Of a stretch of DNA of 64,000 bases, positions 1 to 64,000 are shown piece after piece. Every line of letters begins with the position of its first letter. Within the stretch, counting starts at the first letter, position 1. A program made the position numbers and the translations under genes. The stretch covers positions 434,001 through 498,000 of the forward strand of contig JAJDUF010000016.1 in NCBI GenBank assembly GCA_022826725.1, given 5' to 3'. Under the pieces are notes generated by a model, which made no database searches, was not told the origin of the DNA, and saw only the letters and a list, made by a program, of their open reading frames with translations. Origin of the DNA: Chloroflexota bacterium. Lineage in GTDB: Bacteria > Chloroflexota > UBA11872 > UBA12225 > JAJDUF01.

Positions 1-1
1 C

Positions 2-706
2 CAGGTAGCAATCCTGCCTACCGGGAGTATAGAGCAGCACCTGGAGCATCTGGCGTTGGAGCAGGACATCGTATCGAGCACCTACGTCGCGGAGCAGGTA
101 GCGGAGCGGCTCTATCCCAACGTGATCGTCGCGGTGCCCATAGCCATCGGTATTGCCGAGCATCACATGGGGTTCGCCGGCACCCTCTCCGCCCGCCCCG
201 GTAGCTGGCTGGCCGTGCTTTTCGACGCGGTAGAAAGCCTCGTCCGGCACGGCGTTCGCAAGGTGCTCATCATCAACGGTCACGGCGGCAACGTGGCCGT
301 GATCCGCAGCGCCCTCCCCCAATGGCAGCTCTACTTCCGCAACGCACACGTGGAGCAGCCGGAGTTCGGCGACGAGGTAGCCGGCTTCTCGCACGGCGAC
401 TACAACCGGCGCGTGCAGGAGGCAGCGCAAGCGCCCGTTGACCTGCGCTCGTGCAGCTATTGGGACCTCATCCCGCGCGACTTCGCCAATGAGGTGCTGG
501 AGACGGGGAGTATGCCCGGCCACGCGCAGGAGTTCGAGACCTCCGTGACGATGCATGCGTTTCCGGAGAACCTGCGGCCGGAAGCGATGGTCTACAACAC
601 CAGCCCCAACAGTGCCAAAGCGACCGGCGAGAAGGGCCGCGTGCTTATCGAACGGGGCATCGAAGGGGGCATTGCGCTGGTCCAGGAGATGCTCGCGGGA
701 CCCTAA
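2..706 (+). CDS. Creatininase family protein (5' truncated by window edge)
   Basis: Frame is open to the window start and reads QVAILPTGSIEQHLEHL..., with AVPIAIGIAEHHMGFAGTLS and INGHGGN motifs typical of creatininase/creatinine amidohydrolase. Confidence 0.88.
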   Translation, partial: QVAILPTGSIEQHLEHLALEQDIVSSTYVAEQVAERLYPNVIVAVPIAIGIAEHHMGFAGTLSARPGSWLAVLFDAVESLVRHGVRKVLIINGHGGNVAVIRSALPQWQLYFRNAHVEQPEFGDEVAGFSHGDYNRRVQEAAQAPVDLRSCSYWDLIPRDFANEVLETGSMPGHAQEFETSVTMHAFPENLRPEAMVYNTSPNSAKATGEKGRVLIERGIEGGIALVQEMLAGP

Positions 707-760
707 ACCCAGTCACGCGGTTAAGACTGCGAGAGCCGTAGAAGGGGGATAGGGTCAGTC

Positions 761-1432
761 ATGCCGGACTGGAAGAAGATTCTTCAGGAAATCGCGGTCT
801 CGGCCGCACAGGCTGCCGACGAACCGAGTGCCCGCAACGGTCGTTCCACATCCAAACGGGGGAGCAAACCAACCAGGACCTACAAGGCCAACACCTGCCT
901 GTTCTGGGACTGCAAGAAGCGGATTCGTGAAAACCACGTCTTCTGTTACGAGCACTTTCAGGGACTCCAAGCCGGAAAGATTGACGAGTGCCCGGGCTGC
1001 GGCTTCGCCAAGGACGCGCAGTATGAAACGTGCCTCGACTGCCGGAAAAACGGTCGGCGGTCCTCAGCCAAAGGTAGTAAGGGTGGAGGCCGCTCCAAAA
1101 GCTGGTACAAGCCCGAGTATTCCCCGCAGTGGGAGGCGCGAGACGCCAAGACCGACACCTTCTACGTATATCTGCTGAAGCTGGATGATGGGAACTTCTA
1201 CGCCGGCCAGACCAGAGAGCTACGCGAGCGCCTTTCGGAGCACCGCGACGGGCACACCAAGTCCACCGCCGGCCGAAACCCGAAGCTCGTGTGGTTTGGC
1301 GTGTTGCCAAGTCGTGAGGCAGCGACTTCGACAGAGGTCGAGCTCAAGAAGCTGGTTGACTCGAACCCGCGGGAAATCCGCCGCATGGTCATCGGCTTCA
1401 AGGACTTGGTGCAAGAACTGGACTACAGCTAG
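761..1432 (+). CDS. GIY-YIG nuclease domain protein with N-terminal Cys-rich (zinc-binding-like) region
   Basis: C-terminal FYVYLLKLDDGNFYAGQTRELRERLSEHRDG matches a GIY-YIG-like core; upstream CLFWDCKK..CYEHF..CPGC..CLDC Cys pairs. Confidence 0.72.
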   Translation: MPDWKKILQEIAVSAAQAADEPSARNGRSTSKRGSKPTRTYKANTCLFWDCKKRIRENHVFCYEHFQGLQAGKIDECPGCGFAKDAQYETCLDCRKNGRRSSAKGSKGGGRSKSWYKPEYSPQWEARDAKTDTFYVYLLKLDDGNFYAGQTRELRERLSEHRDGHTKSTAGRNPKLVWFGVLPSREAATSTEVELKKLVDSNPREIRRMVIGFKDLVQELDYS

Positions 1433-1557
1433 TATCCCGCCGTTGCTCGCTCTGCACCCCTTCCTGCTACCCTCATAGGCCTACCGCACAGCAGATACAT
1501 GGCCTGGGTGCGAGGCCGTTACGCCGCACCGCACCGCAAGGGAGGCAGGAAAACACC

Positions 1558-3009
1558 ATGAATCCACGCCGCACGCAACTGTTCCTGGACGATGAGATCA
1601 TCGAGCAGACCGTCCGCCTCCAGCGAATCATCCACCAGCCCCAGAAACACCCCGCCAACCCCATCTACACCGTCGGCGCACCCTGGGAGGGCCAAGGAAT
1701 CGTCTATCTCGCCGGCGTCTATGTAGACCCACAGGACGACCTCTGGAAAGCCTGGTACGTCACGCTCTATCCACCCGCCTACCCGGAGATCATCTACGCC
1801 ATCTGCCTGATTACGTCGCCGGACGGCATCCACTGGACCCGGCCTGAGTTGGATGTGTACCGCGGACACAACGGCGAAAAGACCAACATCGTCCTCGATC
1901 TGGGCAAGGTCGGCAGTGTCTCGGGCTCGACCATTCTCTACGAGCCGGAGCGCGCGCCGACACCATGGACGCTCATTTTCAGCGCGTCCGTGTACGGAAC
2001 CACGCACTACAAGGGCTACATCCTGCGCTCGGCCGACGGCGTGCATTGGGAGTGGGAGCACCCCATTCCCCACGGCGTAGATCACGGCATGGGCGACCGC
2101 TGCACCGCGCTCAAGGGCACCGACCCGGAGTATCCCTACCTGCTGTTCAGCCGGGGGCTGGACGACATGCATCGGTGGGGACTGGTGCGGTCGGTGCATC
2201 GAGTGGCGATCAACGCGGACCGCGCCGCGAGCAGCCCTCAGCGCATCCTCACCCCCGATCTCGAAGACGACCCGGCCGGGCAGGTGTACCACGCCCACGC
2301 CTTCCGGTACGGGGACACCTACGTCGGCCTCTTCCAGTGGTACTGGGAGACGGACGATCCTTACGCCGAAATGGAGTTGATGACGAGCCGCGACACCATC
2401 ACCTGGCAGCGGCTGCGTCCCCGGCAGACGTTCCTGCCGCGCTCACCGGGCGGCGACGCGGCCGGCGCTTTCGATCGTCGGACGACGGACACCGCGCTCT
2501 CGCCGCCGATCCGCACGTCCCAGCCCCACCGCGGCCCCTACCTGATGAGGGGCGGGGGCATGGACACGCTTTGGTTCTACTATTGGGGTGGGGCCTCTAT
2601 GCACGGCAAGCGCCACCTGACCTTCGGCCGGGCGCTGGGTCTCGCGCAGCTGCGGGCCGACGGGTTCTGCTCCCTCCGCGCGTTCCGCTTCCCCGGCACG
2701 CTGGTCACGAAACCGTTCGTATGGCCGGGCGGCGCCTTGCTGATAAATGCCTTGATCGTAGGCGGCGGAGGCAACGGCGGCGTGTGGGTCGAGGTGCTCG
2801 ACGAAGACTTGACGCCCATCCCGGGATTGACCCGCGCCGAATTCGACATCTTCCGCTATCGGGACAGCACCGGGCACCCGTGTACCTGGCAGCAGGACAG
2901 CCGGGCCATCGCCAAGGTGACCGGGCAACGCATCCGCCTGAAGTTCTACCTGGAGAACGCCGAACTCTACAGCTTCCGCGCCGCAGAGGAATACCCGGAG
3001 CCAAGCTGA
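1558..3009 (+). CDS. Glycosyl hydrolase-like (five-bladed propeller, GH32/43-like) protein
   Basis: Long ORF with SPDGIHW, RSADGVHWEW, SRDTITWQRL propeller-type motifs. Confidence 0.65.
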   Translation: MNPRRTQLFLDDEIIEQTVRLQRIIHQPQKHPANPIYTVGAPWEGQGIVYLAGVYVDPQDDLWKAWYVTLYPPAYPEIIYAICLITSPDGIHWTRPELDVYRGHNGEKTNIVLDLGKVGSVSGSTILYEPERAPTPWTLIFSASVYGTTHYKGYILRSADGVHWEWEHPIPHGVDHGMGDRCTALKGTDPEYPYLLFSRGLDDMHRWGLVRSVHRVAINADRAASSPQRILTPDLEDDPAGQVYHAHAFRYGDTYVGLFQWYWETDDPYAEMELMTSRDTITWQRLRPRQTFLPRSPGGDAAGAFDRRTTDTALSPPIRTSQPHRGPYLMRGGGMDTLWFYYWGGASMHGKRHLTFGRALGLAQLRADGFCSLRAFRFPGTLVTKPFVWPGGALLINALIVGGGGNGGVWVEVLDEDLTPIPGLTRAEFDIFRYRDSTGHPCTWQQDSRAIAKVTGQRIRLKFYLENAELYSFRAAEEYPEPS

Positions 3010-3049
3010 GCCTGCGTCACACCAATTGCGCCTCAGTCGCCACCAGGAG

Positions 3050-3559
3050 CTAGTCCCCCCACCTTGTTGGTGGCGGCAGGTGGGCCGGATTGACTCTGCA
3101 ATAGACTTGTTCGGTTGGCTCTACCTTGTGGTAACGAATGCTCACCTCCCACCACCGCGTGTTCTGGGCGAGAAGGTAATCGCAGCTATGCGTGATGACC
3201 AGCTGGCGGTTCGATGCCCAACTTACCTGCAGTTCCGCGGGCGTACCTTTACCGACATAGCCGAACACCGTCTGTGGTCGCAAGAAGCTCCAGTTCCCCA
3301 CATCCCGCAGCATTACCCCGGTGCCAAAGCTGGTCGTCGCCCCGCAGTTACTTTGGAAGACCTGGGCAACATAGCGGCCGTCCGGGGAGACTGCTGCTTG
3401 GGTTTGATCATCAGCACAGCCCAAGCCGGGCAAGGCCCCCCTCACTCTTTCACTGACCGACGGGAACAAGGCCAGACCGGCACCGATAGCGACCACCATC
3501 AACAGCCGCAGCAACCAGCGCCGCACCGGCGGAAGGTATCGAGCGAAAGATCGGGCCAT
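3050..3559 (-). CDS. Hypothetical membrane-anchored protein (paralogue of 3726..4202)
   Basis: N-terminal TM segment; shared motif SPDGRYVAQVF..CG and WWEVSIRYHKVEP...C. Confidence 0.6.
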   Translation of the reverse strand: MARSFARYLPPVRRWLLRLLMVVAIGAGLALFPSVSERVRGALPGLGCADDQTQAAVSPDGRYVAQVFQSNCGATTSFGTGVMLRDVGNWSFLRPQTVFGYVGKGTPAELQVSWASNRQLVITHSCDYLLAQNTRWWEVSIRYHKVEPTEQVYCRVNPAHLPPPTRWGD

Positions 3560-3725
3560 GTTCCAATCCTACCCAGCGCAAGCTAAACACCGAAGATCGG
3601 CGGCCCAAATCGGCCGCGTGGCTCGTCATCCGCCCTGTCTCACCTAGGAGTCTACACAGCGGTAGCTGATCGGGATGTCGTGCCACCAATAGCACTCACT
3701 AATAGCATGTCTCTGTTGACCAATG

Positions 3726-4202
3726 TCAAGGATCGCGCCAGGCACCACAGGCGTTACAGAGGTGTGCTTTTTGGGGGTCTACGCAACGATAGCTGATCGA
3801 GACATTGCGCCACCGATCGTGCAGCCTATCAACGCTCACGGCTCCACAACCGTGCTCAATGAGCAAGTGCTGCTCACCTTCCCAGAATACTGACAGCCCG
3901 TAGGATGAGCCGAGCTGAATGACGGTCTGTCCCTCGTGTCCCTCGCTCTCTGGATCATCCACTGCAGAGCGGAGGCGTATGGCGACGTCCACTGAGCCGG
4001 CTGCGCCACCACACCCGATCACTACTACCTGCGCGATGTATTGGCCTCTGGGAGACGCTATTTCTTTGCGAATATGCTCGGAGCAACGAAAGAAGTCGTC
4101 CACGCCTCTCACGATGTCGTTGGCCAGGCCTCTCACAATGATGAGCAGCACCGCTAGGAGCACAAGACCAGACAGGAGGCACGGGACGCGCGTTCCTTTC
4201 AT
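3726..4202 (-). CDS. Hypothetical membrane-anchored protein (paralogue of 3050..3559)
   Basis: N-terminal TM segment; SPRGQYIAQVV..CG and RWRNVSISYRCVDP...C align with neighbouring ORF. Confidence 0.6.
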   Translation of the reverse strand: MKGTRVPCLLSGLVLLAVLLIIVRGLANDIVRGVDDFFRCSEHIRKEIASPRGQYIAQVVVIGCGGAAGSVDVAIRLRSAVDDPESEGHEGQTVIQLGSSYGLSVFWEGEQHLLIEHGCGAVSVDRLHDRWRNVSISYRCVDPQKAHLCNACGAWRDP

Positions 4203-4452
4203 GGCAGTTGGACCAGCCCACTCCTCCGCAGCACCAGTAAGAGCCGAGTCGACGCTCCTATAGCGGCGATGCCATCTCGCTCCCCTGAAGACCAGCAGGG
4301 TCGGTTACTGAAGTTAACGAGTCCAGCGGTGCTTGGTCTACACCACCGGCGAGACACGAAACACCGGCGGGCACTGGCGCATTAAATATCAGACGCCCTG
4401 CCTCGGAGCTGTCGAGAGAGGGCGCTCATTTAGAGGAGGGGTGGGCGAGGGT

Positions 4453-4525
4453 GCATCCGGAAGGAATCGAACCTTCAACCTTGGGCTTAAGAGGCCCCTG
4501 CTCTGCCTAATTGAGCTACGGATGC
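4453..4525 (-). tRNA. tRNA-Lys(CTT)
   Basis: Reverse complement GCATCCGTAGCTCAATTAGGCAGAGCAGGGGCCTCTTAAGCCCAAGGTTGAAGGTTCGATTCCTTCCGGATGC folds as a cloverleaf; anticodon loop CTCTTAA gives anticodon CTT. Confidence 0.93.
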
Positions 4526-4575
4526 TCGGTGCGCTGCTTACGTGATTGTACCAGAATCGGTCAGGAAATGCGTAG

Positions 4576-5388
4576 TCAGTCCTGGCCCGGAAAGCGATAG
4601 CGCAGAAAAAGCTCGCCCCCGGCGCGGTACACCGACAGTAGCTCCAACTGGACGAGCGCGTGGGGGGAGAAGCCGTGGCCCTCGACAACGGTCGTCCCAC
4701 CGGCGCCGCCCTGGATTTTGGGCGCCATAGTGAGGAACAGCTCGTCCACCAGGCCCGCCTCGATGAGCCAGGCGTTGGTGCGCGGGCCGCCCAGGCAGAC
4801 CAGCCGCTGCACGCCCCAATCGTGCCGGAGAGTGGCGAGCACCTCGTGCGCGTCCAGCGCAACGCCGTCGGCCGCCCCGACTCGGATCACCTGGACCCGC
4901 TCGTCAAGCGCCGCAGCTTGGCTGCGACTGACAGCCCCCGACACGATAGCAGCTAGGTTAGCCCGGTCCGTGCGGAAGAAAGGAGCATCCAGGGGCATCT
5001 CGCCGCGCCGGCTCACGACGGTCCACAGCGGCCGGGGGCGCAAGCCCCGCTCTTGGCGCTCCCGCTCGGTCGCGGCCGTGACCTTGGGATAGCGCAGCCC
5101 GTCCGCCCGGACCGTGCCGGCGCCACCGAGAATCGCATCGGCTTGCAGGTTGATCCGCTCCATCAGCGCGTGGTCAATGTCGCTGCCGATCAATGTTGTT
5201 GTCCCGGCGCTCCCGACCACCACCTTGCCATCGAGGGTCGTCACCATGTTCATCGCCACGTAGGGGCGGTCGGCGCTCCACGCGGTGGGCCAGTGCAGAT
5301 CGGCATAGACCGCACTGAAGGGGACGGAGCCAGGCGCACCGGCAGTCACCCGGTCGAACAGGCGATAGACCTGCGGAGACATATCCAT
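4576..5388 (-). CDS. RibD C-terminal domain / dihydrofolate reductase family protein
   Basis: RPYVAMNMVTTLDGKVVVGSAGTTTLIGSDIDHALMERINLQADAILGGAGTVRADGLRYP; likely start is MDMSPQVYRLF. Confidence 0.85.
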   Translation of the reverse strand: MDMSPQVYRLFDRVTAGAPGSVPFSAVYADLHWPTAWSADRPYVAMNMVTTLDGKVVVGSAGTTTLIGSDIDHALMERINLQADAILGGAGTVRADGLRYPKVTAATERERQERGLRPRPLWTVVSRRGEMPLDAPFFRTDRANLAAIVSGAVSRSQAAALDERVQVIRVGAADGVALDAHEVLATLRHDWGVQRLVCLGGPRTNAWLIEAGLVDELFLTMAPKIQGGAGGTTVVEGHGFSPHALVQLELLSVYRAGGELFLRYRFPGQD

Positions 5389-5579
5389 TGTCGTAGGCAA
5401 TCGGCGACCACTAACGACCATTGTAGCCGACACCGACCATGGGGCCGGGGTGGCAATCCGACAGTACCACCATCCCTGCTTCACTGGCGCGTTCGCCGGG
5501 AAACGTACAACCTGGCACAATAATCGCGGCAGCGGCATGCCGTATCGCGTTGCCAGGAAGGGCAGGACCACAAGCAATT

Positions 5580-6224
5580 ATGTGGCTGGTGCGGTTTGTT
5601 GTAACAACGTCCCTCGCCTACGTTTTTGGCGCCATTCCCACTGGGCTACTCGTCGGTCGTCTCTACGGCGGGATTGACGTGCGGAACTACGGCAGTCGCA
5701 GCACCGGCGCCACGAATGTGCTCCGCACGCTCGGACCGGGCGCCTCAGCGTGCGTCGCGGCAGCCGACTTGCTGAAGGGTTTCGTGGCGGTGCTGCTCAT
5801 CCGCCAACTCTTTCCTCAGCAGCGCTGGACCCACGGGCTGGCGGCATTCGCTGCTGCCGTTGGCCACAATTGGCCCCTGTTCGCCGGATTTCGCGGCGGT
5901 AAGGGCGTGCTCACGTCGCTTGGTGCCCTCTTACCCCTGCATCCACCGACGACAGGTGTCGTTTTCGGCACGGGTGTGATCGTACTCTGGCGTACCCGGT
6001 ATGCCTCCCTCGCGTCACTCAGCGGCGCGGCGGTGGCCGTGGTGACGCTGGTCGGTGCTGCCCTCCACCGGAATGTTCCGGCCGCATACCTTGTGTCCGG
6101 CATCGGGAGTGCCGTGCTGCTTGTGCTGCGGCACCACGAGAACATCTCGCGCCTGCTCGCCGGCACCGAGCGTCGGCTCGGCGAGCGGGTGGACAGCCCA
6201 CCCGACGCACCGGCAGCGCAGTAA
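5580..6224 (+). CDS. plsY: Glycerol-3-phosphate acyltransferase PlsY
   Basis: AYVFGAIPTGLLVGRLYGGIDVRNYGSRSTGATNVLRTLG and GFRGGKGVLTSLG motifs. Confidence 0.92.
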   Translation: MWLVRFVVTTSLAYVFGAIPTGLLVGRLYGGIDVRNYGSRSTGATNVLRTLGPGASACVAAADLLKGFVAVLLIRQLFPQQRWTHGLAAFAAAVGHNWPLFAGFRGGKGVLTSLGALLPLHPPTTGVVFGTGVIVLWRTRYASLASLSGAAVAVVTLVGAALHRNVPAAYLVSGIGSAVLLVLRHHENISRLLAGTERRLGERVDSPPDAPAAQ

Positions 6225-6285
6225 GCGAGTGCGGGAGTTATCGTTCGCGTTGACGCACTTCTGGTGTCGTACTGGAGCATTCGCC

Positions 6286-6561
6286 ATGACTGTGCAGGAG
6301 AAACTGCACCACCTTATCGAGGAGTTGCCTGAGGCCGAGCTGCACGCGGCCTTGCGGTTCCTGGAGTATCTGCGTCAGACCAGCACCGGTGCTGACCCTG
6401 TCCTGCAGGCGCTTCTAGCAGCACCGCCTGACGACGAGCCGTTGAGCGAGGGGGAGATCGCAGAATCGGATGCCGCCTGGGAGGCCTATGTGACCGGCCG
6501 TGACCGCGGCCAGCGATTAGACGAGGTGCGCCAAGCGCTGCTTGGAGAGGAACGTGCCTGA
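6286..6561 (+). CDS. Antitoxin-like small protein (DUF2281-like)
   Basis: MTVQEKLHHLIEELPEAELHAALRFLEYLR; overlaps a downstream RelE/ParE-like ORF. Confidence 0.7.
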   Translation: MTVQEKLHHLIEELPEAELHAALRFLEYLRQTSTGADPVLQALLAAPPDDEPLSEGEIAESDAAWEAYVTGRDRGQRLDEVRQALLGEERA

Positions 6562-6814
6562 ATGGCGCATCACTCTGCTGCGTCCGGCTCGACGCTACCT
6601 CGAACGTCTCACGCGAGACGAGCAGAAACGTATTCTTGATGTACTTGCCCGACTAGAGCACGATCCATTCGCAGCGGGGATCAAGTCACTTTCCGGTCGC
6701 GGAGAATGGAGTCTGCGCGTCGGGAACCGGCGTGTAATACTGCGCCTTGATCGCACGCAACGCCAACTGGTCGTGATACGCATCGGCCCGCGGGGGGACG
6801 TCTACAAACGCTAA
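6554..6814 (+). CDS. RelE/ParE family toxin
   Basis: WRITLLRPARRYLERLTRDEQKRILDVLARLEHDPF...LSGRGEWSLRVGNRRVILRLD typical RelE; GTG start proposed (VPEWRITLL). Confidence 0.85.
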   Translation: MPEWRITLLRPARRYLERLTRDEQKRILDVLARLEHDPFAAGIKSLSGRGEWSLRVGNRRVILRLDRTQRQLVVIRIGPRGDVYKR

Positions 6815-6841
6815 GGTTCCTCGGTCACGGGAACAGCACCG

Positions 6842-7801
6842 TCAGCCGGCGGCTGCGCTGACGGGCGCCGTGCTATAGATCGGCGTACACCATGCCGCCG
6901 AGCGCGCATGACCACCACGCACGAGGTCATGGAATATGTGCTCGATCCGGGTCGTGATGGGGCCAATCCCGCCATCACCGATCCGGTAACCGTCTACCGA
7001 GCCAACGGGAGTTATTTCCGCGCCCGTCCCGCAGTAGAACACCTCGTCCGCGATATACAGCTCGGTGCGGTCCACCTCGCGCTCCGCCACCGGGATGTCC
7101 AGCTCTTCCTCGCAGAGCTGCAGGAGCGTGCGGCGGGTGATGCTCTCCAGGATGCCGCTCGTCGTGCTCGGCGTAATCGCCACGCCGTCGCGGACGATAA
7201 ACAGGCACGACGCCGGCCCCTCGGTGACCTTCCCGTCGGCATTGAGCAGGATCGGTTGATCGTAGCCGTGCCGGTTGGCCTCGATCAGCGCAATGCGACT
7301 GTTCTGGTAGTTGGAGATGCACTTGATCCGCGGCGAGAGCGAGTTATCCGAAACACGGGTCCACGAGCTTACCCCGGCCTTGATGACGGTCCCGGTACCC
7401 AAGACGGTATCGAACGGCTTGGTCCAAATCAGCACACTGGTACTACTGTCTTCCAGCGTGCCGAACCAATCGGCATCGGCATGGTAGGCCAGCGGACGGA
7501 CGTAGACATCGCCGCGATGGTTGTTGGCCTGCAACACGTCCACGGCCGCCCCCGCCAAATCCTGCGGGCTGAACGAGACGGACATACGCTGCATCTTCAT
7601 GGAGTCGTCGAGCCGCTCGAAGTGCTCCAAGAACTGCCAGCCGTAGAGCTGCTCGTGGTCGGCGTTCCAGTACGCCTTGATCCCCTCGAACACACCGCCC
7701 ATCGTGGACCAGCCCAGGAGACTGACATGCACCGTCGCCTGCCCCCAAGGCATTAGCTCACCGTCAAGCCAGAGATACGCCGGACGACCGGGATCGCTCA
7801 T
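6842..7801 (-). CDS. ilvE: Branched-chain amino acid aminotransferase (class IV)
   Basis: YLWLDGELMPWGQATVHVSLLGWSTMGGVFEGIKAYW...CISNYQNSRIALIEANRHGYDQPILLNADGKVTEGPASCLF. Confidence 0.9.
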   Translation of the reverse strand: MSDPGRPAYLWLDGELMPWGQATVHVSLLGWSTMGGVFEGIKAYWNADHEQLYGWQFLEHFERLDDSMKMQRMSVSFSPQDLAGAAVDVLQANNHRGDVYVRPLAYHADADWFGTLEDSSTSVLIWTKPFDTVLGTGTVIKAGVSSWTRVSDNSLSPRIKCISNYQNSRIALIEANRHGYDQPILLNADGKVTEGPASCLFIVRDGVAITPSTTSGILESITRRTLLQLCEEELDIPVAEREVDRTELYIADEVFYCGTGAEITPVGSVDGYRIGDGGIGPITTRIEHIFHDLVRGGHARSAAWCTPIYSTAPVSAAAG

Positions 7802-7994
7802 CGTGTACCGCTCCTCTGCTATCTATCGCGCTGTGTCTACCAGACTGTAGCGAGGTCAGCGCAGTCGGTCAAGGAGTGAGCGCATGTATGGCCGCCACGC
7901 GCGGTGTCCGGCGCTGCCGCCGCCGGACGCGGTACACTACCGCCAGCGTGGCGCCGGTGCAGCGCCCCGAACCTCCGCACGTAAGAGACGTTCG

Positions 7995-8852
7995 ATGCCC
8001 AACGCGATCTACTACGGCGACAACCTGCCGATTCTTGCAGCAATGCCGAGCGAGTCGGTAGACCTGATCTACATTGATCCGCCCTTCAACACCGGCACCA
8101 CGCAGGCCCGCACCCGGCTCAAGACCGTCCGCAGCGAGACCGGCGACCGCACCGGCTTTCAGGGGCGGCGGTACGAGACGATCAAGCTGGGCACCACGTC
8201 CTTTACCGACCGGTTCGACGACTACCTCGCCTTCCTCCGGCCGCGCCTGATCGAGGCCTACCGCGTGCTCACGCCGACCGGCTCGCTCTACTTCCACATT
8301 GACTACCGCGAAGTCCACTACTGCAAGGTGCTACTCGACGGCATTTTCGGGCGCGAGTGCTTCCTGAACGAGATTATCTGGGCCTACGACTACGGTGCCC
8401 GCACGCGCAAGAAATGGCCGGCCAAGCACGACAACATCCTCCTCTACGTCAAGGACCACGGCTGCTACACCTTCAACGTAGACGACATTGACCGCATCCC
8501 TTACATGGCGCCGGGGCTGGTGGGGCCGGAGAAGGCAGCGCGGGGCAAGCTGCCGACCGATACATGGTGGCACACGATTGTCAGCCCGAACGGCAAGGAG
8601 AAGACCGGCTACCCGACACAGAAGCCGCTCGGCATCTTGGAACGGATTATCCGCGCCTCCTCGCACCCCGGCGACGTGGTGCTGGATTTCTTCGCCGGCA
8701 GTGGCACGACCGGCGCCGCCGCCGCCCAGCTCGGCCGCTCATTCATCCTGATTGACAACAACGCCGAGGCCATGCGCGTCATGCGCGCGCGACTAGCCGC
8801 CTTGCCCATCACGTTCGTGGAGCGACACAGCCCACGCAGCAAGGCGAGTTAG
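7995..8852 (+). CDS. Site-specific DNA-methyltransferase (beta class, N6-adenine or N4-cytosine)
   Basis: DLIYIDPPFNTG (motif IV) precedes VLDFFAGSGTTGAAAAQLGRSFILIDNN (motif I); no adjacent restriction endonuclease seen. Confidence 0.88.
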   Translation: MPNAIYYGDNLPILAAMPSESVDLIYIDPPFNTGTTQARTRLKTVRSETGDRTGFQGRRYETIKLGTTSFTDRFDDYLAFLRPRLIEAYRVLTPTGSLYFHIDYREVHYCKVLLDGIFGRECFLNEIIWAYDYGARTRKKWPAKHDNILLYVKDHGCYTFNVDDIDRIPYMAPGLVGPEKAARGKLPTDTWWHTIVSPNGKEKTGYPTQKPLGILERIIRASSHPGDVVLDFFAGSGTTGAAAAQLGRSFILIDNNAEAMRVMRARLAALPITFVERHSPRSKAS

Positions 8853-8884
8853 CACCGGCGCCGGAAGGACGGGCGTGCTCTCTT

Positions 8885-8912
8885 CTATCCCGGGGAGAGG
8901 GTTGGGGTGAAA
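8885..8912. repeat. REP-like sequence between DNA methyltransferase and nfo
   Basis: ctatcccggggagagggttggggtgaaa; resembles the other gggagggttgggg elements in the window. Confidence 0.45.
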
Positions 8913-8932
8913 ACAGCCGGGGGTAAGGGCGG

Positions 8933-9883
8933 TTAGCCCGCGAGGCGGCGCAGCGCCTCCAGGTTGGGCGCGTCCGGACCCTTCTTATCGAAGCCCGGTA
9001 CCTCCAAGACGAACGGGAGGCTCCGCAACGCCGGGTGGGCGAGCACCGCGGCAAAATCCACCTCGCCGATCGTGCCGTGGCCGATGTTCTCGTGGCGGTC
9101 GCGGTTCGTGCCGAACGGCACCTTGGAATCGTTGGCATGGACCAAGCGCAGCCGCGATAGCCCCACCGTCCGGTCGCAGACTGCCACCGTCTCTTCGAGC
9201 GAGTCGGTCTGCTGCACGACCTTGTTGCGCGACTTCCCGGCCGGCGGTGCATCAGCCGCCGCCGGCGCTGTAGCCGCCTGCTGGGCGCGCGGCGTCAGGC
9301 TGTAGCCGGCGGCGTGCATGTGGCACGTGTCGAGGCAGATGGCGACCCGCGGATCGTGATCGAGGCGCTCCAGCAGCCCGGCTAGTTCTTCAAACGTGCG
9401 ACCGAGCGTAGTACCTTGACCGGCGCACGTCTCCAGCAGCAACTCGACCTCACCGGCGTCGTCTGCAGTCGCATCGAGACAATGCCGCAGGGCACCCGCC
9501 GCGCGGTCCAGCGCCTCCGGCACCGATTGACCCTTGGCCGCGCCGGGGTGGATCACGATTCCCGATACGCCCAAGCGCGCCGCAATCCGAAACTCGTCGG
9601 TCAGCGCGGTGAGACTGTTCTGGTAGATACGCTCATCGAGAGACGCAAAGTTCATCAAGTAGATGCCGTGGATGTAGGCGGGGCCAAGCTCGCGCTCCGC
9701 ACAGGCGGCGCGGAACTTGCTGACCGCCCTATCTTTGTGGTTGGGCGTGCGCCAGCCGGAAGGGCTACGGGCAAAGAGCTGAATTGGTCCGGCGCGTAAG
9801 CCGATCCGGTCGGCATGGTCGGTGGCCTTGTTCACGCCACCATTGAGGTGCGCTCCAATCCGGACCTGCTCGCGTACTGCCAT
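8933..9883 (-). CDS. nfo: Deoxyribonuclease IV (AP endonuclease)
   Basis: RIGAHLNGGVNKATDHADRIG...GIVIHPGAAKGQ...ICLDTCHMHAAGYSL...LVHANDSKVPFGTNRDRHENIGHGTIG. Confidence 0.93.
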   Translation of the reverse strand: MAVREQVRIGAHLNGGVNKATDHADRIGLRAGPIQLFARSPSGWRTPNHKDRAVSKFRAACAERELGPAYIHGIYLMNFASLDERIYQNSLTALTDEFRIAARLGVSGIVIHPGAAKGQSVPEALDRAAGALRHCLDATADDAGEVELLLETCAGQGTTLGRTFEELAGLLERLDHDPRVAICLDTCHMHAAGYSLTPRAQQAATAPAAADAPPAGKSRNKVVQQTDSLEETVAVCDRTVGLSRLRLVHANDSKVPFGTNRDRHENIGHGTIGEVDFAAVLAHPALRSLPFVLEVPGFDKKGPDAPNLEALRRLAG

Positions 9884-10158
9884 CTCCCGTTATCCCCTCA
9901 GTGTGTCGCGGCAGCGGTGTGCTGCCCGCAGGGGCAACGGCGCTGCTCAGTTCCGTAACGGGCAATCGGAGCGCTGGTAGCGGGCCGGGGGTAGCCTCCG
10001 CAACCGGCATTGCCGTTGCCGCCTCCGTTAGCCCTGTCCCTCCCGGCAGCGGCGTACTCTCGTGACAGTAGAGGGGCTCGTACAGGCGGGATTTTGAGGA
10101 GCCGCCGCCGCAGCGCTGGCTGCGATCAGCACACCGGCCACCGCCACACCAGTTACTG

Positions 10159-10377
10159 TCAGCCGGTAAACAGGTCAAAGACGTTGCCGAGCGTCGAGGT
10201 GTCGCCCTTATATAGCTCGGTGTAACCGCAGTCCTGGCAGGATACGGTCATGAACTTTTTGTTCTGTACGTCGAATATCTTGGCTAGGTTGCCGCCCGTG
10301 GCCCGGAACTCGTCCGTTTCGTAGTCGTGGCTACCGCACTTGGCGCACACATAGGTCGTTTGTCCGGAAGTGCTCAT
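10159..10377 (-). CDS. Zinc-ribbon domain protein (nucleic-acid-binding-like)
   Basis: YVCAKCGSHDYETDEFRATGGNLAKIFDVQNKKFMTVSCQDCGYTELYKG with two CxxC pairs. Confidence 0.85.
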   Translation of the reverse strand: MSTSGQTTYVCAKCGSHDYETDEFRATGGNLAKIFDVQNKKFMTVSCQDCGYTELYKGDTSTLGNVFDLFTG

Positions 10378-10508
10378 GGGTGGTGATCCTCCTATGAGGA
10401 GTCTAGCCGATAGGAGGGCAGGGACCAAAGGAAGCCTGACTGTTGAGCGGCATTCACTGGCGATGAGGCGCAGCTTGCGTCCCGGCAGTGGTCCAGCGTG
10501 AATCCCCG

Positions 10509-10619
10509 CTAAACAGTGAACCGCAACTGCATCCCCAACGCACGGGTGATTCTCAGCACCGTGGCAAAGGTAGGGTTGCCGTTTTCGGACAATGCCTTAT
10601 AGAGGCCCTCGCGGGTCAT
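10509..10619 (-). pseudogene. C-terminal remnant of an XRE/HigA-like addiction-module antidote protein
   Basis: Reverse frame MTREGLYKALSENGNPTFATVLRITRALGMQLRFTV* matches the C-terminal HTH of addiction-module antidote proteins; no N-terminal half upstream. Confidence 0.72.
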
Positions 10620-10960
10620 GTTTTGGGCGCGTCGGCCAGGAACCGACAGGCCGCCCATGCGAGAAGTGCCAATGCGACAAGAATCAGAATCAGGGCTGGT
10701 ATCGGGATTTCGCCTTTGTTGATGAACCAGACCGTGTTGAGTCCAATGGTCGCGGCTGCTGCAAGTCCCGACACGAGGACACTGAGGCGGCCTGGACGCA
10801 GCACTTGTGTGACCACAGCGGCGACGATCACCACGATGTTCCCGGTGATACGAGCTATCTCGACCGAATCGATTGCCACGTGCAATAGGGCGTCGAAGGC
10901 ACTCCAGACTGCCGCGGCGATCATCGCTCGACGACCGGTATGCAACAGATTCTTCATCAT
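10616..10960 (-). CDS. Small integral membrane protein, unknown function
   Basis: Multiple hydrophobic segments (IVVIVAAVVTQVL, VLVSGLAAAATIGLNTVWFI, LILILVALALLAWAACRF); start taken at MMKNLL. Confidence 0.55.
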   Translation of the reverse strand: MMKNLLHTGRRAMIAAAVWSAFDALLHVAIDSVEIARITGNIVVIVAAVVTQVLRPGRLSVLVSGLAAAATIGLNTVWFINKGEIPIPALILILVALALLAWAACRFLADAPKT

Positions 10961-11041
10961 TTCGTCCTCAGAAAACGCATGGACACCGATCTTAGTCGAG
11001 AGTGCGGCCGCGGGGAGAGCGGGGAACAACCACAACCGCGG

Positions 11042-12289
11042 CTACCAATGCAGCAGGCCGATGACCGCACCGGTCATGCAGGTGGCCATGGTGCCGGCTA
11101 CGATGGACTTCAGGCCCAGCTGGGCAATTTCCAGGCGCCGCTCGGGGACGATGGCGCCAATCCCGCCGACCATGATGCCAATGCTGCCGAAGTTGGCGAA
11201 ACCGCAGATGCTGTACGCCATAATCAGGGCGCTGCGCTCGCTTAGGCTGCCGGCCGGCAGTGCCGACATGTTGATGAACGCGACCAGCTCGTTGAGCACG
11301 ACCTTGATGCCCAGCAGTTGCCCGGCGGTCGTGGCCTCGGACCAGGGAATACCCAATGCCCACGCCACGGGCGCCAGCACCCAGCCGAGCATCCTTTGGA
11401 GTGTCAGCGGGCCACCATCTACGTCCGGAATGAGGGCAAGTACGATATTCGCCAGCTCCACGAGGGCGATCAGGACGATCAACATGCCGATGATATAGGC
11501 GAGCAAGCGCAGACCGTCTATGGTGCCGGTAGTCAGCGCGTCCAATCCGCTACGGTAGAGCCGCGCGAACTCAACCCGCTGCTCGACCTCTTCACCTTGC
11601 GGCGGCAGCATCACCTGCGCGATAACGACGGCCGCCGGTGCGCTGATGATGGAAGCCGTCAGCAAGTGCCCGGCCGGATCGGGGATGATGTCTTTGAGCA
11701 GCGTGGCGTAGAGGGCGAACACCGTGCCTGCGATGGTCGCCATGCCCGCAGTCATCACGACGAACAGCTCGGAGCGGCTCATACTCGCCAGGTAGGGGCG
11801 CACCAGGAGCGGCGCTTCCACCATGCCCACGAACACGTTGGCAGCAGTCGAGAAACTGGCGGCCCCGCTGATACGTAGGGTCTTGCCCAGCACCCAGGCG
11901 AACCCTTGCACCACCCAGGGCAGCACACGGAAGTGATAGAGGACAGCCGACAGTGCGCTAATGAGGATGACCAGTGGCAGGGAGCGAAACGCAAATACGA
12001 AAGACCCACCCGGTGTCCTCTCTTCGAACGGCAGCGGGGCACCGCCCAGAAACCCGAACACCAGCGACGTTCCCGCCTGCGTCGCCCGCATCAGCGCGTC
12101 CACCGCGTTACCGATCCAGGTGAGCGGCGTCTGCGATATGGGCAGCTTCGTCAGCAGCAGGGCCAGCACGAACTGCAGGACCAACCCGGCCACTACCATC
12201 CGCCAGGGGAAGCGGCGCCGATGCTCACTGATCACCCAAGCGAAGACGATCAACCCGATCAAGCCGATGATTGGCTGGATTAGCGTCAT
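11042..12289 (-). CDS. NupC/CNT family concentrative nucleoside transporter
   Basis: GAASFSTAANVFVGMVEAPLLVRPYLASMSRSELFVVMTAGMATIAGTVFALYATLL; GFANFGSIGIMVGGIGAIVPERR. Confidence 0.92.
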   Translation of the reverse strand: MTLIQPIIGLIGLIVFAWVISEHRRRFPWRMVVAGLVLQFVLALLLTKLPISQTPLTWIGNAVDALMRATQAGTSLVFGFLGGAPLPFEERTPGGSFVFAFRSLPLVILISALSAVLYHFRVLPWVVQGFAWVLGKTLRISGAASFSTAANVFVGMVEAPLLVRPYLASMSRSELFVVMTAGMATIAGTVFALYATLLKDIIPDPAGHLLTASIISAPAAVVIAQVMLPPQGEEVEQRVEFARLYRSGLDALTTGTIDGLRLLAYIIGMLIVLIALVELANIVLALIPDVDGGPLTLQRMLGWVLAPVAWALGIPWSEATTAGQLLGIKVVLNELVAFINMSALPAGSLSERSALIMAYSICGFANFGSIGIMVGGIGAIVPERRLEIAQLGLKSIVAGTMATCMTGAVIGLLHW

Positions 12290-12429
12290 TGTTCGTTACC
12301 CCCATGATCGCCCGGTCGGTGATCGGGCGAGAAGCACACGCCACCTGACGTGCCCAGCGTTCCCCAAACGGAGCACCGCCGCCAGTGTAGTCGCTGAGAG
12401 AGCGGGACACAAACGAGATGAACGCGCCT

Positions 12430-13074
12430 CTAGCTCCTGTTCTCGGCCACGATAATCTCGCTCGGCACGCCCCACTGCACCACCACCTCGCGCCTGGCCA
12501 AGCGGAATCCGGCCTGCCCTACCAAGTCGGTCAACTGCAAGGGACGGCAGCCACCACAGCCCTCCGGACTGATGGCGTAGAGCAACTTCCAGAGCGCGAT
12601 GATCGCGCGGCTGGGTCGGGTGACCCCTTCGGTGAGCGTGACCAGCACGAGACGACCACCCGGTGCGAGCACCCGCCGGAAGTCGTGGAGGAGGCCTGCC
12701 AAGTCCGGCGCCGGCAGGAGGTCGAGCACATAGGCGGCGAACAGATAGTCAAAGCTGGCGTTGGCGTAGGGCAGCCGGCGTGCATCGCCCAGACACACCG
12801 GTGTCCCGGTGCGGGCACGGGTGAGGCGGAGCATCACCGGCGATACGTCGAGGCCGACGGCAACCCCGCCCGGCGCGACGGCCGCCTCGATTTGGACGTG
12901 CTCTTTGCCGGTCCCTACACCGACGTTCAGCACGCGGCAGCCGGGCGGCGGTGCCAACAGGTCCAAGGCGCGAGTTTTGGCACGGCCCTCGAAGTGCCCG
13001 GCCCAATCCTGATACGTTCCCAAGCGATCATAGTAGCGCCGGGCCGCTTCACGTGAGATGGTGTCCTGGATCAT
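12430..13074 (-). CDS. Class I SAM-dependent methyltransferase
   Basis: CRVLNVGVGTGKEHVQIEAAVAPGGVAVGLDVSPVMLRLTRAR...LPYANASFDYLFAAYVLDLLP. Confidence 0.85.
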   Translation of the reverse strand: MIQDTISREAARRYYDRLGTYQDWAGHFEGRAKTRALDLLAPPPGCRVLNVGVGTGKEHVQIEAAVAPGGVAVGLDVSPVMLRLTRARTGTPVCLGDARRLPYANASFDYLFAAYVLDLLPAPDLAGLLHDFRRVLAPGGRLVLVTLTEGVTRPSRAIIALWKLLYAISPEGCGGCRPLQLTDLVGQAGFRLARREVVVQWGVPSEIIVAENRS

Positions 13075-13080
13075 CGCTCT

Positions 13081-13626
13081 TCACCGGAAGCGGCGTTTGA
13101 GTATGCGGACCACCGCTTTATGCTCGCTGGCCGGAATGTGCAGCGTGTGCGGCCGGTTACCCTTGCGCGGCGTCAAGACAATCTGATTGCCTCGAGTATC
13201 GAAGCGGCGGAACTCGCGCCAGAGGCGTGGAGCGGTGTTATTGATCGCCACCCCACGGTCGGTTAGGACATAGCGCATCGGCAACCCGAGAATGAGGAGC
13301 GCACCGCCGAGGGCGATGTACTCGGTACCGGGCAGGTAGTAGCCTTGGCCGAGGACATAGCGCTCGATCTGCCCCAAGGCCACATACGCGGTCAGCAGCA
13401 GCAGCAATCCCCGCAGCACTAGGAGACGGCGCAGCGGCGATAGCCGGGTTTCGTAGAGGATGCTGCCGGACCGGCGAGAACCGAAGGGGAACCAGACGCG
13501 CAGCAGCAGCAATGAGAGCAGGAGGCTGACAAAGCTACTACCAAGCAGTTCGAGCCAGTTGTCGGGCACGCGGTTTGCTCCCGTGGCTGGTGCCCGGATG
13601 CTACCACACCACGACCGGCACGACAA
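13081..13626 (-). CDS. Hypothetical membrane protein (possible bacterial PH-like domain)
   Basis: Three hydrophobic segments followed by MRYVLTDRGVAINNTAPRLWREFRRFDTRGNQIVLTPRKGN. Confidence 0.55.
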   Translation of the reverse strand: MSCRSWCGSIRAPATGANRVPDNWLELLGSSFVSLLLSLLLLRVWFPFGSRRSGSILYETRLSPLRRLLVLRGLLLLLTAYVALGQIERYVLGQGYYLPGTEYIALGGALLILGLPMRYVLTDRGVAINNTAPRLWREFRRFDTRGNQIVLTPRKGNRPHTLHIPASEHKAVVRILKRRFR

Positions 13627-13751
13627 CGGCCGGCAGCCGGGCCCAACCCGCTGCCGGGCAGGGAATGCCGGAGAGTGACTGCACCGGTGATATACTCATA
13701 CGGAGACAGCGGACATAGAGAGCCGGAATTGTCGCCGGGGAGGAATTGCGT

Positions 13752-14504
13752 ATGGCTGGTCATTCCAAATGGGCACAGATCAAACGTCAGAAGGCCGGCA
13801 ACGATGCCAAGCGCGGCCAGATGTTCACCAAACTGGGCCGGGAGATCGAGATCGCCGCCCGCGATGGTGGTGGTGATCCTGCGACGAACGTCCGGCTGCG
13901 TTTTGCCATCCAGCGCGCCCGCAGCTTCAATATGCCGGCGGATAATATCGAGCGGGCCACTAAGCGCGGTATTGGCGAGACCGACGACGCCGTGCAGTAC
14001 GACGAGATCACCTACGAAGGGTACGCCCCCGGGGGGGCGGCCCTCTACATCGAGGTCGTGACCGACAACCGCAACCGAGCGGTGGCCGAAGTGCGGAGTG
14101 TGCTGACGCGAGCCGGTGGCAGCCTCGGCGAGTCCGGGTGTGTGGCGTGGAACTTCGACCAGCGCGGGGTACTGATCGGGGCGCTGACCCCGGAGCAGGA
14201 TGCCGATGAGCTGGCGCTGACAGCGATTGACGCCGGCGCCCTCGACATCATGGAGGACAATGGCACGCTGGAGGTCCACACGGCACCAACGGACCTGGAG
14301 TCCGGCAAGCAAGCGTTGGAGGCCGAGGGGTTCGCGGTCACTGAGGCCGAGGTGACCTTCATTCCCAAGAGTACGGTCAAGCTGGAGGCGCGTCGGACCG
14401 AGCAGGTGATGCGGCTGATCGAGCAGATCGAAGAGTTCGACGACGTGCAGCGCGTCCACACCAACCTCGACATTGCCGAAGCGCCAGTCGCCGCAGCAGC
14501 CTAG
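13752..14504 (+). CDS. yebC: YebC/PmpR family regulatory protein
   Basis: MAGHSKWAQIKRQKAGNDAKRGQMFTKLGREIEIAARDGGGDPATNVRLRFAIQRAR. Confidence 0.96.
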   Translation: MAGHSKWAQIKRQKAGNDAKRGQMFTKLGREIEIAARDGGGDPATNVRLRFAIQRARSFNMPADNIERATKRGIGETDDAVQYDEITYEGYAPGGAALYIEVVTDNRNRAVAEVRSVLTRAGGSLGESGCVAWNFDQRGVLIGALTPEQDADELALTAIDAGALDIMEDNGTLEVHTAPTDLESGKQALEAEGFAVTEAEVTFIPKSTVKLEARRTEQVMRLIEQIEEFDDVQRVHTNLDIAEAPVAAAA

Positions 14505-14589
14505 GGCGGGGGGCAACGTACCGGTCGGCAGGGGCGAGGGCAACCACAAAGGTGGCCCCCACAGCAGCCAACCGGTACCGCCAACCTTG

Positions 14590-14617
14590 TAGGGGCGTCC
14601 CTTGTGAGTGCCCTGGG
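14590..14617. repeat. Short imperfect-palindrome intergenic repeat (copy 2)
   Basis: taggggcgtcccttgtgagtgccctggg shares taggggcgtcccttgtg with the reverse complement of 23123-23151. Confidence 0.6.
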
Positions 14618-14685
14618 TTGCGGCTGGTGGGGGAATGACGGGCCGGGGCGAGCACGGCGGTTCGGGCGGCGAGGCCTCGCTATCA

Positions 14686-14697
14686 GAACATCCGTTC
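14686..14697 (+). promoter_or_regulatory. Candidate LexA/SOS box upstream of ruvCAB
   Basis: GAACATCCGTTC matches GAAC-N4-GTTC, 7 bp upstream of the ruvC ATG. Confidence 0.7.
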
Positions 14698-14704
14698 CGG
14701 TAGC

Positions 14705-15265
14705 ATGAAGACGATGAACGTAGAGCCGGCGGCGGCCGTTGCCCCCCGCGGCGGTGCTGATGACGACGAGCAGATCACCGTCCTCGGCATAGACCCCGGG
14801 ACGGCCCGTATGGGCTACGGTGTCGTTCGCGGTGACGTTGAGTATGAGTTGCTGGATTTCGGCTGCCTGACCACTACCACCGACCAGTCGCCGGAGCAGC
14901 GCCTGCTCACCTTGTACCGGGGCTTGCACGCGCTCGTCGAGCGACATCAACCACAGGTCGTCGCGGTAGAGCGCCTGTTTTTCAGCCGCAACGTGAAGAC
15001 CGCGCTTGCCGTCGGACAGGCGCGCGGGGTGGCACTGCTCGCCGCGGCGAGTAACGCGGTCCCGGTCGCGGAGTACACGCCGCTGGAAGTCAAGCAGGCC
15101 GTGACCGGCTTCGGGCGCGCGGACAAGGACCAGGTCCAGCGGATGGTGCAGGCCCTACTGCAGCTGCCGGCGCCGCCCCGCCCTGACGACGCGGCCGACG
15201 CGCTCGCGGTCGCGTTGTGTCACCTCCACGCGGCGCCCGCCCGGCGCTGGGGACTGCGCTCGTGA
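14705..15265 (+). CDS. ruvC: Crossover junction endodeoxyribonuclease RuvC
   Basis: [17 protein letters not shown]...[29 protein letters not shown]...[17 protein letters not shown]. Confidence 0.96.
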
Positions 15266-15837
15266 TTGACTTTGTCCGCGGGACGCTGGAGCGCACCGGG
15301 CCGGACTTTGCCGTCGTACACGTCGGCGGGGTCGGTTTGCGGGTGTACATCCCGGCCGGCACGCTTGCGGCGCTACCGGCGCCCGGCGGTACCGTGCAGC
15401 TGCACACCCACCTCTACGTGCGCGAGGAGGTGCTGGCGCTCTATGGGTTCGCGGAAAGCGGCGAGCTGGCTCTATTCGAGCTGCTGCTGACTGTCAGCGG
15501 CGTCGGGCCGCGCCTCGCCCTGGCCATTCTTTCCACGGCGCCGCCGGAGCGACTGGCCCAGGAGATCGCCAACGGCGAGGATACGCTGCTACTGCGCGTG
15601 CCCGGCGTGGGGCGCCGGACGGCCGCCCGGCTCATTCTGGAGCTGAAGAACAAGGTAGACGCGGTACCATTGCCGGTAGGACCGGACGAGGGTGAGCTAC
15701 TGGAAGCCTTGGCCACGTTGGGGTACTCTGCGGTCGAGGCGCAGATGGCGGTGCGGGCGCTCCCGCCGGACGACTCGCTGACGCAAGAGGAGCGGCTGCG
15801 CCTGGCCTTGGCCGAGCTAGCGCCGCAAAGTGACTGA
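15262..15837 (+). CDS. ruvA: Holliday junction branch migration protein RuvA
   Basis: [31 protein letters not shown]...[21 protein letters not shown] start overlaps ruvC stop (GTGA). Confidence 0.95.
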
Positions 15838-15878
15838 CCGGCGACAACCACCTGCGAGCCGCTGACTGCGGGCAGACC

Positions 15879-16922
15879 ATGAGCGAGCGCATTATCGGGC
15901 CGGACACGCAGGCGGGGGATGCGGCGCTGGACCTCAGCCTGCGCCCGCGGCGGTTGGACGACGACGAGTTCATCAACCAAACGCGGGTGAAGGAGCAGCT
16001 CCGCATCGCCATCGAGGCGGCACGCCAGCGTGGGGAGGCGCTCGATCACGTTCTCCTGCACGGGGCGGCGGGCCTCGGCAAAACCACGCTCGCCAACATC
16101 ATCGCCAACGAGCTAGGAGTGCGGATCAGGACCACCGCCGGACCGGCCATCGAGCGACAAGGCGACCTGGCTGCTATCGCGACGAACATGCGCCGCGGCG
16201 ACGTGTTCTTCATTGACGAGATTCACCGCCTCAATCGGATCGTCGAGGAAGTGCTGTACCCGGTCATGGAGGACTTTACGCTCGACGTGGTGATCGGGAA
16301 GGGGCCGGCGGCGAAGACGATGCGGCTGCCGCTGCCCCCGTTCACGATCATCGGCGCCACCACCCGCGTGTCGCTGCTGACGGCGCCGCTGCGGGATCGG
16401 TTCGGGTTGGTCTTCCGGCTGGACTTCTACGACGAGGCGGCGATGGCGCAGATCGTGACCCGCTCGGCCGGCATCTTGGGCGTGCCGATCGCAGCCGGCG
16501 GTGCGCTGGAGATTGCCCGCCGCTCGCGCCGCACGCCGCGCGTCGCCAACCGGCTGCTCAAGCGAGTGCGCGACTACGCCCAGGTTCGCGCCGACGGCTC
16601 GATTACGGTGAGCGTCGCGCGCGATGCGCTGGAAATGCTCGAAGTTGACGCGCAGGGCCTCGATGAGGTGGACCGCCTCATCCTCCAGACTATCCTGACG
16701 AAGTTCGGTGGTGGCCCGGTGGGGCTGGACACGATTGCCGCTGCGGTCGGCGAGGAGAGCGAGACCATCCAGGATGTCTACGAGCCGTACTTGATCCAGC
16801 TCGGCTACCTGCAACCTACCCGCCAGGGCCGGCTGGCAACGCCGCTGGCAGCACAGCACCTCGGACTGCCGCACCCCAACGATGACGCTGCCGAGGCACC
16901 GCAGCAAGGCTGGCTGCTGTAA
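15879..16922 (+). CDS. ruvB: Holliday junction branch migration helicase RuvB
   Basis: [79 protein letters not shown]. Confidence 0.97.
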
Positions 16923-16972
16923 CCCGCGATCCACACGCCACCGACGGCAACCTCGCTGCTGGAGCATTGTCC

Positions 16973-18151
16973 ATGCGGACGGCCGCCTTTGACTACGCCC
17001 TCCCCCCGGCCCTGATCGCGCAAGCGCCGGTGACGCCCCGCGACTCGTCCCGGCTGCTGGTGGTCCACCGGGAAAGCGCCGCACGGCGTTTCGAGCACCG
17101 CCGCTTCACCGACATCGGCGACTATCTCCAGGCCGGCGATCTACTGGTCGCCAACGACACCCGGGTGCTGCCCGGCCGCCTCTGGGCACAGCGACCCAGC
17201 GGCGGTGGTGTGGAGCTATTGCTGCTGCGGCCGGTGCGCGCGGGCTGGTGGGAGGCCCTGGCCCGCCCGGCGCGGCGGTTGCGCGTCGGCACCATCCTCA
17301 CGCTCGTCGAGCCGCCGGGCCGGGCGGCCGGTGCGCGAGGCCCGGCAGCACCCCCGGACACGCGGCCGGACCCCAGGATCGAGGTCGGCGAGCGCACCGC
17401 CAGCGGCGGCGTGCAGGTACGTCCGCTGGCCGCGTTGGACACAGTGCTGGCGCACTACGGGCAGGTCCCACTCCCCCCCTATATCCAGCGTCGGCTGACC
17501 GACGCGGAACGGTATCAGACGATCTACGGTCAACGCGAGGGATCGGCCGCGGCGCCGACCGCCGGCCTGCACTTCACGCCGCAGCTACTCGATCAACTCC
17601 GGGCCAAGCAGGTGCAGTTGGCCTTCGTCACGCTGCACATCGGCCCAGACACGTTCCGGCCCATCCGCACCGAGACGGTAGAAGGCCACCGGATGCACGC
17701 CGAGTACGTCTCGCTCAGTGCGGAGACGGCAGCGGCGATCAGCGCCGCGCGCGCCGCCGGTCGGCGGGTGATTGCCGTTGGGACAACGGCGGTGCGGACT
17801 TTGGAGGCCGTGGCGCTGGCAGCGGCCGGCGGCCCACCGCTGGCCGGTAGTCCGCAGGAGGCCCTCAAGCTGGCCAACGAGCCATTGCCGGCCTCCGCTA
17901 CGGGAAGCACGGACCGCGGTTCACTGCTCGACTTGCCGGCTACGAGCGGCTGGACGGCGCTCTACATCACGCCAGGGCACCAATTCCGGGTCGTAGACGC
18001 CCTCAGCACCAACTTTCACTTGCCGCGCTCGACCCTGCTCGTCCTGGTGGCGGCCTTTGCCGGTCGGTCGCTGCTCTTCGACGCCTACCAGGAAGCGCTA
18101 CGCCTCCGCTACCGCTTCTTCAGCTTCGGCGACGCCATGCTGATCGTCTAG
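16973..18151 (+). CDS. queA: S-adenosylmethionine:tRNA ribosyltransferase-isomerase
   Basis: MRTAAFDYALPPALIAQAPVTPRDSSRLLVV...LVANDTRVLPGRL...AAPTAGLHFTPQLLDQL...FHLPRSTLLVLVAAFAG. Confidence 0.95.
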   Translation: MRTAAFDYALPPALIAQAPVTPRDSSRLLVVHRESAARRFEHRRFTDIGDYLQAGDLLVANDTRVLPGRLWAQRPSGGGVELLLLRPVRAGWWEALARPARRLRVGTILTLVEPPGRAAGARGPAAPPDTRPDPRIEVGERTASGGVQVRPLAALDTVLAHYGQVPLPPYIQRRLTDAERYQTIYGQREGSAAAPTAGLHFTPQLLDQLRAKQVQLAFVTLHIGPDTFRPIRTETVEGHRMHAEYVSLSAETAAAISAARAAGRRVIAVGTTAVRTLEAVALAAAGGPPLAGSPQEALKLANEPLPASATGSTDRGSLLDLPATSGWTALYITPGHQFRVVDALSTNFHLPRSTLLVLVAAFAGRSLLFDAYQEALRLRYRFFSFGDAMLIV

Positions 18152-18164
18152 CTCGCTGCCAACT

Positions 18165-18192
18165 GCTCCCTCCCCCCGTGGGAGAGGGGAAG
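18165..18192. repeat. REP-like hairpin at queA 3' end
   Basis: ctccctccccccgtgggagagggg; same family as elements near 8.9, 22.4, 25.6 and 26.9 kb. Confidence 0.5.
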
Positions 18193-18206
18193 TTCCCAGC
18201 CGCCGG

Positions 18207-20258
18207 TCAGGGCGTCGTGCGGTAGAGGTAGCGGGTATCCCACAGCCCGTACAGGGTGGGAGTGGTGTTGCCGAAGACGTTGCGGACGGCCGTCAGCCGC
18301 TCGCCGTGGGTCGTGTAGATGACCGGCACGTTCTCGGCAGCAATCTCCTGAGCGCGGTGGTAGAGCGCTACCCGCTTGTCGTGGTCCAGCTCCTGGCCGC
18401 CCATGATGTACAGCGCGTCAATCTCCGCTTCCCATTCCGTCGCCGGCTGCGGCTGGTTCGGGTGCCACAGGTGCAGGTCCTCGCTGCTGTGCCAGAAACC
18501 GATGCCGCTGTAGGGGTCCGTTCCGCCGCTGAAGCCAATGACCATGGTCTCCCAGTCATAGCTGCTGACCAACTGGTCAACAAGATCGCCGAACTCGATC
18601 AGCTTGAAGTCTGCGCGAATACCGATCCCCTGCAAGCCTTGGTGGACGATCATAGTGACCTTTTCGCGGACGCTGTTGTCCGTATTGGTCACCAGCGTGA
18701 AGGCGATCTCGTTGCCGGCACCGTCCTCGCGGATTCCGTTCCCGTCGGTGTCCACCCAGCCGAGGCCGTCGAGGATGGCGTTGGCCTTGGCGAGGTCATA
18801 TTCGTACCGGCGGACGTTCGGGTTGTGGAAGTCACCCGCCGCCGGGCTGACGGAGGCCCACTGCGGATAGCCGAGTCCGTGCAGCACGTCGTTGATGATC
18901 GCGTCCTTGTTGATACTATGCGCGACGGCTTGCCGGAACTGCGTGCTCTGGAACCACTCCAGCTTCTCCGGCGCGAGATAGAGCTCACCGGTATCCGAGT
19001 TGCGGCCCGGATTCATATTGAAGCCCAGGAACGTCGAGCCGAACGTGGGGCCGCGCCTGTAGATCGTGAAGTTGCCTGCCGCCTCCAGCGGTTTGAGGTC
19101 GGCGAACTCCTCACCCAAGACGCCGTGCAAATCCGTCTCGCCCGCCTGGAACAGGGCAAGCTCAGTCTCCAAGTCCGGAACGATGATGGCCTTGATCGTA
19201 TCCAGGTACGGCAGCTGGTTGCCGGCGGCGTCCCTCAGCCAATAGTTCGGGTTGCGCTGCAAGACTACGCGCTCGCCGGGATCGTAGCGCTCGATAGTGA
19301 AGGGGCCGGTGCCGATGATCTCGGCCGGGTCCGTGTCAATATCCCACGTGTCGGCAAACGTGCCGTTGTCCACGTGCGGTTCCAGGATGTGCCGCGGATA
19401 GATCGCGGTGCCCATGGAGCGGAGGAAGGGGGCAAAGGGTACCGGGAGCACAAACCGGACCGTGTAGTCGTCGAGCGCCGTGACGGTCATCTGCGCTTCT
19501 TGCCACTGGCCGCTTTCCTCGTCCAGGAACCGGAAGTTGAACGTAGAACGGTCAGTAGAGGCGATGTCGTCGTTGTAGGTGATGCGGTTGAAGGTGAAGT
19601 CCACGTCGTGGGCCGTGAAGGGCTGTCCGTCGTGCCACTGCACATCCTGACGGAGGTGGAAAGTCCAAGTCAGACCGTCATCCGAACGTTCCCAAGACTC
19701 CGCCAGCGACGGCTCGACCTGGTTGGTAAGCCACGAGATTTCGGTCAGGCCCTCGAAGAGGTAGCTGAGGTACCCCGACGACCCGGAGTCGTTGGCGAGG
19801 GCCAAGTTGAAGGTCAGCGGCTCGGAAATGGTCGAGTAGGTGTAGGTTCCACCTTGCTGCCCAATGGTGTACGCGAACGTCTCGGCATTCCTTCGCAGCT
19901 GGGCGAGGCGTTCCCAATCAAGCTGCTCGGTGTTCAGACGGGATTGTAGGCCGTCCGGCCCGATGATCCAGGTGCGATACCCGTCGGTGAAGGCCGTCCA
20001 GTTATCGGCCTGGTGCCACACCAACAGTCCCCCGGTGGTCTGCTGCAGCGCCTCGCCCCGCTCCGGGTCGAACCGCTCGTTCTCCAAGCAGTCGCCAACC
20101 TTGTCCTGCCCCTCGGAGAGCTTAATCAGTGTCTTGAGCGTGGCGAAGCCGAGGACGAACTCGCATTCGGCTGCTGCTGCCGTCGGCGCGGCGGAGAGCA
20201 GGAGTAATCCGGCAACGATCAGGGCAACGAATCGGTGTCTCACGATGACCTCTCCCAT
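18207..20258 (-). CDS. ABC transporter substrate-binding protein (family 5, peptide/nickel type)
   Basis: Signal peptide; LTEISWLTNQVEPSLAESWERSDDGLTWTFHLRQDVQWHDGQPFTAHDVDFTFNRI. Confidence 0.92.
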   Translation of the reverse strand: MGEVIVRHRFVALIVAGLLLLSAAPTAAAAECEFVLGFATLKTLIKLSEGQDKVGDCLENERFDPERGEALQQTTGGLLVWHQADNWTAFTDGYRTWIIGPDGLQSRLNTEQLDWERLAQLRRNAETFAYTIGQQGGTYTYSTISEPLTFNLALANDSGSSGYLSYLFEGLTEISWLTNQVEPSLAESWERSDDGLTWTFHLRQDVQWHDGQPFTAHDVDFTFNRITYNDDIASTDRSTFNFRFLDEESGQWQEAQMTVTALDDYTVRFVLPVPFAPFLRSMGTAIYPRHILEPHVDNGTFADTWDIDTDPAEIIGTGPFTIERYDPGERVVLQRNPNYWLRDAAGNQLPYLDTIKAIIVPDLETELALFQAGETDLHGVLGEEFADLKPLEAAGNFTIYRRGPTFGSTFLGFNMNPGRNSDTGELYLAPEKLEWFQSTQFRQAVAHSINKDAIINDVLHGLGYPQWASVSPAAGDFHNPNVRRYEYDLAKANAILDGLGWVDTDGNGIREDGAGNEIAFTLVTNTDNSVREKVTMIVHQGLQGIGIRADFKLIEFGDLVDQLVSSYDWETMVIGFSGGTDPYSGIGFWHSSEDLHLWHPNQPQPATEWEAEIDALYIMGGQELDHDKRVALYHRAQEIAAENVPVIYTTHGERLTAVRNVFGNTTPTLYGLWDTRYLYRTTP

Positions 20259-20408
20259 TACGATTCTAGGGTGCAGGGCCTATGACTCAAAGCCTGACAC
20301 AAGCATAAAGTGTGGCAGCTTCTTATCGTCGGTGTCCAAGCGGCTGTCCCATACCTCATCTCCGGTCCCGTTCCAGCGCCGTGCGACAGGGGCCGGCTCA
20401 CTCCGTGG

Positions 20409-20437
20409 TTGACGGTCCGTGAATACCGTGCTATAGT
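20409..20437 (+). promoter_or_regulatory. Sigma70-type promoter for the SAM riboswitch transcript
   Basis: TTGACG (20409-20414), 17 bp spacer, TATAGT (20432-20437), about 40 bp upstream of aptamer P1. Confidence 0.72.
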
Positions 20438-20475
20438 CACTCCGCAAGTGCAACGCTGGTGCTTTAAAACTGCAT

Positions 20476-20604
20476 ACAGTACCACTCTTATCCAGAGAGG
20501 TGGAGGGAACCGGCCCTAAGAAGCCCGGCAACCAGTCCGCACGGCGCGGACCAGGTGCCAACTCCGGCAGTGGTGTATTCCGCTGCAAGATAAGGGAGGC
20601 TGTA
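20476..20604 (+). ncRNA. SAM-I (S-box) riboswitch aptamer
   Basis: CTCTTATCCAGAGAGGTGGAGGGAACCGGCCCTAAGAAGCCCGGCAACC...GGACCAGGTGCCAACTCCGGCAG...AAGATAAGGGAG: conserved S-box core with P1 pairing (CTTATC/GATAAG, TACAG/CTGTA). Confidence 0.95.
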
Positions 20605-20618
20605 CCACTACACGGTGA

Positions 20619-20654
20619 AGCCCCTCGTCTGGAGACGGGGGCTTTTGTTTTTTG
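20619..20654 (+). terminator. Rho-independent terminator, riboswitch expression platform
   Basis: AAGCCCCTCGTCTGGAGACGGGGGCTTTTGTTTTTTG: GC hairpin followed by T tract directly after the aptamer. Confidence 0.88.
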
Positions 20655-20799
20655 TGCAGCGCATCCGTACCGCTGACCAACGCTCGCCTGACCGGCGACA
20701 AACGGATGCTCGGCTACCGCCACGGCCCCCGGCAGTCGGAGTGGCGTGTAGCGCTGGTGCCAGCATTGCTCAACTCTCGAAGCGAGGATCACGATAGCT

Positions 20800-22080
20800 A
20801 TGGAAAATGGGCGTCTCGGTGGATTGCAATGTCGGGAATGCGGACGCACGTATCCCATCGAGCCAATCCACGTTTGCGACTTCTGCTTTGGCCCGCTCGA
20901 CGTGACCTACGATTATCCGGCGCTGCGGCAAACGCTCTCCCGCGAGACCATCGAGCGCGGTCCGCTCTCGCTCTGGCGCTACTGGCCTCTCTTGCCGGTC
21001 GAGCGCCCCAGCGAAGACGACGGCCATCGCGTGGGCTTCACCCCGCTCCAGCGCGCGCGCAACCTCGGCAAGGCGCTGGGCTTGAAGAACCTCTGGATCA
21101 AGAACGACAGTGTGAACCCCAGCTATTCCTTCAAAGATCGCGTGGTCGCAGTGGCGATCAAGAAAGCGCGCGAATTCGGCTTTGCGACATTTGCGTGTGC
21201 ATCCACCGGAAACCTCGCCGGCGCCGTGGCGGCTGCCGCTGCCCGTGAAGGGATGGCGGCCTACGTGTTCCTGCCCGGCGACACCGAGGAAAGCAAGCTG
21301 GTTCACGCCCGGTCGTATGGTGCCCAGCTCGTCGCTGTCAACGGCTCCTACGATGATGTGAACCGTCTGTGTAGCGAGTTGGCCGACGCCTACCGCTGGG
21401 CGTTCTGCAACATCAACATGCGGCCCTACTACTCCGAGGGGAGTAAATCGCTCGCTTTCGAGGTGACCGAGCAGCTCGGCTGGGCCTTGCCCGATCACGT
21501 GGTCGCGCCGGTCGCCTCCGGCTCGCTCGTGACCAAGCTCCATAAGGGCTTTGGCGAGCTACAGAAGGTCGGATTGGTCGCCGAGGGCAGTGTCCGCATC
21601 TCCGCGGCTCAGGCCGAGGGCTGCGCTCCGGTAGCGGAGGCGTTCTTGGCCGGCCGCGAGGCGGTGCGGCCCGTGCGGCAGCCGGACACCATTGCCAAAT
21701 CGCTGGCTATCGGTAACCCGGCCGACGGCTACTACGTCATCCGTATCGTCAAGGAGACAGGCGGGAGCATGACGATCAGCAGCAACGAGGACATCGCGGC
21801 GGCGATCAAGCTGCTGGCGGAGACGGAAGGCATCTTCACCGAAACGGCCGGTGGCGTCACGATCTCCAGCCTGAAGCAGTTGGTGGCCAGCGGCGTGGTG
21901 CAGCCCGACGAGCGCGTGGTGGCCTACATCACGGGCAACGGTCTCAAGACGTTGGAGGCGGTCGAGTCAGTGGCGCGGCAGCCGGTCCACGTTGACGCGA
22001 CGATCGGGTCGTTCGAAGGCACGCTCGGCCTCACGCCGCCGAGCACGCCGGTCGGCGCCGCGCCGGCGCTGGTAGAGTGA
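20800..22080 (+). CDS. thrC: Threonine synthase-family PLP enzyme (N-terminal zinc ribbon)
   Basis: CRECGRTYPIEPIHVCDFCFGPLDVTYDY; NPSYSFKDRVVAVAIKKAREFG; CASTGNLAGAVAAAAAREG. Family call firm; substrate not proven. Confidence 0.9.
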   Translation: MENGRLGGLQCRECGRTYPIEPIHVCDFCFGPLDVTYDYPALRQTLSRETIERGPLSLWRYWPLLPVERPSEDDGHRVGFTPLQRARNLGKALGLKNLWIKNDSVNPSYSFKDRVVAVAIKKAREFGFATFACASTGNLAGAVAAAAAREGMAAYVFLPGDTEESKLVHARSYGAQLVAVNGSYDDVNRLCSELADAYRWAFCNINMRPYYSEGSKSLAFEVTEQLGWALPDHVVAPVASGSLVTKLHKGFGELQKVGLVAEGSVRISAAQAEGCAPVAEAFLAGREAVRPVRQPDTIAKSLAIGNPADGYYVIRIVKETGGSMTISSNEDIAAAIKLLAETEGIFTETAGGVTISSLKQLVASGVVQPDERVVAYITGNGLKTLEAVESVARQPVHVDATIGSFEGTLGLTPPSTPVGAAPALVE

Positions 22081-22125
22081 GCCGGTGGAGCGACGGCGGA
22101 AACCTCGCAACAAAGGAGCAGCTTG

Positions 22126-22401
22126 ATGGCAGTGACGGTGCGGATACCTACTCCCCTGCGGCAGCTTGCCGGTGGCGCCGCCGCAGTGACGGCCGAGGGC
22201 GCGACGGTTGGCGGGGTGCTCGACGATATGGAGCGCCAGCATCCGGGGTTCAAGGAGCGCCTGTTCGACGAGCAGGGCACGCTGCGCCGGTTCGTCAATA
22301 TCTACGTCGGTGGTGAGGACATCCGCTTCCTCGACGACCTCGACACCGCCCTGGAAACCGGACAGGAAGTGTCCATCGTCCCCGCCGTCGCTGGGGGGTG
22401 A
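22126..22401 (+). CDS. MoaD/ThiS family ubiquitin-like sulfur carrier protein
   Basis: VTVRIPTPLRQLAGGAAAVTAEGATVGGVLDDMERQHPGFKERLFDEQGTLRRFVNIYVGGEDIRFLDDLDTALETGQEVSIVPAVAGG with C-terminal GG. Confidence 0.93.
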   Translation: MAVTVRIPTPLRQLAGGAAAVTAEGATVGGVLDDMERQHPGFKERLFDEQGTLRRFVNIYVGGEDIRFLDDLDTALETGQEVSIVPAVAGG

Positions 22402-22408
22402 TCGTTTA

Positions 22409-22488
22409 GCCCCCACCCCGACCCTCCCCCGTTGTGACGGGGGGGAACACACCTGTCCCTCTGCGGAGCGGGGGACCATAGGGTGGCC
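22409..22488 (+). repeat. Composite two-hairpin REP-like element, copy A
   Basis: cccccaccccgaccctcccccgttgtgacggggg...gtccctctgcggagcgggggaccatagggtggcc; inverted counterpart at 25546-25630. Confidence 0.8.
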
Positions 22489-22500
22489 AGTCGGAGACCA

Positions 22501-23121
22501 ATGCCGGCGATCAGCGACATTGTGCCGGACGGCGCGGACGCCGGGGTGGGCCTGGCGCTCCAGGACGATTGTGGCCGGTACCTGTTCCTGTTGGCCGGCA
22601 CTCGCTTTCGCTGCTCGCCGGGAGAGTTGTTCTACGCTGGCATTGGCGGTCACCGCGAGAACGGCGAGTCGTGGCCGGCCTGTGCCCACCGGGAAGCCCA
22701 AGAAGAGATCGGCGCCGACATCACCCTCCGGTCCGCGGCCCAGACCTGGCACCTCCCGCGCCGTAGTCCGCCGGTACGGCTCGCGCTGCGCGACTGCCCG
22801 CGTCCGCTGGCCGTGTACGAGATGGAGCACCCGCCGGGCACACCACGAGCCGGCGGCGTGTACTACCTGGTGATCTACCTAGCCCGCCTGCAAGGTCGGC
22901 TACGCGCTCTGGCCACGGAAGAAGTGCCGGGGGTGATCGCCTTGACGGCCGCGCAAGTGGTCCGGGGTGAGCAGCGCCGAACGACGCTTGCCACGCTGCT
23001 CGCTGAAGGCGCCAGCGTCATCGCCGGCGGCGAGTCCATCGGTCGGCAAGTGCGCCTGTACCCCATCGGCACCGCAAAGGCCTTGGCCCTGGTCATCCAG
23101 GCATCAGCCAACTCCCGGTAA
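22501..23121 (+). CDS. NUDIX hydrolase
   Basis: GIGGHRENGESWPACAHREAQEEIGAD is a recognisable Nudix box. Confidence 0.85.
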   Translation: MPAISDIVPDGADAGVGLALQDDCGRYLFLLAGTRFRCSPGELFYAGIGGHRENGESWPACAHREAQEEIGADITLRSAAQTWHLPRRSPPVRLALRDCPRPLAVYEMEHPPGTPRAGGVYYLVIYLARLQGRLRALATEEVPGVIALTAAQVVRGEQRRTTLATLLAEGASVIAGGESIGRQVRLYPIGTAKALALVIQASANSR

Positions 23122-23122
23122 T

Positions 23123-23151
23123 AACCGGGGCGCCCACAAGGGACGCCCCTA
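23123..23151. repeat. Short imperfect-palindrome intergenic repeat (copy 1)
   Basis: accggggcgcccacaagggacgcccctac; reverse-complement-related to 14590-14617 (taggggcgtcccttgtgagtgccc). Confidence 0.65.
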
Positions 23152-23283
23152 CGGCGCTAGATTGCGGCTCCCATTCCCCCGACTACTAGCCACTAGCCAC
23201 CGGTCACTGGCCGGCGGTATGATGTGGGTGTCTCGCACTGCACGGCCGGCGGTGCCGTACATGGCGGCAAGAGGGGGTAGCTG

Positions 23284-24105
23284 ATGTTTACCCGGAGACT
23301 CACGGAGGACCAACGGCAGCAATGGGAGCGCGATGGCTACTTTGTGCTGCCGGACGCGCTGACATCCCAGGAGATAGCCAGTCTCACGCAGGCGTTGGAT
23401 CAGCTCTATCAACGGCACGTCGTAGGCAACCCGGAGGCGGACGCGGCGAAAGGGATGGACCGGCGCAACGTGATGGAGGACGACGATGCCTTTGTCGAGC
23501 TGATGGACCACCCCGGTATCTTGGGCGTCGTGGTGGACCTGCTCGGCCCCTACATTCAGTTGAGCATGTCCGAGGCCGTCATCCGCTTGCCCGACCCGGA
23601 ATTCAAGGGCTACATCCATACCGACGGGGGGCAGGCCCTTCAGCATATCCGGCTCAGTGATACAAGCTGGCCGCTCCAACTGAAGATCCAATACTTCCTG
23701 ACCGACGTGCTTGAGCCGAACGGCGGCAACTTTACGCTGGTGCCGGGGAGCCACCGGCAGGCGTTCCCGGAGGAAGGGCTGCCCGACGGCCCGGAGTCAC
23801 CGGGCACCGTGCAGCTCTCCGTCAAAGCCGGCGACGCGGCGATCTTCACCCACTCCATCTGGCACGGCCCGGCGCGGAACCTGTCGGGCAAGGCCCGCAA
23901 GACACTGATTTACTGCTACAGCCAGCAGTGCTTTCGCCCCTTCGACTACGAGCGTCCCTCACCAGAGCTGTTGGCACGCTGCACACCGCGCCAGCGGCGG
24001 TTGTTGGGTGACCTCGGCGCGGACTGGCGTCCGGGCGCCTACTTCTACTCGCCGGCGGATCAGGTCGAGGTGCTGACGGGCGCAGCGCCCCCGGCCGAGA
24101 GTTGA
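23284..24105 (+). CDS. Phytanoyl-CoA dioxygenase (PhyH) family protein, copy 1
   Basis: LTEDQRQQWERDGYFVLPDALTSQEI...YIHTDGGQALQHI...FLTDVLEPNGGNFTLVPGSHRQ...DAAIFTHSIWHGPARNLSGKARKTLIYCY. Confidence 0.92.
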   Translation: MFTRRLTEDQRQQWERDGYFVLPDALTSQEIASLTQALDQLYQRHVVGNPEADAAKGMDRRNVMEDDDAFVELMDHPGILGVVVDLLGPYIQLSMSEAVIRLPDPEFKGYIHTDGGQALQHIRLSDTSWPLQLKIQYFLTDVLEPNGGNFTLVPGSHRQAFPEEGLPDGPESPGTVQLSVKAGDAAIFTHSIWHGPARNLSGKARKTLIYCYSQQCFRPFDYERPSPELLARCTPRQRRLLGDLGADWRPGAYFYSPADQVEVLTGAAPPAES

Positions 24106-24146
24106 ACGGCAGCCGCGTGCAGCGCGCCGGAGCGTAGGAGCACGGC

Positions 24147-24611
24147 ATGAATTCGGCCCTAGCAGCAATCTCCGAATACCTCCAACTGGAGGCACTGGGG
24201 CGGCTGCTGCTCGCCGTGGCCCTCGCCGGAGTGCTCGGCTCCGAGCGAGAGATTGCCGGACAGGCCGCCGGACTACGTACTCACGTGCTCGTGTCCCTGG
24301 GCGCCGCCTGCTTTACGCTCGTATCCATCTTCGGCTTCATCGGCTACGGCATGGTGCAAGACCCGGGCCGGGTCGCCGCTCAGATCGTGACCGGGGTGGG
24401 GTTTCTCGGGGCCGGAGCCATCTGGCGCTCCGGCGTCAGCGTGCGCGGCCTTACAACGGCCGCCAGCATCTGGATGGCAGCGGCCGTGGGCATGATGGCC
24501 GGGAGCGGTCTCTACGTCTTGGCAGTAGGCGCGACGGCATTGGCTTGGCTGGTGCTGTACGCTGTCAAACGGTTCGAGCGACGCCTAGTGACCAAGGATG
24601 GGCAGGATTAG
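24147..24611 (+). CDS. MgtC/SapB family membrane protein
   Basis: LLLAVALAGVLGSEREIAGQAAGLRTHVLVSLGAACFTLVS...QIVTGVGFLGAGAIWRSGVSVRGLTTAASIWMAAAVGMMAGSG. Confidence 0.93.
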   Translation: MNSALAAISEYLQLEALGRLLLAVALAGVLGSEREIAGQAAGLRTHVLVSLGAACFTLVSIFGFIGYGMVQDPGRVAAQIVTGVGFLGAGAIWRSGVSVRGLTTAASIWMAAAVGMMAGSGLYVLAVGATALAWLVLYAVKRFERRLVTKDGQD

Positions 24612-24718
24612 CACAACCGCTGGTCCGTCTCCCGTCGTCTCTGGAGGTGGATTCCGGTTACCATGACAACCAGCAGCACTCCTCAGCCGACTCTCGATAG
24701 AAAGGAACGGTAGGCGAG

Positions 24719-25540
24719 ATGTCTATGCGGAGGCTCACCGAAGCGGAGCGGCGCCAGTGGGGGCGCGACGGCTACCTGGTCGTGAAAGGAGCACTTACAC
24801 CGGGTGAGGTGAACCGGTGCATCCAAGCGGTGGATGACCTCTATGCGCGGTACGTGGCGCCGAATAACGACGGCGGTCCCCAGCGCGGGATGGGTCGCCG
24901 GAACATCTACGCGGAGAACGATGTCTTCATTGACATGATAGACCATCCAGGCACCTTTGGCTTGGTGCTGGACCTGATGGGTTCGTACATCGGGTGCAGC
25001 GTCGCGCAGGTGACCATGCGAACGCTCGATCCGAGCTACAAGGGGTATATCCACCCCGACGGCGGCGAGGCGCTGGAACAGATTCGCGTGACGGAGTCGA
25101 GCCTGCCGCTGCAAATCAAGATTCAGTACTTCCTGACACCGCTCCCGGAGCCGAACATGGGCAACTTCATCGTCTTTCCGGGCAGCCACCTGCGGCCCTG
25201 GCCGGAGGAGCGGCTACCCGCCGGGACTGATACGCCGGGCGGCGTCCCCTTGTGTGTCGAGGCCGGCGACGCCGTCATCTTCCCGCACGCGCTCTGGCAC
25301 GGGCCGGGACCGAACCTGTCCGACCAAATCCGCAAGACGCTGATCTACCGCTATAGCCAGCTATTCATGCAGCCGTGGGACTTCGACCAGGCTACGCCAG
25401 AGCTACTAGCCCGGTGTACGCCGCGCCAACGGCGGCTCTTGGGGGAGGTGGGCGACTGGCGCCCCGGCACCTACTATCGCAACCCCAGCCCCGCCGACCA
25501 GGCTGCGCTCATGGAAGGAACAGCCGCAGCGGGGTCGTAG
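24719..25540 (+). CDS. Phytanoyl-CoA dioxygenase (PhyH) family protein, copy 2
   Basis: LTEAERRQWGRDGYLVVKGALTPGEV...YIHPDGGEALEQI...FLTPLPEPNMGNFIVFPGSHLRPWPEE...GDAVIFPHALWHGPGPNLSDQIRKTLIYRYSQ. Confidence 0.92.
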   Translation: MSMRRLTEAERRQWGRDGYLVVKGALTPGEVNRCIQAVDDLYARYVAPNNDGGPQRGMGRRNIYAENDVFIDMIDHPGTFGLVLDLMGSYIGCSVAQVTMRTLDPSYKGYIHPDGGEALEQIRVTESSLPLQIKIQYFLTPLPEPNMGNFIVFPGSHLRPWPEERLPAGTDTPGGVPLCVEAGDAVIFPHALWHGPGPNLSDQIRKTLIYRYSQLFMQPWDFDQATPELLARCTPRQRRLLGEVGDWRPGTYYRNPSPADQAALMEGTAAAGS

Positions 25541-26847
25541 GGGGCTGGACCACCTATGGTCCCCCCGCTGCGGCGGGGGGACGGTTTAGCTCCCTCCCCC
25601 GTCGCAACGGGGGAGGGTTGGGGTGGGGGCTGCTGCGTGCGCGCCCATTCGTCGAGGACGGCGATGTAGTAGGCCACGCCAACGGGGAGCGCGGCCTCGT
25701 CGAGACTGAACCGGGCACTGTGGCCGGTGGGACGCTCTTCGAGCGGGATGCTTGGCACGCCGACGCCCAAGGTGGCGAAGCAGCCGGGGCGCTGCTCCAG
25801 AAAATACGCAAAGTCCTCGGCGCCCAGCACCGGCTCCGCCTCCACCACCTGGGACTCGCCGAGCGCGCGGATCGCTGCCCGCTCGGACAAGGCAGTCATC
25901 GCCGCATCGTTCACCAGCACCGGGTACCCCCAGGCATAGTCGAGCGTGGCCTCGGCACCGAAGCCGGCGGCGATGCCTTGCGCCAGAGACTCGATGCGCT
26001 GCGGCATGGCATCGCGTAGCTCCGGCACAAGGGTGCGGACAGTACCCGTCATCACCACCTCGTCGGGAATGATGTTGTCCTTGGTCCCGCCGTGAATGGT
26101 GGCAACGGTGACGACGGCGGCGTTGGTTGGCGGCGCTTGCCGGCTGACGACCGCTTGCAGGGCAGTGACAACGTGCGCCGCGACGACCACCGGGTCAACG
26201 GTACGGTGGGGCCAGGCGGCATGGCCGCCACAACCGCGAATAGTCAGCGTAAAGTCATCCGCCGCGGCGCTACGGGCACCCACCGCCAGCCCAACCGTGC
26301 CCGTATCCAGCAGCGGCGACTGGTGAAGGCCGAAGACCGCTGCCACCGGCGGGCTATTGAGCACGCCGGCCTCGATCATCCCCAATGCACCGCCCGGTTC
26401 CTGCTCCTCGGCTGGTTGAAACAGCAGCACGACCGGCCCGACCAGGCTACGGGGATGGTCGCGCTCGACATGGCGCAGTGCGGCGGCGGTGGCGAGCAAG
26501 ATGGCGGTGTGGGCATCGTGGCCGCAGGCGTGCATCACTCCCGGACGCTGCGACTGCCAGGGTAAGTTGGTCGCCTCCTCCAGCGGTAGCGCATCCATAT
26601 CGGCCCGCAGCGCGACGGCCGGGCCGGGCCGGTCGGCGCCGAGCACCGCGACAACACCGTGCTCGCCGGGCCGGCCGACGCCGATCCGTGGCTCTAGGTC
26701 GAGCGAGCGGAGTTGCTCGGCAACGTACCGGGCAGTCTCGACTTCCTGGTAACTCAGCTCCGGATGCCGATGGAGCCAACGGTAGGCTTCGCTTGCGTAG
26801 CCGGCCTGGGCGTCGGCCAGCGCCCGGATCGTATCAACGTCCATCAT
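25474..26847 (-). CDS. M20 family amidohydrolase (N-acyl-amino acid hydrolase/hippurate hydrolase-like)
   Basis: LSYQEVETARYVAEQLRSL; MHACGHDAHTAILL; LLFQPAEEQEPGGALGMIEAGVL; LGAEDFAYFLEQRPGCFATLGVG. C-terminal ~50 aa runs through a repeat. Confidence 0.92.
   Translation of the reverse strand: MMDVDTIRALADAQAGYASEAYRWLHRHPELSYQEVETARYVAEQLRSLDLEPRIGVGRPGEHGVVAVLGADRPGPAVALRADMDALPLEEATNLPWQSQRPGVMHACGHDAHTAILLATAAALRHVERDHPRSLVGPVVLLFQPAEEQEPGGALGMIEAGVLNSPPVAAVFGLHQSPLLDTGTVGLAVGARSAAADDFTLTIRGCGGHAAWPHRTVDPVVVAAHVVTALQAVVSRQAPPTNAAVVTVATIHGGTKDNIIPDEVVMTGTVRTLVPELRDAMPQRIESLAQGIAAGFGAEATLDYAWGYPVLVNDAAMTALSERAAIRALGESQVVEAEPVLGAEDFAYFLEQRPGCFATLGVGVPSIPLEERPTGHSARFSLDEAALPVGVAYYIAVLDEWARTQQPPPQPSPVATGEGAKPSPRRSGGTIGGPAPYDPAAAVPSMSAAWSAGLGLR
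25546..25630 (-). repeat. Composite two-hairpin REP-like element, copy B (inverted)
   Basis: ggaccacctatggtccccccgctgcggcggggggacggtttagctccctcccccgtcgcaacgggggagggttggggtgggggc; reverse complement aligns with copy A. Confidence 0.8.
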
Positions 26848-26930
26848 CTCGTCCCCGCAAGAAATCTACGCCGCACCGCTGGCTCCATGATATGCCATAG
26901 AGAGCACAGAGTAGCGAGAGCCAGTATTGT

Positions 26931-27012
26931 ACACCTAACCCTCGGCCTCTTCCCTTCAGGGAGGGGGTTGGGGGTAGATGCGGGTTGGATGCGGGCGCGA
27001 TCAATCGCGCCC
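26931..27012. repeat. REP-like sequence and perfect palindrome between amidohydrolase and uvrB
   Basis: cctaaccctcggcctcttcccttcagggagggggttgggggtag followed by gggcgcgatcaatcgcgccc (26993-27012). Confidence 0.55.
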
Positions 27013-29130
27013 CTACCGCCGGCGGCTGCTGCGCCGGCGTGGCCCGGTCACGCGCACGGCCCGCGAGGTGGAGCGGCCGCGCGGCGTAGGGGCGGCGGCG
27101 CCGTTCGTATCGGCCGCGGCAGCCGCCGGTGCGGCCGGCGCGGCAACCGGGTCACTGCCGTCACCCAACGTTGCCCGCAGCTCGTAGACCTGATCGCGCA
27201 GCAGCGCCGCCTGCTCGAAGTCGAGCTGTCGCGCGGCCTCCTTCATCTGCTTTTCGAGGTCTTTGATGAGCCGGGCCACTTCCTTCTTCGGCAGCTCCTC
27301 GTCGGTCTTGTAGGCGGGAACGGCTTCCGCGACCTGCTTTAGCCGCTCCGACACGCCGCGGATCGCCTTCTGAATGCCGACCGGGGTGATGCCGCGCTGT
27401 TCGTTGTAGCGAGTTTGGACACGCCGGCGGCGGGCCGTCTCGTCAATGGCCCGGCGCATGGAGCCGGTGATCCGATCCGCGTACATGATGACCCGGCCCT
27501 CGACGTGGCGAGCGGACCGGCCAATCGTCTGGATGAGCGAGGTTTCCGAGCGCAGATAGCCCTCTTTATCGGCATCGAGAATGGCTACCAGCGAGACCTC
27601 GGGCAGGTCGAGACCTTCCCGCAGCAGGTTGATCCCGACCACGACGTCGTAGACGCCCAAGCGCAGGTCACGGAGAATCTCGACGCGCTCCAGGGTGTCA
27701 ATCTCCGAGTGGAGATAGTGGACCTTAATCCCCATCTCCGCCAGATAGTCGGCAAGGTCCTCGGCCATGCGCTTGGTGAGCGTCGTGACCAGCGTGCGCT
27801 CACCGCGCTGCACCCGCTCGTTGATTTGGTAGAGCAGGTCGTCAATCTGGCCGGCGGTCGGCTTGACCTCGACGATGGGGTCCACCAAGCCGGTCGGGCG
27901 GACGAGCTGCTCGACAATCTGGGTGCAGTGCTCGTACTCGTAGGGGCCGGGCGTCGCGGAGACAAAGATCGCCTGGCGGATATGCTGCTCGAACTCGCCG
28001 AACATGAGCGGGCGGTTATCGAGCGCGGACGGCAGGCGGAAGCCGTACTCGACCAGCGTGTCCTTGCGTGACTTATCGCCGAAATACATGCCCCGCGCTT
28101 GCGGCAGCGCGACGTGCGACTCGTCCACGAACAGGATGAAATCGTCGGGTAGATAGTCGAGCAGGGTCCACGGCTGCTCGCCGGCGGCGCGGTTGCTCAG
28201 GTGGCGCGAGTAGTTCTCGATGCCTTGGCAGTGGCCGGTCTCGCGCAGCATCTCCAAGTCGAAAAGCGTGCGCTGTTCGATCCGCTGGGCCTCCAACAGC
28301 CGCTCCTGTGCCCGCAGCTCGGCGAGGCGCTCCTGTAGCTCCTCCTCGATGGTGACGACGGCCCGCTCAAGTTTCTCGGCCGGGGTGACAAAGTGCCCGG
28401 CCGGGTAGATGTCCACCTGCTCGCGCGCTGCCAATACCTCGCCGGTGAGTGGGTCCACCTCGACAATCCGCTCGATCTCATCGCCGAAGAACTCGACTCG
28501 CACGGCGAAGTCGTCGTAGGCCGGGAAGATTTCCAGCACCTCGCCGCGCACGCGGAAGGTGCCCCGTCGGAAGTCCATGTCGTTGCGGTCGTACTGGACA
28601 TCGGTGAGGTGACGGAGCACGCGGTCGCGGCGCGTCACCTGACCGCGTTGCAGCGACACGACCGAGAAGCCGTAGTCCTCCGGGGCGCCGATGCCGTAAA
28701 TGCACGAGATCGAGGCGACGATCAGCACGTCGCGGCGCGCCAACAGCGAGCGTGTCGTCGAGAGCCGGAGCTTCTCGATCTCCTCATTGATCGAGGAATC
28801 CTTCTCGATATAGGTATCGCTGCGCGGGATGTAGGCTTCGGGTTGGTAGTAGTCGTAGTAGCTGACGAAATACTCGACGGCGTTGTGGGGAAAGAACTCC
28901 TTGAACTCGGCAAAGAGCTGCGCCGCGAGGGTCTTGTTGGGGGCCAGCACCAGTGCCGGGCGCTGCATCTCGGCGACGACACTGGCCATCGTGAACGTTT
29001 TGCCGGAGCCGGTCACGCCGAGCAGTGTCTGCAACCGCTGGCCGTCACGCAACCCCTGACACACCTTGGCGATGGCCTCCGGCTGATCGCCGGTAGCCTG
29101 GAAGTCGGAGACTAACTGAAACGGAGGCAT
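27013..29130 (-). CDS. uvrB: Excinuclease ABC subunit UvrB
   Basis: [27 protein letters not shown]...[17 protein letters not shown]...[64 protein letters not shown]. Confidence 0.98.
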
Positions 29131-29183
29131 TGGAGCATGTCCTTCTTATGTACCGTCAACACTGTTGCGATGAGTCATCCACC

Positions 29184-30215
29184 TCATGCAGGCATAGCGA
29201 CGCCAAGCTCGGCGGCCACTTGACGCAGCGCCGCCCAGGTCTTGTCGGGGATGGGGATGCCGTCGCGGAGGCGCTGCTCGCGGCTGCGGTGCTCGGTCTC
29301 GCCGGAGATGAGCACCTCGTCGAAGCCCTCGGCCGGCGGTGTGGCCTTGATCCGGCCAAAGGCCTTGTCCACGGTCCGCTCGACCGCCTCGCTCGGCCCG
29401 AAGAGGCCCACATCTCCCGCCAAGATGAACACGCCGGTCGCGCCTTCGTCGGTAGCATACCGGTCGGCGTGGGTGAGCAAACCACCGAACAGGCCGACCA
29501 CGAGCGCCAGACCATAGCCCTTGTGCCCACCGAACGTGAGCATACTGCCGCCCTGCCGCAGCACAACCGGGTCGGTGGTCGGCCGGCCATCGGGGCCCAA
29601 GGCAGCGCCCTCGGGTAGCAATTCACCCTTGGCCAGGGCCACCTCCACCTTGCCCCCGGCAATCACCGACGTGGCAAAGTCGAGCAGGAAGGGTGGGCGC
29701 GGGCCGGCCGGGAACCCCCACGCCATCGGGCTGGTGCTCAAGGCGCCTTGGCGCCCACCGTAGGGCGCGACGCTGCCCCCCGTGCGGTTGAGGTTGCCGG
29801 AGGTGATGAAGCTGGCGATGCCCTGCGCGGCGGCGCGAGTGGGATACTCGCCCAGCCGCCCGATGTGGTTGCACTGCACAATCCCGACGACCGCCACGCC
29901 GACCTCTTTGGCCTTGCGGATGGCAACGTCCATCGCGTACTTGGCGGCAACCTGCCCGAACGCCCAGTTGCCGGAAACGAGCGCCGCCGTCGGCCGTTCC
30001 TGCACGATGGTTGGGCAGGCGGCCGGGGCTATCTGACCATCACGCACGCCGCCGACGTAGCCGGGAATATGCTGTACGCCGTGCGAGTCGTGACCGGCGA
30101 GGTTGGCGTTGACGAGGTGCTCGGCGACCGTCACGGCTTGCTCCGGCGGGGTGCCGACCGCCGCGAAGAGCCGTTGAGTGAGGTCGCGGAGGGGGGCGGC
30201 AGCAATCTTTGGCAT
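29184..30215 (-). CDS. Ldh family oxidoreductase (malate/L-lactate/ureidoglycolate dehydrogenase type)
   Basis: ANLAGHDSHGVQHIPGYVGGVRDG...VAVVGIVQCNHIGRLGEYPTRAAAQG...VAPYGGRQGALSTSPMAWGFPAG. Confidence 0.92.
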   Translation of the reverse strand: MPKIAAAPLRDLTQRLFAAVGTPPEQAVTVAEHLVNANLAGHDSHGVQHIPGYVGGVRDGQIAPAACPTIVQERPTAALVSGNWAFGQVAAKYAMDVAIRKAKEVGVAVVGIVQCNHIGRLGEYPTRAAAQGIASFITSGNLNRTGGSVAPYGGRQGALSTSPMAWGFPAGPRPPFLLDFATSVIAGGKVEVALAKGELLPEGAALGPDGRPTTDPVVLRQGGSMLTFGGHKGYGLALVVGLFGGLLTHADRYATDEGATGVFILAGDVGLFGPSEAVERTVDKAFGRIKATPPAEGFDEVLISGETEHRSREQRLRDGIPIPDKTWAALRQVAAELGVAMPA

Positions 30216-30415
30216 GGTCTCGCCTCCAAACGGCGCTAGACCGGTGCGCTGTCGGCTATCCTGGACGCCTGGCTGCCGGCTTCCGCCGGAATGGCGCAGC
30301 GGAGGTATGCAGTCCTGGTGGTATTCAGATGGTACCAGGCCGGGGCGTGTATGATGAGAGCGAGGCGCATCCTCAAGGTACGCCAGGGGGGTAATACTCA
30401 AATGGGAGGCGACCG

Positions 30416-31510
30416 ATGACGGTTGCTCGGCAAGCGCCCTACCGCGTCGGGATTATCGGCTGCGGCCGCAAGGGCACGCAGTACGCCAGATCGTATGCGC
30501 TGCATCCGGCGACGGAGGTCGTGGCGGCCGCCGATCCCGACCCGGACAACCTCACCCTGTTCTGCGAGCGTTTCCAGGTCCCCGGCTACCGCAGCTACGA
30601 GGAGTTGCTGGCGAACGAGCGGCTCGATATTGCCGCGCCAATACTGCCGGTCAGCGAGAACCCTGCCGTCGTGCTCGGCTGCGCGCGCGCGGACCTGAAA
30701 GCCATCTCCTGCGAGAAGCCGATGAGCGCCAGTCTGGCCGAAGCGGACCGGATGGTCGAGGCGTGCGCCGCTCGTGGGATCAAGCTCGCCGTCGGTGACT
30801 TGGATCGCAACCTGCCCCACTACCGACAGGCGGTCAAACTGCTGGCGTCGGGAGAGCTAGGTGAGGTGGTGAGCATCAGCGTCCTCGACGGCAGCGGCCA
30901 TGAGATGTCGGGGGGCGGTATTCAACGCTATAGCCTGATGCGCCTGTTCGCCGGCGACGCCGACGTGGAGTGGGTGACCGGGTGGGTGGATGACGACCCG
31001 TGGAGCGACGACGACCAGGGCGGCGCCGGCTACGTGCGTTTCGTGAACGGGGTCGAGGGCGTTATCCATCGCCGGGGTAGCGTCCGGCAGGGCTACGAGG
31101 TGCTGTGCAGTCGCGGTCTATTCGTCAGTGACGGCGCTTACGTGCATGCCTGGAAGCACGCTGAGGGCGGCCTGCGCCCCATCGAGGGCGTGCTTCCGCA
31201 AACCCACCTGTACCGCGGGGAGGCAACGCACGATGCCGAGGGCTGGCGCATCATGCCGCGCCAGGACGCAACCGTCCAGACCATGGTGGATGCTCTTGAC
31301 CACGACATCGAGCCGTGGTCCAACGGGGATAACGGGCGGAAAGCACTGGAGTTGGCTATCGCGCTGCGCGAATCACACCGGCGCGGCCACACACCGGTCT
31401 ACCTGCCGCTGGAAGACCGCAGCCTGAAGATGATCCCCAAACCAGGGCGCTGGGGCAACAAGAAGACAGTCTACGGCAAAGCGTGGTACGCCGAGCAAAT
31501 GACACGCTAG
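30416..31510 (+). CDS. Gfo/Idh/MocA family oxidoreductase
   Basis: YRVGIIGCGRKGTQYARSYALHPATEVVAAADPDPDNL...AISCEKPMSASLAEADRMVEACAARGIKLAVGDLDR. Confidence 0.92.
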   Translation: MTVARQAPYRVGIIGCGRKGTQYARSYALHPATEVVAAADPDPDNLTLFCERFQVPGYRSYEELLANERLDIAAPILPVSENPAVVLGCARADLKAISCEKPMSASLAEADRMVEACAARGIKLAVGDLDRNLPHYRQAVKLLASGELGEVVSISVLDGSGHEMSGGGIQRYSLMRLFAGDADVEWVTGWVDDDPWSDDDQGGAGYVRFVNGVEGVIHRRGSVRQGYEVLCSRGLFVSDGAYVHAWKHAEGGLRPIEGVLPQTHLYRGEATHDAEGWRIMPRQDATVQTMVDALDHDIEPWSNGDNGRKALELAIALRESHRRGHTPVYLPLEDRSLKMIPKPGRWGNKKTVYGKAWYAEQMTR

Positions 31511-31617
31511 GTCTGCACGATCCTATGAAAGTCAAGGTGGTGCAAACCTAGCGTGTCAAATCGGCAGCGGCACCGTGCGGCGCTAGGAGCCCGCGGGGGG
31601 TTTAAGCGCATCCCCAG

Positions 31618-33108
31618 TCAACGCGGCTCCGCACGCCGCCAGAGTCCCGCGACCAACTGCCACTCCTCGCGGTCGAGTGGTCGCTGCGCCAGCCACACGA
31701 TGGCGTAGACCGACAGCGCCGCGCCGGCTACGACGAGGGCAGGACTGCCGAGTTGACCAAGGCCCAACGCAACGGCAGCAGCGGCCAGTCCACCGATCAG
31801 TGGGGGGAGCACCTCCCGCCAGAAGGGGAGCGTGCCCAGGCTGCGACGAACGATCACCGCAAACGGCACGAACAGCACAACCTCGGACGCCACAGTCGTC
31901 CAGGCGGCGGCGACCAACCCATAGCGCGGCACGAGCAGGAGGTTGGCGACCACGTTGAAAGCCGTGGCCAGGAAGAAACCGACAGTAATCCAGCGCTGCT
32001 GACCAACCGCGATGAGGACGACCTGGGTCAGGCCGTTCCAAAAGCTCCCCGGCACGTACCAGACGAGGATTTGCAGGGCGATGGCCGATTCGGGGAGAAA
32101 GCGCGCCCCCCAGAGCAAGCGTGTGGTGTCGTAGGCCAGCACCGTGATGCCGAGCGCAATCGGCACCGCGATGCCCAACAGTAGCTTGACGGCCAGCCGA
32201 TAGACTCCCAGGAAAGTAGCATCCCCAGGCGCCGCTCGCCGCGACAGGAGCGGGAAGAGCGCGAGTATGAAGCGCGAGGGCAGCAGACCTACTGCGTCAA
32301 TAATCCGAAACGCATTGTCATAGTGCCCCACGGCCCTCGCACCAAGGAACGCTCCCAGGACCTGAATGTCGCTCCGGAAGAAGATGGTGTTCAGCAGGTT
32401 ATTGAGCATCAGCGGCCAAGCCTCGCTCAACTGTGCGCGCAGGTCGCGGGACGTCAGCTCAATACGCAGTGGGAAGTAGTGCCGCTGGATAAGCCGGATG
32501 AAGACCACCACAGTCAGGAGGCTGACGGCGAGCGAGACGACGCCCAGGCCGATAATGCCCCAGCCGACCGACAACACCGCGAAGCCGAGGGCTGCCGTGA
32601 GGCCCCCACCAACTAACTGGACCGCTGCCGGGGTCGTCATGCGCTCGTGGCCGGAGAAGACGGCGCTCAAGGCACCGGCGATGGCTGTCGGGAACAGTCC
32701 GGCGGCCAGCAGCGCCACGGTAACGAGGATGGCGCGGTCACCGTAGAGCACGGCGACCAACGTCGCGGCGGGAGCACACACGGCAGCGAGGACCAGACGC
32801 AAGCCGACCGTCGTGGCGGTGCGCCGGGCCGCCGCCGGGCGGTCGCGGGCCACGTCGCGCGTGAGGAGGGTGGTTAGGCCGGCGTCGGCGAAGATGGAAG
32901 CGAACTGCCAGACATTTTGCGCTAACCTGTACGCCCCAATGCCTGCGGGGCCGAGCACCCGCGCGGCGTACATCGCCAGCAGCAGGCCCAGCCCGCGTTC
33001 GACTACGGTCGCCGCCAGCGGAGCAACCGTGTTGCGTGCCACCCGCCGCGCCAACGCTGCACTGTCCGCGCCGGCTAGTAGCTCCGGGTCCCGGGCTTGC
33101 TCACTCAC
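31618..33108 (-). CDS. Oligosaccharide flippase (Wzx/MATE-like polysaccharide biosynthesis protein)
   Basis: ERGLGLLLAMYAARVLGPAGIGAYRLAQNVWQFASIFADAGLTTLLTRDVARD; ~12-14 hydrophobic segments; GTG start proposed (VSEQARDPEL). Confidence 0.88.
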   Translation of the reverse strand: MSEQARDPELLAGADSAALARRVARNTVAPLAATVVERGLGLLLAMYAARVLGPAGIGAYRLAQNVWQFASIFADAGLTTLLTRDVARDRPAAARRTATTVGLRLVLAAVCAPAATLVAVLYGDRAILVTVALLAAGLFPTAIAGALSAVFSGHERMTTPAAVQLVGGGLTAALGFAVLSVGWGIIGLGVVSLAVSLLTVVVFIRLIQRHYFPLRIELTSRDLRAQLSEAWPLMLNNLLNTIFFRSDIQVLGAFLGARAVGHYDNAFRIIDAVGLLPSRFILALFPLLSRRAAPGDATFLGVYRLAVKLLLGIAVPIALGITVLAYDTTRLLWGARFLPESAIALQILVWYVPGSFWNGLTQVVLIAVGQQRWITVGFFLATAFNVVANLLLVPRYGLVAAAWTTVASEVVLFVPFAVIVRRSLGTLPFWREVLPPLIGGLAAAAVALGLGQLGSPALVVAGAALSVYAIVWLAQRPLDREEWQLVAGLWRRAEPR

Positions 33109-33497
33109 GGTACCTGGCCCGCGCGGTCGGCAGCACGTATTTCCATCCGATTGTGCATACCTCTGCTTGTGCCGCCCCGGCGCGTTACCCTTGGCGTTCA
33201 TTGGCTACAGGACGGATGACCAGAGGGCAGCGTAAGCAGTGTACCGCATGAGCCGTATCTCCCCTGCTCAACGACCCCTGTCGGGTGACTCCCTTGTGCC
33301 AGCGGACACCTATCGAGTAAAATAGATGCGAAGGCGTTACCGTTAGTGCTGCTCCGGCAAGGCTCTCCAGCCGGTGGGTTCATAGACGCGCGCTGGTTCA
33401 TCCGGTCACTGTGACCATCCCCGAAGATTCCCTCTGCGTCATGCGCGTCGAGGCACCACGAATCCAATCTCCCGCCGCTGTGCGGGCAAGGAGCGCC

Positions 33498-34919
33498 ATG
33501 TCCCTGACCTTCGCCCAACTAGGTGTCCCCGAGACCATCTGCAACGCCCTAAAGCATCGAGGCTTCACCAAACCCTTCGAGATCCAGGCAGCTACGGTAG
33601 CCGACGCCTTGGCCGGACGCGATATCTGCGGCCGCGCCCCTAGCGGATCAGGCAAGACACTCGCCTTTGGGATCCCACTCGTCGCCAGCGTCGGCCGTGC
33701 CGAGACCAGGCGACCACACGCGCTCGTACTGGCACCGACACGTGAGCTTGCCGAACAGATCAACACTGTGCTTCGCTCCTTTGCCGGGGCGGTCCGTATA
33801 GGAGTCGTCTATGGCGGTATTGGCTACGCCACCCAAATTAGGGCGCTCCGGCGGGGTGTGGACATCCTGGTCGCCTGTCCCGGACGGCTGGAGGATCTCA
33901 TCGACCAAGGCGCCGTGAGCCTCTCCGCAATCAACCGGGTCGTACTCGACGAGGCCGACCGAATGGCCGACATGGGCTTCATGCCCGCCGTTCGCCGGTT
34001 GCTCGACCGGACGGCACGCAAGCGCCAGACCATGTTGTTCTCCGCGACACTCGACGGCGATGTGGCCAAGCTCACCCGCGACTACCAACAGAATCCCGTC
34101 CGTCACGAGGTCGGAGAGGAGACCCCGGATATCACCGCGGCCCACCACATGTTCTGGAACATGGCCCAAGTCGACCGCCCGGGGATCACCGCAGAGGCCG
34201 TAAGTGCGGTGTGGCCGGCCATCGTTTTCTGTCGGACCCGACACAGGTCCGACCGGCTTGCTAAGCAACTCGGTAAGGCCGGCATCCAGGCGGCAGCGAT
34301 CCACGGCGGCCGCAGGCAGAGCCAGCGCAACCGAGCGCTCGCCGACTTCGCCAGTGGTCGAGTGCAGGCCTTGGTCGCGACCGATGTAGCCGCCCGCGGC
34401 ATCCACGTTGACGGTGTAGCGTCAGTTGTCCACTATGACGCGCCTGAGGATCACAAGACCTACGTTCACCGGTCCGGGCGCACCGCTCGGGGCGGCCAGG
34501 GCGGAGTGGTCGTCTCCCTCGTCCAACCTGATCAGGTGAAAGGCATGCGCCGACTACAGCGTCAGGTCGGCCTCAACGAACCGTTCACGACTCCTGACGC
34601 CAGCGCGTTGCGTGATCTCTCACGCGCACCCTCTCCGACCTATCCTGCCGCAACCGCCGAGGAGCACGAGATCGGGTCACGTGCTCCTCGGCACACGCAG
34701 CCCACTGACCCAAGGCGCCACCAAGATCACAGCGGCCGCGCCACATCAGGCCGGCACAAGGGACGACCGAAGGCCAAGCACCGTAAGAAAGCGAGCCAGG
34801 GGCATGGCGGTGGCCGATCATGGGGCAGGAACAAGGCCTACCGGTCCTCACGCGCGGGCGGTAGTACGCCGAGCCGCAGGGCCAGTCGGACGCATCAGCT
34901 ATCCCGCGCTGCGGGATAG
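33498..34919 (+). CDS. DEAD/DEAH box RNA helicase
   Basis: RAPSGSGKTLAFGIPL; LVLAPTRELAEQI; VLDEADRMADMGF; MLFSATLD; RTARGGQGG; basic C-terminal tail. Confidence 0.94.
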   Translation: MSLTFAQLGVPETICNALKHRGFTKPFEIQAATVADALAGRDICGRAPSGSGKTLAFGIPLVASVGRAETRRPHALVLAPTRELAEQINTVLRSFAGAVRIGVVYGGIGYATQIRALRRGVDILVACPGRLEDLIDQGAVSLSAINRVVLDEADRMADMGFMPAVRRLLDRTARKRQTMLFSATLDGDVAKLTRDYQQNPVRHEVGEETPDITAAHHMFWNMAQVDRPGITAEAVSAVWPAIVFCRTRHRSDRLAKQLGKAGIQAAAIHGGRRQSQRNRALADFASGRVQALVATDVAARGIHVDGVASVVHYDAPEDHKTYVHRSGRTARGGQGGVVVSLVQPDQVKGMRRLQRQVGLNEPFTTPDASALRDLSRAPSPTYPAATAEEHEIGSRAPRHTQPTDPRRHQDHSGRATSGRHKGRPKAKHRKKASQGHGGGRSWGRNKAYRSSRAGGSTPSRRASRTHQLSRAAG

Positions 34920-35176
34920 CTCGGCCGTCGCGAACCGGCAGAGTTGGATGGCGGCTTGACGACCTCTGCAATTGGTTTCCATACCCCTCCCCTCCGGTGC
35001 CGACGGATCGTATCCTTCCCTCCTCCTGACCAAGGCCTCCGCACAGAGGCTGTTAACGATTCCGGTTAGGGTCATATAGCCCTGTGCAGGGGTGTAGAGA
35101 GCGCAGCATGCTCGCCAAGCAGGGCAACAGGCGCTAGAATGTGCGTTCAAGCAGCGCCGCAACACAGAGAACGGCA

Positions 35177-35395
35177 ATGGCGAGAAAGGCACCGGCAGCG
35201 CAAATGCCCCTGTTGCAGTTGCTGACTCCCGCTGCGCTGCAACGGATGCGCGCCCCGCGCTTCCTGGCGACGGTCGCAGCGGCGCAAGCCAACCCCGACG
35301 ATCTCACTCCGGAAGTACGGGAGGTCTTGGCGCGCGAAATCGCGATTCGGGAAGCGCGAGCCTACCGGCGCCGGCGGCGGGTACCCCGCGCGTAG
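35177..35395 (+). CDS. Hypothetical small basic protein
   Basis: 72 aa ORF MARKAPAAQMPLLQLLTPAALQRMRAPRFLATVAAAQANPDDLTPEVREVLAREIAIREARAYRRRRR. Confidence 0.45.
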   Translation: MARKAPAAQMPLLQLLTPAALQRMRAPRFLATVAAAQANPDDLTPEVREVLAREIAIREARAYRRRRRVPRA

Positions 35396-35417
35396 GCGCC
35401 GGCCCGCCGAGCAGCAC

Positions 35418-36764
35418 CTAGCGGTAGTGCTGGCCAGCAAATAAGGCGGTCGGATCGAGCGGCTCACGGATCAGCGTCACCGTGCCGTCCATCTCCAACA
35501 GGTACTCGGCCGGCCACGCATGGCTGAGGAAGGCCAGCGACGACATCGTGAGTCCATAGGCGCCGGCCTTGTGCAAGGCGAGCAAGTCGCCCTCGCGCAG
35601 GGGGGGAAGCAGCGCAGCGCGGGCAATGACATCAATCGAGGTGCAGAGCGGTCCGCCGATGGCGTAGGTGCGGGGCGAGCCTCGGTGGCCCTCAACTACC
35701 GCGCCTGTGCCGGACTCCGATCCGGTAGCGCGAAGCAGCAACGTCACCGGATGGTCCTGACGGACCGCTACCGGGCGCCGGAAGTGATTCGTCCCGCCGT
35801 CCACCAGGGCATAATCCGTGCCCCGCGAGTGTTTCACGTCGAGCACGCGCACGACGTAGGTGCCAGCCTCGCCGACCAAGTAGCGGCCTAGCTCCAGCGC
35901 GATCTCCTTGTCGCCGAATCCGAATGTTGCGATGAGGCCCCACAGGCTGGCCGCATAGTGGGCCAGATCGAGGTCGCGGCCCGGAAACGCCCGGTAATCC
36001 ACGCCGAGACCGCCGCCGAGGTCCACAACCGGAAAGCGCCGCCGGTAGTCTCGCTCTAGCCGCTGCACGAGGTCGAAGACGTGGCGCGTGTACTCCACGA
36101 GCAGCGACGATTCCAGCACTCCAGTGGCAGCAAAGACGTGGACTCCCTGCAAGTCGAGGTGCCGGAGCTTGAGAATCCGCGGGAGCACGTCGTCAAGCTG
36201 CTCCTCGTCAACACCGAACTTCTGGGCACCGCCGCCGAGTTGGACCGCAGCATCGGCATCGTGAACCTCGAAGCGAGCGTTGACGCGCAGCAAGATCGGC
36301 TGGCGTCTGCGTGGGAAGTCTGCTTGCTGTGTTCCAGCAGCGACAATGGCATCGAGTCGTTGGGCCTCACCCAGCGATTCGACATTGATCGTGCGGAGGC
36401 CGTACCGCACCGAGGCGGCCAGCTCGTCGTCCGTCTTGGCCGGACCAGTAAACAGCACCCGGTCGCCGGAGATACCGAGGCGCTCGGCGACGGCCAGCTC
36501 ACCGGCCGAGGCAATCTCCATGCCCGCACCGAGCGCGGTTAGCTCCTGCACGAGCCGCAGCGATGGGTTGGCCTTGATCGCATAGTAGACGCGCACTTGT
36601 GGGGGAAGCGCCGTCGTCAACTCGCGGTAACGGCGCTGTACGGTGGCGAGGTCGTAGATATAGAAGGGTGTGCGGTCCGCGAGCGCAGCGAGCGTCTCCC
36701 GCGGCACCAAACGCCCGACAAATAGCTCCCGTCCGCCGTCACTCGCTGCTTGTTGCGTGCTCAT
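35418..36764 (-). CDS. lysA: PLP-dependent decarboxylase, alanine racemase-fold (diaminopimelate decarboxylase-like)
   Basis: VYYAIKANPSLRLVQELTALGAGMEIASAGELAVAERLGI; LDLQGVHVFAATGVLE; VVDLGGGLGVDY; LALHKAGAYGLTMSSL. lysA assignment supported by adjacent dap genes but not certain. Confidence 0.82.
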   Translation of the reverse strand: MSTQQAASDGGRELFVGRLVPRETLAALADRTPFYIYDLATVQRRYRELTTALPPQVRVYYAIKANPSLRLVQELTALGAGMEIASAGELAVAERLGISGDRVLFTGPAKTDDELAASVRYGLRTINVESLGEAQRLDAIVAAGTQQADFPRRRQPILLRVNARFEVHDADAAVQLGGGAQKFGVDEEQLDDVLPRILKLRHLDLQGVHVFAATGVLESSLLVEYTRHVFDLVQRLERDYRRRFPVVDLGGGLGVDYRAFPGRDLDLAHYAASLWGLIATFGFGDKEIALELGRYLVGEAGTYVVRVLDVKHSRGTDYALVDGGTNHFRRPVAVRQDHPVTLLLRATGSESGTGAVVEGHRGSPRTYAIGGPLCTSIDVIARAALLPPLREGDLLALHKAGAYGLTMSSLAFLSHAWPAEYLLEMDGTVTLIREPLDPTALFAGQHYR

Positions 36765-36827
36765 GGCTTGCTGCCGTTCCTCGGAAACGTTGCATGGAGC
36801 AACCGTATACGGCTCCGTATTCGCCTG

Positions 36828-37703
36828 TCAACCAAGTTCAGTGTCACGCCGAGTGGTCAGTTGGGCGGGGCGGCGGGCTACGGCGAGCAGGTGATTGGAC
36901 ACGCCGACGATGCTCGGATGGTCGCAGGTGTCCAGCAACTGCTTACGCCAGGTTGGCCAGCGCTCCGGGTCCGCCATTAATGCGTTGAGGTGCTCTTCCG
37001 GCAGATGCGCCCCCAAGCCGTTGCAGCCATACAACCGCACCGGTTCGAGGCCCGCCGCAGCCAACGACGCGACAAGCTCCTCCGGGAGAAAGTAGTACGT
37101 CGGCGCGCCGCCAGGGCCGATGGCGGCGATACCCGTCTCCGGCAGATGCGGGAAGTACTGTGTGTAGCAACTCGGCCACTGCACGGTCGAGCGGTAAGCA
37201 CCCAGCCGGTTCATCACCGCGATGAACAGGAAAGTACCCGGCTTCACTACCCGCCGCAGCTCGGCCAGGGCCTGCCGGCGCGGTGCCGCTTCGATGACGT
37301 GAGAGAGGACACCGCCTAGACAGAGCACGGCGTCGAACTGCGCGTCCCCGAACCGGGAGAGGCCCGTAATCGAGCCTTCGACCACTGCCGACACCCGCTC
37401 GCGGACCGCCGGGGCGGACTCGGCAATGTGCTGGCGAGCCAAAGCCAGCAGCGCCGGGCTGAGGTCGAGGAGGGACATGGTGTAGCCCCGCGCGGCCAGA
37501 GTCAGGGTGTAGCGCCCGGGGCCACCGCCGGCATCCAGAAGATGGCAGGGGCGATCCGGTGTCACGACCGGCAGATGCCGCTTGAGCGCGTGCATCGTGA
37601 CCAGGTGCTCCAGCCGGTACTGCGCCCCGGATTCGAGGCGGCGCCACTCCCACTCGGGATCATGGTCGTAAGCAGCGCGGACCTGCGCCAGCGTGTCTTT
37701 CAT
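36828..37703 (-). CDS. Class I SAM-dependent methyltransferase
   Basis: CHLLDAGGGPGRYTLTLAARGYTMSLLDLSPALLALARQHI...FDAVLCLGGVLSHV. Confidence 0.88.
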   Translation of the reverse strand: MKDTLAQVRAAYDHDPEWEWRRLESGAQYRLEHLVTMHALKRHLPVVTPDRPCHLLDAGGGPGRYTLTLAARGYTMSLLDLSPALLALARQHIAESAPAVRERVSAVVEGSITGLSRFGDAQFDAVLCLGGVLSHVIEAAPRRQALAELRRVVKPGTFLFIAVMNRLGAYRSTVQWPSCYTQYFPHLPETGIAAIGPGGAPTYYFLPEELVASLAAAGLEPVRLYGCNGLGAHLPEEHLNALMADPERWPTWRKQLLDTCDHPSIVGVSNHLLAVARRPAQLTTRRDTELG

Positions 37704-37779
37704 CCGGAAGCCTGCTCCACAGAGGAATGAGTTGCCTGAAAGACGGTATATAGGACGCCCAGGCGGCTGCTGTCAGTCC

Positions 37780-38250
37780 TCAGTCCGCCGTATTCACACT
37801 GCCCAAGATCTCTTCAGTATCTGGAATCAGACCGAGTTGTTGCCACGTATCTGCCTGGTCCCAGAGCGCACTGATCTCGATTATGCGGCCCTTCCGCAAC
37901 CGATAGATACCGATGGCTCTTTCAACAATGGTTTTTCCGGTGGCTGACACGCCGAGGAACTCTTCCCCGTGCGTAAACTGACGCTCCCAGTAGATCATGA
38001 CCCGGTCGCCCTCAGCCAGCATGTCCAGGATCGTCACCGTATAGTCGGGGAACTCCTCGACGCGGTTGCGGATTCTCTGGGAGTATTCCTCACGGGTGAC
38101 GATCTCTGGCGCTTGCTGGCTCTCGGTGCGTAAGAGGCCGCGCTTGGAGACCGTCTGGGCCACCACCTGATCAAGGATGGCGAAGTTGCGGTTATTCAGT
38201 TCATCCACATAGCGGCGGATAGTCGCCCGGTTCTCATGTTCTACAGTCAT
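37780..38250 (-). CDS. SnoaL-like/ester cyclase family protein
   Basis: TIRRYVDELNNRNFAILDQVVA...DYTVTILDMLAEGDRVMIYWERQFTHGEEFLGVSATGKTIVERAIGIYRLRKGRIIEISALWD. Confidence 0.85.
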   Translation of the reverse strand: MTVEHENRATIRRYVDELNNRNFAILDQVVAQTVSKRGLLRTESQQAPEIVTREEYSQRIRNRVEEFPDYTVTILDMLAEGDRVMIYWERQFTHGEEFLGVSATGKTIVERAIGIYRLRKGRIIEISALWDQADTWQQLGLIPDTEEILGSVNTAD

Positions 38251-38384
38251 AGCTCTTTCTCCTGCCGGATGAATGAAAGAGTCGGGAAGGCACCGGTCTC
38301 CGCTGGCACTTGCGACGGGAGCGCCGTGCTCCTGGCATAGTAGACGGTCAGCTCGAACCGTCGGCCGCTCGGACAGACAGAATA

Positions 38385-39530
38385 ATGAACAGCGCCATCG
38401 AGACGTTAGCACCCTACGCCTTCACCGCGCTCCGGCAGCGCAAGGAAGCGCTGCAAGCACAGGGCATTGAGCTGCTCGATTTCGGAGTCGGTGATCCTCA
38501 GGACCCTACGCCCGCGTTCATCCGCCAAGCGCTGACTGCCGCCCTGACACCGGAGTCGCGCTATCCCACCTCCGCCGGTCTCCCGGAGCTACGGCAAGCT
38601 ATCGCCGGCTGGTTCGGTCGCCGGTTCGGCGTGACACTCGATCCCGACGTACACGTCTTGCCGGCGAACGGCTCCAAGGAGGCCCTGTTCAACCTGGGAC
38701 TGGCCCTGCTCGACGACCCACGCCGCGGGCCACAGGCCGTCGGTGTGCCGGAGCTGGCCTACCAGGTCTACGCCGACAGCGCCCGACTCCACCATGCCGA
38801 GGTCATCCCCTTGCCGCTCGACACCGACTGGCTGCCCGACCTCAATGCGCTGACGCCCGACGTGCTCGGCCGTCTGCGCCTCCTCTGGCTGAACTATCCC
38901 AACAATCCCACGGGCGCCGTAGCACCACCGTCCTACTACCGTGAGGTGCTCGCCCTGGCCGAGCGCTGGGACTTCTACGTGGCCTCCGACGAGGCCTACA
39001 GCGAGCTGTGGTACGACAGTCCCCCGCCGAGCCTGCTGCAAACCGGGCTGGAGCGGGCTATCGTTATCAACACGCTCTCCAAGCGCAGCAACATGACCGC
39101 CTATCGCAGCGGCCTGATCGCGGGTGACGCGCAGGTGCTCGCCACCCTCCGCAACGTGCGCCCGCGGATGGGGGTGGCGACCCCGGAGTTCATCCAGCAG
39201 GCGGCGCGTGCTGCCTGGGAAGACGAAGCACACGTGACGGCCCAGCGCCTACGCTACGCCGAGCGGCGGCAGCTGTTCATCGAGGTCCTAGCACGCAAGG
39301 AACTGGTCGTAGACGCGAGCGCGGCGACGTTCTACTTGTGGGTCCGCGTACCGGAGCGGGTGGCGGGGCGCTCATCACGGGAGTTCGCCGAGTGGCTGCT
39401 GGAGCGCGGGATTGTCGTGCTCCCAGGCGAGTTCTTGGGAGCGCGCGGCGCCGGGCACGTCCGGCTGGCGCTGGTACCGCCACTGGAGACCTGCCAACGG
39501 GCAGTCGAGATTCTCGACAGCGTGCTCTGA
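38385..39530 (+). CDS. Class I/II aminotransferase (succinyldiaminopimelate transaminase-like)
   Basis: IELLDFGVGDPQDPTPAFIRQAL...LWLNYPNNPTGAVAPPSYYREV...VINTLSKRSNMTAYRSGLIAG; followed by dapD. Confidence 0.88.
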   Translation: MNSAIETLAPYAFTALRQRKEALQAQGIELLDFGVGDPQDPTPAFIRQALTAALTPESRYPTSAGLPELRQAIAGWFGRRFGVTLDPDVHVLPANGSKEALFNLGLALLDDPRRGPQAVGVPELAYQVYADSARLHHAEVIPLPLDTDWLPDLNALTPDVLGRLRLLWLNYPNNPTGAVAPPSYYREVLALAERWDFYVASDEAYSELWYDSPPPSLLQTGLERAIVINTLSKRSNMTAYRSGLIAGDAQVLATLRNVRPRMGVATPEFIQQAARAAWEDEAHVTAQRLRYAERRQLFIEVLARKELVVDASAATFYLWVRVPERVAGRSSREFAEWLLERGIVVLPGEFLGARGAGHVRLALVPPLETCQRAVEILDSVL

Positions 39531-39574
39531 GCGCGGCGGAGGCGCGGACGCACACAACGTAAAGGAGTGGACTG

Positions 39575-40402
39575 ATGGATCGAGAGACGATGCAGACGCT
39601 GATCGAGGCTGCGGCCAGTGGCGAGCGCTCGGCGGATGATGCCGTGGTCGGCGCGGCCGTGGAAGCGACGATTGCGGCGCTCGACGACGGCAGCCTGCGG
39701 GTTGCTGAGCAAAGTGGGCCGGGCGAGTGGCGAGTCAACGCCTGGGCCAAGCAAGCCATCCTGCTCTACTTCGGTATGCAGGACATGGTCATCCACGAGG
39801 TCGGACCGTTCCAATTCCACGACAAGGTACCGCTCAAGCGCAACCTGGACGCCGCCGGCGTGCGGGTCGTTCCGCCCGGCACGGCCCGGTACGGCTCGTT
39901 CTTGGAGCCGGGGGTCATTCTCATGCCCGGTTATGTCAACATCGGCGGCTGGGTGGGTGCCGGGACGATGGTGGACACCTGGGCAACGGTCGGCTCGTGT
40001 GCCCAAATCGGTCGCAACGTGCATCTCGCGGGCGGCGTGGGTATCGGCGGCGTCCTGGAGCCGCCGCAGGCCCAGCCGGTTATCGTCGAGGACAACGCCT
40101 TCATCGGCAGCCGGTGCATCATTGTCGAGGGCGCAGTGATCGAAGAGGAGGCCGTGTTGGGCGCTGGCGTGATGATTACGGCGAGCAGCAGGATTGTTGA
40201 CGTGCGGGAAGGCGCCGACGGCCAGGTTTATCGCGGCCGGGTGCCGGCGCGGGCGGTTGTGGTGGACGGCGTGTATCCTCGCCAGTTCCCCGGCGGCGCT
40301 GCCTACATCCGCTGCGCCTACATCATCGGTACACGCAGCGAGCGGCACGACAAGAATCTCTCGCTCGAACAGGCGCTCCGCGACTACGACGTCACGGTCT
40401 AA
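39575..40402 (+). CDS. dapD: 2,3,4,5-tetrahydropyridine-2,6-dicarboxylate N-succinyltransferase
   Basis: VRVVPPGTARYGSFLEPGVILMPGYVNIGGWVGAGTMVDTWATVGSCAQIGRNVHLAGGVGIGGVLEPPQAQPVIVEDNAFIGSRCIIVEGAVI. Confidence 0.95.
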   Translation: MDRETMQTLIEAAASGERSADDAVVGAAVEATIAALDDGSLRVAEQSGPGEWRVNAWAKQAILLYFGMQDMVIHEVGPFQFHDKVPLKRNLDAAGVRVVPPGTARYGSFLEPGVILMPGYVNIGGWVGAGTMVDTWATVGSCAQIGRNVHLAGGVGIGGVLEPPQAQPVIVEDNAFIGSRCIIVEGAVIEEEAVLGAGVMITASSRIVDVREGADGQVYRGRVPARAVVVDGVYPRQFPGGAAYIRCAYIIGTRSERHDKNLSLEQALRDYDVTV

Positions 40403-40534
40403 ACGGTTGTAAATAGATCGAAGGTACGCCACGGAAGCATCCTGGAAATGCCGAATGCCGATACCAGGTTCCGGGCTGCCTCCAAGCGCGCGTAGCCCTT
40501 GACATGCGAGCAGGAATACGGTAGAGCCTGTGCC

Positions 40535-41401
40535 ATGGAATTACTGACCTTCAAAATAATCGCCGCCGCTGCGATGGTCGCCATGGCCGTATTCGGCGGC
40601 GTGATCCCCCTCTATGCGGCCCGCATGGCGGGCAGCCAGCGCTTCTTTTCGTTGGGTAATGCCTTTACCGGCGGCATTTTCCTCGGTCTTGGATTCATCC
40701 ACTTCCTGCCCGATGGAATCCATGAGCTTGAAGAGCTTGTGGACTACCCCCTGGCAGTGCTGATGGCGACGGTGGGGCTGGGTGTGCTCCTGTTGATTGA
40801 CCGTGTCATTCTCGGCGATCGCTATGGCGAGGAGGACCTGGTCAACCAGAATCCCCGGGCATTCTACCCGTATTTGCTGCTGGCGCTCCTATCGGTCCAC
40901 TCCTTCATCGTCGGGGTTTCGCTCGGCCTTGAGCATCACGTGTTGGCCGCGATCGTCATTGTCGTGGGCGTGCTCGCCCACAAGGCATCGGAAACCTTTG
41001 CCCTGATGGTGAGCACGCATACGGCCGGGCTGGCAGCGAGAGCACAGAAAATCATCCTGACGCTCTTTGCCGCGATGACCCCGGTCGGGGTGGCGGTCGG
41101 CTTGCTGGCAACCAACACCTTAGGAGAAAATGAAACCGCCACCGCTTGGGCGATTGGGCTTTTCAACTCGTTCGCGGCCGGAACCTTTATCTACATGGCA
41201 ATCGTCGAAATGATTGACGCCGAGTTGGCGCGGCGCGACGTGCGCGTAGCGAAGTTCGTGATGAGTGTCATCACCGGCGCCGATGACGTGCCGATGCCCA
41301 CGAAGGACACGGACCGGTGGCTGAAGTTCATCCTGATTATCGCGGGTGTCGCGCTGATCGCGGTGCTGGCCCAATGGACACACGTCCCACATGCCCATTA
41401 G
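40535..41401 (+). CDS. ZIP family metal transporter
   Basis: GNAFTGGIFLGLGFIHFLPDGIHEL; ALLSVHSFIVGVSLGLEH; VGVLAHKASETFALMVS; FAAGTFIYMAIVEMI. Confidence 0.93.
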   Translation: MELLTFKIIAAAAMVAMAVFGGVIPLYAARMAGSQRFFSLGNAFTGGIFLGLGFIHFLPDGIHELEELVDYPLAVLMATVGLGVLLLIDRVILGDRYGEEDLVNQNPRAFYPYLLLALLSVHSFIVGVSLGLEHHVLAAIVIVVGVLAHKASETFALMVSTHTAGLAARAQKIILTLFAAMTPVGVAVGLLATNTLGENETATAWAIGLFNSFAAGTFIYMAIVEMIDAELARRDVRVAKFVMSVITGADDVPMPTKDTDRWLKFILIIAGVALIAVLAQWTHVPHAH

Positions 41402-41490
41402 CGCATAGCAGCAACCTTACCGGACCCTGAAAACCCCGCAACCGTCCTCTGCGCCTCCATGGCACCTCTGCTGGCCGCAGCCTCCACCAG

Positions 41491-43038
41491 CTAACCCGCC
41501 GCGCTGATGGCGAGAATCGTACCGCGGCCGAACTCGGTCACGACCAGCGAACCGTCGGGGGCCACGGTCACGTCGGCGGGCAGGCGTAGCCCCGCGGCGA
41601 ACTCCTGCACCTCGGCCCATTGGAACGCACCGGCCGCATCGCGGTGGAGTACCACGCGATGTAGCTCCCCTGGTAGGAAGAGCACCACAAAGGCGTTGTC
41701 GCGGTAGTCCGCCGGGAACTGCGCGGCTGCGTAGATCGTAATACCGGCCGGCGCCCGGTGCGGCGGCCAGATGGCGATGGGCGGGCGGGTTGCCGACGAC
41801 GGCGGGGGAAAGCCGAATGCCTCCGGGTAGCCATAGTGCTCGCCCGGCAGGACGAGGTTCAGTTCATCCACCGGTGCGCCAAGTGTCGTCCACGCGGCAT
41901 CCCCGGCGAAGGCATCGGGACCGTTGTCGGTGACCAATAGCTCGCCGCGTCCGGTGAACGCCAACCCGAACGGATTGCGAAAGCCACGGGCGAATACCCG
42001 CACGTTGCTGCCGTCGGGGTCGGCTACCAGGATGGTACCGCCCAGCGGCTCGCGCTCCGGGCCGTGGTCCGAGGTGCCGCCCTGGCCCAGATACAGCCGC
42101 CCGTCGGGGCCGAAGGCCAACTGCTGGTTGTGGTGCCACAGATAATGGCCGGCGAGCAGGTCGCGCAAGATCGGTCGTGATTCGTCGGCAGCGCCATCAC
42201 CGGTTGTGTCGCGCAAGGCCACGACCTCACCGCGTTGGTCCGCGATAAAGGCGTGCGAGACGTACAGATCATCACCACGAAACGCCAGACCGGTCACCAG
42301 CCCGAGGCCGGAGGCGAACACGCGGCGGTCGGCGGCTCGCCCCGCGGTGACGGCAAAGCTGATGATCTCGCCGGCAAAGTCGTCCCCGGCGGCCCCGGCC
42401 GAGCCGACGACGGTGTGGACCCCGACATACAGCCGGCCATCCGGACCGAAGCGCACCACCGTGGGACGCTGCAAGTCCGTTACCAGGCGCTGCACCCGGA
42501 AGCCCGGTGGCACCGTCACCCGTGACCGATCAACCCCTGGCGCTACCGTGTCCGGCGCCACGAGCACCGCCGCGAGTGCTCCGGCCACACCCAGCGCCAC
42601 GAACATTGTGACCGTGAGGAGCAGCAAGGCCAGTCCCACCATCCGGTCTCGCTGGGCAACGCGAAAGAGTAGCCAGGTCAGGGCGAGTCCCAGCGTCACC
42701 CCCAACAGCGTGGCGGCAGCACTCCCGGCCGTCGCCGGCAGGTCGAGCGGCACAACTTGGCCCTCCGGCAGCGCGACATCCGGGGTGAGCGCCCGCAGTA
42801 AGGTATTGATGAGCAGCGCCGGATAGGTGGTGGCCAGGAGGAGAAAGGCACCGGTGCTGCCGACGGCCACGACGGCGAGCGTAGTTGCTCGCCCCGGCGT
42901 CGCGTCCCCGCGTCGGAGGACCCGGATCGCTCCCATGAGGGCACCGACGCCGAAGGTACACAGCGCGATGGCGAGCGCCGGTGCTACGAGCATGAGCAGC
43001 ATCGTACCACGCCGTTCATCCGGCTGGGGTGAGGTCAA
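41491..43038 (-). CDS. PQQ-dependent sugar dehydrogenase-like propeller protein with N-terminal TM domain
   Basis: FRVQRLVTDLQRPTVVRFGPDGRLYVG; RPILRDLLAGHYLWHHNQQLAFGPDGRLYLGQGGTSDHG; ARGFRNPFGLAFTGRGELLVTDNGPD; several N-terminal hydrophobic segments. Confidence 0.87.
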   Translation of the reverse strand: MTSPQPDERRGTMLLMLVAPALAIALCTFGVGALMGAIRVLRRGDATPGRATTLAVVAVGSTGAFLLLATTYPALLINTLLRALTPDVALPEGQVVPLDLPATAGSAAATLLGVTLGLALTWLLFRVAQRDRMVGLALLLLTVTMFVALGVAGALAAVLVAPDTVAPGVDRSRVTVPPGFRVQRLVTDLQRPTVVRFGPDGRLYVGVHTVVGSAGAAGDDFAGEIISFAVTAGRAADRRVFASGLGLVTGLAFRGDDLYVSHAFIADQRGEVVALRDTTGDGAADESRPILRDLLAGHYLWHHNQQLAFGPDGRLYLGQGGTSDHGPEREPLGGTILVADPDGSNVRVFARGFRNPFGLAFTGRGELLVTDNGPDAFAGDAAWTTLGAPVDELNLVLPGEHYGYPEAFGFPPPSSATRPPIAIWPPHRAPAGITIYAAAQFPADYRDNAFVVLFLPGELHRVVLHRDAAGAFQWAEVQEFAAGLRLPADVTVAPDGSLVVTEFGRGTILAISAAG

Positions 43039-43121
43039 GTATCTACATGGATAGACCGGATAGGGAATGGCGAGGGAGCCTAGTTGAGAGGTGAGTGAGC
43101 AGGCCAGTGGCTACCGAACTC

Positions 43122-43679
43122 CTAGGCGGCGGCCCGATGGTCACGGCGGGCGGCGTGCCGCCGCACAGACGACCACGCCGGATGACCTGCGCGGTCGGGC
43201 GCTGGCAGCGGTGCCGGGTTGCACCCACGGCCGCTGGAGCGAGCGCTTGCTAGGAATTGGTCGGGAACCGGGTACTGGACGATCACCGCGCATTGGGCGG
43301 GAACGGCCGGTGTGGCGTGCTCAATGTCGCGGAGGGCGGCCAACGCGACCAGGCTCCAGCCGAGGACAGCGCCAATGGCAACAACCGCCAGAGCAATGCC
43401 TTCCAGCGCAAAGCTCCCCAGCGGCGAGAACGGCATGTCGGCGCTGCCCCAAGTCAATGCCTGGCGGGCCAGGTAAGACACGCTCCATACACCAAGCGCT
43501 AACCCCAAGACGCGCGGCCAACTCGCCACTCGCGTCTTGGGAGCAGTAGATGGTGCCGGCACTGGCACCGTAGGTATCGCTGCCGGCAGGGCAGTGCCGG
43601 CGTCGCTATAGCGTACCGGGGGCAGCACTGCCCCACGTCGAACGTCCGCTGCCGCTGACCACTTTCGCATCGTTGTCAC
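43122..43679 (-). CDS. Hypothetical small membrane protein (candidate SOS-regulated)
   Basis: ORF with hydrophobic segments VLGLALGVWSVSYLARQ and LEGIALAVVAIGAVLGWSLVALAAL; SOS-like box upstream. Confidence 0.5.
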   Translation of the reverse strand: MTTMRKWSAAADVRRGAVLPPVRYSDAGTALPAAIPTVPVPAPSTAPKTRVASWPRVLGLALGVWSVSYLARQALTWGSADMPFSPLGSFALEGIALAVVAIGAVLGWSLVALAALRDIEHATPAVPAQCAVIVQYPVPDQFLASARSSGRGCNPAPLPAPDRAGHPAWSSVRRHAARRDHRAAA

Positions 43680-43716
43680 TCCTAGAACTTGTGATCTATC
43701 GAACTCTCGAACTATA

Positions 43717-43728
43717 GAACGCGCGTTC
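43717..43728. promoter_or_regulatory. Candidate LexA/SOS box
   Basis: AGAACGCGCGTTCT perfect palindrome containing GAAC-N4-GTTC, 38 bp upstream of the 43122..43679 (-) start. Confidence 0.6.
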
Positions 43729-43884
43729 TTTCAGAAGGTTGCGGCCGCGATGCGGGGGCGTCTCCGCGCACCGGCCAGGCATCGAGACGGACGGCGTGCT
43801 ATGCTGGCCCCGCTCTGTAACGAACGACGGTCGGCAAGCAACCTCGCGGAAAACCGAAAGAACACGCTACGGGGAGAGCACAGC

Positions 43885-44925
43885 ATGAGCGATGATGGTG
43901 ACTACAGAAGGGTGGATCCGAGCCGCCTGGAGCAGCTCGTAACCAAGCTCTTCAGCGCAGCCGGGGTCAGTGACGAGGACGCCCAGTTCATGGGGCACGT
44001 CCTCACCGACGCCGACCTGCGCGGGGTCCACACCCACGGCACCCGGTTTGCGCCGCGCTACGTCGAGGGCCTGCGGGCCGGCGGCACGAAAGCACGGCCG
44101 AACCGCCGGCTGGTGGTGGACGCTGGCGCAGTCGGATTGTACGACGGGGATGGCGGCTTGGGCCACGTTGCTGCGGCTGAAGCCACGGAGATCGCCATTC
44201 GGAAAGCCAAGGAGCACGGGATGGGCAGTGTGAGTGTGCGACGCAACGGCCACTGCGGCGCCATCGCCTACTACGCGCAAATGGCGGTGGATGCCGGGTG
44301 TCTCGCGTTCGCCGCCACGACGGGGGGCACCGCTATTGCCCCGGTCGGCGGCATCGAGGCACGCTGCGGCCTCAACCCGATCTCGTGGGCCGCGCCCACG
44401 CGCCGCGGCTGGGCATTCAACCTCGATATGGCGCCATCGGTCGTGGCCGGCTCCAAGGTAGATATGGTCCGGCAGCGTGGCGAGCGCCTCCCCTGGGGCT
44501 GGGCGATTGACGCCAAGGGCGAGCCGACGGATGATCCGGTCGCTGCGCGGGAGGGGGGCACCTTGCTGCCCATCGGCAGCTACAAAGGTGTAGGGCTGTC
44601 TATTGCTGCCGAAATCCTGTGCGGTGTCTTCTCCGGCAGCAAGTTCGGGGAGACCGGGGGTGGCTCCGGGCACCTGTTCCAGGCCATTGACATCGAACAC
44701 GTCATGCCGCTCGACGAGTTCACCGCGCGGATGGAGCGGATGATCGAGTACGTGAAAAGCTCGGCGCTCGCGCCAGGGTCATCCGGCATCACGCTGCCGG
44801 GCGAGTTGGAGTGGCAGAAGCGGCAGGAGTACACGACCCACGGCATCCCCCTCGACGGGCCAACACGGGACGGCCTGCGGGAGGCGGCCGACGAGGCTGG
44901 TGCTCCCTACGACATCGAGCTATAG
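43885..44925 (+). CDS. Ldh family oxidoreductase, second paralogue
   Basis: DADLRGVHTHGTRFAPRYVEGLRAGG...GMGSVSVRRNGHCGAIAYYAQMAVDAGCLAFAATTGGTAIAPVGGIEARCGLNPISWAAPT. Confidence 0.92.
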   Translation: MSDDGDYRRVDPSRLEQLVTKLFSAAGVSDEDAQFMGHVLTDADLRGVHTHGTRFAPRYVEGLRAGGTKARPNRRLVVDAGAVGLYDGDGGLGHVAAAEATEIAIRKAKEHGMGSVSVRRNGHCGAIAYYAQMAVDAGCLAFAATTGGTAIAPVGGIEARCGLNPISWAAPTRRGWAFNLDMAPSVVAGSKVDMVRQRGERLPWGWAIDAKGEPTDDPVAAREGGTLLPIGSYKGVGLSIAAEILCGVFSGSKFGETGGGSGHLFQAIDIEHVMPLDEFTARMERMIEYVKSSALAPGSSGITLPGELEWQKRQEYTTHGIPLDGPTRDGLREAADEAGAPYDIEL

Positions 44926-44981
44926 TCGGGGGGCGAGGGTCAGCGATTCCGGCACAGCGCAAGCCGGTACAATTGCCGGTC

Positions 44982-45929
44982 GTGGCTCTTTCATCCCGGC
45001 GGACCTCGGTCACTGCTCGCGCTGCTCCGACGCAGCACCGCCCGCTCACCGTCCCGGCAGCCCTCTTTGCGCTCTTGCTCGCCATTCTGTGGAGTGGCCT
45101 GCCCATCGCGACCAAGGTCGGTCTCGACTACGCCCCTCCCTTGCGCTTGAGCGCGATGCGGTTTGTCGTCGGCGGGGTCGTGGTCCTGTGCTGGGCACTG
45201 CTCACCAAGACGGACTTGCGCCTCCGCTCCGGCGAGTGGAAGGCCCTCGCCATCCTCGGCGTCCTGTTCTCCGTGCAGATCGCCTTTCTCAATATCGGCC
45301 TCGATCTGACTACCGCCGGGCACAACGTCGTCTTGACCGTCACCTTTCCGATCTGGGTAGCCGTCCTGGCCCACTTCTTTGTACCCGGTGATCGGCTCAC
45401 CAGGCCGAAGCTCCTCGGCGTGTTCATCGCCTACGGCGGGATGGTGCTGCTGTTCGCCGACAGCCTGGGGGGACAGGCCACGGTGCTGATGGGGGATGTC
45501 TTCTCGGCTATCTCCGGTTTCTTGCTCGGCGCGCGCCATGTCTACAACGCGCGTATGGTCCAGAGGCTGCATCCGGCCAAACTGCTGTTGGCGCAAGCCG
45601 TCTGCGGCACGGTGTCGCTCATGACGGCAAGCCTGCTCTTCGAAGACGTAGCCATCGAGTGGACGGCCCAGCTGGCGACCTCGGTGTTCTATCAAGGGGT
45701 GGTGGTCGCCGGCTTCTGCTTTATCGGCAGCCTGTGGCTACTCAAGCGCTACTTTCCCTCGCAGGTGAGCGTCATTTCGCTCACCCAGCCGCTCTTCAGT
45801 ATCGTCGCGGCCTGGATCATCCTGGGCGAGCCTTTAAGCTCGACGCTCTGGTTGAGCGCTGCACTGGTGATACTGGGCGCCTGGCTGGTCCGGCAGCGCC
45901 CACGGTGGGCCAGCAAAAATCCCGCCTGA
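44982..45929 (+). CDS. DMT/EamA family transporter
   Basis: ~10 hydrophobic segments; LLAILWSGLPIATKVGLDYAPPLRLSAMRFVVGGVVVL; VSVISLTQPLFSIVAAWIILGEPLSSTLWLSAALVILGAWLV; GTG start proposed. Confidence 0.92.
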   Translation: MALSSRRTSVTARAAPTQHRPLTVPAALFALLLAILWSGLPIATKVGLDYAPPLRLSAMRFVVGGVVVLCWALLTKTDLRLRSGEWKALAILGVLFSVQIAFLNIGLDLTTAGHNVVLTVTFPIWVAVLAHFFVPGDRLTRPKLLGVFIAYGGMVLLFADSLGGQATVLMGDVFSAISGFLLGARHVYNARMVQRLHPAKLLLAQAVCGTVSLMTASLLFEDVAIEWTAQLATSVFYQGVVVAGFCFIGSLWLLKRYFPSQVSVISLTQPLFSIVAAWIILGEPLSSTLWLSAALVILGAWLVRQRPRWASKNPA

Positions 45930-46047
45930 CAACTTCGGCATTTCTGCGGCGTACTCAAGGCGTACTCAAAACGAATTGGTATAACGTAACCGTCTGGTCC
46001 ATGTCGTCGAAGCATATCTACACCATCCAGTCTGATGGAGGACCGTC

Positions 46048-46398
46048 ATGCGTTGCACCGTAGACGATACGTTACTCGCCGAGGCCCAGAAAATTCTGCG
46101 TACCGGCAACGCCGAAGAGACGGTCGCAGCCAGCCTGAGAGAAACCATCCGCAGCCGAGCCGAGCCGATGGAGCTACCGCTGTACCTGAGCAGCGATGAG
46201 GATTTCGAGCGGTTTCGCCGCGCGCTCCACCACCCACGCACACCGGAAGAGCTAGAGCGCCGCCGTGAGGCCATAGAGGCAGCGGACCGACTGCGGGCGG
46301 CGATAGGCCCGGACCCGGACTTTAACACGGCGGACATCATCCGCGACATACGCGACCGCGCGGCTGCCGGGCTACCCGAGGAAGAGTATGAAGAGTGA
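46048..46398 (+). CDS. Antitoxin-like protein (VapB-type N-terminus with long C-terminal extension)
   Basis: MRCTVDDTLLAEAQKILRTGNAEETVAASLRETIRS; overlaps downstream PIN-domain gene by 11 bp. Confidence 0.7.
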   Translation: MRCTVDDTLLAEAQKILRTGNAEETVAASLRETIRSRAEPMELPLYLSSDEDFERFRRALHHPRTPEELERRREAIEAADRLRAAIGPDPDFNTADIIRDIRDRAAAGLPEEEYEE

Positions 46399-46837
46399 TT
46401 CCCCGCTGCCCACCATCGTCCCTGACGCAAGTGTTGGGGCCAAATGGTACTTCGACGACGAGGCATATACAGTTCAAGCACGTGCGCTCCTAGAGCAGTT
46501 TCACGACGACACAATCTCCCTCACAGTCCCCGACTGCTTCTTCTACGAGTTGCTCTCGATGCTCCGCAGAGGAGAACGGCGCCGGCCGCCGCGTGCCACG
46601 CCAGCAAGAAGCGGTGAAATCATCGCCAAACTAGCGACACTGCCTCTCGCCAGGATGGACAGCGCCCCTCTGCTTCCAGGTGCTCTTCAGGCCTCGCGCA
46701 CCTACGATATTGCGCCCTACGACGCACTCTACCTGACCGCGGCCGAGCGGATCGGAGCGACGTTCATAACTGCCGATAGACGCCCTTACCAACGCATCCA
46801 GCAGTTGGCCTATGTGCGCTGGCTTGGTGATGTGTAA
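46388..46837 (+). CDS. PIN domain toxin (VapC family)
   Basis: TIVPDASVGAKWYFDDE; VPDCFFYELLSMLRR; YDIAPYDALYLTAAERIGATFITADRR. Confidence 0.9.
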   Translation: MKSDSPLPTIVPDASVGAKWYFDDEAYTVQARALLEQFHDDTISLTVPDCFFYELLSMLRRGERRRPPRATPARSGEIIAKLATLPLARMDSAPLLPGALQASRTYDIAPYDALYLTAAERIGATFITADRRPYQRIQQLAYVRWLGDV

Positions 46838-46918
46838 CTTGCCGGCGGCGACCACAACGCTGACACGAAGCCACTAATCACGTATGCTGTCGGCCAGAAA
46901 GCGTAGACAGGGCATGCG

Positions 46919-49687
46919 ATGAGCGTGAGGGTCACTGTTGACGGTCGTGAGGTCGCGGTGGCGGAGACGGCCACCGTCCTCGACGCAGTACACGCGGCCG
47001 GCATCGAGATTCCCCATCTCTGCAAAGATACCGACCAGCCGCCTATCGGCGCGTGCCGGACCTGCTTGGTTGAGGTCGAGGGCGGACGCGGCTTTCCGGC
47101 CTCGTGCCACACACCGGTGCTAGACGATATGGTCGTCCGCACACGCGGCGCGGTGCTCGAACGTATTCGCAACGGTGTCCTCGCACTCACGCGGGCGATG
47201 CAGCCGGCAGAACTGGCGGCGCCGGCCGGCGGTGTAGGCCGGGAGCTTGGTGATACACTCGATCTCTTCCGGCTGGCCGAGCCGCTCGACAGCCTGGACC
47301 CCAAGCCACGGCCGGACATGGACGACAGCAATCCCATCTTCCAGTTGAACCACGAAGCCTGCATCATGTGTGGGCGCTGCACCACGGCCTGCGAGGATAT
47401 TCAGCACATCGGTGCCATCTCCATCGCCGGCACGGCCCAGCAGACCCACATCGCCCCCTTCATGGATCAAGACCTGATTGACTCGATCTGCACGACATGC
47501 GGCCAGTGCGTCTCGGTCTGTCCCACCGGGGCACTGCACCCCAAGCCGACGCGCCCCAAGGTGGCCCGCGAGGTCAAGAGCGTGTGCGCCTACTGTGGCG
47601 TCGGATGTGGCATCACGATGCAGATAGACGAAAATGACCGCCTCATCAACGTACACGACGACCCCACCAACCAGTCCAGCCAGGGGATGCTGTGTGTGAA
47701 GGGACGCTTTGGCCTCACCTTCATCCAGCACGAGGATCGCCTGACCACGCCGCTAATCCGCAAGAACGGCGTGCTCACCGAGGCGTCCTGGGATGAGGCG
47801 CTGGATTTGGTGGCGGAGAGATTTGCCGAGTACCGCGGCTCGTTCGGCTCACTCGCCTCAGCCAAAGCCACCAACGAAGATGGCTACGTGCAGCAGAAGC
47901 TCGTCCGCTTGCTGATGGGTACCAATAACATTGACCACTGCACGCGGCTCTGCCATTCCCCATCGGTCGAGGCGATGATCGCGCAGCTCGGCAGTGGAGC
48001 AACCAGCAACTCCTACGCCGACTACCGCAACGCCGGCTGCCTGATGGTCGTGGGCAGCGACACCGGCTCCAACCATCCGGTGATTGCCTCGCAACTGCGC
48101 CAGGCTATTGACGAACGTGGCGCCGAACTGATTGTGGTCAACCCCAAGCGCATTGACCTCTGCAACTACACCGACCTGTGGCTGCGACCCAACCCCGGCA
48201 CCGACGTGGCACTGTTCAACGGACTCGCGCGCGCGGTGCTCGACGCGGGATTGGCCGACGAGGACTTCATCCGCGAGCGGACGGAGGGATTCACGGCGCT
48301 GGAAACGGCCTTAGCGGATTACAGTCCCGAGGTGGTCGAGCAGATTACCGGTGTTCCCGCCGCAGACATCCGACGCGCGGCGACGCTCTTCGCGCAACCG
48401 CCGTTTGGCGGCTCCTGTCTCATCTGGGGCATGGGCATCACCCAGCACACGAACGGCACCGACAATGCCTCGGCGCTGCTCAACTTGGCCCTCGTCACCG
48501 GCCAGATCGGGAAGCCGGCCACCGGCGTCTCGCCGCTGCGGGGGCAGAACAATGTCCAGGGCTGCGGCGACGCGGGCTGCATCCCCAATAAGCTGCCCGG
48601 CTATCAGAGTCTGACCGACGATACACGGGGGCCGTTCGAGCGGCTCTGGGCGGGACCGTTACCCAGCGAGGAAGGTCTCGTCGTCACCGACATGATGGCG
48701 GCAGCAGCGCGGGGTGACCTCGCCTGTATGTACATTACCGGGGAGAACCCGTTACTCAGCGAGCCGTATCTGGCGCACGCGCAGCAGGCGCTGTCGAACT
48801 TGCAGTTTCTCGTGGTGCAGGACATCTTCCCCCACGAGACGACCGCGCTGGCCGACGTGGTGCTCCCGGCCACCTCCTTTGCCGAAAAGGAGGGCACCTT
48901 TACCAACAGCGAACGGCGGGTGCAGCGGGTGCGGCCGGCCATCCCGCCCGTCGGCGACAGCCGGCCGGACTGGTGGATCGTCTGCGAGGTCGGCAAACGA
49001 TTGGCGCAGCGGCTGGGCATGGACCCGGGGCAGTTCGAGTACACCGGTCCGGCAGCCATCTTCGACGAGCTAGCCGCGCTCACCCCGTTTATGGGCGGTT
49101 TGTCACATGAGCGGTTGGACCGCGAAGGTGGTATCCAGTGGCCCTGCCCAACATCCGATCACCCTGGCACGGCGCGGCTCTACACGGACTCCTTCCCGGT
49201 GGGCAAGGCCAAGTTCGTGCCCGTAATCCAAGGCCCACCGGCAGCCGAGCTCCCGTCGCGGCGGTTTCCGCTCATCCTCAACACCGGCCGCACGCTCTAC
49301 CACTGGCACGGCGGGACCATCACCCGCCGGGCCAAAGGACTGCTGGCACGGGCACCTTATCTGGAGGTGGCGATCAACCCCGAGGATGCCAAAGCAGCCG
49401 GCCTGAGCGACGGAGACGACGTGCGCGTGATCTCGCGGCGCGGTGAGCTGGACGGGAGGGTCATCGTTACCGAGACTGTGCATCCCGGTGAAATCTTTGT
49501 CCCTTTCGTCAAGCTGCAAGAGTCTGCAGCCAACTTCCTCACCAACGCCGTCTTCGACCCCCAGTCGAAGATTCCCGAATACAAGGTCTGTGCCGTGCGG
49601 ATCGAAAACCCAGCCGCCCCCGCGCGCTGGCGCCGCGGTCGCCGGCGCATGGGCCTGCCGGTCGGCACGCGCCGAGGGAGGGACTAG
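46919..49687 (+). CDS. fdhA: Formate dehydrogenase alpha subunit (molybdopterin, NuoG-like N-terminus, Cys form)
   Basis: 2Fe-2S ferredoxin N-terminus, CIMCGRCTTACEDIQ and CTTCGQCVSVCPTGAL clusters, VCAYCGVGCG; active-site region HCTRLCHSPSV; GRTLYHWHGGTITRRAKGL. Confidence 0.94.
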   Translation: MSVRVTVDGREVAVAETATVLDAVHAAGIEIPHLCKDTDQPPIGACRTCLVEVEGGRGFPASCHTPVLDDMVVRTRGAVLERIRNGVLALTRAMQPAELAAPAGGVGRELGDTLDLFRLAEPLDSLDPKPRPDMDDSNPIFQLNHEACIMCGRCTTACEDIQHIGAISIAGTAQQTHIAPFMDQDLIDSICTTCGQCVSVCPTGALHPKPTRPKVAREVKSVCAYCGVGCGITMQIDENDRLINVHDDPTNQSSQGMLCVKGRFGLTFIQHEDRLTTPLIRKNGVLTEASWDEALDLVAERFAEYRGSFGSLASAKATNEDGYVQQKLVRLLMGTNNIDHCTRLCHSPSVEAMIAQLGSGATSNSYADYRNAGCLMVVGSDTGSNHPVIASQLRQAIDERGAELIVVNPKRIDLCNYTDLWLRPNPGTDVALFNGLARAVLDAGLADEDFIRERTEGFTALETALADYSPEVVEQITGVPAADIRRAATLFAQPPFGGSCLIWGMGITQHTNGTDNASALLNLALVTGQIGKPATGVSPLRGQNNVQGCGDAGCIPNKLPGYQSLTDDTRGPFERLWAGPLPSEEGLVVTDMMAAAARGDLACMYITGENPLLSEPYLAHAQQALSNLQFLVVQDIFPHETTALADVVLPATSFAEKEGTFTNSERRVQRVRPAIPPVGDSRPDWWIVCEVGKRLAQRLGMDPGQFEYTGPAAIFDELAALTPFMGGLSHERLDREGGIQWPCPTSDHPGTARLYTDSFPVGKAKFVPVIQGPPAAELPSRRFPLILNTGRTLYHWHGGTITRRAKGLLARAPYLEVAINPEDAKAAGLSDGDDVRVISRRGELDGRVIVTETVHPGEIFVPFVKLQESAANFLTNAVFDPQSKIPEYKVCAVRIENPAAPARWRRGRRRMGLPVGTRRGRD

Positions 49688-49772
49688 GCCAGGCCGGGCC
49701 ACCTTCTAAACTGCTTTGGCGATATCGCCACACCGACAGTACGACATGATTGGGCGGATGACTGATTAGCGC

Positions 49773-50228
49773 GTGTATCTGGATACGAGCGCATGGTTTC
49801 GTCCCTTTGACGATCTCACTATCGAACGCAATCACCGTGAGGCACGAGCAGTAGTCACTTGCTTACGACTGGCAGAATCCGGTCTTGTCGAGGTCGCCTG
49901 CTCGCCGATGCTCCAGTACGAGGTACGACAGACTCCGCATTCCGTACCTCGACAACTGGTCTTGCAACTCTTGGCGATCTGCACGGTCGAGATTCTGTAC
50001 AATGAGCGCGTACAACAACATGCACAGGGTCTTGTCACGACTGTTGGCCTACGCCCGAGAGACAGCTTGCACCTGGCGTTCGCGGCCAAGGCCGACGCAT
50101 TGTACTTTGTGACCACTGACGATCAACTCATCAGGCGGGCCCAGGATATTGTGCATACTCTGGGTAAGTCAATGTTCATTATCACTCCCGACCGGGTACT
50201 GGAGGAATGGAATCGTGACCACAGCTAG
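49773..50228 (+). CDS. PIN domain protein (VapC-like)
   Basis: VYLDTSAWFRPFDD; GLRPRDSLHLAFAAKADALYFVTTDDQLIRRA; GTG start. Confidence 0.85.
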   Translation: MYLDTSAWFRPFDDLTIERNHREARAVVTCLRLAESGLVEVACSPMLQYEVRQTPHSVPRQLVLQLLAICTVEILYNERVQQHAQGLVTTVGLRPRDSLHLAFAAKADALYFVTTDDQLIRRAQDIVHTLGKSMFIITPDRVLEEWNRDHS

Positions 50229-50457
50229 GAAGCAGGCATCCGCAGGTCTACCTGTCTCCGATGAAGAGTTACGACTCGAGGGAATCCGTGCGGTTCTCCA
50301 TCGTTACGGTCCAGCTGCGGCAGCGCGCCATGCCATGCTGACGTATGAAGGACAGACCGATCACACCGCGCTTATCCGCCGCCTGCGTGATGCTGACCCC
50401 GCTAGCCTCGACGACCTTGTCGCCGAGATTCAAGGTACTGCGGCAGACGGAGCGTAA
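50215..50457 (+). CDS. Putative partner/antitoxin of the upstream PIN protein
   Basis: GTG start overlaps PIN stop by 14 bp; VTTARKQASAGLPVSDEELRLEGIRAVLHRYGPAAAARHAMLTYEGQTDHTALIRRLRDADPASLDDLVAEIQ. Confidence 0.6.
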   Translation: MTTARKQASAGLPVSDEELRLEGIRAVLHRYGPAAAARHAMLTYEGQTDHTALIRRLRDADPASLDDLVAEIQGTAADGA

Positions 50458-52057
50458 ACCGGGCGCCAGGGTGGATGTTCTCGGCTCCGACGGTGCCTCC
50501 GTGGGCCGCGGCAATGGCCCGCACAATCGCCAGCCCCAGGCCGTTGCCCGGCCGTAACGTGGCGTTACGACCGCGGTAGAAGCGGCTGAACAGGTGGGGC
50601 AGGTCAGCCTCCGGAATGCCACTGCCATCATCCGTCACGGTGACCGTTACCCATCCCGCTTTCAGCTGCAGCGCGACCTGCACCTTCCCGCCGGCCGGAG
50701 TGAACTTGACCGCATTGTCCAGCAAGTTGCCCACCGCTTGCCGGAGTTGCCCAGCCTCGCCGCAGAGCGTCACCGGCTGCGGCGGCACCGCCAGCGCGAA
50801 GTCGAGGCCGGCTTGCTCTGCCTGCGAGGCATATAGCTCGGCCACCTCGCGGATCAAGACGACCGCGTCAACCGCGCCATGCGCCGTCTCGGCGGCGGCG
50901 GCCTCGATGCTGGAGAGGTCCAAGAGGTTGGTTGTCAAGGTCTCCAGGCGGCTGACCTGCGACTGGGCGCGCACCGTCAGCGTCTCTCGACGCTGCCGGG
51001 TTGCTTCCTGCCCCAACAGCTCCAGGTTGGTCTGGAGGGCGGTCAACGGCGTGTGCAGCTCATGGGCCGCATCGGCAACAAAGCGACGCAAGGTCAGGAC
51101 CGTGCTTTCGACGCGCTGGGCCATCTCGTTGAAAGCGGCGGCGAGCTGCCCTACCTCATCCCGACGGCTCACATCGGCGCGCGTGCCGAGGTCACCGCTT
51201 GCCATCCGTTCGGTGACGCGCGTGAGATCGAGTAGTGGTCTGGTCAAGCGGAGGCTGATGAGCCAACCGACGGCCGCGGCGAGCACTACGGCTATGACAC
51301 TGGCTACCGCCCAGACCCAAATAACACCGGTCAGCACTTCCCGGCCGATATCCGGCCCGTCCGACAACTCAAGAAAGCCGCGCAGTTCCCCTTGGGGGTC
51401 GTAGATCGGCTGGCGGAGCACCATGTCGGAGCGCGGAGCGCCCAATTGTGATTCCGGCACCAATCCAAAGCCGAGGCGGGTGGCAAGGCTTTCGCCAGCG
51501 TCCGACGAGCCGAGCTCCAGCACCTGGACCCCGCCGCGCACCACAGCCGCGCGAGATTCGGCATCTCCGCCGAGGACGATGACCTGCCGCACGACCCGTA
51601 CCTCTTCGCGCACGCTGGTGAGCGCAGAGCCGGCGACGGCAATCTCCGTGCGGAACGTGCGCTGCTCCCTGGTCGCCTCCACAACCTGAGCAAAGACGTC
51701 GGACAGCCCGCCAGCCTCAAACACCAGGGAGGTGTTTGCCAATGCCCGCACCGCCTCCGGCGCTCCGGAGTCACCCAGCACCTCGCTCTCGCGGTTCAGC
51801 AACCGTACCCTGGTCTGAGACAGGAAGGACAGGCTTTTGAGCCGACTATCCAGCGTCTCGGCCGATTGCAATGACACCAGCAGCAGGGGAACGAAGTCGT
51901 CCATCGCTTGGACGTTGGCGACGAGATAGCTCACCTCCTGGCGGCGATACGAGTCTCGCAGGATGGCTAGGAGCACACCGCCAAGCGCCAAGGCGGTGAG
52001 CAGGGCAATACCGGCATAGGTGAGCGGCAAGCGCCAGCGAATGGAACCGGGTACCAT
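50402..52057 (-). CDS. Sensor histidine kinase (HAMP, HisKA, HATPase)
   Basis: RRFVADAAHELHTPLTALQTNLELLGQE; NLLDNAVKFTPAGG; VTVTDDGSGIPEADLPHLFSRFYRG; NGLGLAIVRAIAAAHGG. Confidence 0.95.
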   Translation of the reverse strand: MVPGSIRWRLPLTYAGIALLTALALGGVLLAILRDSYRRQEVSYLVANVQAMDDFVPLLLVSLQSAETLDSRLKSLSFLSQTRVRLLNRESEVLGDSGAPEAVRALANTSLVFEAGGLSDVFAQVVEATREQRTFRTEIAVAGSALTSVREEVRVVRQVIVLGGDAESRAAVVRGGVQVLELGSSDAGESLATRLGFGLVPESQLGAPRSDMVLRQPIYDPQGELRGFLELSDGPDIGREVLTGVIWVWAVASVIAVVLAAAVGWLISLRLTRPLLDLTRVTERMASGDLGTRADVSRRDEVGQLAAAFNEMAQRVESTVLTLRRFVADAAHELHTPLTALQTNLELLGQEATRQRRETLTVRAQSQVSRLETLTTNLLDLSSIEAAAAETAHGAVDAVVLIREVAELYASQAEQAGLDFALAVPPQPVTLCGEAGQLRQAVGNLLDNAVKFTPAGGKVQVALQLKAGWVTVTVTDDGSGIPEADLPHLFSRFYRGRNATLRPGNGLGLAIVRAIAAAHGGTVGAENIHPGARFTLRLPQYLESRRQGRRG

Positions 52058-52141
52058 GACGTTTTTCTTAGCCTCCTCCGGGCCGCTCCCGGCAGGTGCG
52101 TGGGCCTGGATTCCCGCGCCAGCGGGAATAACGGCGGCGGA

Positions 52142-52840
52142 CTAGCCGACCAGCCGGTAGCCGGTGCCGGGTACGGTGAGGATGAGTGCCGGGTGGCCGG
52201 GATCACGCTCGACCTTCTCCCGCAACCGGCGCACGTGGACGTTGACGGTGCGCTGGCTCTCGACCTCGGCGCTGTAACCCCAGACCGCATCCAAGATTTG
52301 AGCGCGACTGAGCGCTTGGCCAGGATGCTGCGCCAGATACACTAACAGCCGGAACTCGGTAGGTGTCAGGTTGACCAAGTGCCGCCCACGCCACACCTGC
52401 GCTCGACTGCGATCAATCATGAGATCGCCAGCGTAGAGCACCTCGGCACCGGCGACGGATAGCTCGCCATAGGCGCGGCGCAATAGTGCCCGGACCCGCG
52501 AAAGCAACTCACTTAGGCTGTACGGTTTCGTGACATAGTCATCGGCGCCCATCTCCAGCCCGAGCACCTTCGCCGTCTCGTCTCGCCGGACGGTCAACAT
52601 CAGAATCGGTTGGCGCAGCTTAAGCTCGCGGAGCTGCCGGCAGAAGTCGAATCCCGAACCGTCGGGCAAACGCACGTCGAGGATGATGAGCTGCACCCGG
52701 CCGCTTTGCGCGTAGGCGATGCCAGCGGCCCCGGAGGAGCGCCAGATCACCTCATAGCCTTCCTGCTCCAGCCCGTCTTGCAAGCTCGTGGCTACCGCCG
52801 AGTCGTCCTCGATCACGAGAATGCGCGTGGATTGATTCAT
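52142..52840 (-). CDS. OmpR/PhoB family response regulator
   Basis: RILVIEDDSAVATSLQDGLEQEGYEV; LIILDVRLPDGSGFDFCRQLRE; VLGLEMGADDYVTKPYSLSELLSRVRALLRR; winged-helix C-terminus. Confidence 0.96.
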   Translation of the reverse strand: MNQSTRILVIEDDSAVATSLQDGLEQEGYEVIWRSSGAAGIAYAQSGRVQLIILDVRLPDGSGFDFCRQLRELKLRQPILMLTVRRDETAKVLGLEMGADDYVTKPYSLSELLSRVRALLRRAYGELSVAGAEVLYAGDLMIDRSRAQVWRGRHLVNLTPTEFRLLVYLAQHPGQALSRAQILDAVWGYSAEVESQRTVNVHVRRLREKVERDPGHPALILTVPGTGYRLVG

Positions 52841-53034
52841 GGCTGCACATGCGCTAAAACGACGACTACACTAGGTAGAGAATCCAGGTGTTGCCTCAAC
52901 TCAGATCGCTCGGCAGAAGCACCTTCTCTGCCAAGAGTATAGACCGTCCTCATGGGCCGGGGCGGGACCTACCGACAGGCGATTATGCGGTGGGGTAGAG
53001 TGATCACCTGAAGCCGGGACTCGGGCCGGAGTAG

Positions 53035-53964
53035 CTAAGAAGCAGTGGTGGCAGAGGAGGCCGCGTGGTGGGTTTCCAACGGCTCCACATGCACCACCAG
53101 CTCCGTAGCCGGCAGTGCTGCGCGGACGGCCTGCTCGATCTTGGTGGCACGCCGGTGCGCCTCGTGGACGCTGTGCTCGCCAGGGACCAAGACGTGGACA
53201 TCCGCGAACTGGCGCGCGCCGCTGCGCCGTGTGCGTAGCTCGTGGAAGGTCATCCCCGGCTCCAGGCAGTCCTCAATCGCTTGGGCGATCACCGCCGTAT
53301 CCGACGGGGGCAAGGCCATGTCCATCAGCCCCTGGAAGGAGCGCCAGAGCAGGCGTCCCCCGGTACGCAAGATATGGAGGCCGACTGCTAGGGCCAAGAG
53401 CGGGTCCAGCCAGGTGAGGCCGGTCAGGAGCACCAGCCCCAGCCCGGCGACTACCCCCACGGTTGTCCAGACATCGGTCAGCAGATGCTGGGCCTCCGCC
53501 TCCAGCGCGATAGAGCGGCTCCGGCGGGCAACGCGCCGGAGCACCTGTGACACGGCCAAGTTAATGGCCGCCGCACCGAGCGAGAGTGCCAGGCCGGTAC
53601 CGAGCGACGTCAGTGGCGCAGGATGGAAGAGGCGGGAGCCGGCCGCAACGAGGATGCCACCACCCGCGAGCAGGATCAGCACTCCTTCAATACCGCTGGC
53701 AAAGTACTCGATCTTGCTGTGACCATAGGTGTGCTCGCGGTCGGGCGGATGCGCCGCATACCACAACGCGAACAGCGCCATCAGCGCTGTGGCGAGGTTG
53801 ACGAGCGATTCGCCGGCATCGGAGAGCAGCCCCACCGATCCCGTGAGCCGGACGGCCGTGAGTTTCAGGGCAATCGTAACCAGGGCCGCAGCCACGGAGA
53901 GCAAGGCCCACCGCGGGAGCGGCATACCACGAGTACTGTCAGCCGCCGCACTATGCCCTTGCAT
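53035..53964 (-). CDS. Cation diffusion facilitator family transporter
   Basis: VGLLSDAGESLVNLATALMALFALWYAAHPPDREHTYGHSKIEYFASGIEGVLIL; C-terminal VHVLVPGEHSVHEAHRRATKIEQAVRAAL. Confidence 0.94.
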   Translation of the reverse strand: MQGHSAAADSTRGMPLPRWALLSVAAALVTIALKLTAVRLTGSVGLLSDAGESLVNLATALMALFALWYAAHPPDREHTYGHSKIEYFASGIEGVLILLAGGGILVAAGSRLFHPAPLTSLGTGLALSLGAAAINLAVSQVLRRVARRSRSIALEAEAQHLLTDVWTTVGVVAGLGLVLLTGLTWLDPLLALAVGLHILRTGGRLLWRSFQGLMDMALPPSDTAVIAQAIEDCLEPGMTFHELRTRRSGARQFADVHVLVPGEHSVHEAHRRATKIEQAVRAALPATELVVHVEPLETHHAASSATTAS

Positions 53965-54112
53965 TGGGTCATATCGCTCTCTTTCTGTGCTATAGCGTAC
54001 CAAAAATCACCCAAAGGCGGCTATATCCACACAGAAAATATTAATGCAAAGTAATAGCAACTGCGTTATGGTGATACCGCTGACGTGCGGGGCGGCGAGC
54101 CTGCGCGGTGCG

Positions 54113-55231
54113 CTAGGGGAAGGTGATGCCGAGCTTGATGAACTGCTCGGGGTGCCGGTCAATAGCGGCGTAGGCGGCGGCGCTTTCATCGAACGGCACA
54201 ACCGGCGAGACAATCCCCTCCGTCCGCACGCGACCGTTGAGGAGCCAGCGTAGCCCCAGGTCGGCGAGGCGGTGCAGGTCCCAGGCCGGATAATCGCGTG
54301 CCGGTAGGCTCTCGGCGCGCACCGATACCAGCGTGAGCTGGTTGAGGTGGAACTCGTAGCCCAGGTGAACACCGCTGGCATCGCGGCCATAGAACGAGAT
54401 GACGCAGACGGTGCCGCCGAAACGGGTGGCGCGAATGGCCTCGTGCAGCGCAGCGGGATTGCCGCTGACCTCGACCGCGACATCCACCCCGCGTTGTCCC
54501 CATTGCGTCGGCCGGTCGGTGTAGCCGCCCACGACGTGCGGAAACGGCGCGGCCGGCTCGTGCTGCCGGCTCGCCGGGACAGTCAATTCGCGGATGGCTT
54601 GCCCCACGTCGCCGGCCAGCGGGTCAAGGGTAGCATCGGCGCCGAGCGCCAGCGCGAGGTCACGCCGCGCCTTGATCGGGTCCACTGCGATCACTTGATC
54701 GGCACCGGCCAGGCGGGCCAGCTGCACGGCCATTTGACCGATGGCGCCCAGCCCGAACACCGCTACGCGGTCGCCCAACCGGACGTTGCCCTCACGCAGT
54801 GGCAAGGCCATGACCAGCGGATCGAGGCAGACGGCCGCCGGCGGCGTCAGGCCAGCCGGCAGCAGGTCCACGCGGCCGGCCTCGACCGTGTGCGTCTCGC
54901 GGATGGGCAGGTGTCCGAAGACCCGATCACCCACACTGAACTCGGTCACGGCCGCGCCCACCTCCGTCACGACGCCGATAGCCATGTTGCCCAAGGGGGC
55001 CGGGCGAAAGGTCTGCTCCGCTCCCGGTGAGAGGAGCACGGGCATAAAGCAGCCCCACGCCGCGTCATAGCGCCGGCCAGTGTGCCCGGCACGGTAACTC
55101 ACCATCTCGGTACCGTGTTTGGGCGCGGCGAACTCGGTGCGGATGCGAATCTGCGTATCCCCCAGCGGCGGCTCGGCGTACTCGCGGAAGCCCGGCGTGC
55201 GGGGGGCGACGGTGACTAGCTCGCGCGGCAT
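54113..55231 (-). CDS. Zinc-binding alcohol dehydrogenase family protein (MDR)
   Basis: VGAAVTEFSVGDRVFGHLPIRETHTVEA; VAVFGLGAIGQMAVQLARLAGADQVIAVDPIKARRDLALALGAD. Confidence 0.92.
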   Translation of the reverse strand: MPRELVTVAPRTPGFREYAEPPLGDTQIRIRTEFAAPKHGTEMVSYRAGHTGRRYDAAWGCFMPVLLSPGAEQTFRPAPLGNMAIGVVTEVGAAVTEFSVGDRVFGHLPIRETHTVEAGRVDLLPAGLTPPAAVCLDPLVMALPLREGNVRLGDRVAVFGLGAIGQMAVQLARLAGADQVIAVDPIKARRDLALALGADATLDPLAGDVGQAIRELTVPASRQHEPAAPFPHVVGGYTDRPTQWGQRGVDVAVEVSGNPAALHEAIRATRFGGTVCVISFYGRDASGVHLGYEFHLNQLTLVSVRAESLPARDYPAWDLHRLADLGLRWLLNGRVRTEGIVSPVVPFDESAAAYAAIDRHPEQFIKLGITFP

Positions 55232-55419
55232 CGGTTCCTACTCTCCAGCTGCGTGTCTGCCGACGATGGTGCCATATGCGCGATCTGCGGTGCGCCGGAC
55301 CGCCAAGGAACCTACGCTCGTCGCCACCTGCAGCACGGTCGCCGGCGCGTGCGGTCGTCTGTTCAACCACCGATACAGCTTATACTGAAAGTAGAGACAC
55401 GCACGGATGCGGAGGCAGG

Positions 55420-56844
55420 ATGCTCCCGATTGGCGACGAGAACCTCGGCCGGCGGCGGCGACCGTTTGTCAACTATGCGCTGATCGGGACGTGCATTGCG
55501 GTCTTTGCGCTACAAGGGCTGGCGTCGGGCGATTCGGAGGCCTTCGTCCGTACCTGGGGGCTGGTACCAGCGCGATTGCTGGACGACGGACCGTTCGCCG
55601 CGTACACGCTCATCACCCACATGTTCCTCCACGGCAACCTCCTCCACATCGGCGGCAACATGCTCTTCCTCTGGGTGTTCGGTGACAACATCGAGGATGA
55701 GTTCGGGCATATCCCCTACTTGCTGTTCTATCTGGGTACCGGTGTCCTCGCCGGCCTGGCGTCGGTGGCGCTGCGCTCCACGTCCGACGTGCCGGGGATC
55801 GGGGCGTCGGGGGCCATCTCCGGGGTGCTCGGCGCATACCTGGTGTTGTTCCCGCTCAACGAGATTCGTGTGATTATTCTGCATCCCTTCACCGTGCTGC
55901 TCTGGCTCGGCTCGATCTTTCTGCAAAATCGCCCGGAACTCCCCAAGATCGGTATAGCGGCGCTCTACGTGCTGCTGTTCTACGTCATCTACAACTTCAT
56001 GGGGGCGCTCATGGGCATCATCAGTCCTTCCAGAGTGGACTCGGTGGCCCATTTGGGCGGCTTTCTGGGAGGGTATCTCATCGTGCTCATCCTGCGGAGG
56101 CGTTTCGGTCTGTGGCCGGATACGACGATGGAGACCGATGGGCCAACTGCGTCCTTACGCACCGGGATGACCGACCGCCGGGCCGAAGCGGAGCGGTTAC
56201 AGGCAGTGGGTAACTGGGCGGAAGCACGCGAGACACTGGAAGCTGCACTGAAACAGGATGAGTTGAGTGAGGATGTACGTAGCAGCGTCTCTGCACACCT
56301 CCAACTGGCCGAAGTCTTGGCACAGCAAGGAGAGTTAGAAGTTGCCGCAGAGCACGTCGCTGCCGGGCGAGCATTAGCCCAGGCGCACGAGTACGGTGAC
56401 TTGGTGGCGCACGCCGACCTCGCGGCCGGGCACGTGGCACGTCAAGCAAACGATGCCGCCGGTGCCGAGCGGCTCCTGCAGCAGGCGCTCGCGTGGGCAC
56501 GCGCCGAGACCATCCACGTCCTTCCGGCGGCGCAAATCGTGCTGGCGGCCGCCGAGCTTGCCGACCGGCTGAGGCCGGCCGAGCAAGGACTGGCGCTGCG
56601 CCGCGAGGCGGTGCAAATGCTCATTCAGGCCCGCGACCGGCGCAGCGCGGTTGACGTATTAATAGAGATCGGCGCGCGGCTAGCTGCGGCGGGAGATACG
56701 GCCGGCGCCTATGCCGCTCGGCGCGAAGGGTTGCGCCACGCGCGAGCAATCTACTATCTTGATGCCGTCGAACGCCTGAATGCGGAGCTAACGGCGCGCC
56801 AGGCGAGTTCCAACCGCGAACCGCCGGAAGACCGGCGAGGGTAG
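55420..56844 (+). CDS. Rhomboid family intramembrane serine protease with C-terminal helical/TPR-like region
   Basis: THMFLHGNLLHIGGNMLFLWVFGDNIED; GIGASGAISGVLGAYLVLFP; AHLGGFLGGYLI; then ~240 aa Ala/Glu-rich helical repeats. Confidence 0.92.
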   Translation: MLPIGDENLGRRRRPFVNYALIGTCIAVFALQGLASGDSEAFVRTWGLVPARLLDDGPFAAYTLITHMFLHGNLLHIGGNMLFLWVFGDNIEDEFGHIPYLLFYLGTGVLAGLASVALRSTSDVPGIGASGAISGVLGAYLVLFPLNEIRVIILHPFTVLLWLGSIFLQNRPELPKIGIAALYVLLFYVIYNFMGALMGIISPSRVDSVAHLGGFLGGYLIVLILRRRFGLWPDTTMETDGPTASLRTGMTDRRAEAERLQAVGNWAEARETLEAALKQDELSEDVRSSVSAHLQLAEVLAQQGELEVAAEHVAAGRALAQAHEYGDLVAHADLAAGHVARQANDAAGAERLLQQALAWARAETIHVLPAAQIVLAAAELADRLRPAEQGLALRREAVQMLIQARDRRSAVDVLIEIGARLAAAGDTAGAYAARREGLRHARAIYYLDAVERLNAELTARQASSNREPPEDRRG

Positions 56845-56875
56845 CGGTCATCTCGGAGGAGCGAGGTATAGCGCG

Positions 56876-57574
56876 ATGGAACAGTCATCTCAGCGGTACT
56901 CTGCCCCCTTTGTGGTCGTCGCCGCGGTGTTTGCAACGACGCTCGTCGTCTCCAACATCATCGCCGTGAAGATAGCGGGGTTCGCCGGGCTAACCATCTC
57001 CGTGTCTTTCGTCCTCTTTCCAATCAGTTATATCTTCGGTGACATCCTCACCGAGGTCTACGGCTATGCCGCCGCGCGCCGGGTCATATGGCTCGGCTTC
57101 GCCTGCAATGTATTGGCGGTCATTGCTATTTGGTTGGGCCAAATCCTCCCATCGGCCTCCTTCTGGGAGAATCAGGCGGCCTACGAAACCATCCTCGGCG
57201 CCACGCCGCGGCTCTTGGTCGCTTCATTTATTGCGTACCTGTGCGGCGAATTCTTGAACTCCTTTGTCCTGGCAAAGCTGAAGATCGCCACCGCCGGCCG
57301 CTGGCTTTGGCTACGGACGATCACCTCCACGGTAGTCGGCCAGGGCGTGGACAGCGCCGTCTTCTACACGTTGGCCTTCGCCATGCTGCCGGTCATTGGT
57401 GGAATTATGTCCGGAGGCGACCTCATCGTGACATTTGTCACCGCATGGCTCCTCAAGTCGGTGTACGAGGCAGCGGCGACACCGCTGACCTATGTCGCCG
57501 TGAGTTACCTCAAGCGGCTGGAGGGGGTTGACGCCTACGACCGCGACACCAACTTCAACCCGCTCTCCGTGTAG
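56876..57574 (+). CDS. Queuosine precursor transporter (YhhQ/VUT family)
   Basis: TTLVVSNIIAVKIAGFAGLTISVSFVLFPISYIFGDILTEVYGYAAARRVIWLGF; TSTVVGQGVDSAVFYTLAF. Confidence 0.92.
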   Translation: MEQSSQRYSAPFVVVAAVFATTLVVSNIIAVKIAGFAGLTISVSFVLFPISYIFGDILTEVYGYAAARRVIWLGFACNVLAVIAIWLGQILPSASFWENQAAYETILGATPRLLVASFIAYLCGEFLNSFVLAKLKIATAGRWLWLRTITSTVVGQGVDSAVFYTLAFAMLPVIGGIMSGGDLIVTFVTAWLLKSVYEAAATPLTYVAVSYLKRLEGVDAYDRDTNFNPLSV

Positions 57575-57606
57575 CCAACCACCGTCTTGTGAGGAGTAGA
57601 GTTGAG

Positions 57607-58434
57607 GTGGTGGGGAAACTGGCACTCGTCGGCGGCGGCTTCATGGGTGAGGCGATTCTCTCGCGCCTCATCACCGCCGGTGTGGTGGCGCCGAGCGCCG
57701 TGTCCGTGGGCGAGCCGGTCGCCGAGCGTCGCGAGACGCTGACCCGGCAGTACCAGATCCAGGCAGTCGCAGACAACCACGCAGCGGTCGCGGATGCAGC
57801 CGTCGTGCTGCTGGCCATCAAGCCCCAGCAGACCGAATCGGTGCTGGCGTCGCTGCGCGGCAGCCTCGGCCCCGACACTCTGGTCGTCTCGATTATCGCC
57901 GGGACGGCGCTCACGGCCCTGATCACCGCCCTCGATCACCAACAGGTGGTGCGCGCGATGCCGAACACGCCGGCGGCGGTTGGGGAGGCCATGACTGTCT
58001 GGACCACGACGCCCGCAGTCTCGGCGGCGCAATTGGCCACGGTGCGGGCAATCTTCCAGTCTATCGGCCGTGAAATCCAGGTGGACGGGGACCGGTACGT
58101 AGATATGGCTACGGCCGTCAACGGGAGCGGACCGGGCTACGTCTTCCTCGTGATCGAGGCGTTGATAGACGCGGCGGTGCAACTCGGCTTGGCGCGCCCG
58201 GCCGCGCACGAGCTAGTCGTTCAGACGGTGCTAGGCTCGGCGGCGTTGGCGCGAGATACCGGAGAGCATCCGGCCGAACTGCGTAATCGGGTGACGACTC
58301 CCGGGGGGACGACGGCGGCCGGTCTGCTGGCAATGGAAGAGGGCGGCCTCCGCGCGGCGCTGGCACACGGGGTCAGCGCCGCCTACGAGCGCAGCGTGGC
58401 GTTGGGCGCCGGCGCCCAACCCGGCTCCCGGTAA
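57607..58434 (+). CDS. proC: Pyrroline-5-carboxylate reductase
   Basis: KLALVGGGFMGEAILSRLITAG; VVRAMPNTPAAVGEAMTVW; ATAVNGSGPGYVFLVIEALIDAAVQLGL; VTTPGGTTAAGLLAME; GTG start proposed. Confidence 0.94.
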   Translation: MVGKLALVGGGFMGEAILSRLITAGVVAPSAVSVGEPVAERRETLTRQYQIQAVADNHAAVADAAVVLLAIKPQQTESVLASLRGSLGPDTLVVSIIAGTALTALITALDHQQVVRAMPNTPAAVGEAMTVWTTTPAVSAAQLATVRAIFQSIGREIQVDGDRYVDMATAVNGSGPGYVFLVIEALIDAAVQLGLARPAAHELVVQTVLGSAALARDTGEHPAELRNRVTTPGGTTAAGLLAMEEGGLRAALAHGVSAAYERSVALGAGAQPGSR

Positions 58435-58560
58435 GGGGCGTGGCATTCCTCTACCGTCCCGGCGGGCAGCACCGACTGCTGAAGCTCGGCCGCCGCTGGT
58501 ATACTGCCGGGCTGGGTACTATCGGTACTACCTGATAGCGCAGCTCACCGGTGCATTACC

Positions 58561-59238
58561 GTGATCGTCCTGCATCACGTGTCCAAGATCTACGCTAACG
58601 GGGCTACGGCGCTCACTGACGTGAGTCTGGAGATCCCCGACCGGGACTTTGTCTTTCTCGTCGGGCCATCGGGGGCCGGGAAATCCACCTTCATTCGCCT
58701 CCTGATCCGGGAAGAACTGCCAACATCCGGGCGCGTTTTTGTCGAGGGGCAGGATATTGCTCGCCTCCGCAACGGAGCAGTTCCTTATTTGCGTCGGAAG
58801 GTGAGCGTGATCTTTCAGGATTTTCGTCTGCTGCCGGAGATGACGGTTTTCGAGAACGTGGCCTTTGCCCTGCGCGTAGCGGGGTATAAGCGCAAGCAGA
58901 TTGATGAACGTGTAACGGAGACGCTCGAGCTTGTCAAGATGGACAACTACCGGGACCGCTTCCCCTATCAACTATCGGGGGGTGAGCAGCAGCGCGTGGC
59001 TATCGCGCGGGCAATCGTCCACAAGCCACCGGTCCTGGTGGCCGACGAGCCGACCGGTAATCTCGACCCGGACACGGCGGCCGAAACGGTGCAGCTCTTA
59101 GTACGGATCAATGCATTGGGCACAACGCTGCTGATGGCCACGCACAACCGCGACCTGGTAGACACGATGCAGCGCCGGGTGGTAGCCCTGGAGGCTGGTC
59201 GGATCGTCCGTGACGAGCAGCGCGCCGGCTACGCCTAG
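58561..59238 (+). CDS. ftsE: Cell division ATP-binding protein FtsE
   Basis: GPSGAGKST; LSGGEQQRVAIARAIV; VADEPTGNLDPDTA; upstream of ftsX. Confidence 0.94.
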   Translation: MIVLHHVSKIYANGATALTDVSLEIPDRDFVFLVGPSGAGKSTFIRLLIREELPTSGRVFVEGQDIARLRNGAVPYLRRKVSVIFQDFRLLPEMTVFENVAFALRVAGYKRKQIDERVTETLELVKMDNYRDRFPYQLSGGEQQRVAIARAIVHKPPVLVADEPTGNLDPDTAAETVQLLVRINALGTTLLMATHNRDLVDTMQRRVVALEAGRIVRDEQRAGYA

Positions 59239-59300
59239 CCGCAGCGCGGCGCTTCCCCAGGCGGCCCGGTCGGGCCGATGCACGTGAACGGAATCAGCGC

Positions 59301-60212
59301 ATGAATTGGATCGGCCGGGCGTGGGAGGTGTTCGACTACGCGGTGACGGCGGCGCTGGTAGGCCTCTGGCGCCACCGGTTTATGACGGGCGCCACGGTGC
59401 TGACGACCGCGCTGATGCTCCTGATGCTCAATGTCTTTGTGGTGCTGGTCACGCACCTGAACGTGGCCCTCGAAGCGTTGGAGCATCGCGTCAACGTCAT
59501 TGCGTACATCCGCGAAGATGCCCCGCCTGGCAAGGTACGCGAATTACAAAGCAGCCTCCAGAACCGCTCGGACGTACTCGAAGTGATCTATGTGACGAAA
59601 GATGAGGCGCTGGCCCGGCTGCGCGAGCACTTCGCCGACCGGGCGGAACTACTGGCAATGGTGTCGGATAATCCGCTGCCGGCATCGCTGGAGATCCGTG
59701 CTCGCAATCCCGAGAGTCTCGAGAACATCGTCTCGCTACTGGAGACAAAGGTCGGCCCGGAAGCCGTGTTAGAAGAGGTGGCCTTACAAGAGGACATAGT
59801 GGAACGTCTGCTGAGTCTCACTACGGCGACGCGCGTCGCCGGTGTGGCGATGACCGCGGGGCTGGCGGTCGTCAGTCTGTTTATCGTCATCAACACCATT
59901 CGCATCGCCGTATATTCCCGCCGGCAAGAGATCGAAGTGATGAAGCTGGTGGGTGCAACGGACTGGTTTGTACGCTGGCCCTTCGTCTTCGAGGGGATGC
60001 TCTACGGGCTGCTGGCGTCACTGCTGACGCTGCTGATCGTCGTCCCGGCTTACGATCCGGTCGTGGAGAACTTCTGGGCGCTCCTATCGTTCTTACCGGT
60101 AGAGCGCGATCCACAGTTCGTCACCAAGCTCGCGCTGATGACGATGGTGGTAGGAATTGCACTCGGCGCTGCGGGGAGCTACATCTCGGTGCGCCGCTTC
60201 CTGGACGTGTAG
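59301..60212 (+). CDS. ftsX: Cell division permease FtsX
   Basis: NVIAYIREDAPPGKVRELQSSLQNRSDVLEVIYVTKDEALARLREHFADRAELLAMVSDNPLPASLEIRARNPESLENI; 4 TM. Confidence 0.94.
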   Translation: MNWIGRAWEVFDYAVTAALVGLWRHRFMTGATVLTTALMLLMLNVFVVLVTHLNVALEALEHRVNVIAYIREDAPPGKVRELQSSLQNRSDVLEVIYVTKDEALARLREHFADRAELLAMVSDNPLPASLEIRARNPESLENIVSLLETKVGPEAVLEEVALQEDIVERLLSLTTATRVAGVAMTAGLAVVSLFIVINTIRIAVYSRRQEIEVMKLVGATDWFVRWPFVFEGMLYGLLASLLTLLIVVPAYDPVVENFWALLSFLPVERDPQFVTKLALMTMVVGIALGAAGSYISVRRFLDV

Positions 60213-60215
60213 GCC

Positions 60216-60893
60216 ATGATCGTACTGCGTAACGTGTGGAAGTGGTACGACGACGACACGGTCGCCCTGCGCGGGGTCACCCTCACGGTGCCGCGCGACG
60301 ATTTCGTCTTTCTCGTGGGCCCGAATGGGGCCGGCAAAACGACCCTACTGCGGCTCTTGAACCGCGCCGAGACACCAAGCGACGGCTGTATTCTCGTCAG
60401 CGGCCAGGACGTCCAAGACCTCGACGAACAGGAGGTTTCCCGGTTTCGCCAACGCATCGGGGTCGTGTTCCAGGACACTCGCCTCTTCGCGGACAAAACC
60501 GTGTACGAGAACGTCGCCGTCAGTTTGCAGGTGTCGGGGGACGGACGGGCGAGTGAGCTCGTATGGGATGCGCTGGAAGTCGTGCAGCTGGCCGATCATG
60601 CCGAGCGCTTCCCGAGGGAGCTTTCGGGCGGCGAGGCGCAGCGGGCGGCTATTGCGCGGGCGATTGTTCGGCAGCCACAACTGCTGCTGGCCGACGAGCC
60701 GACCGCCAACCTGCCGCCGGCGATGGCGTGGCAGGTGCTCCAGGTGCTCACTGACATCCACTATTACCATGGCGTGACCACGCTCATCGCAACGCATGAC
60801 CGGGAGGTCGTTGATCGGATGCGCCGGCGGGTTGTGGAGCTGGCGCACGGATACATTGTGCGCGATCAGCGCGGAGGTCGCTTTGCCGCCTAA
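60216..60893 (+). CDS. Second FtsE-like ABC ATPase with altered D-loop
   Basis: GPNGAGKTT; LSGGEAQRAAIARAIV; LLADEPTANLPPAMA (NLP in place of NLD); immediately downstream of ftsX. Confidence 0.9.
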   Translation: MIVLRNVWKWYDDDTVALRGVTLTVPRDDFVFLVGPNGAGKTTLLRLLNRAETPSDGCILVSGQDVQDLDEQEVSRFRQRIGVVFQDTRLFADKTVYENVAVSLQVSGDGRASELVWDALEVVQLADHAERFPRELSGGEAQRAAIARAIVRQPQLLLADEPTANLPPAMAWQVLQVLTDIHYYHGVTTLIATHDREVVDRMRRRVVELAHGYIVRDQRGGRFAA

Positions 60894-62229
60894 CTCGCCC
60901 CGGCTCTACACCGAGCGCAGACGCCTGTCGTGGCCGTTGCGCGCCACCGCCATGCTCCTGCTGCTCACTGCCTTGGTTGGACCGGCTGCTGCGCCCGCTG
61001 CCGCTAACCCTATCGAGGACGCCCTCCAGGCCATTGAGAACGCCAAGAACCGGATACAGCAGCTGATCCAGCAACAGGATCAGACCCAACAGCAGCGCGA
61101 GCAGAAGGAAGCGGAGCTTCGGCAACTCAGACGTGAAGGAGAGTCGGCGCGCGATGCCCTCCAGCGCGTCGAGGGCGAGCTCTACGCGGCCATAGATCGC
61201 CGGGAAGCGATCCAGACAAAACTGGACAAGATCGAGGTCCATATCCGCGACCTCGAAGCGCAACAGGAAGACCACCGGGCGAAACTCGCCGAGCGTGCAG
61301 CGGTGTACGGTCAACGTCTGCGCGTGATCTACAAGCTGGCGCAGACCCCGCCGCTGATTCTGATCTTCGGCGCTACCGACCTCAACGACTTCTTGAAGCG
61401 GCTCAACGGTTTCGCCACTATCGCCCGTGAAGACAGCCGGCAAGTCGCAGCCTGGCGGCGGGCACAGGATCAGGCGGAACGGATTCGGCAGGAGCTTGAC
61501 GCGGAAAAGGCCGAGCAAACAAAACTGCGCGCGGAGGCGGCGGAGGTCGAGCAGATCCAGGTTGAAAAACGCGCCGAACAGGAGCAATTGGTCGCACAGA
61601 TCGAGGCGGATGAGGCACGCACGCAAGCCGAGCTCACCGAAATGGATCAGCACGACCGGTTCTTGACTGAGCAAATCCGGTACTTGCAGGACGACTTACC
61701 CAGGCTGCAAGAAATCCTCGCAGAGGTCCGGCGACGAGAAGAAGAACGGCAACGCCGCGCGGCCGCCGCGGCGGCGGCGCTGAGCGAAGCCGACCGCCAG
61801 GTGACATTGCCGCCGAGCGGCCCCTTCATCTGGCCCGTTTCTGGGCGGATCACCGCTCGCTGGGGGGTACGCACGTTTGCCCAGCGTTTTCACACGGGCC
61901 TCGACATTGCCACCAACCTGCGGACGCCGATCCGGGCAGTGGCGACCGGCCACGTCCTGCACGTGGGGTATGCCGTGCCCGGTAACCGTCGGGCGTCATA
62001 TGGGATGTACGTCACCTTATTGCACGGTGATGGAAAGGTGACCTTGTACGCGCACCTGGACGACCGCACCAGCCCACCACAGGTCCAGAAAGGCGAGATT
62101 ATTGACCAGGGCACGGTGGTGGGAACAATCGGCATGACCGGCATTACCAGCGGTCCACACCTCCACTTCGAGGTACGCGAACCGAACGGGGGCACACGCA
62201 ATCCACTGGAGTTCCTGCCCAAGCTGTAA
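60883..62229 (+). CDS. Murein hydrolase activator EnvC-like, coiled coil plus M23 peptidase
   Basis: Signal peptide, long coiled coil, C-terminal GRITARWGVRTFAQRFHTGLDIATNLRTPIRAVATGHVLHVGY...VTLYAHLDD...GMTGITSGPHLHFEVR; TTG start overlaps upstream gene by 11 bp (start uncertain). Confidence 0.9.
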   Translation: MPPNSPRLYTERRRLSWPLRATAMLLLLTALVGPAAAPAAANPIEDALQAIENAKNRIQQLIQQQDQTQQQREQKEAELRQLRREGESARDALQRVEGELYAAIDRREAIQTKLDKIEVHIRDLEAQQEDHRAKLAERAAVYGQRLRVIYKLAQTPPLILIFGATDLNDFLKRLNGFATIAREDSRQVAAWRRAQDQAERIRQELDAEKAEQTKLRAEAAEVEQIQVEKRAEQEQLVAQIEADEARTQAELTEMDQHDRFLTEQIRYLQDDLPRLQEILAEVRRREEERQRRAAAAAAALSEADRQVTLPPSGPFIWPVSGRITARWGVRTFAQRFHTGLDIATNLRTPIRAVATGHVLHVGYAVPGNRRASYGMYVTLLHGDGKVTLYAHLDDRTSPPQVQKGEIIDQGTVVGTIGMTGITSGPHLHFEVREPNGGTRNPLEFLPKL

Positions 62230-62274
62230 CCGGGTCGGCATCGTATGTTGCCGGTCAGGCTCGGTATCTATCCG

Positions 62275-63729
62275 TTAGGACTCCGTGACGCTGCCGTAGG
62301 GCGGTACCGTTTCCACCCAAATCTTGCCCGGCTGCAAGGGTACCTCCCGGCCGTAACGGTCACGGAACAAGGTGCGTGACCAGCGGTCCGTCTTCCGCCA
62401 GGTGCCCTCGATGACCTGTCCGTTCTGAATGATCTTCGCCTGGCCGGTGCCGAGCGTGCCGTACAGCAAGCGCACGTTGCCGGGGTAGCCGTCGTTCGCC
62501 GATGACTCCTCCTGGAACTGCACCAGAATCGTGGCGGCGGTGATTTGCTGGCCGATCCCGGGGTCCACGTGTGGCAGCCCACCCATGATCCGGCGATACA
62601 GGCCCGTCGCAGGATCGTAGTGCCATTCCACCTCGAATCCCACCGCGCCAGGCCAGAAGACGATCCGGACCTCCGTATGCGCCGCGTCGGCCGGCGGCCG
62701 TTGCGCCGCATCTGCGAACTGCCAGGTCCTGAACTGCTGTATCCAGCTTCTTCCCTCCGCGTCCACGGCGGTGAGGTCGCGCTGGGCGGCGACGCGCCAG
62801 AGCCGTTGGGTATCCGTGAACATCGTATGCTCGAGGGCGACGTTGCGGCTCAAGTCGCGCCAATACACCGGCGCGCCAATCTGGAACTCATCGAGGTCGT
62901 TGTAGCCCGCCCAGCCGTAGCTCCTGATCTGTCCGAGCGCGTCCGCACGGGCGCCGTTGCGGCAACCGATACCCGTTCGGCGATCACAATAGGCGGCCCC
63001 AACGTGGGCATAGAGCGGGTAGCGGCCATATTCGGATATCCAATCGAGAAAATATGTCCGGGCGCTGCGTACCGGCCCGGCGCGGACCGGCTCCATGGCA
63101 CGGTCGCAATAGAACACGGCCAGAAAGCGCGTGATCCCGCCCTCGGCAACTGCCTCGTAGACCACGTCCGCCGAGGCAAGCCCGTATTGCGGCCGTGCAG
63201 CAGGATGATTCTCGATCATGATGCCGAGGGGGCGCCGCCCCTCCCACGCCGTGCGGTATTCCGGCGGATAGCGGAGGCCGTTCAGCGGACATTCGGCAGT
63301 CGGCCACACTTCGCGGACGGCTACAGTCGGTAGTGGTGGAGGACCACCACCATCCGCCGGGACGGAGAACATCAGGTCGAGTGGCAACCCGGGATCGTCG
63401 AACTCTGCTAAGACCATGAGCGCGGCCGGGTCGTCTGCCGGTGGCTGGGTTAGGGGTGTCGAGGAATCTTCGGCGCAGAGGATACCGAGCAGGTCAGGGT
63501 CGAACAGGAGGTGCCCTGGACCCAGATACGAACAGGCCATCGCGACGGCCGGCGGCCCAGCCGCTGCAAAGGCCAGCCAGATCAACACGAACGCTATACT
63601 CAGCCGCAGCCGTCGAGATTGCGTAGTCAACCCTGCTCCTTTATCGCTCCACCTACACCCCATAGTTAACGCAGCGGCCGCCATCCTGGATACAGCAGCC
63701 CTACGCGCCAGCCCTCCTATGGACCCCAC
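62275..63729 (-). CDS. DUF3048 domain-containing protein (YerB-like)
   Basis: PLGIMIENHPAARPQYGLASADVVYEAVAEGGITRFLAVFYCDRAMEPVRAGPVRSARTYFLDWISEYGRYPLYAHVGA. Confidence 0.92.
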   Translation of the reverse strand: MGSIGGLARRAAVSRMAAAALTMGCRWSDKGAGLTTQSRRLRLSIAFVLIWLAFAAAGPPAVAMACSYLGPGHLLFDPDLLGILCAEDSSTPLTQPPADDPAALMVLAEFDDPGLPLDLMFSVPADGGGPPPLPTVAVREVWPTAECPLNGLRYPPEYRTAWEGRRPLGIMIENHPAARPQYGLASADVVYEAVAEGGITRFLAVFYCDRAMEPVRAGPVRSARTYFLDWISEYGRYPLYAHVGAAYCDRRTGIGCRNGARADALGQIRSYGWAGYNDLDEFQIGAPVYWRDLSRNVALEHTMFTDTQRLWRVAAQRDLTAVDAEGRSWIQQFRTWQFADAAQRPPADAAHTEVRIVFWPGAVGFEVEWHYDPATGLYRRIMGGLPHVDPGIGQQITAATILVQFQEESSANDGYPGNVRLLYGTLGTGQAKIIQNGQVIEGTWRKTDRWSRTLFRDRYGREVPLQPGKIWVETVPPYGSVTES

Positions 63730-64000
63730 TCCGCGGGGGGGCGATAAGCCGGCCTAGCAACCAACGGGATCATCGCCACTGCTGCCGGCCGTGCGGGGGC
63801 TGTATACTCCAGGTGCTCGGAGTATCGGCGGCTTCCCGGCCAAATGAGGTGTGGCGGGGACTCACCCACTCGCTGGAACGTCCCGTCGCCTGTTCCGAGG
63901 AGAATTCTTCCGATGGCCGCCGTTGAATCGCCTACACGCCTCCTGACGCGGGCCGCGCGCCAGTGGTACAATAGGAGAGTTGGCGCAGAACTCGCGGGCA

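Follow-up and report, generated by a model that had tools for sequence, protein, structure and literature searches.

The window analysed here, a 64,000-nucleotide stretch of a Chloroflexota genome, carries between positions 20409 and 22401 of its forward strand a regulatory leader followed by two genes, metM and metO. The leader begins with a sigma70-type promoter-like site at 20409-20437 (TTGACG-17-TATAGT, with a TG before the second hexamer), which is a consensus match only, scoring 10 out of 12 in a scan that returned 2 sites on both strands versus 0.3 expected in shuffled sequences. At a distance of 48 nt it is followed by a SAM-I (S-box) riboswitch aptamer at 20485-20596, which covers the full RF00162 model (positions 1-108) with 83.4 bits (E 3.3e-18), almost double the gathering score of 44.4, and is the sole SAM match in the entire genome. 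An earlier sequence-only reading had listed the promoter, the S-box aptamer, a terminator, a thrC-family gene and, 45 nt further on, a sulfur carrier ending in GG; all of these are present, with coordinates right to within a few bases, and the Rfam search which it proposed for the leader returned the aptamer as expected.

From the 3′ end of the aptamer onwards, two alternative structures can be drawn. An intrinsic terminator at 20617-20653 consists of a 12-bp hairpin (20617-20645; -19.5 kcal/mol) overlapping a U tract (20643-20653), while a predicted antiterminator helix at 20588-20630 (ViennaRNA fold of 20585-20633, -16.6 kcal/mol; duplex -18.5) pairs 20588-20606 with 20614-20630, which takes the 3′ strand away from P1 and the 5′ arm away from the terminator. 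The terminator scan taken alone is not above chance (1 found versus 1.4 expected), and the assignment is supported by folding energy and by recurrence, as the hairpin and the U run are shared by the congener and by relatives of the same order. The U-run heuristic works in the window's order and not in families f3-f5 (15/28 loci), so that the expression platform may differ there. Having an aptamer above the gathering score, a position 5′ of a methionine/SAM gene, and a terminator and antiterminator predicted to be mutually exclusive, the leader displays the features of a SAM-I riboswitch, and from its sequence and predicted structure we infer an attenuation-type switch: at low SAM, the nascent leader would form the antiterminator and metM-metO would be transcribed, while at high SAM closure of the aptamer P1 would let the terminator form and transcription stop.

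The first gene, metM (20800-22080), codes for a 426-aa PLP enzyme of the threonine-synthase family, which tree and motif place in the MetM clade as a predicted O-phosphohomoserine-dependent homocysteine synthase. Its product scores 277.8 bits with TIGR00260 (cut-off 167), and 43 bits with the cysKM model, far below the cut-off of 344, so it does not qualify as the CysM-type partner known from CysO/CysM synthesis. The N-terminus contains a Cys4 zinc-ribbon-like segment, to which, rather than to a true NinF protein, we ascribe a Pfam match to NinF. The second gene, metO (22126-22401), starts 45 nt past the metM stop and codes for a 91-aa carrier of the ThiS/MoaD fold, which ends in AVAGG and is recognised by PF02597 and the SAMP1/MoaD models. 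Its top solved relative is M. tuberculosis CysO (3dwg_C; E 1e-22, 53.8% identity); since the nearest relatives are CysO and not Moco MoaD, a Moco role, which the sequence-only reading had named as potentially fatal to its proposal, is rejected. Elsewhere in the window, a C-rich repeat, CCCCCACCCCRACCCTCCCC, occurs just past genes at 22410-22429 and, on the reverse strand, at 25610-25629 (0.04 expected by chance), and looks like an interspersed element. By eye, the ORFs at 23284-24105 and 24719-25540, each 273 aa long and phytanoyl-CoA dioxygenase-like, resemble one another and are probably a local duplication.

The genome contains four ThrC-family proteins above the TIGR00260 cut-off, of which the window protein scores highest. 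The sequence-only reading had asked whether a riboswitch-free thrC exists elsewhere, and one does: the three further family members (listed under C3, L003, L004 and L005) include one, L003, that alone among them keeps the canonical ThrC motif, while L004 and L005 fall into other subfamilies. MetM orthologues could be identified in 45 of 61 relatives at 54-96% identity, separated by a clean gap from other paralogues, which reach 38% at most. In a tree of 60 proteins, a branch with SH-aLRT support of 100 sets the 32 MetM rows apart from five solved ThrCs, with which L003 is grouped (support 99). The MetM clade includes Nostoc-type homologues and a MetM from Nonomuraea, the tree's only reference for the Streptomyces albulus type; a search of plasmid records for a Streptomyces MetM yielded none, the best match being this Nonomuraea orthologue, to which the window protein is about 52% identical.

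The two clades differ at the putative phosphate site. The motif NSxNxxRxEGQK of the five solved ThrCs is replaced by NxNxRPxYxEGSK in the MetM clade, and the window protein reads N-I-N-M-R-P-Y-Y-S-E-G-S-K, while L003 retains the ThrC form. Across 111 MetM sequences, N206, R208, Y211, S215, L139, V116, S301 and L302 are fixed at about 100%, the corresponding ThrC residues (five solved ThrCs plus L003) being S, N, R, Q, T, M, A and I, respectively. In Thermus ThrC, S155 and R160, together with their neighbours, contact the substrate phosphate, so the exchanged motif probably gives MetM a different active site.

We also surveyed the methionine pathway content of the genome (4.14 Mb in 23 contigs, 96.7% complete). 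Its assignment to Chloroflexota is borne out by the same-order relative G004, whose sequence at this locus (L127) matches that of “Chloroflexi bacterium UBA2235” (L058) with 100% identity across 4.2 kb. A profile search with TIGR01392 found no MetX, and neither this genome nor its congener yielded a PF01053 enzyme of the MetB/MetY/MetZ type at E 1e-20. The PF01053 matches in the genome are partial and weak; just one, at 29.5 bits, passes the cut-off, and its sequence looks like a class V aminotransferase rather than MetY. HcyBio (DUF39, PF01837) is likewise absent, being found among the 61 genomes only in G047 and G059. The sequence-only reading had suggested looking for missing metX, metY and metZ, and the gap is indeed there; because MetX, a true PF01053 enzyme and HcyBio are all lacking, MetM emerges as the sole candidate for homocysteine formation among the families searched in this 23-contig genome (TIGR01392, PF01053 and PF01837). 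The steps on either side are accounted for: a homoserine kinase, thrB (234 bits, cut-off 168), is predicted to supply O-phosphohomoserine, and two homocysteine methyltransferase-type proteins are present. On contig C13, homocysteine S-methyltransferase-like and SAM-dependent methyltransferase-like domains seem by eye to be fused in a 597-aa ORF (L238:679-2472, reverse strand).

The arrangement recurs in relatives, in line with the co-occurrence survey that the sequence-only reading had called for. A SAM-I aptamer lies 5′ of metM, on the same strand and 80-695 nt away, in 41 of the 45 relatives with MetM, and MetO is encoded directly 3′ of metM in all 31 loci checked. Of the remaining four, two are truncated where their contigs stop, a T-box takes the place of SAM-I in G058, and in G013 no upstream element was found. 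In G045, G050 and G051, which lack MetM, SAM-I lies 135-218 nt before a PF01053 gene. Across the 61 genomes MetM and PF01053 enzymes are anticorrelated (both in 10, MetM only in 35, PF01053 only in 12, neither in 4; Fisher P 0.0005, a statistic that ignores kinship and is uncorrected for shared ancestry); HcyBio is present in two of the four that lack both. The ten relatives that hold both enzymes count against a homocysteine-forming role of MetM.

The strongest evidence independent of SAM-I comes from G058. Here (L053:709-3981) thrS and metM are divergent, each preceded by a T-box, and metM heads an operon of the order metM-metO-thrB. When its register is calibrated against the adjoining thrS T-box, whose specifier is ACC (Thr), the metM T-box has AUG as its specifier and is on this reading methionine-specific. 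By sequence, the metM-metO-thrB operon would bring together the enzyme that produces O-phosphohomoserine and the one that consumes it; thrB adjoins metM in L177 and L165 as well.

Taken together, clade, motif, pathway gaps and regulation make it very probable that metM and metO form an operon under SAM-I riboswitch control, whose products are predicted to make homocysteine from O-phosphohomoserine, much as the sequence-only reading had proposed when it paired a carrier thiocarboxylate with a homocysteine-forming “thrC”; none of the genomic findings that it had named as counter-evidence turned up. In the mechanism that we envisage, a MoeZ/ThiF-type enzyme would activate the C-terminal GG of MetO by adenylation and turn it into a thiocarboxylate, a part that the carrier-ThiF fusion encoded on contig C3 could play, and MetM would bind O-phosphohomoserine supplied by the homoserine kinase. 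A PLP-dependent gamma-replacement would follow, probably by way of a vinylglycine quinonoid like that of ThrC, with the carrier sulfur added instead of water. The Streptomyces MetM reportedly uses O-phosphohomoserine as well, and thiocarboxylated MetO is said to be its sulfur donor. The product may be homocysteine itself or a MetO-homocysteine adduct, from which a JAMM peptidase would free it as in the CysO and HcyS routes; homocysteine methyltransferase would then convert homocysteine into methionine, and threonine would be made by the separate canonical ThrC. The sequence-only reading had offered the route as a candidate novelty, which it is not: the MetM/MetO route was described from Streptomyces in 2024 (Hasebe et al., as cited in PMC12172450), and the window represents a well-supported further case.

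How far MetM may have kept the activity of its relatives is less clear-cut. MetM could be bifunctional, yielding both threonine and homocysteine from O-phosphohomoserine, with SAM gating the branch between methionine and threonine. This alternative overlaps the main explanation and has an experimental counterpart, since the “ThrC” of Microcystis aeruginosa, which belongs to the MetM clade and shares 51.6% identity with the S. albulus enzyme, converted O-phosphohomoserine into threonine in vitro and also acted as a threonine deaminase, and its overexpression in cells brought no rise in methionine (PMC12172450). A threonine-synthase side activity of MetM is possible for this reason, and the window protein does exceed the TIGR00260 cut-off for ThrC. 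Set against it are the replaced NSxNxxRxEGQK signature, the canonical ThrC (L003) in the same genome, and the SAM-I and Met T-box elements tying metM to methionine, and we regard bifunctionality as rather unlikely. The same replaced signature and the Met-specific T-box on an orthologue disfavour the other option of the sequence-only reading, in which SAM gates a true ThrC.

An ordinary threonine synthase next to a carrier that serves cysteine or cofactor synthesis is very improbable, even though the family models do say threonine synthase and the carrier does resemble CysO. Clade, motif and riboswitch speak against it; moreover, the genome possesses its own CysO-CysM pair on contig C22 and, on contig C3, a cluster of a regulator, a CysK/M-like enzyme, a carrier-ThiF fusion, a threonine dehydratase-like protein and a JAMM peptidase, so cysteine has other carriers, and without MetM no recognised homocysteine route would be left. 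In the C3 fusion (L121:2333-3670), joining the carrier to a ThiF/MoeB-type adenylyltransferase leaves its GG internal. Least probable of all is that MetM and MetO make homocysteine from O-acetyl- or O-succinylhomoserine: the HcyS route of Wolinella provides a precedent with O-acetylhomoserine, yet searches with TIGR01392 and PF01053 found neither MetX nor a MetY-type enzyme here, and it is thrB that adjoins metM in L053, L177 and L165.

Our scan for MetM/MetO loci across genomes yielded 80 named loci in Chloroflexota, Actinomycetota (mainly Acidimicrobiia), Nitrospirota, cyanobacteria, NC10, Omnitrophota, Planctomycetota and archaea. In 73 of them metO lies within 600 nt downstream of metM, and SAM-I is present in 28, including 15 of the 16 from Actinomycetota. 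Many Acidimicrobiia have a mere 11-30 nt between the end of the aptamer and the start of the protein match, a spacing that suggests translational control. In Nitrospirota and Nitrospinota the order is ThiF, metM, metO, NIL and a second ThiF, followed in nearly all cases by JAMM (a near-complete set for carrier activation, in L154, L157, L159, L160, L163, L164, L170, L171, L174, L178, L180, L189 and L204); such flanking ThiF and JAMM genes would fit carrier activation and product release. A planctomycete locus (L165:446-4248) has SAM-I about 2.5 kb upstream, then thrB and metM; no metO was found near metM, and its carrier must therefore be encoded elsewhere.

Of the 80 named loci, 44 have a further small gene beside metM-metO, whose product of about 80 aa is a stand-alone NIL domain (PF09383). 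This NIL gene is located between the two genes in Dehalococcoidia and others (L130, L131, L134, L137, L142-L145, L147, L149 and others), after metO in Nitrospirota and Nitrospinota (L154, L157, L160, L163 and so on), and before metM in NC10 (L140, L182, L203). Since the window's order lacks the gene altogether, NIL cannot be essential everywhere, and since the four NIL sequences examined in full contain no cysteine, sulfur carriage by NIL is unlikely; our guess is a role in ligand sensing or docking. NIL also belongs to the DUF39/NIL-ferredoxin homocysteine route (PMC5764234), and our literature search found no report of its association with metM-metO. Tentatively, and as a possibility that we would not favour outright, the window may be among the simplest forms of an old and widespread homocysteine machine under SAM-I or Met T-box control, with further parts elsewhere: a ThiF activator, a JAMM peptidase, and NIL, probably as a methionine- or substrate-sensing or docking subunit, which would be integral, and hitherto undescribed, in Nitrospirota, Nitrospinota, NC10 and many Dehalococcoidia, and would have been lost in the window's order.

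As annotation pipelines label MetM a threonine synthase, genomes of this kind look like methionine auxotrophs, probably wrongly. The clade signature, with SAM-I or a Met T-box in front and a carrier behind, should permit easy re-annotation in Chloroflexota, Acidimicrobiia, Nitrospirota, cyanobacteria, NC10, Omnitrophota and some archaea. For Acidimicrobium ferrooxidans, for instance, Price et al. 2018 (PMC5764234) could match homocysteine formation to none of the known routes; because loci from other Acidimicrobiales carry SAM-I, metM and metO, MetM/MetO offers a candidate answer.

Comparison with known systems shows how the parts are shared. MetM resembles ThrC in its fold, its PLP-lysine region SFKDR and its expected substrate, O-phosphohomoserine, and differs in the phosphate-site motif and at seven or more further positions, the two forming separate clades. 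With the CysO/CysM/Mec system of M. tuberculosis the locus has in common the related carrier and the thiocarboxylate logic, but its PLP enzyme is of the ThrC rather than the CysM type, it is under SAM regulation, and separate CysO/CysM genes exist in the genome. Wolinella carries out carrier-dependent homocysteine synthesis using O-acetylhomoserine; this HcyS/HcyD/HcyF-MetY system likewise forms homocysteine via a carrier, but relies on a MetY-type PF01053 enzyme and an acylated homoserine, and no PF01053 enzyme was found here. The Microcystis aeruginosa ThrC, a MetM homologue by its authors' BLAST, and the MetO-like protein adjacent to it share the gene arrangement, in contrast to which stand the lack of a SAM riboswitch and the threonine synthase and deaminase activities found by the authors (PMC12172450). 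The closest counterpart is MetM/MetO of S. albulus, where a threonine-synthase homologue makes homocysteine, the carrier MetO is encoded nearby, and a SAM riboswitch lies upstream of metM (Hasebe et al. 2024, Appl Environ Microbiol 90:e01247-24, as described in PMC12172450). On that description, the two loci agree in a ThrC-like enzyme followed by a carrier gene, a SAM riboswitch before metM and a genome without a canonical homocysteine route (here as judged by TIGR01392, PF01053 and PF01837), and differ in the host, which is an actinomycete there and a member of the Chloroflexota here.
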